NCBI GenBank assembly: GCA_002715485.1
Contig: PAZL01000055.1
Coordinates: 1-34,420 of the forward strand
Origin: Aequorivita sp.
GTDB taxonomy: Bacteria; Bacteroidota; Bacteroidia; Flavobacteriales; Flavobacteriaceae
Length of the DNA: 34,420 nucleotides
Direction of reading: 5' to 3'
Positions 1 to 34,420 of this stretch are shown in pieces. A model generated the notes under the pieces. It did not search any database. It worked only from the letters and a program-made list of their open reading frames with translations, and had not been told where the DNA came from. Position 1 is the first letter of the stretch. Every line of letters begins with the position of its first letter. The position numbers and the translations under genes are program-made.

Positions 1-901
1 AAATGACCGCGGAAATCTCTCCCGACCCGGTGTTGCAAAGGTTTACGACTATCGACATTATGTTACCAATGAAATGAAGGATTTTCTTTCGGGAGAGATT
101 TCCGCAGAAATTGAAGAAATCCTTTTAATAGGGATCCATCACGAAAAACAGCATCAGGAACTTCTGGTTACAGATATAAAATACATCCTAGGAAATAACC
201 CGCTCTTGCCGAGATACAACGACTCCTTTTCAGAAAATACAAGTCAGAGTTTTCAACAGAAATGGATTGAAATGAGGGAAGGTGTTTATGAAATAGGCCA
301 CAACAATACCAATGAATTCTGTTATGATAATGAATTGGGAAGACACAAAGTATATCTTCAGAATTATAAAATTTCAAACAAGCTAATTACCAATGCCGAA
401 TACCTTGAATTCATTGAAGCTGGTGGGTATAAAGATTTCAACCTTTGGCATGCAGAAGGTTGGGATTGGGTAAAACAAAACCAAATTGAAGCCCCAATGT
501 ACTGGCACAGCATTGATAGGGAATGGCACCAATACACCATGCAGGGGTTACAGAAGTTAACTGCAGAAGCGCCCGTTTCACATATTTCTTATTACGAAGC
601 GTTCGCCTTTGCACAGTGGAAAGATTGCCGTCTGCCCACTGAATTTGAATGGGAAGCAGCTCAAGAAAATTTTGAATGGGGCAACCGTTGGGAATGGACT
701 GAGAGCGCGTACCTGCCCTACCCAGGTTACACCAAAGCTCCCGGCGCCATTGGCGAGTACAACGGAAAATTTATGGTAAACCAAAAAGTTTTGCGAGGCG
801 GTTCCGTGGCAACTTCTTCAAAACATACACGACCTACTTACAGAAATTTTTTTCAGACCAATCTGCGGTGGCAATTCACTGGATTAAGGTTGGCGAAATA
901 A
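1..901 (+). CDS. egtB: Ergothioneine biosynthesis sulfoxide synthase EgtB, 5' end outside window
   Basis: The frame is already open at base 2 and ends with TAA at 899-901, giving 299 visible residues; roughly the first 80-90 residues of a usual EgtB are missing. EgtB is a non-haem iron enzyme that joins hercynine to a cysteine-containing thiol using oxygen. The visible part starts in the DinB-like four-helix domain: an RGNLSRP stretch (residues 4-10) and the iron-site motif HEKQHQE with His47 and His51 (numbered from base 2). An FGE-sulfatase-like C-type lectin fold follows, with LPTEFEWEAA and, near the end, RGGSVAT and the TGLRLAK terminus. The first iron histidine lies upstream of the window. 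egtD follows after 16 bases, so the two form an operon. No egtC or egtA is visible, so the thiol donor (cysteine or gamma-glutamylcysteine) cannot be decided here. The internal ATG at 74 is not the true start. Confidence 0.93.
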   Translation, partial: NDRGNLSRPGVAKVYDYRHYVTNEMKDFLSGEISAEIEEILLIGIHHEKQHQELLVTDIKYILGNNPLLPRYNDSFSENTSQSFQQKWIEMREGVYEIGHNNTNEFCYDNELGRHKVYLQNYKISNKLITNAEYLEFIEAGGYKDFNLWHAEGWDWVKQNQIEAPMYWHSIDREWHQYTMQGLQKLTAEAPVSHISYYEAFAFAQWKDCRLPTEFEWEAAQENFEWGNRWEWTESAYLPYPGYTKAPGAIGEYNGKFMVNQKVLRGGSVATSSKHTRPTYRNFFQTNLRWQFTGLRLAK

Positions 902-917
902 TAACGACTACCCCTCT

Positions 918-1889
918 ATGGCAACAACTACCGCAACCCAATTGGACACTACTTTTAAAAAAGAAGTTTTTGAAGGACTCAACACTTTTCCCAAATATTT
1001 ATCGTCAAAATATTTCTATGATAAAAAAGGTGACAAGCTTTTTCAGGATATTATGGCGATGCCTGAATATTATCTTACAGGATGCGAATTTCAAATAATT
1101 TCATCTCATACCGAGACTATTGGAGAGCTTTTCCGCGACCGAGAAAATGGGTTGGATTTAATTGAACTTGGTGCTGGAGATGGAAAAAAAACAAAAGTTC
1201 TACTAAAATATATGGCAGAAAATAACTTCAATTTTATTTACAAGCCCATTGACATTAGTGAGAATGCTGTGCAAATGCTTTCAAATAATCTCGCCGAAGA
1301 AATGCCCGCTTTAAATGTAGATGCAGAAGTGGGAGAATATTTTGAAGTTCTGGAAAGATTGAAAGGTTTTAATAAACGCAAAAAGGTAATAATGGTTCTG
1401 GGCAGTAATATCGGAAACCTAAAACATCCAAAGGCAATTGAATTTCTCACTCAATTAAAAAATGTAATGCTTCCGGATGATCTGCTATTCATGGGTTTTG
1501 ACCAAAAAAAGAATCCACAAAGCATACTAGACGCTTACAATGACAAATCGGGAATTACAGCGGCTTTCAACAAGAATATTTTAACCCGAATAAATCGTGA
1601 GCTTGAAGGAAATTTTGATGTTGAGAAATTCACTCATTGGGAATCCTACAATCCCGAGACTGGCACTGCCAAAAGTTTTTTGGTGGCTAACGAAGCTATG
1701 CAAGTAACTATCGAAAAGTTAAAGTTAACTGTAAACTTTGATCAATGGGAAACTATCCACACTGAAATTTCTCAAAAATACGATGATAAAACAGTGCAGT
1801 GGCTTGCTGAAAAATCTGGGCTCGAAATTGAAACATCCTTCACTGATGAAAAAGGGTATTATAAAAATTATGCCTTCAGAAAATTGTAA
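918..1889 (+). CDS. egtD: L-histidine N-alpha-methyltransferase EgtD
   Basis: EgtD trimethylates histidine with S-adenosylmethionine to make hercynine, the substrate of EgtB encoded just upstream. The 323-residue product has the usual length. Visible features are an N-terminal segment ending in YYLTGCEF (51-58), the SAM-binding loop LIELGAGDGKKT (81-92), the GSNIGN segment (162-167) and IHTEISQKY (280-288). In the studied mycobacterial enzyme a Glu and a Ser two residues apart in this last segment contact the substrate; here they are Glu283 and Ser285. The ATG at 918 is the first good start after the egtB stop. Another ATG at 868 is in a different frame inside egtB and was not used. The gene ends 64 bases before the convergent class V PLP gene, with no clear hairpin between them. 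Confidence 0.94.
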   Translation: MATTTATQLDTTFKKEVFEGLNTFPKYLSSKYFYDKKGDKLFQDIMAMPEYYLTGCEFQIISSHTETIGELFRDRENGLDLIELGAGDGKKTKVLLKYMAENNFNFIYKPIDISENAVQMLSNNLAEEMPALNVDAEVGEYFEVLERLKGFNKRKKVIMVLGSNIGNLKHPKAIEFLTQLKNVMLPDDLLFMGFDQKKNPQSILDAYNDKSGITAAFNKNILTRINRELEGNFDVEKFTHWESYNPETGTAKSFLVANEAMQVTIEKLKLTVNFDQWETIHTEISQKYDDKTVQWLAEKSGLEIETSFTDEKGYYKNYAFRKL

Positions 1890-1953
1890 TATTACAATAT
1901 CGATGACCGAAAACACGATACCATCAGCTTTGAAATATCCAAACCGGTTGAGC

Positions 1954-3033
1954 TCATTCACCCAAAATTTCAACAAGTCTTTCCAATTCCTCCTCAGTAT
2001 TGTAATAATGAAAGCTTACACGAATTCCACCACCGCGAGGAGAGCAGATAATTTTGTTTTTTTGTAGTTTCTGAAATAGCGCTTCATCGCCTTTTAAATT
2101 ATAAATGGAAGCATGCTTTGCGCGCAGCAGCGTATCATTTCTCAATAAATTCATATCGGTAAAACATGCTTTCGCCTTTGCTGAAAGTGAAGCAATTTTT
2201 TGATACAGATTTTCTTTCCCAATTTTTTTCTGAAATAATATTGCTTGCTCCAAACTGCCATAATTCAATGTGTCTTGGTGGCCCGGTTCAAAATGCTTCA
2301 TAAAAGCAGTTTCCGTTGCCAAACTTTCAAAACGTGCTGCAGAATTGAAACCTATGGTTTTTGGAAAAATACGGTCCCGTGCAGCTTTCTTAACCATAAC
2401 AAAACCGTTACCGTAACCAGCAGTAAGCCATTTATAGGCGCTCGTCCCCAAAACATCAATTGCATTTTCGGCAAAACTGAAATTCTCCGTTCCCAAGTAT
2501 TGTGTGCCGTCAGCAATCAAAAGTAGGTTTGGATGATAGCTTTTTAACTGTTTTAAAAATTCAAAATCTATCTTTATTCCGTTTAACCATTGTACGATGC
2601 TGAATATAAAAATATCCGGTTTGTGCCTCGCCACAGCTTCTTCAATATTTTGTTCCAGATTTTCATTAATTTCAGCATAACAGACATCAAAATCGCGGGT
2701 TTCCACTGGCCAATTCACGGAAGGATAATCATTTTTTAAAAGAAGTATTTTTTGACCTTTCGGAAGCCCTTCCAATATAGTGTTTATTCCAAAGGATAAA
2801 TTGGGAACCAAGGCAGTTTCATCTGTAGCGGCATTAAAGAAATCAGCAACTGTTTTACGGATTTGTTCAATATGAACTTTATGTTTATCACGAAAAACAC
2901 TTGCATGGTTCATCAAATCCAGATCGTGTTGCCTGCGCCATTCAACCACAGGCTTTGGAATTACGCCATTTGAGGCTGTATTTAAGTAAGTGCAGGATGC
3001 TAAGGCGGGAAAGTGTATTCTTAAATCTTCCAT
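1954..3033 (-). CDS. Class V (cysteine-desulfurase-fold) PLP-dependent enzyme, possible EgtE-type lyase
   Basis: A 359-residue fold-type I PLP enzyme of the class V aminotransferase family. With the chosen start, the PLP aspartate and glutamine are in IADGTQYLG (Asp175, Gln178) and the Schiff-base lysine is Lys201 in TSAYKWLTAGYGNG. The open frame extends upstream to 3105, but the extra residues have no family character; MEDLRIHFPAL is the expected N-terminus, so the ATG at 3031-3033 was chosen. The family includes cysteine desulfurases, kynureninase-like enzymes and the ergothioneine C-S lyase EgtE. The gene is convergent with egtBD rather than in the same operon, so a role as the last ergothioneine step is an inference from position only. 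No obvious catalytic cysteine loop of an IscS-type desulfurase is seen near the C-terminus. Confidence 0.85.
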   Translation of the reverse strand: MEDLRIHFPALASCTYLNTASNGVIPKPVVEWRRQHDLDLMNHASVFRDKHKVHIEQIRKTVADFFNAATDETALVPNLSFGINTILEGLPKGQKILLLKNDYPSVNWPVETRDFDVCYAEINENLEQNIEEAVARHKPDIFIFSIVQWLNGIKIDFEFLKQLKSYHPNLLLIADGTQYLGTENFSFAENAIDVLGTSAYKWLTAGYGNGFVMVKKAARDRIFPKTIGFNSAARFESLATETAFMKHFEPGHQDTLNYGSLEQAILFQKKIGKENLYQKIASLSAKAKACFTDMNLLRNDTLLRAKHASIYNLKGDEALFQKLQKNKIICSPRGGGIRVSFHYYNTEEELERLVEILGE

Positions 3034-3120
3034 AAGTGGGTGGCCAAAATGGCTAATTTTAGGTATTTTTACAATACTGGAATTTTCAGTGATTTTGAAC
3101 TTCAACGAAAATAACCAACT

Positions 3121-3558
3121 ATGTTTTCAAAAACTAAAAAAACCGAAAGAATTGATGCTGAACAGCGTGAGCAATACGAGTATGCACGCCGCCGCATCAA
3201 AGAGAAAAAAAATCTAATGCGCCATTTCATTCTATTTTTAGTAGGCTCGGTGCTATTAATAATCATTAACCCCGTGTTGGGCTATGGCGAAAATTTTTTT
3301 ATAAAGGATTGGTTTATTTGGGCTATTTTAATCTGGACTTTTATATTCCTCGTGCATCTTTTCAATGTTTTTGTAATGAATAAATTTATGGGCAAGGAAT
3401 GGGAAGATCGCCAACTTGAAAAATTGAAAGCACGACAAGCAGAACGCATGGCTGAACTTCAGAAAAAAGTGGACACAGAACTACAACTGCCTACAACCCC
3501 ACCAGGCACTTCAAAAAAAAACGAACTGAACAACCCATTACCGCCAGACGTACAATGA
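3121..3558 (+). CDS. 2TM domain-containing small membrane protein
   Basis: A 145-residue protein with a charged N-terminal segment (YARRRIKEKK), two hydrophobic helices at about 35-53 and 66-90 (HFILFLVGSVLLIIINPVLG, then a Trp/Ile-rich helix ending near FVMNKFMG), and a charged, coiled-coil-prone tail with a Pro-rich end. This is the 2TM domain pattern (PF13239), common in flavobacteria both alone and attached to sensor kinases. Its function is unknown; it probably sits in the inner membrane with both ends in the cytoplasm. The stop overlaps the dihydrofolate reductase start in an ATGA arrangement (3555-3558), so the two are translationally coupled. It is divergent from the class V PLP gene, with about 87 bases between the two starts for both promoters. 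Confidence 0.85.
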   Translation: MFSKTKKTERIDAEQREQYEYARRRIKEKKNLMRHFILFLVGSVLLIIINPVLGYGENFFIKDWFIWAILIWTFIFLVHLFNVFVMNKFMGKEWEDRQLEKLKARQAERMAELQKKVDTELQLPTTPPGTSKKNELNNPLPPDVQ

Positions 3559-4040
3559 TAACCATGATTGCCGCCGCGGGCGAGAATAACGAACTGGGAA
3601 AGAACAACGACCTGCTTTGGCACTTGCCCGATGATTTTAAGCGTTTTAAGCAATTAACTACGGGCCACCATATTATTATGGGGCGCAAGACATTTGAATC
3701 GTTCCCAAAACCGCTTCCTAACAGAACCCACATTATAATTACCCGAAATAAAGACTATAAAAAAGAAGGTGCCATAGTGGTGCAAACCTTGGAAGATGCT
3801 TTCAATATTGCAAAGAATGACCCAAAACCTTATATAATTGGAGGTGGTGAGATATATAAAATAGGACTTCCCTTTGCGGAAAAAATTGAGCTTACCCGAG
3901 TCCACGAAACTTTTAAGGATGCTGATACTTTTTTTCCAGAGTTTTCAAACGAGAAATGGGAACTAATTTCCGAAGAGGAGCATCCCAAAGATGAAAAACA
4001 TAAGTATTCCTTTACATATGAAACTTGGGTGCGCAAATAA
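3555..4040 (+). CDS. folA: Dihydrofolate reductase
   Basis: This enzyme reduces dihydrofolate to tetrahydrofolate with NADPH in the cytoplasm. The 161 residues match the family length. Seen in order: an N-terminal strand MITMIAAAGENNELGKNNDL, the substrate-binding LLWHLPDDFKRFK with the acidic residue at Asp27, the NADPH-binding MGRKTFESF (42-50), and YIIGGGEIY (93-101), followed by the family's DxFFPE-like segment (DADTFFPEF). The start overlaps the stop of the 2TM gene by four bases. A second Met three codons in (MIAAAG) is a possible alternative start and would still give a complete enzyme. Confidence 0.96.
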   Translation: MITMIAAAGENNELGKNNDLLWHLPDDFKRFKQLTTGHHIIMGRKTFESFPKPLPNRTHIIITRNKDYKKEGAIVVQTLEDAFNIAKNDPKPYIIGGGEIYKIGLPFAEKIELTRVHETFKDADTFFPEFSNEKWELISEEEHPKDEKHKYSFTYETWVRK

Positions 4041-4100
4041 TCCCTTTTAAAACCTCGCAATTTTTGAAAAGCAGTAAGGTTTTATAAAAAGCCATCACAC

Positions 4101-4946
4101 TTGAAAGCCATTCTAAAAAATATAGCTTCACAAAACAATTTCAATTTTATTGGTTGCAAACCACTTTCGGGAGGTGATATCAACAAAGTTTTTCTTCTGA
4201 AATGTGAAGAAGGAAATTATGTTGTTAAAATAAACAATGCTTCCGAATTTCCTGGAATGTTTCAGGCAGAAGCTAAAGGACTTCAGCTTTTACAGGCTAC
4301 GGAAAGTTTCCAGATTCCGAAAATCATCGCTGTTGGTGTTTTTCAAAATCATTCATATTTAATGATGGAATATTTGGAAACAGGAACTCCAAATTCAAAT
4401 TTCTGGAAAAAATTTGCTGAAAATTTGGCAACACTTCACAGAACCACGCAGCAAAATTTTGGATTGGATCACGATAACTATATAGGCAGTCTTCCTCAGA
4501 AAAACGGCTTCTGCAGCTCGGCTTCAGAATTTTATATCACCCAGCGTTTGGAGCCACAGTTTAAAATGGCTTCAGACAAAGGCTTTCAGTTTAATAACTT
4601 AGAGGGATTTTTTAAGAATATTTCTGTGGAAATCCCGAACGACCCCCCGTCCCTAATTCACGGAGATCTTTGGAATGGCAACTATATGGTTTCTGAAACT
4701 GGTGAAACTGTTTTAATAGATCCCGCGGTGGCTTTTGCGCCGCGTGAAATGGATATTGCCATGATGAAATTGTTCGGTAGTTTTTCAGAAGAAGTTTTTT
4801 TAGCTTATAATGCTATTTTTCAACTAAGTGAAGGCTGGAAAGAGCGGGTTCCGCTTTGGCAATTATATTACATTTTAGTTCACTTAAATTTATTTGGGTT
4901 GGGTTATTTACATAAGGTTGAGGCTTGTATTTCAAAATATTCATAA
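4101..4946 (+). CDS. Fructosamine kinase family protein
   Basis: A 281-residue protein of the fructosamine/ketosamine-3-kinase family (APH-like kinase fold), close to the usual 285-290 length. These kinases phosphorylate sugar adducts on amines so that they fall off, a repair of glycated proteins. Visible motifs are the Gly-rich LSGGDINKVF (22-31), the nucleotide lysine Lys43 in YVVKINN, the catalytic loop IHGDLWNGN (186-194, Asp189) and the metal-binding DPAVAF (Asp207), then REMDIAMMKLFG. The first in-frame start codon is a TTG at 4101, because no ATG precedes the conserved region; the next Met lies after the family's N-terminal residues. It sits 60 bases after dihydrofolate reductase on the same strand. 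The exact substrate cannot be read from the sequence. Confidence 0.88.
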   Translation: MKAILKNIASQNNFNFIGCKPLSGGDINKVFLLKCEEGNYVVKINNASEFPGMFQAEAKGLQLLQATESFQIPKIIAVGVFQNHSYLMMEYLETGTPNSNFWKKFAENLATLHRTTQQNFGLDHDNYIGSLPQKNGFCSSASEFYITQRLEPQFKMASDKGFQFNNLEGFFKNISVEIPNDPPSLIHGDLWNGNYMVSETGETVLIDPAVAFAPREMDIAMMKLFGSFSEEVFLAYNAIFQLSEGWKERVPLWQLYYILVHLNLFGLGYLHKVEACISKYS

Positions 4947-5017
4947 ATTGTGGAGCACATTCTTTTAGGAACTTTTTATTTCTATTTTTACATTTCAACC
5001 AGTTTTAAAAAAACTCT

Positions 5018-5542
5018 ATGAATTTCGTCAAAAATATAATAGTCATCTTTCTTCTCTTCCCAATTTCAATTGTATTTGCTCAAGAGCAGGATCGCGATTG
5101 GGTCCCATTTTCACAAATTTTGGATTTAGAAGTAAAAAAAGAGCTGGCCTTTGAATTAACCGCTTCAGTAAAAGTGAACATTACAGAGCCTAACAGTCAA
5201 GCGGGACTTTGGGCTCGGGTTGATAACAAAGGAAAAAAGATAGGTTTTTTTGACAATATGCATGATAGACCAATTAAAGACTCTGAATGGAGAACGTACT
5301 CAATAAAAGGCACTTTAGATTCAAAAGCGAAAAGACTTGTTTTTGGAGGACTGTGTTTCGGTAATGGAAGTTTCTATTTTGATGACTTCAAACTTTACAT
5401 CGAAAATCCAAAAACAGGCAAAATGGATTTCGTCCCGATTGACAATTCAGGTTTTGAGGAAGTAATTAGAAATAATGAAATTCCAAAATGGTGGATTGGA
5501 ATTGGGAAAGAAACTTTTGATAATACAGAGGATTTTCAATGA
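5018..5542 (+). CDS. Secreted jelly-roll-like N-terminal half of a frameshifted DinB protein
   Basis: The 174-residue product starts with a signal peptide (IIVIFLLFPISIVFA, then Gln-Glu), so it is exported. The rest reads as a beta-sandwich of the carbohydrate-binding type, with ASVKVNITE, WARVDNKG, GTLDSKAKRLVFGG, SFYFDDFKLYIENP and a second beginning NSGFEEVIRNNEIPKWW, which is then cut. The second half of this second module (TSKEHFEGNYSLQIQGKN) appears in the next gene, in frame -1. The frame closes with TGA at 5540-5542, while the downstream frame is open from 5524, so the junction lies in 5524-5542, where a TTTT run (5533-5536) occurs. Adding one T there would make one continuous protein of about 377 residues. 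I read this as a broken gene or a homopolymer sequencing error rather than two genes. Confidence 0.75.
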   Translation: MNFVKNIIVIFLLFPISIVFAQEQDRDWVPFSQILDLEVKKELAFELTASVKVNITEPNSQAGLWARVDNKGKKIGFFDNMHDRPIKDSEWRTYSIKGTLDSKAKRLVFGGLCFGNGSFYFDDFKLYIENPKTGKMDFVPIDNSGFEEVIRNNEIPKWWIGIGKETFDNTEDFQ

Positions 5543-6153
5543 ATACTTCAAAAGAACATTTTGAGGGAAACTATTCACTCCAAATTCAAGGAAAAAATAT
5601 TAAGCGAAATGTTCCAAATTACATCGGTCCAATTGAAGGTTACACTCCACAAATTGGCACATTGGTAACAATGCTAAACAACCTGAGTGATCGTGTAGAA
5701 TATGCGGTCGGCAATATGACCCAGACCGAATTGGATTATCAATTGGACGAAAAATCAAACTCCATAGGCGCTTTGATAATGCACCTTGCCGCTACTGAAG
5801 TTTATTATCAAGAAGCAACTTTTGGCAACAGTAATTTATCTGAAGAAGAATTGGAAGAGTTAAAAATAGCCATGGAATTGGGTGATAAAGGCAGACAACA
5901 TATAAAGGGGCATGATGCGGTATATTATCTTGATATTTATAAAAAAGCCAGACAAAAAACCTTAGAATTGTTAAAAGAAAAAGACGATGCATGGCTAGCT
6001 GAAGTTCCTAATGGTTCATATGTTAACAACCATTTTTCGTGGTTTCATGTTATGGAACATCAATCTAGCCATTTAGGCCAAATTTTACTTTTACAAAAAC
6101 GTATTCCAGAAATAAATTCTTTGGAATTAAAAGACGACAAAAAAGTTGATTAA
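5539..6153 (+). CDS. DinB family protein, C-terminal half of the frameshifted gene
   Basis: As annotated, 204 residues start at an ATG overlapping the previous stop (ATGA at 5539-5542). Residues 1-35 are not a DinB start: EGNYSLQIQGKN is the final strand of the beta-sandwich module whose first part ends the preceding gene. From about residue 36 (GYTPQIGTLVTML) a four-helix DinB domain follows, with the metal ligands His82 (LIMHLAATE) and the pair His174/His178 (MEHQSSHLGQ). DinB proteins bind a divalent metal, and several are thiol transferases or hydrolases; the activity here is unknown. If the ATG is used, the product lacks the signal peptide and would stay in the cytoplasm; if the frame is continuous, it is exported. 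fabD follows after 17 bases. Confidence 0.78.
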   Translation: MNTSKEHFEGNYSLQIQGKNIKRNVPNYIGPIEGYTPQIGTLVTMLNNLSDRVEYAVGNMTQTELDYQLDEKSNSIGALIMHLAATEVYYQEATFGNSNLSEEELEELKIAMELGDKGRQHIKGHDAVYYLDIYKKARQKTLELLKEKDDAWLAEVPNGSYVNNHFSWFHVMEHQSSHLGQILLLQKRIPEINSLELKDDKKVD

Positions 6154-6170
6154 GTATAAAAAACACAGAT

Positions 6171-7052
6171 ATGAAAGCATATATATTTCCCGGACAGGGC
6201 GCCCAATTTACGGGAATGGGCAAAGATCTTTATGAAAACTCTTCGAAAGCGAAAGAAATGTTTCAACAAGCCAATGAGATTTTAGGTTTCGATATTTCCA
6301 AAACAATGTTTGAAGGCAGTGCCGACGAGCTTAAAGAAACCAAAGTTACCCAACCCGCTATTTTCCTTCATTCCACCATTTTGGCAGAAGTTATGGGCAA
6401 TAAATTCCAGCCAGATATGGTAGCAGGACATTCCTTAGGTGAAATTTCGGCATTAGTTGCCAATAGAACGCTTGCCTTTAACGATGGGTTGCTACTGGTT
6501 TACAAACGTGCATTGGCAATGCAAAAAGCCTGTGAAAAAACACCCTCAACAATGGCGGCTGTTTTAGGGCTGGAAGACCATTTAGTTGAAGAAATATGTG
6601 CAAACACACCTGGAATTGTTGTTGCCGCAAATTATAACTGCCCCGGCCAATTGGTAATTTCTGGCGATGTGGATGCTGTTGGAAAAGCCTGTGAAAGTTT
6701 GAAAGAAGCTGGTGCACGCAGAGCTTTGATTTTACCGGTAGGTGGCGCTTTCCACAGTCCATTGATGGAGCCTGCTCGTGAAGAGCTGGCAGCGGCTATT
6801 GAGGCAACACAATTTACCGAACCTGCCTGCCCTATATATCAAAATGTTTCAACATTTGCGGTTACTGATCCTTCAAAAATAAAGGAAAACCTCATCTTTC
6901 AACTTACTGCTCCGGTTAAGTGGACACAGAGTGTACAGAATATGATAAAAGATGGAGCTACTAAATTTATTGAAGTTGGTCCAGGCAATGTTTTGCAGGG
7001 GCTCGTGAAGAAAATTGATGCATCTGCAGAAACTGAAAAAGCGGAAGTATAA
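6171..7052 (+). CDS. fabD: Malonyl-CoA:ACP transacylase FabD
   Basis: FabD moves malonyl groups from coenzyme A to acyl carrier protein at the start of fatty acid synthesis. The 293 residues are a normal length. Motifs: FPGQGAQ at 6-12, Gln61 in TQPA, the nucleophile Ser88 in GHSLGE (86-91), Arg113 in YKRALAMQ, and the catalytic His195 in GAFHSPLM, with VGPGNVLQGL near the end. The ATG at 6171 gives the standard N-terminus MKAYIFPGQG. It is the last gene of the plus-strand run. No other fab genes are adjacent, so it stands apart from a fatty acid cluster here. Confidence 0.97.
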   Translation: MKAYIFPGQGAQFTGMGKDLYENSSKAKEMFQQANEILGFDISKTMFEGSADELKETKVTQPAIFLHSTILAEVMGNKFQPDMVAGHSLGEISALVANRTLAFNDGLLLVYKRALAMQKACEKTPSTMAAVLGLEDHLVEEICANTPGIVVAANYNCPGQLVISGDVDAVGKACESLKEAGARRALILPVGGAFHSPLMEPAREELAAAIEATQFTEPACPIYQNVSTFAVTDPSKIKENLIFQLTAPVKWTQSVQNMIKDGATKFIEVGPGNVLQGLVKKIDASAETEKAEV

Positions 7053-7330
7053 TTTGATATTTTTTATAGCCTGTATTTGGATATTTGGCTTTTTAAATCA
7101 CCACTTACTGACTTTTTTAAAGATTTTAAATAGAATATATAGAAAAACTAGAATTAATGTGAAAATAAAAAATTGCCAAAGGAGTAATCCAATGCTAAAA
7201 TCATTCATAAATTTTTCCATCCATCAAATTTTATCAGTTTTACTTATCTAAATTCATTACGCCTATATTTCAAACTTATCATTTTTATAATATAATTCCA
7301 AATTTACCCTAAATTCAAAATATAAGTTTA
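7053..7330. other. AT-rich gap without a recognisable gene
   Basis: A very AT-rich stretch after fabD. A short open frame (7015-7251) begins inside fabD and has no family features or own start site, so I do not call it. I see no RNA gene or repeat. The only structured element is the hairpin immediately after it. Confidence 0.5.
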
Positions 7331-7367
7331 AAAAAACACCGAACAGAAAATTCCGTTCGGTGTTTTT
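7331..7367. terminator. Bidirectional intrinsic terminator
   Basis: The arms ACACCGAAC (around 7336-7344) and GTTCGGTGT (7355-7363) form a strong stem, with an A-run on the left and a T-run on the right, so it can stop transcription both ways. It would end any fabD read-through and the small minus-strand gene whose stop is at 7387. Confidence 0.85.
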
Positions 7368-7386
7368 ATTTCATTTAGTTTTCTAT

Positions 7387-7578
7387 CTATGCGCTTATCC
7401 TACAATCTGCACAATCTTTCATTTTGCCATAATAGGTTTCACGGTATTTGTGTACAGTTTTAAAGGGAACTTTCAAAAAAGTTTTCTTGATGTAAATCAC
7501 ATTGGTGGTAAACATCCCCATTTTTTCTGTAAATCTTTTTTCCGTTTTTGTTTGTCGTTTCACTGAAACTAACTTCAT
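7387..7578 (-). CDS. Small basic protein with C-terminal Cys pair
   Basis: A 63-residue, strongly basic protein with no signal peptide or membrane helix. The C-terminal part HKYRETYYGKMKDCADC carries a CxxC pair (Cys56 and Cys59), which could be a metal or redox site. Support for a real gene: an ATG start at 7576-7578, codon use like the neighbours, and a terminator 20 bases after its stop in the right orientation. I do not recognise a named family; flavobacterial genomes carry similar small unannotated proteins, but that is memory rather than evidence. The opposite-strand frame over the same bases (7360-7566) lacks comparable features. Confidence 0.5.
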   Translation of the reverse strand: MKLVSVKRQTKTEKRFTEKMGMFTTNVIYIKKTFLKVPFKTVHKYRETYYGKMKDCADCRISA

Positions 7579-7680
7579 AATTTTTGTTTATCGGTTTGTG
7601 GCAAAGAAACAAAGGCTCGTTACCAATTCCAAATTTTAAGCGTTAAACCTTTTATAAAAACAAATATAAGTTGCTGATAA

Positions 7681-8700
7681 TTAAATATTTCTGATTTTCT
7701 TTTCCCACTTCCACGCGGATTCAAGAGCGTCTTCCATCGTTTTTTCAGCTTTCCATCCCAATACTTTATTTGCCTTTTGGGTATCTGCATAAACGGCTAT
7801 AACGTCTCCCGGTCTTCGATCCACAATTTTATAATTCAGTTTTTCGCCCGTTGTTTTTTCAAAAGAATTTACAACTTCCAAAACTGAGCTTCCTCTGCCC
7901 GTTCCAAGATTGAAAACCTCAAACTGGGTTTCATTTTTTTTAGAAAGCAAACGCTGCAGGGAAATAACGTGCGCCTTTGCCAAATCTACCACGTGGATGT
8001 AATCACGTACACAGCTACCGTCTTCAGTGGGGTAATCATTGCCAAATACTGAAAGTTGCTCCCGAACTCCGGCAGCGGTTTGCGTAATAAATGGAACCAA
8101 ATTCTGTGGCACTCCTGCGGGCAACTCGCCAATTTCTGCCGTTTCGTGCGCCCCAATAGGATTAAAATACCGCAACGCAATCGATTTTAAAGCCGAAATA
8201 GAACACGTATCCTTTAATATTTCCTCACTTATTTGTTTGGTATTTCCGTAAGGTGAAGTAGCGGGCTTAACAGGGGCATTTTCCGTAATAGGAAGGGTAT
8301 CCGGTTCGCCATATACGGTACACGATGAACTGAAGATGAAGTTTTCAATTCCGTAAGCATTGCATTCTTGAAGTAGATAAATAAGCGTATTCAGATTGTT
8401 TTCGTAATAAAGCAATGGGTTTTGAACGCTTTCGCCCACAGCTTTGCTAGCGGCAAAATGGATAATTCCTTCAATATCTTGATTTCTTTTGAAATAATCT
8501 GCAACATCGGCTTTTAAGCGAAGATCGAGCCGTTCAAAAGTTGGGGCTGTTTTAGTAATATTTGTAATTCCTTCCAAAACATCTAAAGATGAGTTTGAGA
8601 GATTATCGATAATTAAAACTTGATAACCTGAATTTTGAAGTTCAACAACGGTGTGGGACCCTATATAGCCCAAACCGCCAGTAACGAGTATTTTTTTCAT
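7681..8700 (-). CDS. galE: UDP-glucose 4-epimerase
   Basis: GalE interconverts UDP-glucose and UDP-galactose (or the N-acetyl forms) with bound NAD. The 339-residue product is an extended short-chain dehydrogenase with the dinucleotide motif GGLGYIG (8-14), FSSSCTVYG (123-131) and the catalytic pair Tyr151/Lys155 in SPYGNTKQ. GRGSSVLEVV and RRPGDV are the usual C-terminal sugar-nucleotide segments. Its start overlaps the stop of the upstream aminotransferase by one base (TAATG at 8698-8702), so the two are co-translated. With that partner and waaA nearby, a role in surface polysaccharide or LPS sugar supply is likely. Confidence 0.95.
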   Translation of the reverse strand: MKKILVTGGLGYIGSHTVVELQNSGYQVLIIDNLSNSSLDVLEGITNITKTAPTFERLDLRLKADVADYFKRNQDIEGIIHFAASKAVGESVQNPLLYYENNLNTLIYLLQECNAYGIENFIFSSSCTVYGEPDTLPITENAPVKPATSPYGNTKQISEEILKDTCSISALKSIALRYFNPIGAHETAEIGELPAGVPQNLVPFITQTAAGVREQLSVFGNDYPTEDGSCVRDYIHVVDLAKAHVISLQRLLSKKNETQFEVFNLGTGRGSSVLEVVNSFEKTTGEKLNYKIVDRRPGDVIAVYADTQKANKVLGWKAEKTMEDALESAWKWEKKIRNI

Positions 8701-9857
8701 TATTTGGTAACGAAATTTATAACAGTTTCTGTAATATACTTAATTTGATCATCATCAAGTTCAGTGTGCATGGGCAGTGAAATTACTTCTTTTACCAATT
8801 GATTGGTAACTGCAAAATCTTCTTCTTTATAGCGCTCATCTTTATAAGCCTTCTGAAGATGCAGCGGAATGGGGTAATACACCCCGCACGGAATTCCTTT
8901 TTCGTTTAAATGGTTAACCAACGCATCTCGATCTGCATTTAATATTTTTAAAGTGTATTGGTGAAAAACGTGGCAATCGCATACATCGCAGATAGTTTGA
9001 GTGTTGTCACAAAAACCGGTGGGTGTAATTATATTTTCAATTCCAGCAAAAGCTTCATTATATTTTCTTGCTGCATTTCTTCGTGCTGCATTATATTCAT
9101 CCAAATGTGGCAATTTTGCACGAAGCACAGCTGCTTGGATGGAATCCAATCTACTGTTAACACCAATCACATCGTGATGGTAACGTACGTACATTCCGTG
9201 GTTTACAATCCCTCGAATAATGTGGGCTAGGTCATCATCGTTGGTGAAAATGGCACCACCATCACCATAACATCCTAGATTTTTTGAAGGAAAGAATGAC
9301 GTGGAAGCCACGTGCCCAATAGTTCCTGTTTTTTGTTTAGTACCGTCTTTTGAGGTATAATCTGCGCCAATGCCCTGGGCGTTGTCTTCAATTACATATA
9401 AGTCATGTTCTTTGGCGATGGCCATAATTTCGTCCATATTAGCCGCAAGGCCAAAAAGATGGACTGGTACTATCGCTCTGGTTTTTGGGGTAATTGCTTT
9501 TTTTATGGCTTCTACATCGATATTAAAATTTATAGGGTCCACATCTACCAAAACAGGAGTTAATTGCAAAAGTGCAATAACCTCAACGGTGGCAGCAAAA
9601 GTGAAATCGGCTGTAATTACTTCATCGCCGGGTTTTAAACCAAGTCCCATCATTGCAATTTGCAAAGCGTCTGTTCCGTTCGCGCAAGGAATTACGTGCT
9701 TTACACCTAAATAATCCTCTAGTTCCTTTTGAAATTCATGAACTTCGGGGCCATTTACAAATGCAGTGGTTTCTATTACATTCATTATGGAACTGTCCAC
9801 ACGTTCCTTTATATTTTCATACTGACCTTTTAGGTCAACCATTTGTATTTTCTTCAT
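8700..9857 (-). CDS. DegT/DnrJ/EryC1/StrS family sugar-nucleotide aminotransferase
   Basis: A 385-residue PLP enzyme that aminates keto-sugar nucleotides for surface glycans. Family motifs are PCANGTDALQIA (57-68), ITADFTFAAT (81-90), the PLP aspartate in VIEDNAQG (Asp158, Gln161) and the Schiff-base Lys192 in FFPSKNLGCYGDGG. VFHQYTL and CGVYYPIPLH are the usual C-terminal substrate segments; overall it is closest to the WbpE-like branch. Unusual is a short Cys-rich insert just before the HVFHQYTL strand, CDNTQTICDVCDC, with four cysteines. The gene is first in a two-gene operon with galE and diverges from waaA across about 150 bases. The exact sugar cannot be told. Confidence 0.9.
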   Translation of the reverse strand: MKKIQMVDLKGQYENIKERVDSSIMNVIETTAFVNGPEVHEFQKELEDYLGVKHVIPCANGTDALQIAMMGLGLKPGDEVITADFTFAATVEVIALLQLTPVLVDVDPINFNIDVEAIKKAITPKTRAIVPVHLFGLAANMDEIMAIAKEHDLYVIEDNAQGIGADYTSKDGTKQKTGTIGHVASTSFFPSKNLGCYGDGGAIFTNDDDLAHIIRGIVNHGMYVRYHHDVIGVNSRLDSIQAAVLRAKLPHLDEYNAARRNAARKYNEAFAGIENIITPTGFCDNTQTICDVCDCHVFHQYTLKILNADRDALVNHLNEKGIPCGVYYPIPLHLQKAYKDERYKEEDFAVTNQLVKEVISLPMHTELDDDQIKYITETVINFVTK

Positions 9858-9986
9858 ATTTCAGAAATGATATTGAATTCGGTAAAATTACGAAAATGAT
9901 ATTTGATATCTGGGAATTCGGCATTATGGATTCACACTAAAAGGATAATTATGTTTTAGCGTTTAAAGGTTTGAAGTTTGGTGCTA

Positions 9987-9994
9987 TAATTTTG
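9987..9994 (+). promoter_or_regulatory. Putative -7 element for waaA
   Basis: TAATTTTG fits the Bacteroidota -7 consensus TAnnTTTG. It ends 15 bases before the ATG at 10010 and lies downstream of the alternative TTG start at 9971, so it favours the ATG. The -33 side is weak (a TTTG with only about 13 bases of spacing), so this is tentative. Confidence 0.5.
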
Positions 9995-10009
9995 GTATTT
10001 TTACACGCA

Positions 10010-11254
10010 ATGCACACCATCTACAATTTATTGATTCATTTTGTATCCTTTGGGTTGAGGATTGTGGCTCTTTTCAGCAAAAAGATGAAACTTTTTGTAA
10101 ACGGCAGGAGAAACGTGTATGAAACTCTTCAGCAAAAAATCTCCACTACCGACAAAACCATTTGGTTTCATTGCGCTTCTTTAGGAGAGTTTGAACAGGG
10201 GGTTCCCATCATGGAAGCGATTAAAAATCTTAAACCTGACCATAAGATTGTAGTGAGTTTTTTTTCACCTTCGGGATATGAAATAAAGAAAAACACACCT
10301 TTGGCAGATGCAGTGGTGTATCTTCCAATGGATACGCCGTCCAATGCAAAAAAGTTTATTTCTGCGGTTCATCCATCGTTTACCTTTTTTGTGAAATATG
10401 AGTTTTGGCCCAATTATCTTTTCGAGCTTCAAAAAAGAACCGTACCTACACTATTGATTTCAGGCGTTTTTCGGGGTGATCAAATTTTTTTCAAAAGCTA
10501 TGGCGGGTTTATGAAAAGAGCGCTCAAAAGCTTTGATCACTTCTTTTTACAGGAAGAAAATTCTGAAGAGCTTTTAAAAAGTATTGGTTTTACCAACACT
10601 ACTGTAAGTGGCGACACACGTTTTGACAGGGTTTCGCATCAAATTGAAATGGATAATACCTTAAAGTTTGCTGAAGAATTTAAGGGAAATTCACTTTGTA
10701 TTGTCTGCGGAAGTACTTGGCCAGAAGATGAAGCTGTTCTTTTGGATTACATAAACTCATCTCCCGAAAACGTAAAATTTATCATTGCTCCCCATAAAAT
10801 AGAAGCAGATAAAATCGAGGATTTCACTAAAAGGATTGTCAAAAAAACAGTGCTTCATTCCAAAATAGACGAAGTAAATATATCAGATTATTCTGTTTTG
10901 ATAATTGACTGCATAGGTTTGCTGAGCAAATTATACAGCTATGCAGACATAGCGTATGTTGGCGGGGCGATGGGCAAAACGGGACTTCACAATATTCTGG
11001 AACCTGCCACTTTTGGGGTGCCCATAGTTATAGGAAAGAATTTTCAAGAATTCCCTGAGGCGAAAAGACTTCGGGATTTAGCGGGTTTGTTTTCAATTTC
11101 AAACGCCGCGGAATGTACCGAAATTCTTAACAAATTAATTCTAAATGATTCGCTTCGAAATAAAACAGGGATGATTGCTGGGCATTTCATCAATAAAAAT
11201 ACGGGAGCCACACAGAAAATAATTGATTACTTCAAAACAGATCCAAAAAAATAA
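10010..11254 (+). CDS. waaA: 3-deoxy-D-manno-octulosonic acid (Kdo) transferase
   Basis: WaaA transfers Kdo from CMP-Kdo to lipid A precursors at the inner membrane. The 414-residue product begins with a hydrophobic anchoring helix (MHTIYNLLIHFVSFGLRIVA), then a GT-B glycosyltransferase fold. The catalytic glutamate is Glu60 in WFHCASLGEFEQG. The nucleotide side shows IVCGSTWPEDE, PHKIE and VGGAMGKTGLHNILEPA near the C-terminus. The frame is open to a TTG at 9971, but that codon lies upstream of the likely promoter, and MHTIYNL matches the usual family start, so the ATG at 10010 was chosen. The neighbouring galE/aminotransferase operon runs the other way. Confidence 0.95.
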   Translation: MHTIYNLLIHFVSFGLRIVALFSKKMKLFVNGRRNVYETLQQKISTTDKTIWFHCASLGEFEQGVPIMEAIKNLKPDHKIVVSFFSPSGYEIKKNTPLADAVVYLPMDTPSNAKKFISAVHPSFTFFVKYEFWPNYLFELQKRTVPTLLISGVFRGDQIFFKSYGGFMKRALKSFDHFFLQEENSEELLKSIGFTNTTVSGDTRFDRVSHQIEMDNTLKFAEEFKGNSLCIVCGSTWPEDEAVLLDYINSSPENVKFIIAPHKIEADKIEDFTKRIVKKTVLHSKIDEVNISDYSVLIIDCIGLLSKLYSYADIAYVGGAMGKTGLHNILEPATFGVPIVIGKNFQEFPEAKRLRDLAGLFSISNAAECTEILNKLILNDSLRNKTGMIAGHFINKNTGATQKIIDYFKTDPKK

Positions 11255-11364
11255 AAACTCTTTTTTTTGGCAAAATCAGTTCATTTTTGAAATACATTTT
11301 ATTGAATTAATAATATTTTCACAATTTTTAGTATATAATTATACATTTCAAGAATTTTAAAAGC

Positions 11365-11372
11365 TAGATTTG
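11365..11372 (+). promoter_or_regulatory. Putative -7 element for the lipoprotein cluster
   Basis: TAGATTTG matches TAnnTTTG exactly and lies 26 bases before the first lipoprotein ATG at 11399. No convincing -33 TTG is found at the usual distance. Confidence 0.45.
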
Positions 11373-11398
11373 TTTTAACATTTAAAAACAATCTAATT

Positions 11399-11620
11399 AT
11401 GAGAAAACTGTTTATTGCATTAGCGCTAGTTTCATTAGCCTTTGGTTCATGCCGGGAGAAAAAGACTGAAACCAAAGAAGTAATCCGAGAGGTAGAAGTT
11501 GAAGTAGAGCCAGAAACCCAAGAAAATGAGGGAATTCTTGAAAGGACCGCAAAAGAGGTGGATAAAGAGGTAAATGAAGAAATTGACAAGAAAATTGAGG
11601 ACATCGGTAATGATGATTAA
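11399..11620 (+). CDS. Small acidic lipoprotein 1 (SCR lipobox)
   Basis: A 73-residue protein with a short lipoprotein signal peptide (MRKLFIALALVSLAFGSC, lipid-modified Cys18) followed by Arg-Glu-Lys-Lys and a highly charged tail dominated by Glu, Lys and Val (EVIREVEVEVEPE). The tail lacks hydrophobic core residues and probably forms a helix or stays disordered. I know no family name. It is the first of three in tandem; the next starts 25 bases after its stop. All copies share a lipobox that ends Ser-Cys-Arg-(Glu/Asp), so they are paralogues with diverged tails. Confidence 0.75.
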   Translation: MRKLFIALALVSLAFGSCREKKTETKEVIREVEVEVEPETQENEGILERTAKEVDKEVNEEIDKKIEDIGNDD

Positions 11621-11645
11621 ATCGAATTAACTAAAACCAAATATT

Positions 11646-11897
11646 ATGAAAAAGCTAATATTAAGTCTCGCACTGGTAGTTGCATTTGGCACAAGTTTTA
11701 TTTCTTGCCGTGAAAATAAAAAAGCCGACGATGTTGAAGATGTAGTTGATGATGTTAATGATGCTATGGAAGATGCAGAAGATGAAGTTAAAGATATGAC
11801 AGACGATGATGCTACAGATCCCGTAGAAAATACTATTCAAGAAGGTGTAAACGAAATTCAAGAAAATACCGGTACCGGTGGAACAGATGATATTTAA
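11646..11897 (+). CDS. Small acidic lipoprotein 2 (SCR lipobox)
   Basis: An 83-residue lipoprotein: signal MKKLILSLALVVAFGTSFISC with lipid-modified Cys21, then Arg-Glu-Asn-Lys-Lys. The mature tail is extremely acidic and repetitive (DDVEDVVDDVNDAMEDAEDE), with Ala/Val/Met every three or four residues, which suggests an amphipathic helix or a metal/cation-binding tail. Its leader (GAATTAACT-like, then AAAACCAAATATT) resembles the leader of the next gene, in keeping with tandem duplication. No function is known to me. Confidence 0.78.
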   Translation: MKKLILSLALVVAFGTSFISCRENKKADDVEDVVDDVNDAMEDAEDEVKDMTDDDATDPVENTIQEGVNEIQENTGTGGTDDI

Positions 11898-11942
11898 ACA
11901 AAATCTTTAAAACAGCCTAATTAACTTTTAAAATCAACAATT

Positions 11943-12194
11943 ATGAAAAAAGTAGCATTATTTATTTTAAGTGCAGCATTTATTTCTGCAAGTTTCACTT
12001 CTTGTCGTGAAAACAAAGAAGAAGTAACCGAAGAAGAAGCAATCATCCAGGAAATGCAGGATGAAGGCGCCGATGTAAAAATCAAAGAAGACGGTGGGGA
12101 CACTAAAATTAAAATGGAAACCGACGAAAAAGAAGTAAAAATTAAAAAAGATGAAGATGGGGATACTAAAATAAAAGTTGACGAAAATAATTAA
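11943..12194 (+). CDS. Small lipoprotein 3 with internal 20-residue repeat
   Basis: An 83-residue lipoprotein with signal MKKVALFILSAAFISASFTSC (Cys21), then Arg-Glu-Asn-Lys. Its tail differs from its neighbours: after an acidic segment it holds two copies of a unit of about 20 residues, each beginning VKIK and containing DTKIK (VKIKEDGGDTKIKMETDEKE, then VKIKKDEDGDTKIK). The alternating Lys/Ile pattern suggests beta-strands rather than a helix. A terminator follows 18 bases after the stop, so the tandem trio ends here. Confidence 0.78.
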   Translation: MKKVALFILSAAFISASFTSCRENKEEVTEEEAIIQEMQDEGADVKIKEDGGDTKIKMETDEKEVKIKKDEDGDTKIKVDENN

Positions 12195-12212
12195 GCCCCA
12201 ACTTTAAAAATA

Positions 12213-12242
12213 AAAAAACCGACTGTTTCAGTCGGTTTTTTT
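12213..12242. terminator. Bidirectional terminator overlapping the end of the repressor gene
   Basis: Stem CCGACTG (12219-12225) and CAGTCGG (12229-12235) with a TTT loop, an A-run on the left and a T-run on the right. It ends the lipoprotein transcript. On the minus strand it also covers the last codons and stop (12228-12230) of the convergent repressor gene. Confidence 0.88.
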
Positions 12243-13010
12243 ATTTACAGTATCTCTCATTTGAGTTTTAAGCTCTTCCATAGATTGTTGAAGCTGACGG
12301 AGCAAATTACTTTCGGAGGGTTCATCAACCCCAAACGTTAATTTGCTATTAACCATCCAAAGCTCTTGAATATCTTTAACTTTCACATCTATTGGCAAAT
12401 ATTCTGTATTCAACGAAATGAGCCGAATACTCTGTGGGTTATTAGGAATTTTCTGAAGCTTTTTCACTAAAACTGAATCCCTCAAAACTACTATATAAAT
12501 TTTACTGTCCGTTGCTTCAAGTATGCTTGGCACCGCACGCCCTAAAACCCATTCATTCGGTTTAATATTTGGCAGCATACTGTCCCCCTCTACTTGAAAG
12601 CCGCGATAAGATGCGTTTCTATATTCAGGTAAAGGAATATTGAAAGCTGGTAAGGTTTGGTACCAACCCGTATCATGAATATTGTTTGGATAACCAGCCG
12701 CAGCTTTCTGGTTTACAAGAAGAATACTGTCATTACCGGTGGTGTCAATAGTTAAAACTTTCGGACTTACGCCACCACGCGAAGTATCTATATGCTTTTC
12801 AAAACTTTTGCCATAAATCCATAAGGGATTGATATTAAATTGGGACATAAGTTCCATAATAACCTTTCCCGTTATTTTGGTCTTGCCTCTTTCAATATCA
12901 GCTGTAGTGGCACCAATATCTAATACTTCAGCAAATGATTGCTGAGTATAATTGAGTTCTTCACGCAGTTTTTTAAAACGTTGCGCTTCAATAGGTAGCT
13001 GTGTTTTCAT
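12228..13010 (-). CDS. LexA-like repressor: HTH domain plus S24 self-cleaving peptidase
   Basis: A 260-residue regulator. An N-terminal XRE-type helix-turn-helix (about 8-65, with RFKKLREELNYTQQSFAEVL) is joined to a C-terminal S24/LexA-like domain. The features needed for self-cleavage are all present: the Ala105-Gly106 bond in KAAAGY, Ser144 in VEGDSMLPNI, and a lysine at 183/184 in VLVKKLQK, with LexA-like spacing. A short helical tail ends the protein. The frame is open to 13247, but those 79 extra codons run through the operator region and into the divergent gene, so the ATG at 13008-13010 is the start. It is divergent from the radical SAM/TIGR03915 pair, and the gap holds repeated TCCAAA/TTTGGA dyads, so it probably represses itself and that pair until DNA damage. 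No RecA-dependence is proven here. Confidence 0.88.
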   Translation of the reverse strand: MKTQLPIEAQRFKKLREELNYTQQSFAEVLDIGATTADIERGKTKITGKVIMELMSQFNINPLWIYGKSFEKHIDTSRGGVSPKVLTIDTTGNDSILLVNQKAAAGYPNNIHDTGWYQTLPAFNIPLPEYRNASYRGFQVEGDSMLPNIKPNEWVLGRAVPSILEATDSKIYIVVLRDSVLVKKLQKIPNNPQSIRLISLNTEYLPIDVKVKDIQELWMVNSKLTFGVDEPSESNLLRQLQQSMEELKTQMRDTVNKKTD

Positions 13011-13075
13011 ATCCAAATATATAATTTTTTGGAAAATATCCAAATATTTTTTTGGATTATATCCATAAAGTGTGG
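13010..13075. promoter_or_regulatory. Cluster of TCCAAA/TTTGGA operator dyads
   Basis: Two identical 11-mers TATCCAAATAT at 13010-13020 and 13037-13047 are 27 bases apart. Each is followed by an inverted half: TCCAAA (13012-13017) with TTTGGA (13028-13033), and ATCCAAA (13038-13044) with TTTGGAT (13051-13057). A weaker third dyad, TCCA...TGGA, follows at 13062-13075. They cover the putative repressor promoter and end shortly before the divergent gene's -7 element, as expected for repressor binding sites. Confidence 0.7.
13014..13021 (-). promoter_or_regulatory. Putative -7 element of the repressor gene
   Basis: Read on the minus strand this is TATATTTG, an exact TAnnTTTG match. It overlaps the first operator repeat and lies only three bases before the ATG, so a transcript from it would be nearly leaderless. 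An overlap of operator and promoter would explain autorepression. It could instead be just the operator sequence. Confidence 0.4.
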
Positions 13076-13085
13076 AATATTTCCT

Positions 13086-13093
13086 TATTTTTG
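13086..13093 (+). promoter_or_regulatory. Putative -7 element of the radical SAM operon
   Basis: TATTTTTG matches TAnnTTTG and ends 20 bases before the ATG at 13114. It lies 11 bases to the right of the last operator dyad, so a bound repressor would block polymerase access upstream of it. No standard -33 TTG at the usual spacing is seen. Confidence 0.5.
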
Positions 13094-13113
13094 GCAATAC
13101 TCCAAATTTTGCT

Positions 13114-14397
13114 ATGGATTTTAATCGAATTAACGAAAAACTAAGCATTTTAGCCGATGCCGCAAAATATGATGTTTCCTGTTCCTCAAGCGGAAGTAAA
13201 AGACAGAATAAAAGCAATGGACTTGGCAATAGTAGCGGTATGGGCATCTGCCATAGTTATACTGAAGATGGTAGATGTGTTTCGTTATTAAAAATTTTAC
13301 TTACCAATCATTGCATTTTTGATTGCGCTTACTGCGTTACGCGAAAAAGCAATGATATAAAGCGTGCCGCTTTTAAAGTACAAGAAGTTGTGGACTTAAC
13401 AATAAATTTTTACAGACGAAATTACATTGAGGGCCTTTTTTTGAGCAGCGGAATTTTCAAAAATGCAGATTATACAATGGAACGCTTGATAGCCGTGGCA
13501 AAAAAGTTGCGTGAGGAAGAATATTTCAATGGATACATTCACCTAAAATCCATTCCAGGTGCAAGTGATGAATTAATGCGGGAAGCTGGCCTATATGCAG
13601 ATCGTCTTTCCGTAAATATTGAAATTCCCACAGAAAAAGGTTTGAAATTACTAGCACCGGACAAAAACAGAAAAGATTTTATAAAACCTATGGAAAAGGT
13701 GAAGAATGAAATCATTCAATATAAAAATGAAAAAAGCCTCTTAAAAAAAGTTCCGCTCTATGCCCCGGCGGGGCAAAGCACCCAAATGATTGTAGGCGCC
13801 AGTGGGGAAAGCGACGCTGAAATAATGTACACTTCCGCCTTTTTTTATAAATCATTTAATCTTAAAAGGGTTTATTACTCCGGCTACGTTCCCATAAGCC
13901 ATGACAATCGCTTACCTTCCATCGGCACTGCGGTTCCGCTTTTACGTGAAAATAGACTTTACCAAACAGATTGGCTCCTTCGGTTTTATGGTTTTGATGT
14001 TCGCGAATTGCTTAATACGGAGCACCCTAACTTAGAATCAGACATTGATCCAAAACTAAGCTGGGCCCTCCGAAATTTAGACCAATTTCCTGTAAATATA
14101 AATAAGGCAGATATGCGAATGCTACTTCGAGTGCCGGGTTTGGGAGTTAAATCAGTTCATAAAATTATAGCTGCACGCAAGTATCGAAAACTTAACTGGG
14201 AAAATCTTAAATTAATTGGCGCTTCCTTAAATAGGGCAAAATATTTTATAACCTGTGATTCCAGAACTTTTGAAAGAAAAGATAGAACAGCCGCACAATT
14301 AAAAGGATTGATAATAAATGGCTCCAAAAGCAAATTCAGAAATGAATTAAATACTCAGCTAAATTTGTTTGATCATCAAAATTTTCAGCCTACATGA
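13114..14397 (+). CDS. Radical SAM DNA modification/repair protein (TIGR03916 type)
   Basis: A 427-residue radical SAM enzyme. The cluster motif is CIFDCAYC (Cys67, Cys71, Cys74, spacing CX3CX2C), preceded by conserved-looking cysteines 23, 46 and 55 in YDVSCSSSGS and CHSYTEDGRC. The C-terminal part (about 327-372) contains helix-hairpin-helix sequence VNINKADMRMLLRVPGLGVK, a non-specific DNA-binding element. This domain order and the partner gene fit the family named putative DNA modification/repair radical SAM protein. Its reaction is unknown to me. The start at 13114 was chosen over the in-frame 13072 because the latter is upstream of the predicted promoter and MDFNRINEKLSILADAAKYD is the family-like start. 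It overlaps the next gene by four bases. Confidence 0.9.
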   Translation: MDFNRINEKLSILADAAKYDVSCSSSGSKRQNKSNGLGNSSGMGICHSYTEDGRCVSLLKILLTNHCIFDCAYCVTRKSNDIKRAAFKVQEVVDLTINFYRRNYIEGLFLSSGIFKNADYTMERLIAVAKKLREEEYFNGYIHLKSIPGASDELMREAGLYADRLSVNIEIPTEKGLKLLAPDKNRKDFIKPMEKVKNEIIQYKNEKSLLKKVPLYAPAGQSTQMIVGASGESDAEIMYTSAFFYKSFNLKRVYYSGYVPISHDNRLPSIGTAVPLLRENRLYQTDWLLRFYGFDVRELLNTEHPNLESDIDPKLSWALRNLDQFPVNINKADMRMLLRVPGLGVKSVHKIIAARKYRKLNWENLKLIGASLNRAKYFITCDSRTFERKDRTAAQLKGLIINGSKSKFRNELNTQLNLFDHQNFQPT

Positions 14398-15161
14398 ATA
14401 CTATTTTGATTTATGACGGGAGTTTTGACGGGCTTCTTTCTGCTATTTTTAATGTTTTTGAGTTGAGGTTGACAAATGTTTGCATTAAAAGACGAGAATA
14501 CTCCCAACAAAATTTCTTTGATGCTGAAGAAGAGATTATAACGGATACTGAAAAAGCAAAGCGGGTATGGATGGGGCTTTCAAAAAAAATTTCGCAACAA
14601 GAGAGACAAAAAATTTACAAAGTTTTTTTAAGTGAAATCCCAACAATTGAAAATGCTATATTACACTTTATAAAACGCACTTTTTCTTCTGAAGTATCTA
14701 TTGAAAATGATTACAGCGACCCCATTATTCTTGAAATAGACAAGGTTTCAAAAAAGGTAGATCGCAAAAAGCACAGGATGGACGCCTTCGTACGCTTTCG
14801 ATTAACTAACGATGGCATTTATTTTGCGACCATTGAACCAGATTTTAATGTTTTACCCTTAAATTCGGAACATTTTAAAAAAAGATATGCAGACCAAAAA
14901 TGGTTAATTTATGACCTGAAGCGCAAGTATGGTATTTATTACAATCTTCAAAATGTAGCGATAGTTGAACTGGAAATTTCATCAGAAGTGAACAGCTCAA
15001 CAAAGGCTCTTACGTATTTTACTGTTGATGAAATAAATTTTCAGGAACTTTGGCGCATTTACTTTAAAAACAGCAATATACCTTCCCGAAAGAATATGCG
15101 TTTGCATATAAAACATATTCCAAAAAGGTATTGGAAATATTTACCCGAAAAAAGGTTTTGA
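14394..15161 (+). CDS. TIGR03915-type putative DNA repair/metabolism protein, partner of the radical SAM gene
   Basis: A 255-residue cytoplasmic protein starting within the stop of the radical SAM gene (ATGA at 14394-14397), so they are translationally coupled. It begins ILIYDGSFDGLLSAIF. The diagnostic central part has KKHRMDAFVRFRL, EPDFNVLPLNSEHFKKRY and WLIYDLKRKYGIYYN. In other bacteria this family is regularly found beside the TIGR03916 radical SAM protein, and sometimes beside or fused to a uracil-DNA-glycosylase domain. No glycosylase domain follows here, so this copy is the stand-alone form. Catalytic residues are not established; the HRMDAFVRF and PDFNVLP blocks are the best candidates. 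A role in repair of a specific DNA lesion is inferred from context. Confidence 0.88.
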   Translation: MNTILIYDGSFDGLLSAIFNVFELRLTNVCIKRREYSQQNFFDAEEEIITDTEKAKRVWMGLSKKISQQERQKIYKVFLSEIPTIENAILHFIKRTFSSEVSIENDYSDPIILEIDKVSKKVDRKKHRMDAFVRFRLTNDGIYFATIEPDFNVLPLNSEHFKKRYADQKWLIYDLKRKYGIYYNLQNVAIVELEISSEVNSSTKALTYFTVDEINFQELWRIYFKNSNIPSRKNMRLHIKHIPKRYWKYLPEKRF

Positions 15162-15175
15162 ATTAATTTTTTAAT

Positions 15176-15183
15176 TACTTTTG
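15176..15183 (+). promoter_or_regulatory. Putative -7 element for lipoprotein 4
   Basis: TACTTTTG matches TAnnTTTG and lies 30 bases before the ATG at 15214. A TTTG at 15157-15160 precedes it, but with only about 15 bases of spacing. It suggests that the fourth lipoprotein has its own promoter and is not simply co-transcribed with the repair pair. Confidence 0.5.
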
Positions 15184-15213
15184 CGCACTATTAATCACTA
15201 ATCTATTTCAACA

Positions 15214-15456
15214 ATGAAAAAATTATTTTTATCACTTGCCGCTCTTGCATTGGTTGCTTCAGTTTACTCTTGCAGAGATACTAAAACTGAGGAAAACACA
15301 GAAGAGACTGCTGAAACTATGATGGACAACGCTGAGGAGTCTATGGAAGAAGCTTCTGACGCTGTTGAAGAAGCTGCTGAGGAAACTGGCGACGCTATGG
15401 AGAAAGCTGCTGATGACACTGAAGAAGCTGTAAAAGACGCTACTGACGGTCAATAA
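15214..15456 (+). CDS. Small acidic lipoprotein 4 (SCR lipobox), helical repeat tail
   Basis: An 80-residue lipoprotein: signal MKKLFLSLAALALVASVYSC with Cys20, then Arg-Asp-Thr-Lys. The mature tail is a run of Ala/Glu/Asp/Met with a regular spacing of Ala pairs (EEASDAVEEAAEETGDAMEK), typical of a long, highly acidic amphipathic helix. It is clearly related to lipoproteins 1-3 through its signal and SCR motif, but is separated from them by the repressor-radical SAM island. A strong terminator follows. The function is unknown; it could be a periplasmic or outer-membrane stress or cation-binding lipoprotein. Confidence 0.8.
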   Translation: MKKLFLSLAALALVASVYSCRDTKTEENTEETAETMMDNAEESMEEASDAVEEAAEETGDAMEKAADDTEEAVKDATDGQ

Positions 15457-15478
15457 GCATTTTTTGCTAAAAAAACGT

Positions 15479-15511
15479 AAAGCCCTTTCAAATTTGAAAG
15501 GGCTTTTTTTA
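15479..15511 (+). terminator. Intrinsic terminator after lipoprotein 4
   Basis: Stem AAGCCCTTTCAAA / TTTGAAAGGGCTT, nearly perfect and followed by a T-run. It separates the lipoprotein from the membrane protein gene at 15537. Confidence 0.9.
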
Positions 15512-15536
15512 TTTTGCATTCTCAATTATTTAAAAT

Positions 15537-15971
15537 ATGCTAGTAGCCATAACAGAAAAATTTAGAAAAGTCTCCTTTATTGAATTGTGCATTTACAGCA
15601 GCATCTATTTAGCCACTGGCATTGTTATGAATAGCATAGGAATTTATTTTGAAATTGTTAGATTTGAGAATTGGTGGCAAATAATTACCTGTTATGCTTT
15701 GTATATGGTGCCCGTATCAATACTAATAAAAGAGTATTCCTTTTTCAACCAGTATTGTTATGGCCTTTTAGCAGTGGGGGTTCTAGAACTTTGCGGATAT
15801 ACTTTTCAAACTTCCTATGTATACCCAAACAATATACTATCACAATTGTTTACCCCGTATAATGTAACCTTGGCGATGACTTTATTTTTTGCCATTTACT
15901 TTCCGTTGGGCAATATGCTAGTGAGTTACATCTATAAAAAAATTACCCCACAAAAAAAGCTCCTTCAATAA
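15537..15971 (+). CDS. Small integral membrane protein, unknown function
   Basis: A 144-residue protein with four hydrophobic helices at about 16-40, 46-65, 72-90 and 108-133 and a short basic tail (KKITPQKKLLQ), so probably an inner-membrane protein. No catalytic or transport motif is visible and I do not recognise a family. The ATG at 15537 lies 26 bases after the terminator, which implies its own promoter within the T-rich 15511-15536. It ends 16 bases before the tRNA-Leu on the opposite strand. Confidence 0.7.
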   Translation: MLVAITEKFRKVSFIELCIYSSIYLATGIVMNSIGIYFEIVRFENWWQIITCYALYMVPVSILIKEYSFFNQYCYGLLAVGVLELCGYTFQTSYVYPNNILSQLFTPYNVTLAMTLFFAIYFPLGNMLVSYIYKKITPQKKLLQ

Positions 15972-15987
15972 AGAAGAAGCTTTTAAG

Positions 15988-16071
15988 TACTCGAGGCGGG
16001 ACTTGAACCCGCACGACCAAATGGTCACAGGATTTTAAGTCCGGCGTGTCTACCAATTCCACCACTCGAGC
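15988..16071 (-). tRNA. tRNA-Leu (UAA anticodon)
   Basis: Read on the minus strand: acceptor GCTCGAG pairs with CTCGAGT plus discriminator A; D-arm with GGTAGACACGCC; anticodon loop CTTAAAA giving UAA; a long variable arm (TGTGACCATTTGGTCGT), as expected for leucine; T-arm GCGGGTTCAAGTCCCGC. It is 84 nucleotides long and CCA is not encoded. Confidence 0.95.
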
Positions 16072-16098
16072 AGTTGTTTAATACAACTCGGACTTAAC

Positions 16099-16123
16099 AA
16101 AAAATGCCGAATTGCATCGGCAT
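16099..16123 (-). terminator. Hairpin between the two tRNAs
   Basis: On the minus strand ATGCCGA and TCGGCAT form a stem followed by TTTTTT. It sits after tRNA-Gly and before tRNA-Leu, so it looks like a terminator for the Gly transcript, making the two tRNAs separate units. Confidence 0.6.
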
Positions 16124-16132
16124 TCAAGGTTG

Positions 16133-16205
16133 AGCGAAAAACGGGATTCGAACCCGCGACCTCCACCTTGGCAAGGTGGCGCTCTACCAACTGAGCTATT
16201 TTCGC
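16133..16205 (-). tRNA. tRNA-Gly (GCC anticodon)
   Basis: Minus strand: acceptor GCGAAAA with TTTTCGC and discriminator T; D-arm GCTCAGTTGGTAGAGC; anticodon stem-loop CACCTTGCCAAGGTG with anticodon GCC; T-arm GCGGGTTCGAATCCCGT. It is 73 nucleotides long and CCA is not encoded. Confidence 0.96.
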
Positions 16206-16303
16206 AGAAATATTTATGAACGTCGCTTCATATCTAAAGCGGGAGCAAATTTAAAAATTTTACTTCAAAAGCAAAGTGTTTTTGAAGAAATTATTATTCA
16301 ATT

Positions 16304-18919
16304 TTATTTTTTCAATTTAATGGAAGCATTCCGCTGCAACATGCGCCGAATTTCATTTAATTTCATCAGTGCTTCCACAGGCGTAAGTGTATCTATATCA
16401 ATATCCAAAATCTCTTCGCGCAGCTCTTCCAACAGGGGATCGTCCAGTTTAAAAAAACTCAATTGCATCTCTTCTTTAGAAACAGCCTTCATTTCTTCTG
16501 TCAGTTCTTCGGAAGCGTGGCTTTTTTCAAGCCTTTTCAAAATTTTATTTGCGCGTTGAAGCACGGCTTGCGGCATTCCAGCCATTTTTGCAACGTGGAT
16601 TCCAAAACTGTGATGGCTGCCTCCGGGAACCAACTTGCGAAGAAAAAGCACGTTATCCTTCAATTCCTTTACCGAAACATTATAGTTCTTTATCCGAGGA
16701 AAAGTTTCCGTCATCTCATTCAACTCGTGATAATGGGTTGCAAAGAGTGTTTTACCGCGGGAAGGATGTTCGTGCAAATATTCACTGATGGCCCAAGCAA
16801 TGGAAATTCCGTCATATGTACTTGTTCCACGACCTATTTCATCCAAAAGAATCAAACTTCGTTCCGATAAATTATTCAAAATACTCGCTGTTTCATTCAT
16901 CTCAACCATAAATGTAGATTCGCCCATCGAAATATTATCGCTTGCCCCTACTCGAGTAAAAATCTTATCCACGCAACCCATTCGTACTGCTGTAGCGGGC
17001 ACAAAACTACCCATCTGTGCCAAAAGCACTATTAATGCCGTTTGCCGAAGAATGGCCGATTTACCACTCATATTAGGCCCAGTGATCATAATAATTTGCT
17101 GGTTTTCCCTATCGAGGAAGACATCGTTTGCTATATAGGGGGCGTCGGGCGGAAGTTGTTTTTCAATTACCGGATGGCGGCCTTCCTTTATATCCAAATC
17201 GAAAGTATCATCTAGCAATGGCCGTGTGTAATTGGATTCTTTGGCCTGGGTGGCGAAAGAGCAAAGGCAATCCAACTGTGCAATCAAGGCTGCATTTTGC
17301 TGAACGGAACCTATAAACTGAAGCATCCATTCAACCAGTTTTGCGAAAATTTCCTGCTCTAATACTAAAATTTTTTCCTCGGCACCAAGAATTTTAGTTT
17401 CGTATTCCTTTAATTCTTCCGTGATATATCTTTCGGCGCTTACAAGGGTTTGCTTTCTAATCCATTCCGGCGGAACCTTATCTTTGTGGGTGTTTCGAAC
17501 TTCTATGTAATATCCAAAAACATTATTTGACGCAATTTTAAGTGAAGAAATCCCGGTGCACCTAGTTTCGCGCTCTAGCATTTCATCCAAATATTCCTTT
17601 CCGTTGGCTGAAATATTTCGCAATTCGTCCAGAGTTTCTGAAAAACCCTCGGCGATTGAATTTCCTTTCAGAATATTTACCGGAGCTTCCTCAAAAAGTG
17701 TTTCTTTTATTTTATTACGAAGCAATTCCAAATCGTGCAATTGCTCGCCAATAATTTTAAGCGATTCATTTTTGGAGTGCAACGCCAAAACTTTTATTGG
17801 GACAACTGCTTCCAAAGAATTTTTAAGTTGGATAACCTCTCGCGGATTCACTTTGCCCGTTGCCACTTTTGAAATCAATCGTTCCAAATCGCCGATGCGT
17901 TTGGTGTATTGTTGGATTTTTTCTAGAGTAATCGGGTTGTCGAGCAAAAAGCTTACAACTTCGTGACGGCGGTTTATTTTTTCAACATTTTTCAAAGGAA
18001 GCGCCATCCAACGTTTCAAAAGCCGCCCGCCCATTGGCGAAATGGTTTTGTCAATAACATCCAAAAGCGTAACCGCGTTCTGCTGATTGGAATGGTACAA
18101 TTCCAAATTGCGAATGGTGAAGCGGTCCATCCAAACGTATTCATCTTCTGCAATACGCGCTAATTTTGAAATATGCTGTAATTTGGTATGCCGTGTTTCA
18201 CTTAAATAATGAAGCGCGGCGCCAGCAGCGATAATGCCCTCTTCCAAATGATCCACGCCAAAACCTTTTAGGTTTTTTACAGCGAAATGTTTCGTGAGCG
18301 TTTCAAAAGCATAATCGTTTTGAAAAATCCAATCTTCCAAATGGAAAACGTGATAATTATTCCCGAATGTTTCAGCAAAAAGCTTTCGTTTCTGCTTTGA
18401 GAAAAGCACTTCCGAAGGATTAAAATTTTGAAGTAATTTATCTACATATTCTGCAGGCCCTTCAGAAACCAAAAACTCTCCCGTGGAAACATCCAAAAAA
18501 GAAACGCCCAAAGTCTTGGAACCAAAATGAATCGCTGCTAAAAAGTTATTTGATTTTGATTGTAAAATATCATCATTAAAAGCAACCCCTGGCGTAACAA
18601 GTTCGGTAACACCACGCTTTACAATGGTTTTAGTCATTTTTGGATCTTCCAACTGATCGCAAATTGCCACACGGCAACCAGCCATAACCAGTTTTGGCAA
18701 ATAGGTATTCAAGGAATGGTGCGGAAAACCGGCAAGCTCCGTTCTATCTCCGCCATTGTTTCGATGGGTAAGCGTAATGTTTAAAATACCTGCTGCACGC
18801 ACGGCATCTTCACCAAAAGTTTCGTAAAAATCTCCCACGCGAAAAAGCAGCAAAGCATCGGGATACTTAGCTTTTATAGTATTGTACTGCTTCATTAACG
18901 GGGTTTCCTTCTTCGCCAT
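16304..18919 (-). CDS. mutS: DNA mismatch repair protein MutS
   Basis: MutS binds mismatched DNA as a dimer and uses ATP to start repair. The 871-residue product has the full domain order: mismatch-binding domain I with [10 protein letters not shown] (Phe31, Glu33), connector, core with FGYYIEV, then the ABC-type ATPase with Walker A GPNMSGKS (614-621), Walker [13 protein letters not shown] (Asp693, Glu694), and FATHYHEL. The phenylalanine and glutamate that read the mismatch are intact, so this is the repair MutS1 type rather than MutS2. The start [12 protein letters not shown] is the usual one; the stop is close to the tRNA-Gly. The SpoU-type methyltransferase is divergent, with 132 bases between the two starts. 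Confidence 0.98.
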
Positions 18920-19037
18920 AAGTCAAAAAAATCTTTAATCGATAAATGTAACTAAAATGCTGTTTTCTTTAAAATGAAGCGATTAGGATTTATTGGGTTT
19001 TATCAACAATTCGCTTCAACTTTAGCCCACGAACGAT

Positions 19038-19045
19038 TAACTTTG
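19038..19045 (+). promoter_or_regulatory. Putative -7 element of the RNA methyltransferase gene
   Basis: TAACTTTG matches TAnnTTTG exactly and ends six bases before the ATG at 19052. A start site at the usual distance would fall at or next to the ATG, giving a leaderless or nearly leaderless mRNA. It also argues against the longer open frame beginning at 18974. Confidence 0.5.
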
Positions 19046-19051
19046 CCGCCT

Positions 19052-19603
19052 ATGAAAAATCGAAAATTAAAAAACAGCGAACTGGACCGTATAAACCCCG
19101 AAGAATACAAAGCTTCGGAGAAAACGCCGCTTATAATTATCCTCGATAATATTCGCAGTTTAAATAACATCGGCTCTGTTTTTCGCACTGCTGATGCTTT
19201 TTTGGTGAAAAAAATCTACCTATGTGGCATTACCGCACAACCCCCACACAAAGACATTCAAAAAACTGCTTTGGGCGCAACGGAAAGCGTGGATTGGGAA
19301 TATGCTGAAAACACGCTCGATGTAGTTTCAAAACTAAAAGAGGAAGGTATTTTTGTAGCTTCTATTGAACAGGCAGAGCTTGCCGTAAATTTGAATGATT
19401 TTTCAGTTCAAAATAATTTAACCTACGCAGTTGTTTTTGGAAACGAAGTGAAGGGAGTTCAACAAAAAGTAGTTTCCGCCAGCGATGCGGTGATTGAAAT
19501 TCCGCAGTTTGGCACTAAACACTCTCTAAATATTTCAGTAAGCGTGGGGGTTGTGGTTTGGGATTTTTTCACCAAGCTTTCAAGCCTAAGAAAAACGATT
19601 TAA
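19052..19603 (+). CDS. SpoU/TrmH family RNA 2'-O-methyltransferase
   Basis: A 183-residue SPOUT-fold enzyme that methylates a ribose 2'-OH in rRNA or tRNA. The three family motifs are present: NNIGSVFRTAD (38-48), VFGNEVKGV in the middle, and IPQFGTKHSLNISVSVGVV at the knot. It lacks the extra N-terminal RNA-binding domain of the larger RlmB/TsnR forms, like TrmL/TrmH-type short members. The frame is open from 18974, but the first 26 codons include a predicted promoter, so MKNRKLKNSELDRINPEEYK was taken as the start. Its last 18 bases overlap the end of the convergent UbiA gene. The target nucleotide cannot be told. Confidence 0.88.
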   Translation: MKNRKLKNSELDRINPEEYKASEKTPLIIILDNIRSLNNIGSVFRTADAFLVKKIYLCGITAQPPHKDIQKTALGATESVDWEYAENTLDVVSKLKEEGIFVASIEQAELAVNLNDFSVQNNLTYAVVFGNEVKGVQQKVVSASDAVIEIPQFGTKHSLNISVSVGVVVWDFFTKLSSLRKTI

Positions 19604-20497
19604 GAGTAATTCCACATTAATTAAAACAATACTAAAAACACCGATGACGATGGCAAATTTCAAAATATTGTGCAGCGCCATATAGTGAATTTTGTTTTTT
19701 GAATACCACAAAACCGCGAGAAAAACAGCTAGGCCGATGATACTTGCATAAAAATAGTAGTCCATATAGCCTATTTCTTCCTTAAATTTTGTGATGAGCA
19801 AAATGATGGGGCCAAGCGTTAAAACACTCAGCACAGTCAGCATTCTTTTTGAAGTCTTTTCACCATAAACCACGGGAATAGTTTTATAGCCATGCGTTAA
19901 ATCTCCTTGTAAATTTTCGAGATCTTTTACCAATTCGCGCATAGAAATAAGCAAAAACAAAAAGGTAGCATGAACGAAAATAACCACGTCAAAATTTGCA
20001 TAATGCACAAATATTGCAAAGAAGGGAACTACAGCCATAATAGCCGCAGTAATATTCCCAATGAATGGATATTTTTTAAGCTTATGGGAATACAACCAAA
20101 GGAAAAATATATAAATTGAGAAGAATAGCACTGCTCTAAAGGAAACATAACTTGCAAAGATGACCGATAAAAAGTTGAGCACAAAATAGGCTGAAAGCTT
20201 TGTTCGCTGGCTTACAAGTTTATCCAACATGGTTTTACGCGGACGGTTTATTAAATCTTTTTCGCTATCGTAAAAACTGTTTATAATGTAACCTCCCGCA
20301 ATTGCAGAAGACGAAGCGAGAACGAGCATCAATAAATTTACATCAAATAAAACCTGCCTAACGGGCAAATCTGGCGCCAAAATATAAATGCTGGTAAGGT
20401 ATTGCGCGATTACAATAATGAGAATATTGTAACCACGAACTACAGAAAACAGGCTGAAAAACTTTAACAGGAAGAGTTTTTGTTTTCTATTGAGCAT
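19586..20497 (-). CDS. UbiA prenyltransferase, geranylgeranylglycerol-phosphate type
   Basis: A 303-residue polytopic membrane enzyme of the UbiA superfamily with about eight or nine helices. The two Asp-rich prenyl-diphosphate motifs are visible: NSFYDSEKDLINRP (with Asp at the N/DxxxD positions) and KDLENLQGD. Bacteroidota homologues are usually named geranylgeranylglycerol-phosphate geranylgeranyltransferase, by analogy to the archaeal lipid enzyme, though their true product in bacteria is not settled to my knowledge. It is last in a minus-strand run with mevalonate kinase, MBOAT and SGNH genes; the gap to the SGNH gene is 24 bases. Its end overlaps the RNA methyltransferase gene by 18 bases. 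Confidence 0.85.
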   Translation of the reverse strand: MLNRKQKLFLLKFFSLFSVVRGYNILIIVIAQYLTSIYILAPDLPVRQVLFDVNLLMLVLASSSAIAGGYIINSFYDSEKDLINRPRKTMLDKLVSQRTKLSAYFVLNFLSVIFASYVSFRAVLFFSIYIFFLWLYSHKLKKYPFIGNITAAIMAVVPFFAIFVHYANFDVVIFVHATFLFLLISMRELVKDLENLQGDLTHGYKTIPVVYGEKTSKRMLTVLSVLTLGPIILLITKFKEEIGYMDYYFYASIIGLAVFLAVLWYSKNKIHYMALHNILKFAIVIGVFSIVLINVELLLNRFS

Positions 20498-20521
20498 TTT
20501 TTGTAGACAAGTATTTGGTTT

Positions 20522-21418
20522 TTATTGTTTGGAAATCCAATTTCCTACTTCAGCAGAAACATCTTTCGCTGAATCTTTATAAAGATGGATACCATCCGTA
20601 AAGGTAAACTTTGTATCGGAATTCATTAAATTTAAATATGGTACGGCTTCAGATTTAGCCAATTCATCAATTTTTTTATCAAAATCGGGAAGCAGTCTTG
20701 CCTCAATCGCTGCAATTCTATTATCAACTGGAAGTCTCACCAAGTATACCTTGCCGTGGGTTTTTAGTGTTTCAATAGTTTTTTTTAAGTAATCAAATCG
20801 TATTTGGGAAAAATTGTAATCTTTCAATTTTGCTTTTTGTTCCTGAATATTTTCAGCGATTCTACTTTTTACTGAAGTGGAATCCATTGGTGGAAATACT
20901 TCCAACCACCCATCACGATGCACTTCCATTTGTGAAAAATTCAACAGAATCTTAATATAATTATCTCCATAATTATTCAACATATATGAAACATTCGGCT
21001 TTGAGCTAAAGGAAGAAAGCGTACCCATAAACGATTTTGATTCGCCAAACTGACTTTCATCGTTGGGGTCAATTCCATCACTGGAAATGCTCCACGGATC
21101 CACAGTGACTATAAAAACACCATTTTTTGAAATTCCGTCCAACTTCTTTTCAATGGCACTTAAATATGCTGGGCCAAATGGACTGTGTGCCACGGTAAAA
21201 GAAAAATTATATATATCTTTTTGTAAATAAGGCTTTAAAATTTCGGGCAGCAATCCCTGCGCAGCTTTTGAGGTACCCAGTATCATCGCGGACTGCTTTG
21301 GGGTTGTGGTTCTTAAATAAAACGGATCGCTCTTACCATCAGCTTGTAGAAAGACAAAATAAACCGAAGTGATAATCGCGAGGGCAAACAATGAAGATTC
21401 AAGTAAAAATCGTTTCAT
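20522..21418 (-). CDS. SGNH-hydrolase-like partner of the MBOAT acyltransferase
   Basis: A 298-residue protein with an N-terminal membrane anchor or signal (LLESSLFALAIITSVYFVFL), placing the rest in the periplasm. It fits the AlgJ/AlgX/DltD-like role of finishing O-acylation started by an MBOAT protein. Visible candidate catalytic residues are Ser50 in ILGTSKAAQG (a Gly-x-Ser block I) and the Asp275/His278 pair in FTDGIHLY near the C-terminus. Its start is five bases after the MBOAT stop, so they are one translation unit. No standard family name could be assigned from sight; the acceptor polymer is unknown. Confidence 0.75.
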   Translation of the reverse strand: MKRFLLESSLFALAIITSVYFVFLQADGKSDPFYLRTTTPKQSAMILGTSKAAQGLLPEILKPYLQKDIYNFSFTVAHSPFGPAYLSAIEKKLDGISKNGVFIVTVDPWSISSDGIDPNDESQFGESKSFMGTLSSFSSKPNVSYMLNNYGDNYIKILLNFSQMEVHRDGWLEVFPPMDSTSVKSRIAENIQEQKAKLKDYNFSQIRFDYLKKTIETLKTHGKVYLVRLPVDNRIAAIEARLLPDFDKKIDELAKSEAVPYLNLMNSDTKFTFTDGIHLYKDSAKDVSAEVGNWISKQ

Positions 21419-21423
21419 CTTTT

Positions 21424-22872
21424 CTAAAATTGAAAATATATAAATGCCTGCTCTTTACCGCCAAAGAAAAAGATAATCATAGCCAAACAATAATAAAATA
21501 TATATTTTAAAGACTTTGGCCAAGACTCGCCAAAGCTTTCAATAGCGTAATTTGCTTCCCTTCCTTTCCATTCAAGCGTCAAAAAACCTATTATTAAAAC
21601 CGACAAAACATACACTTTATTCAATGCTAAAAAATTGGGCGAATAAAAAATCGTTTCTGAAAAAAGCAATGAAATATACTCAAAAGCGCTGCTAAGTGAG
21701 TTCGCCCTAAAGAAAATCCACGCAAAACAGGTGATTATAAAGGTTAAAAGTATTTTGAAGAAATCTGTCATGCTAGGTAAAAACCTATCTTTTGCCACAA
21801 CTTCAATATGTTGTCTATTCCTTTTCAAAAGTAAAAGTGGAAGAAAATAGAGCGCATTGAGCGCGCCCCAAAAAATAAAGGTCCAATTGGCACCATGCCA
21901 AAATCCGCTTACAATGAAAATGATAAAAATATTACGAACTTTTAACCAATCGCTACCACGGCTACCACCCAAAGGAATATAAACATAGTCGCGAAACCAA
22001 GTGGAAAGCGAAATATGCCACCGCCTCCAAAACTCGGCAATATCCCTGGAAAAATACGGGTATGAAAAATTCTTCATTAAATTGAAACCAAAAAGCCTGG
22101 TCGTTCCGATGGCAATATCTGAATAGCCCGAGAAATCGCCGTATATCTGAAAAGCAAAAAAAACCACTCCAATTGCAAGAGAACTTGCAGTATAATCCTG
22201 TGGATTGCTAAAAGCCAAATTCACAAACTGTGCACAGTTATCTGCAATCACCATTTTTTTGAAAAGCCCCCAGAGTATTTGCCGAAGGCCATCCATTGCC
22301 AAAGAATATTCAAAATTTCTTTTTTTAAAAAATTGCGGCAAAAGATTAGTTGCCCGCTCAATAGGCCCCGCAACCAACTGTGGAAAAAAACTGACGAATG
22401 AAAAGAAAGCAATGGCATCTTTGGTTGGCTCCATTTTACGACGGTACACATCTATGGAATAACTCATAGTTTGAAAGGTATAAAAGCTAATACCCACGGG
22501 AAGGATAATATTTAATCGGGAGGCTTCAAAAGGATGTCCCAACAGTGTAAATGCTTCCGCAAAACTTTCGGAAAAAAAATTGAAGTACTTAAAAAAGCCC
22601 AAAAAGCCCAAGTTTACAAAAATACTCAGCAATAAAAGAGCTTTGCGCTTTTCATGCTTTTCGGTTTTTGACAATCCAATTCCCACCAAATAATCTACTG
22701 CAGAGCTAAAAACAATTAGCGAAAGAAAACGCCAATCCCACCATGCATAAAAAACGTAGCTGGCAATCAACAACAAAAAATTTTGAACCTTTAAATTTTT
22801 ATTGGCTACAAACCAATAAAGAAGAAATACAATAGGTAGAAAGATTGCAAAATCAATAGAGTTGAAAAGCAT
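21424..22872 (-). CDS. MBOAT family O-acyltransferase (AlgI/DltB-like)
   Basis: A 482-residue multi-pass inner-membrane protein with the AlgI/DltB-type core: PQLVAGPIER (165-173), YGDFSGYSDIAIG (244-256), FWRRWHISLSTWFRDYVYIP with His286, and SGFWHGANWTFIFWG with the catalytic His326. Such proteins carry acyl (often acetyl) groups across the membrane and pass them to an extracellular polymer with an SGNH partner, which is encoded next. It lies between mevalonate kinase (65 bases upstream) and the SGNH/UbiA genes. No polysaccharide synthase is adjacent, so the acceptor is open: LPS, capsule, wall or a lipid head group. Confidence 0.93.
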   Translation of the reverse strand: MLFNSIDFAIFLPIVFLLYWFVANKNLKVQNFLLLIASYVFYAWWDWRFLSLIVFSSAVDYLVGIGLSKTEKHEKRKALLLLSIFVNLGFLGFFKYFNFFSESFAEAFTLLGHPFEASRLNIILPVGISFYTFQTMSYSIDVYRRKMEPTKDAIAFFSFVSFFPQLVAGPIERATNLLPQFFKKRNFEYSLAMDGLRQILWGLFKKMVIADNCAQFVNLAFSNPQDYTASSLAIGVVFFAFQIYGDFSGYSDIAIGTTRLFGFNLMKNFSYPYFSRDIAEFWRRWHISLSTWFRDYVYIPLGGSRGSDWLKVRNIFIIFIVSGFWHGANWTFIFWGALNALYFLPLLLLKRNRQHIEVVAKDRFLPSMTDFFKILLTFIITCFAWIFFRANSLSSAFEYISLLFSETIFYSPNFLALNKVYVLSVLIIGFLTLEWKGREANYAIESFGESWPKSLKYIFYYCLAMIIFFFGGKEQAFIYFQF

Positions 22873-22937
22873 GAAGCATCTTTAATTAATCGCAATCTAA
22901 GAATAATTACAGAAATATGTGAAAACAAAACAAATCG

Positions 22938-23876
22938 CTAAAAACTATAAACCACTTCCAGTTTATAATCTTTCAATGCTTTGCGGGCTTTGTCGATATC
23001 TTCGGTAAAACCAAGCATATAGCCTCCACCGCCTGAACCGCATAGTTTTAGGTAGTATGCATTGCTGTCAATTCCTTTCTTCCAAAGTTTGTGGAATTGT
23101 GCCGGAATCATTGGCTTAAAATTGTCAAGCACTACTTTTGAGAGTTGCTTGATGTTTCCAAACAGCGACTTTACATCGCCCTGTAAAAAATCTTCAACAC
23201 AGGCATCAGTATGTTTTACAAATTGGTCCTTTAGCATATTCCTAAAACCTTCCTGCTTCATATTTTCCATAAAAATCTGCACCATCGGCGCGGTTTCGCC
23301 AGTACTGCCGCTGTCCAATAAAAATACAGCACCCTTTCCATTTTCAGTTTGCGAAGGTATGCCTGCAGGTTCTATATTATCTTTGGAATTGATTAATATA
23401 GGAAGGCTCAAATAACTGTTCAAAGGGTCCAGCCCAGAAGATTTGCCGTGGAAAAAAGACTCCATTTCAGCAAAAATAGCTTTTAGTGTTAGTAATTTTT
23501 CGCGAGTTAGATTCTCAAGTACTGTAATTTTATCATTTGCGTATTTATCGTAAATAGCCGCCACCAATGCACCGCTACTACCTACGCCGTAACCTTGTGG
23601 AATACTGCTGTCAAAATACAATCCGTTTTCCACATCCTTTTTCAATGCCTCCATATCAAAAGAGACCAGTTTAGGGTTTTCAGTTTGAAGTGTTTCAAGA
23701 TATTCCGCAAAGCGTTTAAGGCTCGCATTAGACTTATGGGTAGAAACTGTATGGTGCGTATCTATTTTTAAGGCACCATTGTAAAAATTATACGGAATTG
23801 ATAATCCTTTGGAATCCTTTATAATTCCATATTCACCGAAAAGTAAAATTTTTGAGTAAAAGAGGGGGCCGCGCAT
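22938..23876 (-). CDS. mvk: Mevalonate kinase, GHMP family
   Basis: A 312-residue GHMP kinase that phosphorylates mevalonate in the isoprenoid pathway. With the chosen start: Lys9 in FYSKILLFGEYG, the ATP loop QGYGVGSSGALVAA (94-107), the catalytic Asp150 in GKSSGLDPLNSY, and the C-terminal LCGSGGGGYMLGF. The frame is open to 23996, but the first 40 residues are hydrophobic and unlike any kinase start, so MRGPLFYSKILLFGEYG at 23874-23876 was used. mvaD lies 4.7 kb to the right on the same strand. Phosphomevalonate kinase is not in the window. Confidence 0.88.
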   Translation of the reverse strand: MRGPLFYSKILLFGEYGIIKDSKGLSIPYNFYNGALKIDTHHTVSTHKSNASLKRFAEYLETLQTENPKLVSFDMEALKKDVENGLYFDSSIPQGYGVGSSGALVAAIYDKYANDKITVLENLTREKLLTLKAIFAEMESFFHGKSSGLDPLNSYLSLPILINSKDNIEPAGIPSQTENGKGAVFLLDSGSTGETAPMVQIFMENMKQEGFRNMLKDQFVKHTDACVEDFLQGDVKSLFGNIKQLSKVVLDNFKPMIPAQFHKLWKKGIDSNAYYLKLCGSGGGGYMLGFTEDIDKARKALKDYKLEVVYSF

Positions 23877-24095
23877 AAGCTTACTTATTCTAACAATAAA
23901 AATACAGATTTTAGTTTTAAAACCTTGAATCTGTGGCAAAGATAACCATTTTAACAAACATATTTTCAGAAATATTTGTGAATATATAGTATTCAACCGT
24001 TACAAAGAAACTATAAATGAAGAGAGTAGTATTTTTTTGATGACATTTTAAATAGCTTTCCGATGTATTTGTATAGAATATAAAACACCACTACT

Positions 24096-25226
24096 ATGAA
24101 AGCCTTACATTTTTTTATTGCCGCGACTTCTTTTTTCTTCGTTTCCTGCTTTAACGGTGAAAAACAAAACTACGATGAAGATGGCAACTTCCAAGAATAC
24201 TACAACGAAGATAGCGCATCAGAAGATTATGGAAACAACAACAATCAAATTGCAAGTAACGCTGCTATAAAATATTTCAACACTATTGACTCTCGAAACG
24301 GAATGGTGATGTCCCGCATTCCATTCCCTGCTTCTTGGCAGAAACAAAATGGCGGTCAGTATCTCTATATGGGCCCGAACGGAATAAAAGTTCACGGCGA
24401 GCGCGGCGGCAGCTATATGTTTTCCAACGACCCACAGATGAACCAAATGTACCAACAAAGCGGGATGCAAGTACAGTTGCCAAAATCAATAGATCAGGTT
24501 ATAAGTGAGGGGTTTATGGAGTACGCCAACAAAATAAACCGCAAACTGGTGCGAAAATACCCAATGCCACAGTTTGCCGCTTGGGACAAACAGTTCGACG
24601 ATCAACTGTATAAGAGCGTACCTTCACAAAAAACTTTCAACGTTATGGGCCTGGAATGGCGAGATCCGGACGGCACTTCATTCCTAACCATTCTGCACCA
24701 TTTTGTCTCTTACGATCAATATGGCGGCTATTGGGGCATTACCTATTCAGTCTTGGAAGCTTCCGAAAGTGCTTTTGAACAAGCCAAAACTCACTATATC
24801 AATGGCCTTTTGAACCAGCAGATAAATCCGCAGTGGCTACAGGCCGTTAATCAAAAAGATATGCAAATTGCACAGCAAAGCAATGCCGCCCACCAACAGC
24901 GAATGGCAAACATAAAATCTTTTGGCGATCAAAACACGGCTCGCTTCAATGATAGAATGGCCGCAATGGACCAAAACATGGCAAGCTGGCGTGCTAACCA
25001 AGCTGCAAGCGATCGTAGTCAAGAGCAATTTGTAGATTACATTCACGGAAATACAAACGTAAGCAATACAAATACCGGGCAAACTTATAAAGTTGAGGCA
25101 GGGGCAAACCAATACTGGATGAATAACCAAGGGGAATACATTAAAAGTGATAATTCACTTTATAACCCAAATCTAGATCAAAATGTAAATAACCAAACCT
25201 GGACGGAATACGAAGAACAAAATTGA
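24096..25226 (+). CDS. Large lipoprotein of unknown function
   Basis: A 376-residue lipoprotein: signal MKALHFFIAATSFFFVSC (Cys18), then an acidic Asn/Tyr-rich linker (DEDGNFQEYYNEDSASEDY), a globular middle (about 60-240) with FPASWQKQNGGQYLYMGPNG and LEWRDPDGTSFLTILHHF, and a Gln/Ala/Met-rich helical stretch (about 250-310, QIAQQSNAAHQQRMANIKSF), ending in an Asn/Gln-rich tail with repeated YWMNNQGEY-like segments. I do not know a function. It is followed after about 107 bases by the TPR-CHAT gene on the same strand, so the two could act together at the membrane, but nothing proves it. GC is slightly higher than in the small genes. Confidence 0.8.
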   Translation: MKALHFFIAATSFFFVSCFNGEKQNYDEDGNFQEYYNEDSASEDYGNNNNQIASNAAIKYFNTIDSRNGMVMSRIPFPASWQKQNGGQYLYMGPNGIKVHGERGGSYMFSNDPQMNQMYQQSGMQVQLPKSIDQVISEGFMEYANKINRKLVRKYPMPQFAAWDKQFDDQLYKSVPSQKTFNVMGLEWRDPDGTSFLTILHHFVSYDQYGGYWGITYSVLEASESAFEQAKTHYINGLLNQQINPQWLQAVNQKDMQIAQQSNAAHQQRMANIKSFGDQNTARFNDRMAAMDQNMASWRANQAASDRSQEQFVDYIHGNTNVSNTNTGQTYKVEAGANQYWMNNQGEYIKSDNSLYNPNLDQNVNNQTWTEYEEQN

Positions 25227-25333
25227 AGATTTCAATGAAAATTTAGACCATAGTATATGCCTCCAGAAAATAAATTGTATCTTTCATTACCATATCCCCG
25301 GACTTATTTTATTTTTTGAAATATTACTCGATT

Positions 25334-28300
25334 ATGGCATCTAAAAACCGGAGATTCTCTTTAGTTATTCAATTGTTTTTCCTTTTTACATTTTTCCTTG
25401 GATTTTCACAGGAAAAAAACACTGCCGTAAAGAAAATTCAAACCCTTATTGAACAAGATTCCTTGGCAGAGGCACGAACGGAAGTGGCTAAAAATATAGC
25501 TTTCTATAAAGCAGAAAAGAATTACGACAGTTTGTATTCTTACATTCAGTTTGAAGGAAGTTTTAAATTGAACAACGGCAATAAAAATCTGGCTGTAAAA
25601 AAAGCCGAAAAGCTTACAGAAGAAATTAAAAAGTATGCCAACCCACATTATGTGGTTGAAGCAATAACCGAACTTGGGTGGATTTATGATGATGCGGGGA
25701 AGCACCAAGAGGCATACAATCTTCTTAATACCGCAATTCCATTTGCACAAAAAAACACCAAACCCAATAATACCGATCTTGCAAGCCTAGAATACCGTCA
25801 AGGTTTTTACGCTTCAAAACTTGGCGATTTTCCCTTGGCAAAATCACATTACCTCAAAGCACTAAAAATGTTGATAAAAACTGGGCAGCCGGACTATGTT
25901 TTTTACAATCAAGTATACAACGCCCTCGGCGGAATGATGTGGCAGGAAGCAAAACTGGATAGTACCAAATATTATTTCCAGGAAGCCGTGAAGGTTTTGG
26001 AAAAAACAGATGAGACTGATATTATGAACCGATTTTATCGTCCCGCATTAGTAAAAATGAACCTTGCCGTGCTGTGGAATGCTTTGGGAAAAAACCAAGA
26101 AGCCATAGCCATTTCAGAAGAATCAATCGCAGGTTTTCAAGAATACATAAACCGCTCCACAGATGAAGCAAGAACTTATAAGGCTAGAAACCACCAATGT
26201 GTTGTTATAGACAATATGGCTGCCTTTTATAATACTTTGGGAGAATATTCCCGCTCCCAGGAACTAATTGAATATTCCTTTCAGCAAAAGAAAAAACTTT
26301 TTGATGAAAATGATATAAACATTATCATTTCAAACATCATTCTTGCAGAGGCCAAAACAGCCAGCCGCGATTTTGAAGGTGCCGCCAAAAATGCCGACAC
26401 CGCCTTGCTACTTTTAAAAAGTAGTGGTAGTGCAGATTTGTATTGGGAAGCAGCAGCACTTTCCACCCGGGCCACTATTTATGAACACGCAGAAGATATA
26501 GAAAACGCAGCCTTATATTATGAAAAGGCAAGAATAGTCTATCAAAAAACTATGGGCAACACCTATACAAAAGATTTTTTAGACAATATTTTGGAATATT
26601 CCCTATTTGCCGCTAAAAATGGCAAAAAGGAAAAAGCGCTTGCCTTAGCTAATGAAACCTATAATTTTACCCACAACGGAGATTTCAAAAATACCCTGCA
26701 GGAGTTTTATCATACAACAAACCTAGCTCAAGTTCATTACCTTTTAAAAAATTATAGGGAAGCAGAAAGATTTAGCGATGAAGCACTGCGTTTCAATATT
26801 TTGGGTGAGAATGGAAAAATAAGTACTACAGATTCCATTCTTAGCCAATACAGAAAGCCCCAAGCTTTGTTGATAAATGCAGCTTCAAAATACTATCTGG
26901 CAGAAAACAAAAACCCTTTTCTTTTAAAAGAGCTTTTACAACAAATTGAAGAAGGAATATCGATTCTAGACCAACGAAAAAAAATAATCACCAACCACGA
27001 AGACGTAACACTCTTAATAACCGAAAATGAGGAACTTTTAAATTTTGCCGAAAAGTTAAGATTGGAACTTTATCAGACCACCAAAGACCCACAGTATTTA
27101 GACAAGTTAATCGCCTTGCATGAATCCAGTATATACAACCGTATACGCTCACGGTTGAACCTTAGGGACAATGTGCGGTTCAAGCACATTCCACAAGAGA
27201 TATTAGCGCGTGAAAACATTTTGAAAAACAAAATGAAGTCTTCTTTAAATGATTCTGAAAACAGTAGTCTTTCTTCATTTTTTGAAGCTTCTGATAACTG
27301 GGAAAACTTTCTGGATTCGTTAAAACAAAATTTTCCCAAATATTTTAAAATGCGCTATGCCACTTTGGAGGAATCTTTGAATGATCTTCAGCAAAAAATT
27401 CCAGAAAATACAACAGTGGTACGCTATATTTTTATTGAAGATCAACTATATGCTTTTGTGGTTTCTCCATCGATAAAAAAAATGATGCGTTTAAATTACA
27501 AGTCGGTCAAAAACCACATTTCAAAAATAAAAAATGATGAGTTTTCCGTTGAAAAGACCAGGCCCCTACTCTATGAACTATATAGGGCGCTTTGGTTTCC
27601 TTTGGAAAAATATGTGCTTAGTCCAAAAGTAGTAATCGTGCCAGACAGAGAACTATTCAATTTAAGTTTTGAAACACTTACACCCAAGCCTATAAAGAAT
27701 TTTCAGGAAATGGCCACAAACAGCCTTTTGGCAAAATATGACATTTCATATAATTTTAGCTTGCTGCTTTATAAGGACAAAGGCAATGTAGCTGATTACT
27801 CTTCAGATTTTATTGCTTTTGCGCCAGGTTTCAACAAAAAGATGAAAGAGGAATACCAACTGGGGATAAAAGATTCCGTAAAGCTGGACAAAACTTACCT
27901 TACTCTTTTGCCGCAACCCTTCAGCGAGGAATTGGTAAAACAGTATTCCAAAATTTTCAACGGCCGTTATTTTGTGAATGAAAACGCAAGCAAGGATTTA
28001 TTTATAAACCAAGCAAAGGAGCACAAAATAATTCACATAGGCACCCACGCAGAAAGCAATAATCTAAGCCCGGAGTTAAGCCGACTTATTTTTGCAAAAA
28101 AGACCGAAGACGGAGAAAATTACGATGAAAATTCATTGTATTCCTATGAAATTTACAACATAGATCTTTCGTCAAACCTTGCCATTCTCACCGCCTGTGA
28201 AACCGGAAAACCTACCTATCAAGCAGGTGAAGGAATGATTTCATTGGCACACGCCTTTAATTATGCAGGAAGCGAAAGCATTTTGACCAGCCTTTGGGAA

Positions 28301-28579
28301 ATTGATGAAGAGTCGAGCGCTAAAATCGTAAAGTTATTTTATGATAATCTTTCCATAGGAATGCCAAAAGATGAAGCCCTGCGCCAAGCAAAGTTAAGTT
28401 ATATTGAAACAGCCGAAGGTCGTACCGCAGCCCCCCAATATTGGGCAGGACTCGTTCTTATTGGTGATACTACTCCAATAGATTTAAAAACTGGCGTGGC
28501 TTGGTGGTGGTATTTGTTGGCAGGCAGTGTGGCTTTTGTACTTTTTATATTAATAATGCAAAGCAAAAGGGAAAAGTAA
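25334..28579 (+). CDS. TPR and CHAT domain protein, signal peptide and C-terminal membrane anchor
   Basis: A 1081-residue protein: signal peptide (LVIQLFFLFTFFLGFSQ), then tetratricopeptide repeats over about 50-500 (units such as ALGKNQEAIAISEESIAGFQ), a helical linker, and a C-terminal CHAT domain (about 700-1040). CHAT is a caspase-like peptidase fold. The expected catalytic residues are present: His905 in IIHIGTHAESNN and Cys955 in LAILTACETGKP, followed by AGEGMISLAHAFNYAGS and QYWAGLVLIGD. One helix (about 1051-1075) and a KREK tail end the protein. With a signal peptide and a stop-transfer anchor, the repeats and the CHAT domain should face the periplasm. The frame starts at a TTG at 25316, but the ATG at 25334 is preferred. 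The substrate is unknown; it stops one base before the convergent mvaD. Confidence 0.9.
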   Translation: MASKNRRFSLVIQLFFLFTFFLGFSQEKNTAVKKIQTLIEQDSLAEARTEVAKNIAFYKAEKNYDSLYSYIQFEGSFKLNNGNKNLAVKKAEKLTEEIKKYANPHYVVEAITELGWIYDDAGKHQEAYNLLNTAIPFAQKNTKPNNTDLASLEYRQGFYASKLGDFPLAKSHYLKALKMLIKTGQPDYVFYNQVYNALGGMMWQEAKLDSTKYYFQEAVKVLEKTDETDIMNRFYRPALVKMNLAVLWNALGKNQEAIAISEESIAGFQEYINRSTDEARTYKARNHQCVVIDNMAAFYNTLGEYSRSQELIEYSFQQKKKLFDENDINIIISNIILAEAKTASRDFEGAAKNADTALLLLKSSGSADLYWEAAALSTRATIYEHAEDIENAALYYEKARIVYQKTMGNTYTKDFLDNILEYSLFAAKNGKKEKALALANETYNFTHNGDFKNTLQEFYHTTNLAQVHYLLKNYREAERFSDEALRFNILGENGKISTTDSILSQYRKPQALLINAASKYYLAENKNPFLLKELLQQIEEGISILDQRKKIITNHEDVTLLITENEELLNFAEKLRLELYQTTKDPQYLDKLIALHESSIYNRIRSRLNLRDNVRFKHIPQEILARENILKNKMKSSLNDSENSSLSSFFEASDNWENFLDSLKQNFPKYFKMRYATLEESLNDLQQKIPENTTVVRYIFIEDQLYAFVVSPSIKKMMRLNYKSVKNHISKIKNDEFSVEKTRPLLYELYRALWFPLEKYVLSPKVVIVPDRELFNLSFETLTPKPIKNFQEMATNSLLAKYDISYNFSLLLYKDKGNVADYSSDFIAFAPGFNKKMKEEYQLGIKDSVKLDKTYLTLLPQPFSEELVKQYSKIFNGRYFVNENASKDLFINQAKEHKIIHIGTHAESNNLSPELSRLIFAKKTEDGENYDENSLYSYEIYNIDLSSNLAILTACETGKPTYQAGEGMISLAHAFNYAGSESILTSLWEIDEESSAKIVKLFYDNLSIGMPKDEALRQAKLSYIETAEGRTAAPQYWAGLVLIGDTTPIDLKTGVAWWWYLLAGSVAFVLFILIMQSKREK

Positions 28580-28580
28580 T

Positions 28581-29663
28581 CTAATTAGTGATCCTTTCAG
28601 CCCCCATACCTGCCTCATCCTCAATAAACTCTCCATTTTTGCAATATTGTGAAAGTTCATTTTTAATGAAGCGCAAAACATTTTCCTTTTCAATTTTTGG
28701 ATAAAGCACATGTACATTGGCGCCCGCATCAAGTGTAAAACAAACATTGCTACCCGTTTCATCCCGAAACTTCCAAATACGATTGATTATTTCTAACGTA
28801 TTCGGCTTCATCAATATGAAATAGGGCATAGAAGTCATCATCATTGCGTGCAATGACAAAGCCTCGCTTTCCACAATTTTAATAAATTCTGCAAGGTTCC
28901 CGTTTTCAAAAACCGAAAGCAATTTAGAAAGGTTTTCTTTTGCCTGCCTAAAGCGTGGTTCCGCAAAGGGGTGGTCCAGCATTAAGTTGTGGCCCAAAGT
29001 ACTGCTTACCTGTTTCTCCCCTTTATCCACTAAAAGAATAGTGTCTTGAAAGTTTTCAAAATTCTGATGGATCTGAAAAGGATATTTCGTCCCAAAATAA
29101 TTATTACTCTCTTCAATTTCCGCATGCTCTCCCCACACAATCAATGGCCCCTCCACACTTCGGCAAGCGCTACCAGAACCCAATCTGGCAAGAAAAGAAG
29201 CCTTTTCATTAAAGTATGACTCAGTAATATCGGGCTGCATCTGCCGCTCCATATCCATTAAGCAAAGTGCCAGAGCACTCATCCCACTGGCCGAGGATGC
29301 TATCCCACTACTGTGCGGAAAACTGTTTGTGGTTTCAATTTTAAATTTGAAATCTTTCAAGAATGGCAAATACGCCGCTACCCTTTCAAAAAACTTTTGA
29401 ATCTTCGGCTCAAAGGAAGTTTCCCTGTTCCCATCGAGAAAGACCTCAAACTCAAACCCGTCAGTTTGTTTCTTTTCATAATTAAGAAGAGTTCGGGTAT
29501 GGCTGTTTTTCAAGGTAAAACTGATGGATGGGTTCAGTGGCATTTGCTCCCCATATTTACCCCAATATTTTACCAAGGCAATATTGCTGGGCGATTGCCA
29601 GCCTACTGTTCCAGCAGTTAAACTTTGGGAGTAATTGCAAACAATAAACCTGTGTTGCGGCAT
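28581..29663 (-). CDS. mvaD: Diphosphomevalonate decarboxylase
   Basis: This enzyme makes isopentenyl diphosphate from mevalonate diphosphate, the last step of the mevalonate pathway. The 360-residue GHMP-fold product has SNIALVKYWGK (26-36), the phosphate loop FPHSSGIASSASGMSAL (115-131), GSGSACRSVEGP (162-173) and the catalytic Asp in TLDAGANVHVL. The frame is open seven codons further, but that extension begins at a TTG inside a predicted -7 element, so the ATG at 29661-29663 was chosen. It is convergent with the CHAT gene, with one base between the two stops and no terminator in the gap. Confidence 0.95.
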   Translation of the reverse strand: MPQHRFIVCNYSQSLTAGTVGWQSPSNIALVKYWGKYGEQMPLNPSISFTLKNSHTRTLLNYEKKQTDGFEFEVFLDGNRETSFEPKIQKFFERVAAYLPFLKDFKFKIETTNSFPHSSGIASSASGMSALALCLMDMERQMQPDITESYFNEKASFLARLGSGSACRSVEGPLIVWGEHAEIEESNNYFGTKYPFQIHQNFENFQDTILLVDKGEKQVSSTLGHNLMLDHPFAEPRFRQAKENLSKLLSVFENGNLAEFIKIVESEALSLHAMMMTSMPYFILMKPNTLEIINRIWKFRDETGSNVCFTLDAGANVHVLYPKIEKENVLRFIKNELSQYCKNGEFIEDEAGMGAERITN

Positions 29664-29681
29664 AGCAGTTGGGATAGAATA

Positions 29682-29689
29682 CAAAAATA
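29682..29689 (-). promoter_or_regulatory. Putative -7 element of mvaD
   Basis: On the minus strand this reads TATTTTTG, an exact TAnnTTTG match, 18 bases before the chosen ATG. It explains why the apparent TTG start inside it is not used, and it predicts a leader of only about a dozen bases. Confidence 0.5.
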
Positions 29690-29711
29690 GAATTCTTTTT
29701 TGGTTTAAATG

Positions 29712-29810
29712 ATGACTTTTGGAAAACGATTCGATGTAATTTACAATAAAGCTAAAGAAGGGTCTACCATTTTAAGGATTATAAAAGAACGATCTCTCAA
29801 TAGCTTGTGA
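29712..29810 (+). CDS. Possible 32-residue peptide before a terminator
   Basis: A short frame from ATG at 29712 to TGA at 29808-29810 encodes a basic 32-residue peptide starting MTFGKRFDVIYNKAKEG. An in-frame stop at 29706-29708 prevents a longer version. A terminator-like hairpin follows 17 bases later in the same direction, the only reason to list it. No promoter or family match is seen; it may be a remnant or chance. Confidence 0.2.
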   Translation: MTFGKRFDVIYNKAKEGSTILRIIKERSLNSL

Positions 29811-29827
29811 GGTTGAAAAACAACCGG

Positions 29828-29857
29828 AATGCCTCTGAAATATGGGGCATTTTTTTT
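29828..29857 (+). terminator. Terminator-like hairpin in the mvaD / repeat-protein gap
   Basis: AATGCC (29828-29833) and GGCATT (29846-29851) form a stem followed by T8. No established plus-strand gene ends here, so it implies a small transcript between 29690 and 29857, or a relic of a lost gene. The rest of the gap up to 30025 shows nothing else. Confidence 0.5.
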
Positions 29858-30025
29858 AAACCGAGACGAAAGAATACATATAGCAACATAGAATCTTAAA
29901 ATAAAAGCACAGTTTCCCGTTTTCCTTATCAGTCTTTCCCCTTTTGTCTTTATTCTTTTTCCGATTAGTGATGACATTTCAAAAATTTCCCGATGGTACC
30001 ATAGTAATCCTTAACAACCAAAATA

Positions 30026-31615
30026 ATGAAGACATCAATTACTTTTCTCGTATACCTCTTCGGTACATTCTGTGTATTTTCCCAAGACCCGGCCATCCTT
30101 TGGCAAAACACCATTGGCGGTAGCCAAGGAGATTTTTCAACAGCATTTGAAGCCACTACAGATGGTGGCTACATACTGGGCGGATATTCCACCAGCAACA
30201 TTTCTGGCGACAAGACCGAAAACAGCAACGGACAGATTGATATCTGGATCGTGAAAATTGATGACTCCGGTAGTATTATGTGGCAAAACACAATAGGAGG
30301 TGCAGGCGATGATTTTCTTATTTCTTTAAAGCAAACTTCAGATGGCGGTTATATAGTAGGTGCCGGTTCAGACTCAAATATTTCTGGTGATAAAACCGAA
30401 AACTCCCGTGGGGGGTTGGATTATTGGATATTAAAACTAGATGGCTCGGGCAATATTGTTTGGCAGAAAACCTATGGCGGTAACCAACCCGAATTTGACA
30501 CCTACATTGTACAAACCACAGATGGCGGCTATTTCGTGGGCGGGTATTCCGATAGCGATATAAATGGAGATAAAACCGTCCCTACCAACGGTCAGCGCGA
30601 CTTTTGGGCACTAAAACTTGATAGCACTGGAAACATCGTATGGCAAAACAGTATTGGCGGCAGCTTAGTAGATCGGCCGCAAGCAGCATTTCAAACTTCA
30701 GACGGAGGATTTATAATCGGAGGTTTCTCAAACTCTCCGAGCTCGGGGGATAAAACTGAAAACAGCCGGGGCGGTAATGACTACTGGATTGTAAAACTAG
30801 ATGCCAACGGCATCTTGCAATGGAACCGCACTTTTGGCGGAAATGATAGTGATGTATTTCGAGATATGGTACAACTAGCAGATGGTGGGTATCTTGTGGG
30901 CGGTTATTCCAAATCAAACATTTCGGGAGACAAGACCGAAAACTCACTGGGCGATTATGATGCGTGGATTTTAAAATTGGACGGCAGCGGAAACATACTT
31001 TGGCAAAACACTATAGGCGGTAGCGGTATAGATTACCCACGCGATGTAATGCAACTGCCCGACGGCACCTTTATGGTTGCCTGCTGGAGCAACAGCAACA
31101 TAAGCGGCGATAAAACTGAAAACAGCAACGGCGGGTACGATTTTTGGCTTTTAAGACTTAACTCCGCTGGCGGAATAATCTCCCAAAACTCCATCGGCGG
31201 CGCAGCCGATGAAAGCGGCTCTTACATCCTTCCAACTGCAGATGGCAATTTTGCCATGTTCTGCTCCTCAGACTCAAACATCTCTGGCGACAAAAGTGAA
31301 AACAGTGAAGGTCTAGACGATTATTGGATATTTAAAACAACCCCTGCAATTCTTGGACTTTCGCAAAACAACTTCCCCTTACCTATCAGCGTCTATCCAA
31401 ACCCTACAAACGGTAAGTTCACTATAAACTTGGGACAAAGCTATTCAGGAACCAATGTCACAATAACCAATGTCCTGGGTCAGCAAGTTTCTACTTTCAA
31501 TTATACCAACACCCAAACCCTGTTTGTGGAAATCAACGCCACGGCAGGCCTTTATTTCGCAACTTTGAAAACTAATACCGGTAATCAAGCCACTATAAAA
31601 ATAGTAAAACAGTAA
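30026..31615 (+). CDS. T9SS-secreted repeat protein, probably seven-bladed beta-propeller
   Basis: A 529-residue protein with signal peptide (ITFLVYLFGTFCVFSQ), seven repeats of exactly 60 residues (residues 26-445) and a type A T9SS sorting domain (about 455-529, beginning VYPNPTNGKFTINL and ending TIKIVKQ). Each repeat has WQNTIGG-like, DGGYIVGG-like, SGDKTENS and DYWILKLDGSG-like parts; the Trp recurs at 26, 86, 146, 206, 266 and 326 (Ser in the last unit). T9SS exports it across the outer membrane and removes the sorting domain. The ligand or role is unknown; the Asp/Gly loops suggest calcium or carbohydrate contact. It has a terminator after its stop. Confidence 0.92.
   Translation: MKTSITFLVYLFGTFCVFSQDPAILWQNTIGGSQGDFSTAFEATTDGGYILGGYSTSNISGDKTENSNGQIDIWIVKIDDSGSIMWQNTIGGAGDDFLISLKQTSDGGYIVGAGSDSNISGDKTENSRGGLDYWILKLDGSGNIVWQKTYGGNQPEFDTYIVQTTDGGYFVGGYSDSDINGDKTVPTNGQRDFWALKLDSTGNIVWQNSIGGSLVDRPQAAFQTSDGGFIIGGFSNSPSSGDKTENSRGGNDYWIVKLDANGILQWNRTFGGNDSDVFRDMVQLADGGYLVGGYSKSNISGDKTENSLGDYDAWILKLDGSGNILWQNTIGGSGIDYPRDVMQLPDGTFMVACWSNSNISGDKTENSNGGYDFWLLRLNSAGGIISQNSIGGAADESGSYILPTADGNFAMFCSSDSNISGDKSENSEGLDDYWIFKTTPAILGLSQNNFPLPISVYPNPTNGKFTINLGQSYSGTNVTITNVLGQQVSTFNYTNTQTLFVEINATAGLYFATLKTNTGNQATIKIVKQ
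30101..31360 (+). repeat. Seven tandem 180-bp coding repeats
   Basis: Seven consecutive units of 180 bases (60 codons) without any insertion or deletion between them. They are diverged at DNA level but still share long stretches such as the GGCGATAAAACTGAAAAC-type core coding GDKTEN. The constant length suggests structural constraint, one unit per propeller blade. Confidence 0.85.
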
Positions 31616-31640
31616 TTTTTAATCATTTATTGGCCAAATT

Positions 31641-31670
31641 AGAAAGCCCCTAGTAAACGGGGCTTTCTTC
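31641..31670 (+). terminator. Intrinsic terminator after the repeat protein
   Basis: AGAAAGCCCC (31641-31650) pairs with GGGGCTTTCT (31659-31668) over an eight-base loop. It ends the repeat-protein transcript. Confidence 0.88.
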
Positions 31671-31779
31671 ATGCCTTTTTTCCTTCATATTAATCTCCAG
31701 ATATTCAAAAAAGCATAAAAATTGCTATCTTCACAAAAGTTTAAAAACACAATAAATCAATTCATTAAAAAATATACCT

Positions 31780-32169
31780 ATGAAAAATGCAATCATGTTA
31801 ATCGTTCTCGCCCTTTTTGCCACTTCGGTACACAGTCAGTCGCTTACCCAAAAAGACCTCACCGGCACATGGCTCGTGGCAAATGTTGAAAATAGCAGCA
31901 GCAATCCAAAAATGGCCGCTGCCATGCAAAACGCCGTCATAAATCTATATGCAGATAATAGTTTTGAAATAAAGGAAAAGCAGGCAGACGGCACCTATTC
32001 CTACAAAACCACAACCAACAAAAATGCCACTTGGAGCTATAACCAAAGCAGCCAGACCATAAGCACCACTCGCACAAAGATGACCCTTAAAGTTTCACAA
32101 AGCGGTGGCAAAATCTATTTTACAGATACCGATAGCGGTCTTAAGTTTGAGGTCACAAAACCTATTTAG
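31780..32169 (+). CDS. Small secreted lipocalin-like protein
   Basis: A 129-residue protein with signal peptide (MLIVLALFATSVHSQ) and a short beta-rich domain that opens with the lipocalin-like LTGTWLVANVE, followed by alternating strands (NSFEIKEKQADGTYSYKT, ATWSYNQSSQTIS, KMTLKVSQSGGKIYF). Proteins of this size with a LxGTW start are usually named lipocalin-like in Bacteroidota; their ligands are mostly unknown. It has no cysteine for lipid attachment and no T9SS domain, so it is probably periplasmic. A strong terminator follows. Confidence 0.75.
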   Translation: MKNAIMLIVLALFATSVHSQSLTQKDLTGTWLVANVENSSSNPKMAAAMQNAVINLYADNSFEIKEKQADGTYSYKTTTNKNATWSYNQSSQTISTTRTKMTLKVSQSGGKIYFTDTDSGLKFEVTKPI

Positions 32170-32194
32170 AAATAAATTCTCCCCCAAGCTATAA

Positions 32195-32236
32195 CCCCAT
32201 TGCAAAATCCTTGAGGATAGTGCAATGGGGTTTTTT
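32195..32236 (+). terminator. Intrinsic terminator after the lipocalin-like gene
   Basis: CCCCATTGCA (32195-32204) pairs with TGCAATGGGG (32221-32230), followed by T6. The 16-base loop itself holds a small TCCT/AGGA dyad. Confidence 0.92.
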
Positions 32237-32295
32237 CATCCCAAAAACAATTCCCCAATCCAAAGTTAAAAAGATTAAACTTTAATAAAAGAAAC

Positions 32296-32326
32296 TTGAA
32301 TCCAGCACCCAGAAAGCATAAATTTG
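32296..32326 (+). promoter_or_regulatory. Bacteroidota-type promoter of the choice-of-anchor-L gene
   Basis: TTG (32296-32298), 20 bases of spacing, then TAAATTTG (32319-32326): the best match in the window to the TTTG/TAnnTTTG promoter. The predicted start near 32332 leaves a leader of about 28 bases that includes AGGAG at 32346-32350, a clear Shine-Dalgarno before the ATG at 32360. Confidence 0.75.
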
Positions 32327-32359
32327 CACCCGCTATAAAAAAGTTAGGAGTACCCCTTG

Positions 32360-34420
32360 ATGAAGTCTATTTTTTTTCTGTGGTTAGCCCTGTGCTGCAT
32401 CTGTTTATCCCCGGCGCAAAACATTCAGGTAGATGCTACCACCTACACCCCCCAACAACTCGTTGAGGATATCCTAATAGACAGCGGCTGTATCAGCAAC
32501 GTACAGATAACCACCGCCACGACCGGCAACTTCCCTGATGGCGACAGGAGTTTTGGCTATTTCAATGCCAATGGCAGTAATTTCCCTTTTGAAAAAGGCA
32601 TTGTAATGAGCACAGGCAAGCTACAAAACGTCCCCGGTCCCAATACAACCCTTAGCGATGACGATGCACCCAATTGGCCCGGCGATCCCGATCTGGAAAA
32701 CGCCCTAAATATCTCAAACACCACCAATGCTACCATCATCGAGTTCGATTTTATCCCAAATGCAGACAATATACAGTTCCGTTACCTCTTCGCTTCTGAA
32801 GAATATCAGCAAGGCGATCCCAACACCTGCATTTATAGCGATGCATTTGCCTTTTTAATCAAGCCCATTGGCGGTGCATACACAAACATTGCCCTTGTTC
32901 CGGGTACAAGTACCCCAGTGCTTGTCACCACTGTCCATTCGGGCATCCCCGGCGCCTGTCCTCCCATAAACGAAACCTATTTTGAAGGCTGGAATGGCCC
33001 AAATGTGCCCATAAACTTCAACGGACAAACTAAAATTCTCGTTGCACAAACCCCCGTAACCGTCAATCAAGCTTACCACATAAAACTTGTCATTGCAGAC
33101 GAAGCCAATTATCGTTACGACTCCGCCGTTTTTCTGGAAGGTGGCAGTTTCAACATTGCGGCCAACCTCGGTCCAGACCGAAGCTTCGTTACAAACAACC
33201 CCCTTTGCGAAAACGAAACCTACATCCTCGATGCTACCCCGCAGGGCACCACTCCTCTAGGGTACAAATGGTACAAAAACGGCATTATTATCCCCGGTGA
33301 AACCTCCGCCCTGCTCACGGTAACCACCGCCGGTATTTATAAAGTAGAAATAGACTATGGCAACAATTGCATCGCCTCAGATGAAGTATTGATTGAATAT
33401 GGCGGCCCGGTAGCCGTTCAAAATACTGAGTTATATCAGTGCGAACCCCTCGCAAACGGCCTAGCTACCTTCAATCTTTTTGATGCGGAAGAAATAATCA
33501 TCAATGGAGACCCCTTACTTCGCGTATTTTCATTTCATAAAAGCTTCACTGATGCACAAAACAATATAGACCCCATAAGAAACTCCGAAAGATATACAAA
33601 CACTCAGCCAGACGAAATAGTATATGCCCGCACCGTGTCCGATTATGGCTGCATAGGCGTGGCAGAAGTAACCTTAAAAACAACCACAAACACTGTTTCA
33701 GATTTCTTTTTGGTAAATTGTTCCACAGCGGGCACCCCAGGCTTTGCAAGTTTCAATTTTTATGAAATTACTATAGAATTACAATCCCTCTTCGGAAACA
33801 ATGCAGAAGTAACCTACCATCGCTCTTACAGTGAAGCCATTTCACAAACCAATCCGTTGCCCAATCCCTTCACCAATACCCAAGCAAACTCCCAAACAGT
33901 CTATGCTCGAATCAGTGGCGCCCGTGGTTGCCTTGGCACTGCCAGAATCAAATTAAGCGTAGTCAACACCCCAGAGTTTGATGGAGGTGAAACCTACATT
34001 TATTGCCTAAATACCTACCCCAGCACCATAACAATAGACCCAGGTTTGATAGGAACAATTTCAGATGCAACCTTTAATTGGTCAAACAGTGAAACCACCC
34101 CTTCCATTGAAGTGAACGAAGCAGGAACCTACACACTTACAGTAACCCGTACTAAGACCATCAACAACCAAGAGTACACGTGTACCAGCACGCGCACAAT
34201 TACCGTCCTTCCGTCCGAAATTGCGCAGGTTACCTATCAACTTACGGGCAATATCGGCAATCCCACACTTAATGTAATCACGGAAGGAACGGGTAATTAT
34301 AGCTATTCGCTCAACAACGGCCCATACCAGCAAAACCCCGTCTTTGAAAACCTCAGCCCAGGCGAGCATATTCTTACGGTTAAGGATGCAAACGGTTGCG
34401 GCTCCACAACCATCACGGTA
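32360..34420 (+). CDS. Choice-of-anchor L domain secreted protein, 3' end outside window
   Basis: The frame is open from ATG 32360 to the last base (687 residues, no stop), so the gene is larger. A signal peptide (FFLWLALCCICLSPAQ) is followed by a choice-of-anchor L domain (about 22-275; landmarks YLFASEEYQQGDP, DAFAFLIKP and DSAVFLEGGSFN). Next come an Ig-like module (about 275-350, YKWYKNGIIIPGE), two related modules (about 350-535, each with VYAR and a Gly-Cys pair), another Ig-like module, and the start of a SprB-like repeat (YSYSLNNGPYQQNPVF, then VKDANGCGSTTITV). Such proteins are usually huge, carry a type B T9SS signal at the far end, and act in adhesion or gliding. That end is not visible, so the sorting type is unknown. 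Confidence 0.93.
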   Translation, partial: MKSIFFLWLALCCICLSPAQNIQVDATTYTPQQLVEDILIDSGCISNVQITTATTGNFPDGDRSFGYFNANGSNFPFEKGIVMSTGKLQNVPGPNTTLSDDDAPNWPGDPDLENALNISNTTNATIIEFDFIPNADNIQFRYLFASEEYQQGDPNTCIYSDAFAFLIKPIGGAYTNIALVPGTSTPVLVTTVHSGIPGACPPINETYFEGWNGPNVPINFNGQTKILVAQTPVTVNQAYHIKLVIADEANYRYDSAVFLEGGSFNIAANLGPDRSFVTNNPLCENETYILDATPQGTTPLGYKWYKNGIIIPGETSALLTVTTAGIYKVEIDYGNNCIASDEVLIEYGGPVAVQNTELYQCEPLANGLATFNLFDAEEIIINGDPLLRVFSFHKSFTDAQNNIDPIRNSERYTNTQPDEIVYARTVSDYGCIGVAEVTLKTTTNTVSDFFLVNCSTAGTPGFASFNFYEITIELQSLFGNNAEVTYHRSYSEAISQTNPLPNPFTNTQANSQTVYARISGARGCLGTARIKLSVVNTPEFDGGETYIYCLNTYPSTITIDPGLIGTISDATFNWSNSETTPSIEVNEAGTYTLTVTRTKTINNQEYTCTSTRTITVLPSEIAQVTYQLTGNIGNPTLNVITEGTGNYSYSLNNGPYQQNPVFENLSPGEHILTVKDANGCGSTTITV

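Follow-up and report, generated by a model that had tools for sequence, protein, structure and literature searches.

The window analysed here is the whole 34,420-nucleotide stretch of contig PAZL01000055.1 (positions 1-34,420, forward strand) of the draft genome of Aequorivita sp. (GCA_002715485.1), a marine bacterium of the Flavobacteriaceae. It contains a repressor gene, lexA, that is divergent from two overlapping genes coding for a radical SAM protein and its DUF4130 partner, and all three genes are real and placed as in a first-pass annotation made from the sequence alone. The features are as follows.

12228..13010, minus strand: lexA repressor, 260 aa, with HTH_3 and Peptidase_S24 domains, an A105-G106 scissile bond and an S144/K183 dyad
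13014..13044, minus strand: predicted lexA promoter, TTTG-N19-TATATTTG, from a pattern match
13031..13041, no strand: SOS box 1, GGAAAATATCC, from a box search and boxes in relatives
13054..13064, no strand: SOS box 2, GGATTATATCC, on the same basis
13074..13084, no strand: SOS box 3, GGAATATTTCC, on the same basis
13086-13093, just downstream of SOS box 3: -7-like element of the radical SAM gene, TATTTTTG, read by eye
13114..14397, plus strand: TIGR03916 radical SAM protein, 427 aa, from a profile search
13180..13278, plus strand: extra cysteines C23, C46 (GICH) and C55 (DGRC), in 149 of 150 distinct homologues
13312..13335, plus strand: radical SAM motif CX3CX2C (C67, C71, C74), in 150 of 150 distinct homologues
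14089..14181, plus strand: helix-hairpin-helix region, residues ~326-356, from Pfam and PDB matches
14356..14370, plus strand: QLNLF, residues 415-419, predicted beta-sliding-clamp-binding motif (consensus in PMC3716654)
14394..15161, plus strand: TIGR03915/DUF4130 partner of 255 aa, with a predicted DHH-like fold and no match to a glycosylase domain

The first-pass annotation makes no mention of the three operator boxes, of the QLNLF tail or of the extra cysteines.

The lexA start is placed at the conserved ATG at 13010 (the open reading frame prediction extends to 13247), and M1 is nearly invariant among 23 aligned orthologues. The N-terminal HTH_3 domain (PF01381) scores 32.2 bits against a Pfam cut-off of 23 and the C-terminal Peptidase_S24 domain (PF00717) 45.2 against 23.3. 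A105, G106, S144 and K183 are invariant in all 23 orthologues and K184 nearly so, which bears out the earlier description of an S24 repressor with a full set of self-cleavage residues (Ala105-Gly106, Ser144, Lys183/184). The protein fits the GGA-N5-TCC group of Bacteroidetes non-canonical LexA repressors, with both domains, the Ala-Gly and Ser-Lys residues, the GGA-N5-TCC motif in its own promoter and the same motif before other SOS genes; the likeness to the tested LexA WP_075324850.1 is one of published features. The passages on this family in PMC8565304 describe the same architecture and residues, boxes in the repressor's own promoter and similar kinds of regulon members, and they report mitomycin induction, EMSA and regulation of a COG1573-COG4277 operon; they do not mention the divergent adjacency to the COG4277 operon that is present here. 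No second homologue was found in the draft genome at E<=0.01, and this repressor is probably the genome's LexA-equivalent, the master switch of its DNA-damage response.

The 103 bp between lexA and the radical SAM gene carry three GGA-N5-TCC boxes. One of these overlaps the -33 element and the spacer of the predicted lexA promoter, which leaves a gap of 3 bases to the start codon of lexA and was called with a presumed promoter motif. Conservation was followed in three samples, namely the best 80 of 311 relatives found (the named relatives), 149 family genomes of which 33 carry TIGR03916, and the 296 genomes of a phylum sample, tallied by hand against the TIGR03916 and TIGR03915 cut-offs; all of these counts come from related sequences and hence do not represent independent events. 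Among the 80 named relatives, 48 have a divergent lexA next to the operon, and all 48 carry boxes (140 observed versus 0.21 expected by mononucleotide shuffling). The lexA promoter pattern with a box inside it recurs in 22 of the 48 and is absent in 26, with 0.28 expected by shuffling. On the radical SAM side the full promoter pattern is found in none of the 48, and no -33 element was found. Thirty of the 80 have no repressor nearby (one of these loci is cut by a contig end), and 23 of the 30 are boxless over the 250 bases scanned; the two loci where an S24 repressor is linked more loosely are also boxless.

The family genomes show the same association. Divergent adjacency is seen in 19 of the 33 carriers, and 21 of the 24 carriers with a GGA-type lexA have at least two boxes immediately upstream of the radical SAM gene, as against none of the nine without one (Fisher p 5.7e-6, or 2.6e-7 counting two further GGA-type genomes in which lexA is divergent from boxed dinB-type genes and the radical SAM gene follows these). 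The pair is not tied to this repressor, because nine of 33 carriers lack a GGA-type lexA, and G063 has one yet shows no box before the radical SAM gene. Taken with the three boxes between the divergent genes, these patterns make it very likely that the repressor controls the radical SAM-DUF4130 operon. The damage induction proposed in the first-pass annotation is expected, because PMC8565304, in its regulon passages, already lists the COG1573-COG4277 operon.

Across the Aequorivita genome, tandem box pairs are present at six loci, and the reversed control pattern gives none. Five of the six either precede genes of SOS type, namely apparent dinB, umuDC, COG1533 radical SAM and exonuclease/GIY-YIG genes, or fall in the lexA-operon intergenic region (dinB, umuDC and valS were identified by reading the open reading frames).

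The radical SAM protein matches TIGR03916 with 674.3 bits (cut-off 343.5), a family that we take to be COG4277. Both the CX3CX2C motif and the C-terminal helix-hairpin-helix reported earlier were seen; the latter has a Pfam score of 24.2, just below the cut-off of 27, and RuvA matches in the PDB extend across residues 251-374. The three extra cysteines could possibly hold an auxiliary cluster, and the structure model is poor at residues 3-107, the segment in which they lie.

At the other end of the protein, residues 407-427 have pLDDT values under 50 and the tail is probably disordered, as judged from the model. It carries QLNLF, a QL[S/D]LF-type motif agreeing with the beta-clamp client consensus of PMC3716654. 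A C-terminal clamp pattern is present in 139 of 150 distinct homologues and in only 2 of 926 other long frames; among the 11 homologues missing the strict pattern, six belong to the 14 plasmid or phage records, and Q415 is kept in all 150. Mean conservation is 0.50 in the linker and 1.00, 0.98, 0.99 and 0.93 at the motif residues, such that QLxLF forms a conserved island behind a variable linker, with its middle position free. In the passages of PMC3716654 on these motifs, the Escherichia coli UmuC pentapeptide is QLNLF, identical to the one here, and that of Pol II is QLGLF; the usual position in clients is C-terminal, as in the radical SAM protein, whereas UmuC's own motif is internal. Here, by sequence match alone, the motif sits on a radical SAM enzyme, which the tail should dock on the replication clamp.

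The partner gene overlaps the radical SAM gene by 4 bases, and its product matches TIGR03915 with 273.9 bits (cut-off 112.25) and Pfam DUF4130 with 170.9 (cut-off 27), confirming the TIGR03915 assignment. The pair is found in several phyla, and both families also have matches in the genome of Caulobacter vibrioides. Both families exceed their cut-offs in 91 of the 296 phylum-sample genomes and a single one in seven (TIGR03915 in five, TIGR03916 in two); one of the 80 named relatives (L098) has no DUF4130 match. The partner may have a fold of the DHH-DHHA1 type (RecJ, Cdc45), which its structure model resembles, but the sequence lends this no support: the protein has no DHH string, and hhalign against the RecJ profile gives a probability of 0.1, under the 0.4 of a reversed decoy. 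DUF4130 has been presented as a predicted mutagenesis-related enzyme in PMC3765255, where the figure-legend passage on the domain mentions no fold, clamp tag or Bacteroidetes LexA regulation. The literature searched contains no description of the pair's biochemistry, in line with the first-pass annotation. New here are the clamp-type pentapeptides on this and on a second SOS radical SAM protein, the three extra cysteines, and a partner that lacks a glycosylase domain and has a DHH-like model.

We consider it likely that these genes constitute a radical SAM repair pair that is induced in the SOS response, tethered to the clamp and controlled by the genome's LexA-equivalent. A repressor dimer on the three boxes would keep lexA and the divergent operon silent. 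Upon DNA damage, RecA filaments would set off cleavage between A105 and G106 through the S144/K183 dyad, and production of the pair along with translesion polymerases would follow, as we infer from the repressor's family and the biology published for it. The radical SAM enzyme would dock on the beta sliding clamp through QLNLF, touch DNA through its helix-hairpin-helix and, presumably in a complex with the DUF4130 protein, act by radical chemistry on a lesion or an intermediate of repair where forks have stalled or at gaps. The clamp tag, if real, places the enzyme's work at replication forks or in gaps, and it hints that radical SAM repair may belong to the clamp tool-belt.

Several other readings need to be weighed against this one. 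The first-pass annotation regarded the repressor as dedicated and the module as self-contained, and a regulator of this pair only, forming a small stand-alone damage module, would agree with the divergent adjacency and shared operators in those 48 of the best 80 relatives. That reading is highly improbable, since this is the sole homologue found in the genome, the same tandem boxes precede the other SOS-type genes listed above, and 30 of the 54 family genomes with a clear repressor orthologue are without the radical SAM gene. Nor do we favour a base excision repair system based on uracil-DNA glycosylase, as the passages on the COG1573-COG4277 operon in PMC8565304 describe it. That operon is similarly under box control and would share its radical SAM family with ours if COG4277 is TIGR03916, and alphaproteobacterial partners are annotated as UdgX-family, the one tested (Phaeobacter) having DUF4130 plus a UDG domain. 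However, a Pfam search of the partner here returns DUF4130 only, as expected of the stand-alone form named in the first-pass annotation; partners are 247-291 aa in 79 of the 80 named relatives (best 80 of 311), shorter than the 481-aa fused form; and the genome's only UDG-superfamily match is on another contig. The glycosylase explanation, as stated, fails for this operon because no glycosylase domain was found in it, and we rate it as improbable. Those same passages do not mention the clamp-type tail or the extra cysteines.

A role on RNA or the nucleotide pool is hinted at by the DHH resemblance of the DUF4130 model, as DHH folds include nucleotide phosphodiesterases, but it too has little probability: the SOS boxes, the helix-hairpin-helix and the clamp-type tail point to DNA at the fork, as does the place of the pair in G010 and G111, where it follows dinB-type and dnaE-type genes. 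Somewhat less remote, though still unlikely, is that the QLxLF tail is structural or binds another partner, DUF4130 for instance, which co-occurs almost strictly with the radical SAM protein; tail conservation alone names no partner. Against this stand the match to the published clamp consensus (PMC3716654), the island-like conservation with its free middle position, and the recurrence of a clamp-type motif at the C-terminus of a COG1533-type radical SAM protein of another family.

All 30 loci of this protein encode a QxxLF ending, and its gene is boxed at 16 of 16 loci with a GGA-type lexA and at none of 14 without. The copy in the Aequorivita genome (C68, PA0069 family) ends in QMRLF; like the TIGR03916 pair it is boxed and carries a C-terminal clamp-type pentapeptide, but it belongs to a different radical SAM family, and no DUF4130 was seen in the 3-kb stretch covered. 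We tentatively raise the possibility, which we hold with less than even confidence, of a class of SOS-controlled, clamp-tethered radical SAM DNA repair enzymes comprising at least two families (TIGR03916 and PA0069-type COG1533) that would use a C-terminal QLxLF to bring radical chemistry to the fork, with TIGR03916 relying on C23/C46/C55 as a second iron-sulfur site and on a DHH/RecJ-like, catalytically reduced partner (DUF4130) for direct repair without a glycosylase step.

The three genes were found where the first-pass annotation had placed them, and the features of the locus are as follows.

12228–13010, minus strand: repressor gene (260 aa), matching HTH_3 and Peptidase_S24 in a profile search; ATG start at 13010, a longer open reading frame start at 13247 not being adopted
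13031, 13054 and 13074: three GGA-N5-TCC boxes in the repressor/radical SAM intergenic region, located by pattern search
13114–14397, plus strand: radical SAM gene (TIGR03916, 674.3 bits)
14394–15161, plus strand: DUF4130 gene (TIGR03915, 273.9 bits)
16304–18919, minus strand: mutS, recognised by reading, downstream of the locus and on the opposite strand

The divergent repressor and radical SAM genes are 103 bases apart, and the radical SAM and DUF4130 genes overlap by four bases. A105, G106, S144 and K183, which the first-pass annotation had picked out for self-cleavage, are indeed invariant in an alignment of 23 orthologues. The repressor is identical in domain architecture to the phage-CI-type S24 repressors that, according to PMC8565304 (2021), replace LexA and run the Bacteroidetes SOS response; the same text has GGA-N5-TCC bound by a repressor group mainly from Flavobacteriaceae, with EMSA and mitomycin induction as the evidence from S. 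agarivorans. The regulatory part of the locus is a new instance of this published system, and the pair is very probably under SOS control. There are 11 boxes in the entire 34-kb window (4.98 expected), and the predicted lexA promoter, TTTG-N19-TATATTTG, contains the first of the three intergenic boxes.

The repressor had been proposed to be dedicated to the pair, a reading that does not hold, because it has no other homologue at E≤0.01 in the draft assembly (2.80 Mb, completeness about 90%) and tandem boxes also precede four further SOS-type genes. Tandem pairs occur at seven places, representing six loci, and the reversed control pattern gives none in this genome. Two of the places overlap each other in the intergenic region of the window, one falls within the apparent valS coding sequence and is probably there by chance, and the other four are directly upstream of an apparent dinB and an apparent umuD-umuC (both recognised by open reading frame reading), a PA0069/COG1533-type radical SAM gene (named from annotated homologues) and an exonuclease/GIY-YIG gene (identified by Pfam). 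Genes of all four classes are in the GGA regulon, or the both-motif gene set, according to PMC8565304. Judged from the genome sequence, the repressor is a global regulator.

The arrangement is conserved among relatives of the radical SAM protein, of which 311 were found and the best 80 kept; the nearest named one among these is Aequorivita aquimaris (95% identity). The divergent S24 neighbour anticipated in the first-pass annotation is present within 600 bases in 48 of the 80, with boxes in all 48 intergenic stretches and two or more in 47 of them. These boxes total 140, against 0.21 expected from mononucleotide shuffling, with no instance of the control CCT-N5-AGG between the genes. The TTTG-N19 promoter pattern enclosing a box is present on the lexA side in 22 of the 48 (0.28 expected) and on the radical SAM side in none. 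Two further relatives have a linked S24 repressor and no box within the 250 bases tested; one has the same repressor type 653 bases away, and in the other (L103) a more distant S24 repressor heads a row that continues with an exonuclease/GIY-YIG-type gene and then the radical SAM gene. A nearby repressor is absent from the remaining 30, one of which ends at a contig edge, and in seven of the 30 a box lies within 250 bases. Only one of the 80 (L098) has no DUF4130 match.

In a second, separate set of 149 genomes from the family, TIGR03916 is present in 33 and a clear repressor orthologue in 54 (scores above 230 bits, with the following group below 90). Both are present in 24 genomes, the repressor only in 30 and the radical SAM gene only in nine (odds ratio 7.6, p 2.3e-6). 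The genes are adjacent in 19 of the 24, all with two or more boxes; in two others (G087 and G100) the radical SAM gene is distant from the repressor and preceded by two boxes, and G063 has both genes and no box. Boxed radical SAM genes thus number 21/24 with the repressor and 0/9 without it, within 250 bases (Fisher test, p = 5.7e-6, kinship ignored), or 23/24 if two inferred operons are counted (p = 2.6e-7, kinship ignored). In these operons (G010/L071 and G111/L069) genes of the dinB and dnaE types precede the pair, a boxed lexA is divergent from them, and the pair is linked directly to translesion polymerases; an SRAP-type gene, read by eye, is first in the G010 row. The PA0069/COG1533-type gene shows the same coupling, with two boxes at 16/16 loci in repressor genomes and 0/14 in genomes without the repressor. 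In G032 the repressor gene adjoins a partial DUF4130 gene (C1:2991494-2993126, profile 1-195) and the genome has no radical SAM match, apparently a decaying pair.

The radical SAM protein has a single clamp-type peptide, QLNLF, at residues 415–419 in its C-terminal region. According to PMC3716654, QLNLF is the beta-clamp-binding peptide of E. coli UmuC and the consensus is QL[S/D]LF. We extracted 195 homologues, 150 of them distinct by their last 200 residues, and the strict pattern Q[LMI]x[LIM][FWY] is in the last 25 residues of 139 (named relatives 80/80, family loci 29/29, phylum loci 22/27, plasmid/phage records 8/14). For comparison, shuffled tails match at a rate of 1.4%, and 2/926 other open frames of at least 180 codons from these loci match. 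Seven of the 11 misses have QLxLL or QISLL, one has QLQLTF and one QLSLGF, and two (L193 and L196) have a similar peptide further from the end; Phe, Leu or Ile is allowed at the last motif position in a 2024 review (PMC11139829). Q415 is retained in 150 homologues, L416 in 147, L418 in 148 and F419 in 140, the middle position being free (0.40); the preceding linker has a mean top-residue frequency of 0.50, and residues after the motif are not conserved. QLSFF near the C-terminus of MutS from this window is consistent with the lineage using the same peptide code. The PA0069/COG1533-type protein of this genome ends in QMRLF, and among 30 such loci (including this one; the best taken from 70 matching genomes among 120) the tail is strict in 27 and QxxLF is at or near the C-terminus in all 30. 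The C-termini of five proteobacterial homologues read QLRLF, QLRLL, QGELF, QLSLL and QLTMF (strict 2/5). No literature link between a radical SAM enzyme and the clamp was found among the matches listed. Clamp docking of the radical SAM protein, predicted from its tail, is likely.

Three extra cysteines, C23, C46 (GICH) and C55 (DGRC), are present in 149/150 homologues, the exception being a Gemmatirosa protein (32% identity) with no DUF4130 in the portion of its stretch that was read. Their spacing before the radical SAM motif presumably resembles that of lipoyl synthase, and an auxiliary cluster is a natural guess; the structure model is too poor in this region for geometry. The novelty of the locus lies in the clamp tag and these additional cysteines, both of which can be tested directly. 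In the proposed mechanism damage would release RecA-ssDNA, upon which the repressor would cleave itself and translesion polymerases and the pair would be expressed together, after which the radical SAM enzyme would be brought to the clamp and, with DUF4130, perform radical chemistry on a lesion or intermediate. DNA is a highly plausible putative substrate, and a putative complex of the two proteins is reasonably likely.

A partial DUF4130 gene (L195, 45–563) is at the extreme end of the antibiotic-induced Bacteroides phage BKO1-TP1, as if the prophage had inserted in or beside the pair's locus, and an unverified gut phage contig (L196, 1574–3699) has a TIGR03916-like open reading frame and DUF4130. 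The 240-kb record titled Acinetobacter phage MD-2021a (L194) contains glyS, glyQ and the pair, and looks like a bacterial contig. Elsewhere in the window are a TPR and CHAT-domain, caspase-like protein (25316–28579, plus strand, 1087 aa), and an FGE-sulfatase-type protein and, next in order, a histidine-specific SAM methyltransferase (74–1889, plus strand), which we take to be an EgtB/EgtD-like pair. Four small, highly charged putative lipoproteins surround the SOS locus (11399–11620, 11646–11897, 11943–12194 and 15214–15456, plus strand), with signal peptides ending SC-R-E/D and acidic or Lys/Glu-rich tails, and similar genes are near the locus in L018, L024, L027 and L032.
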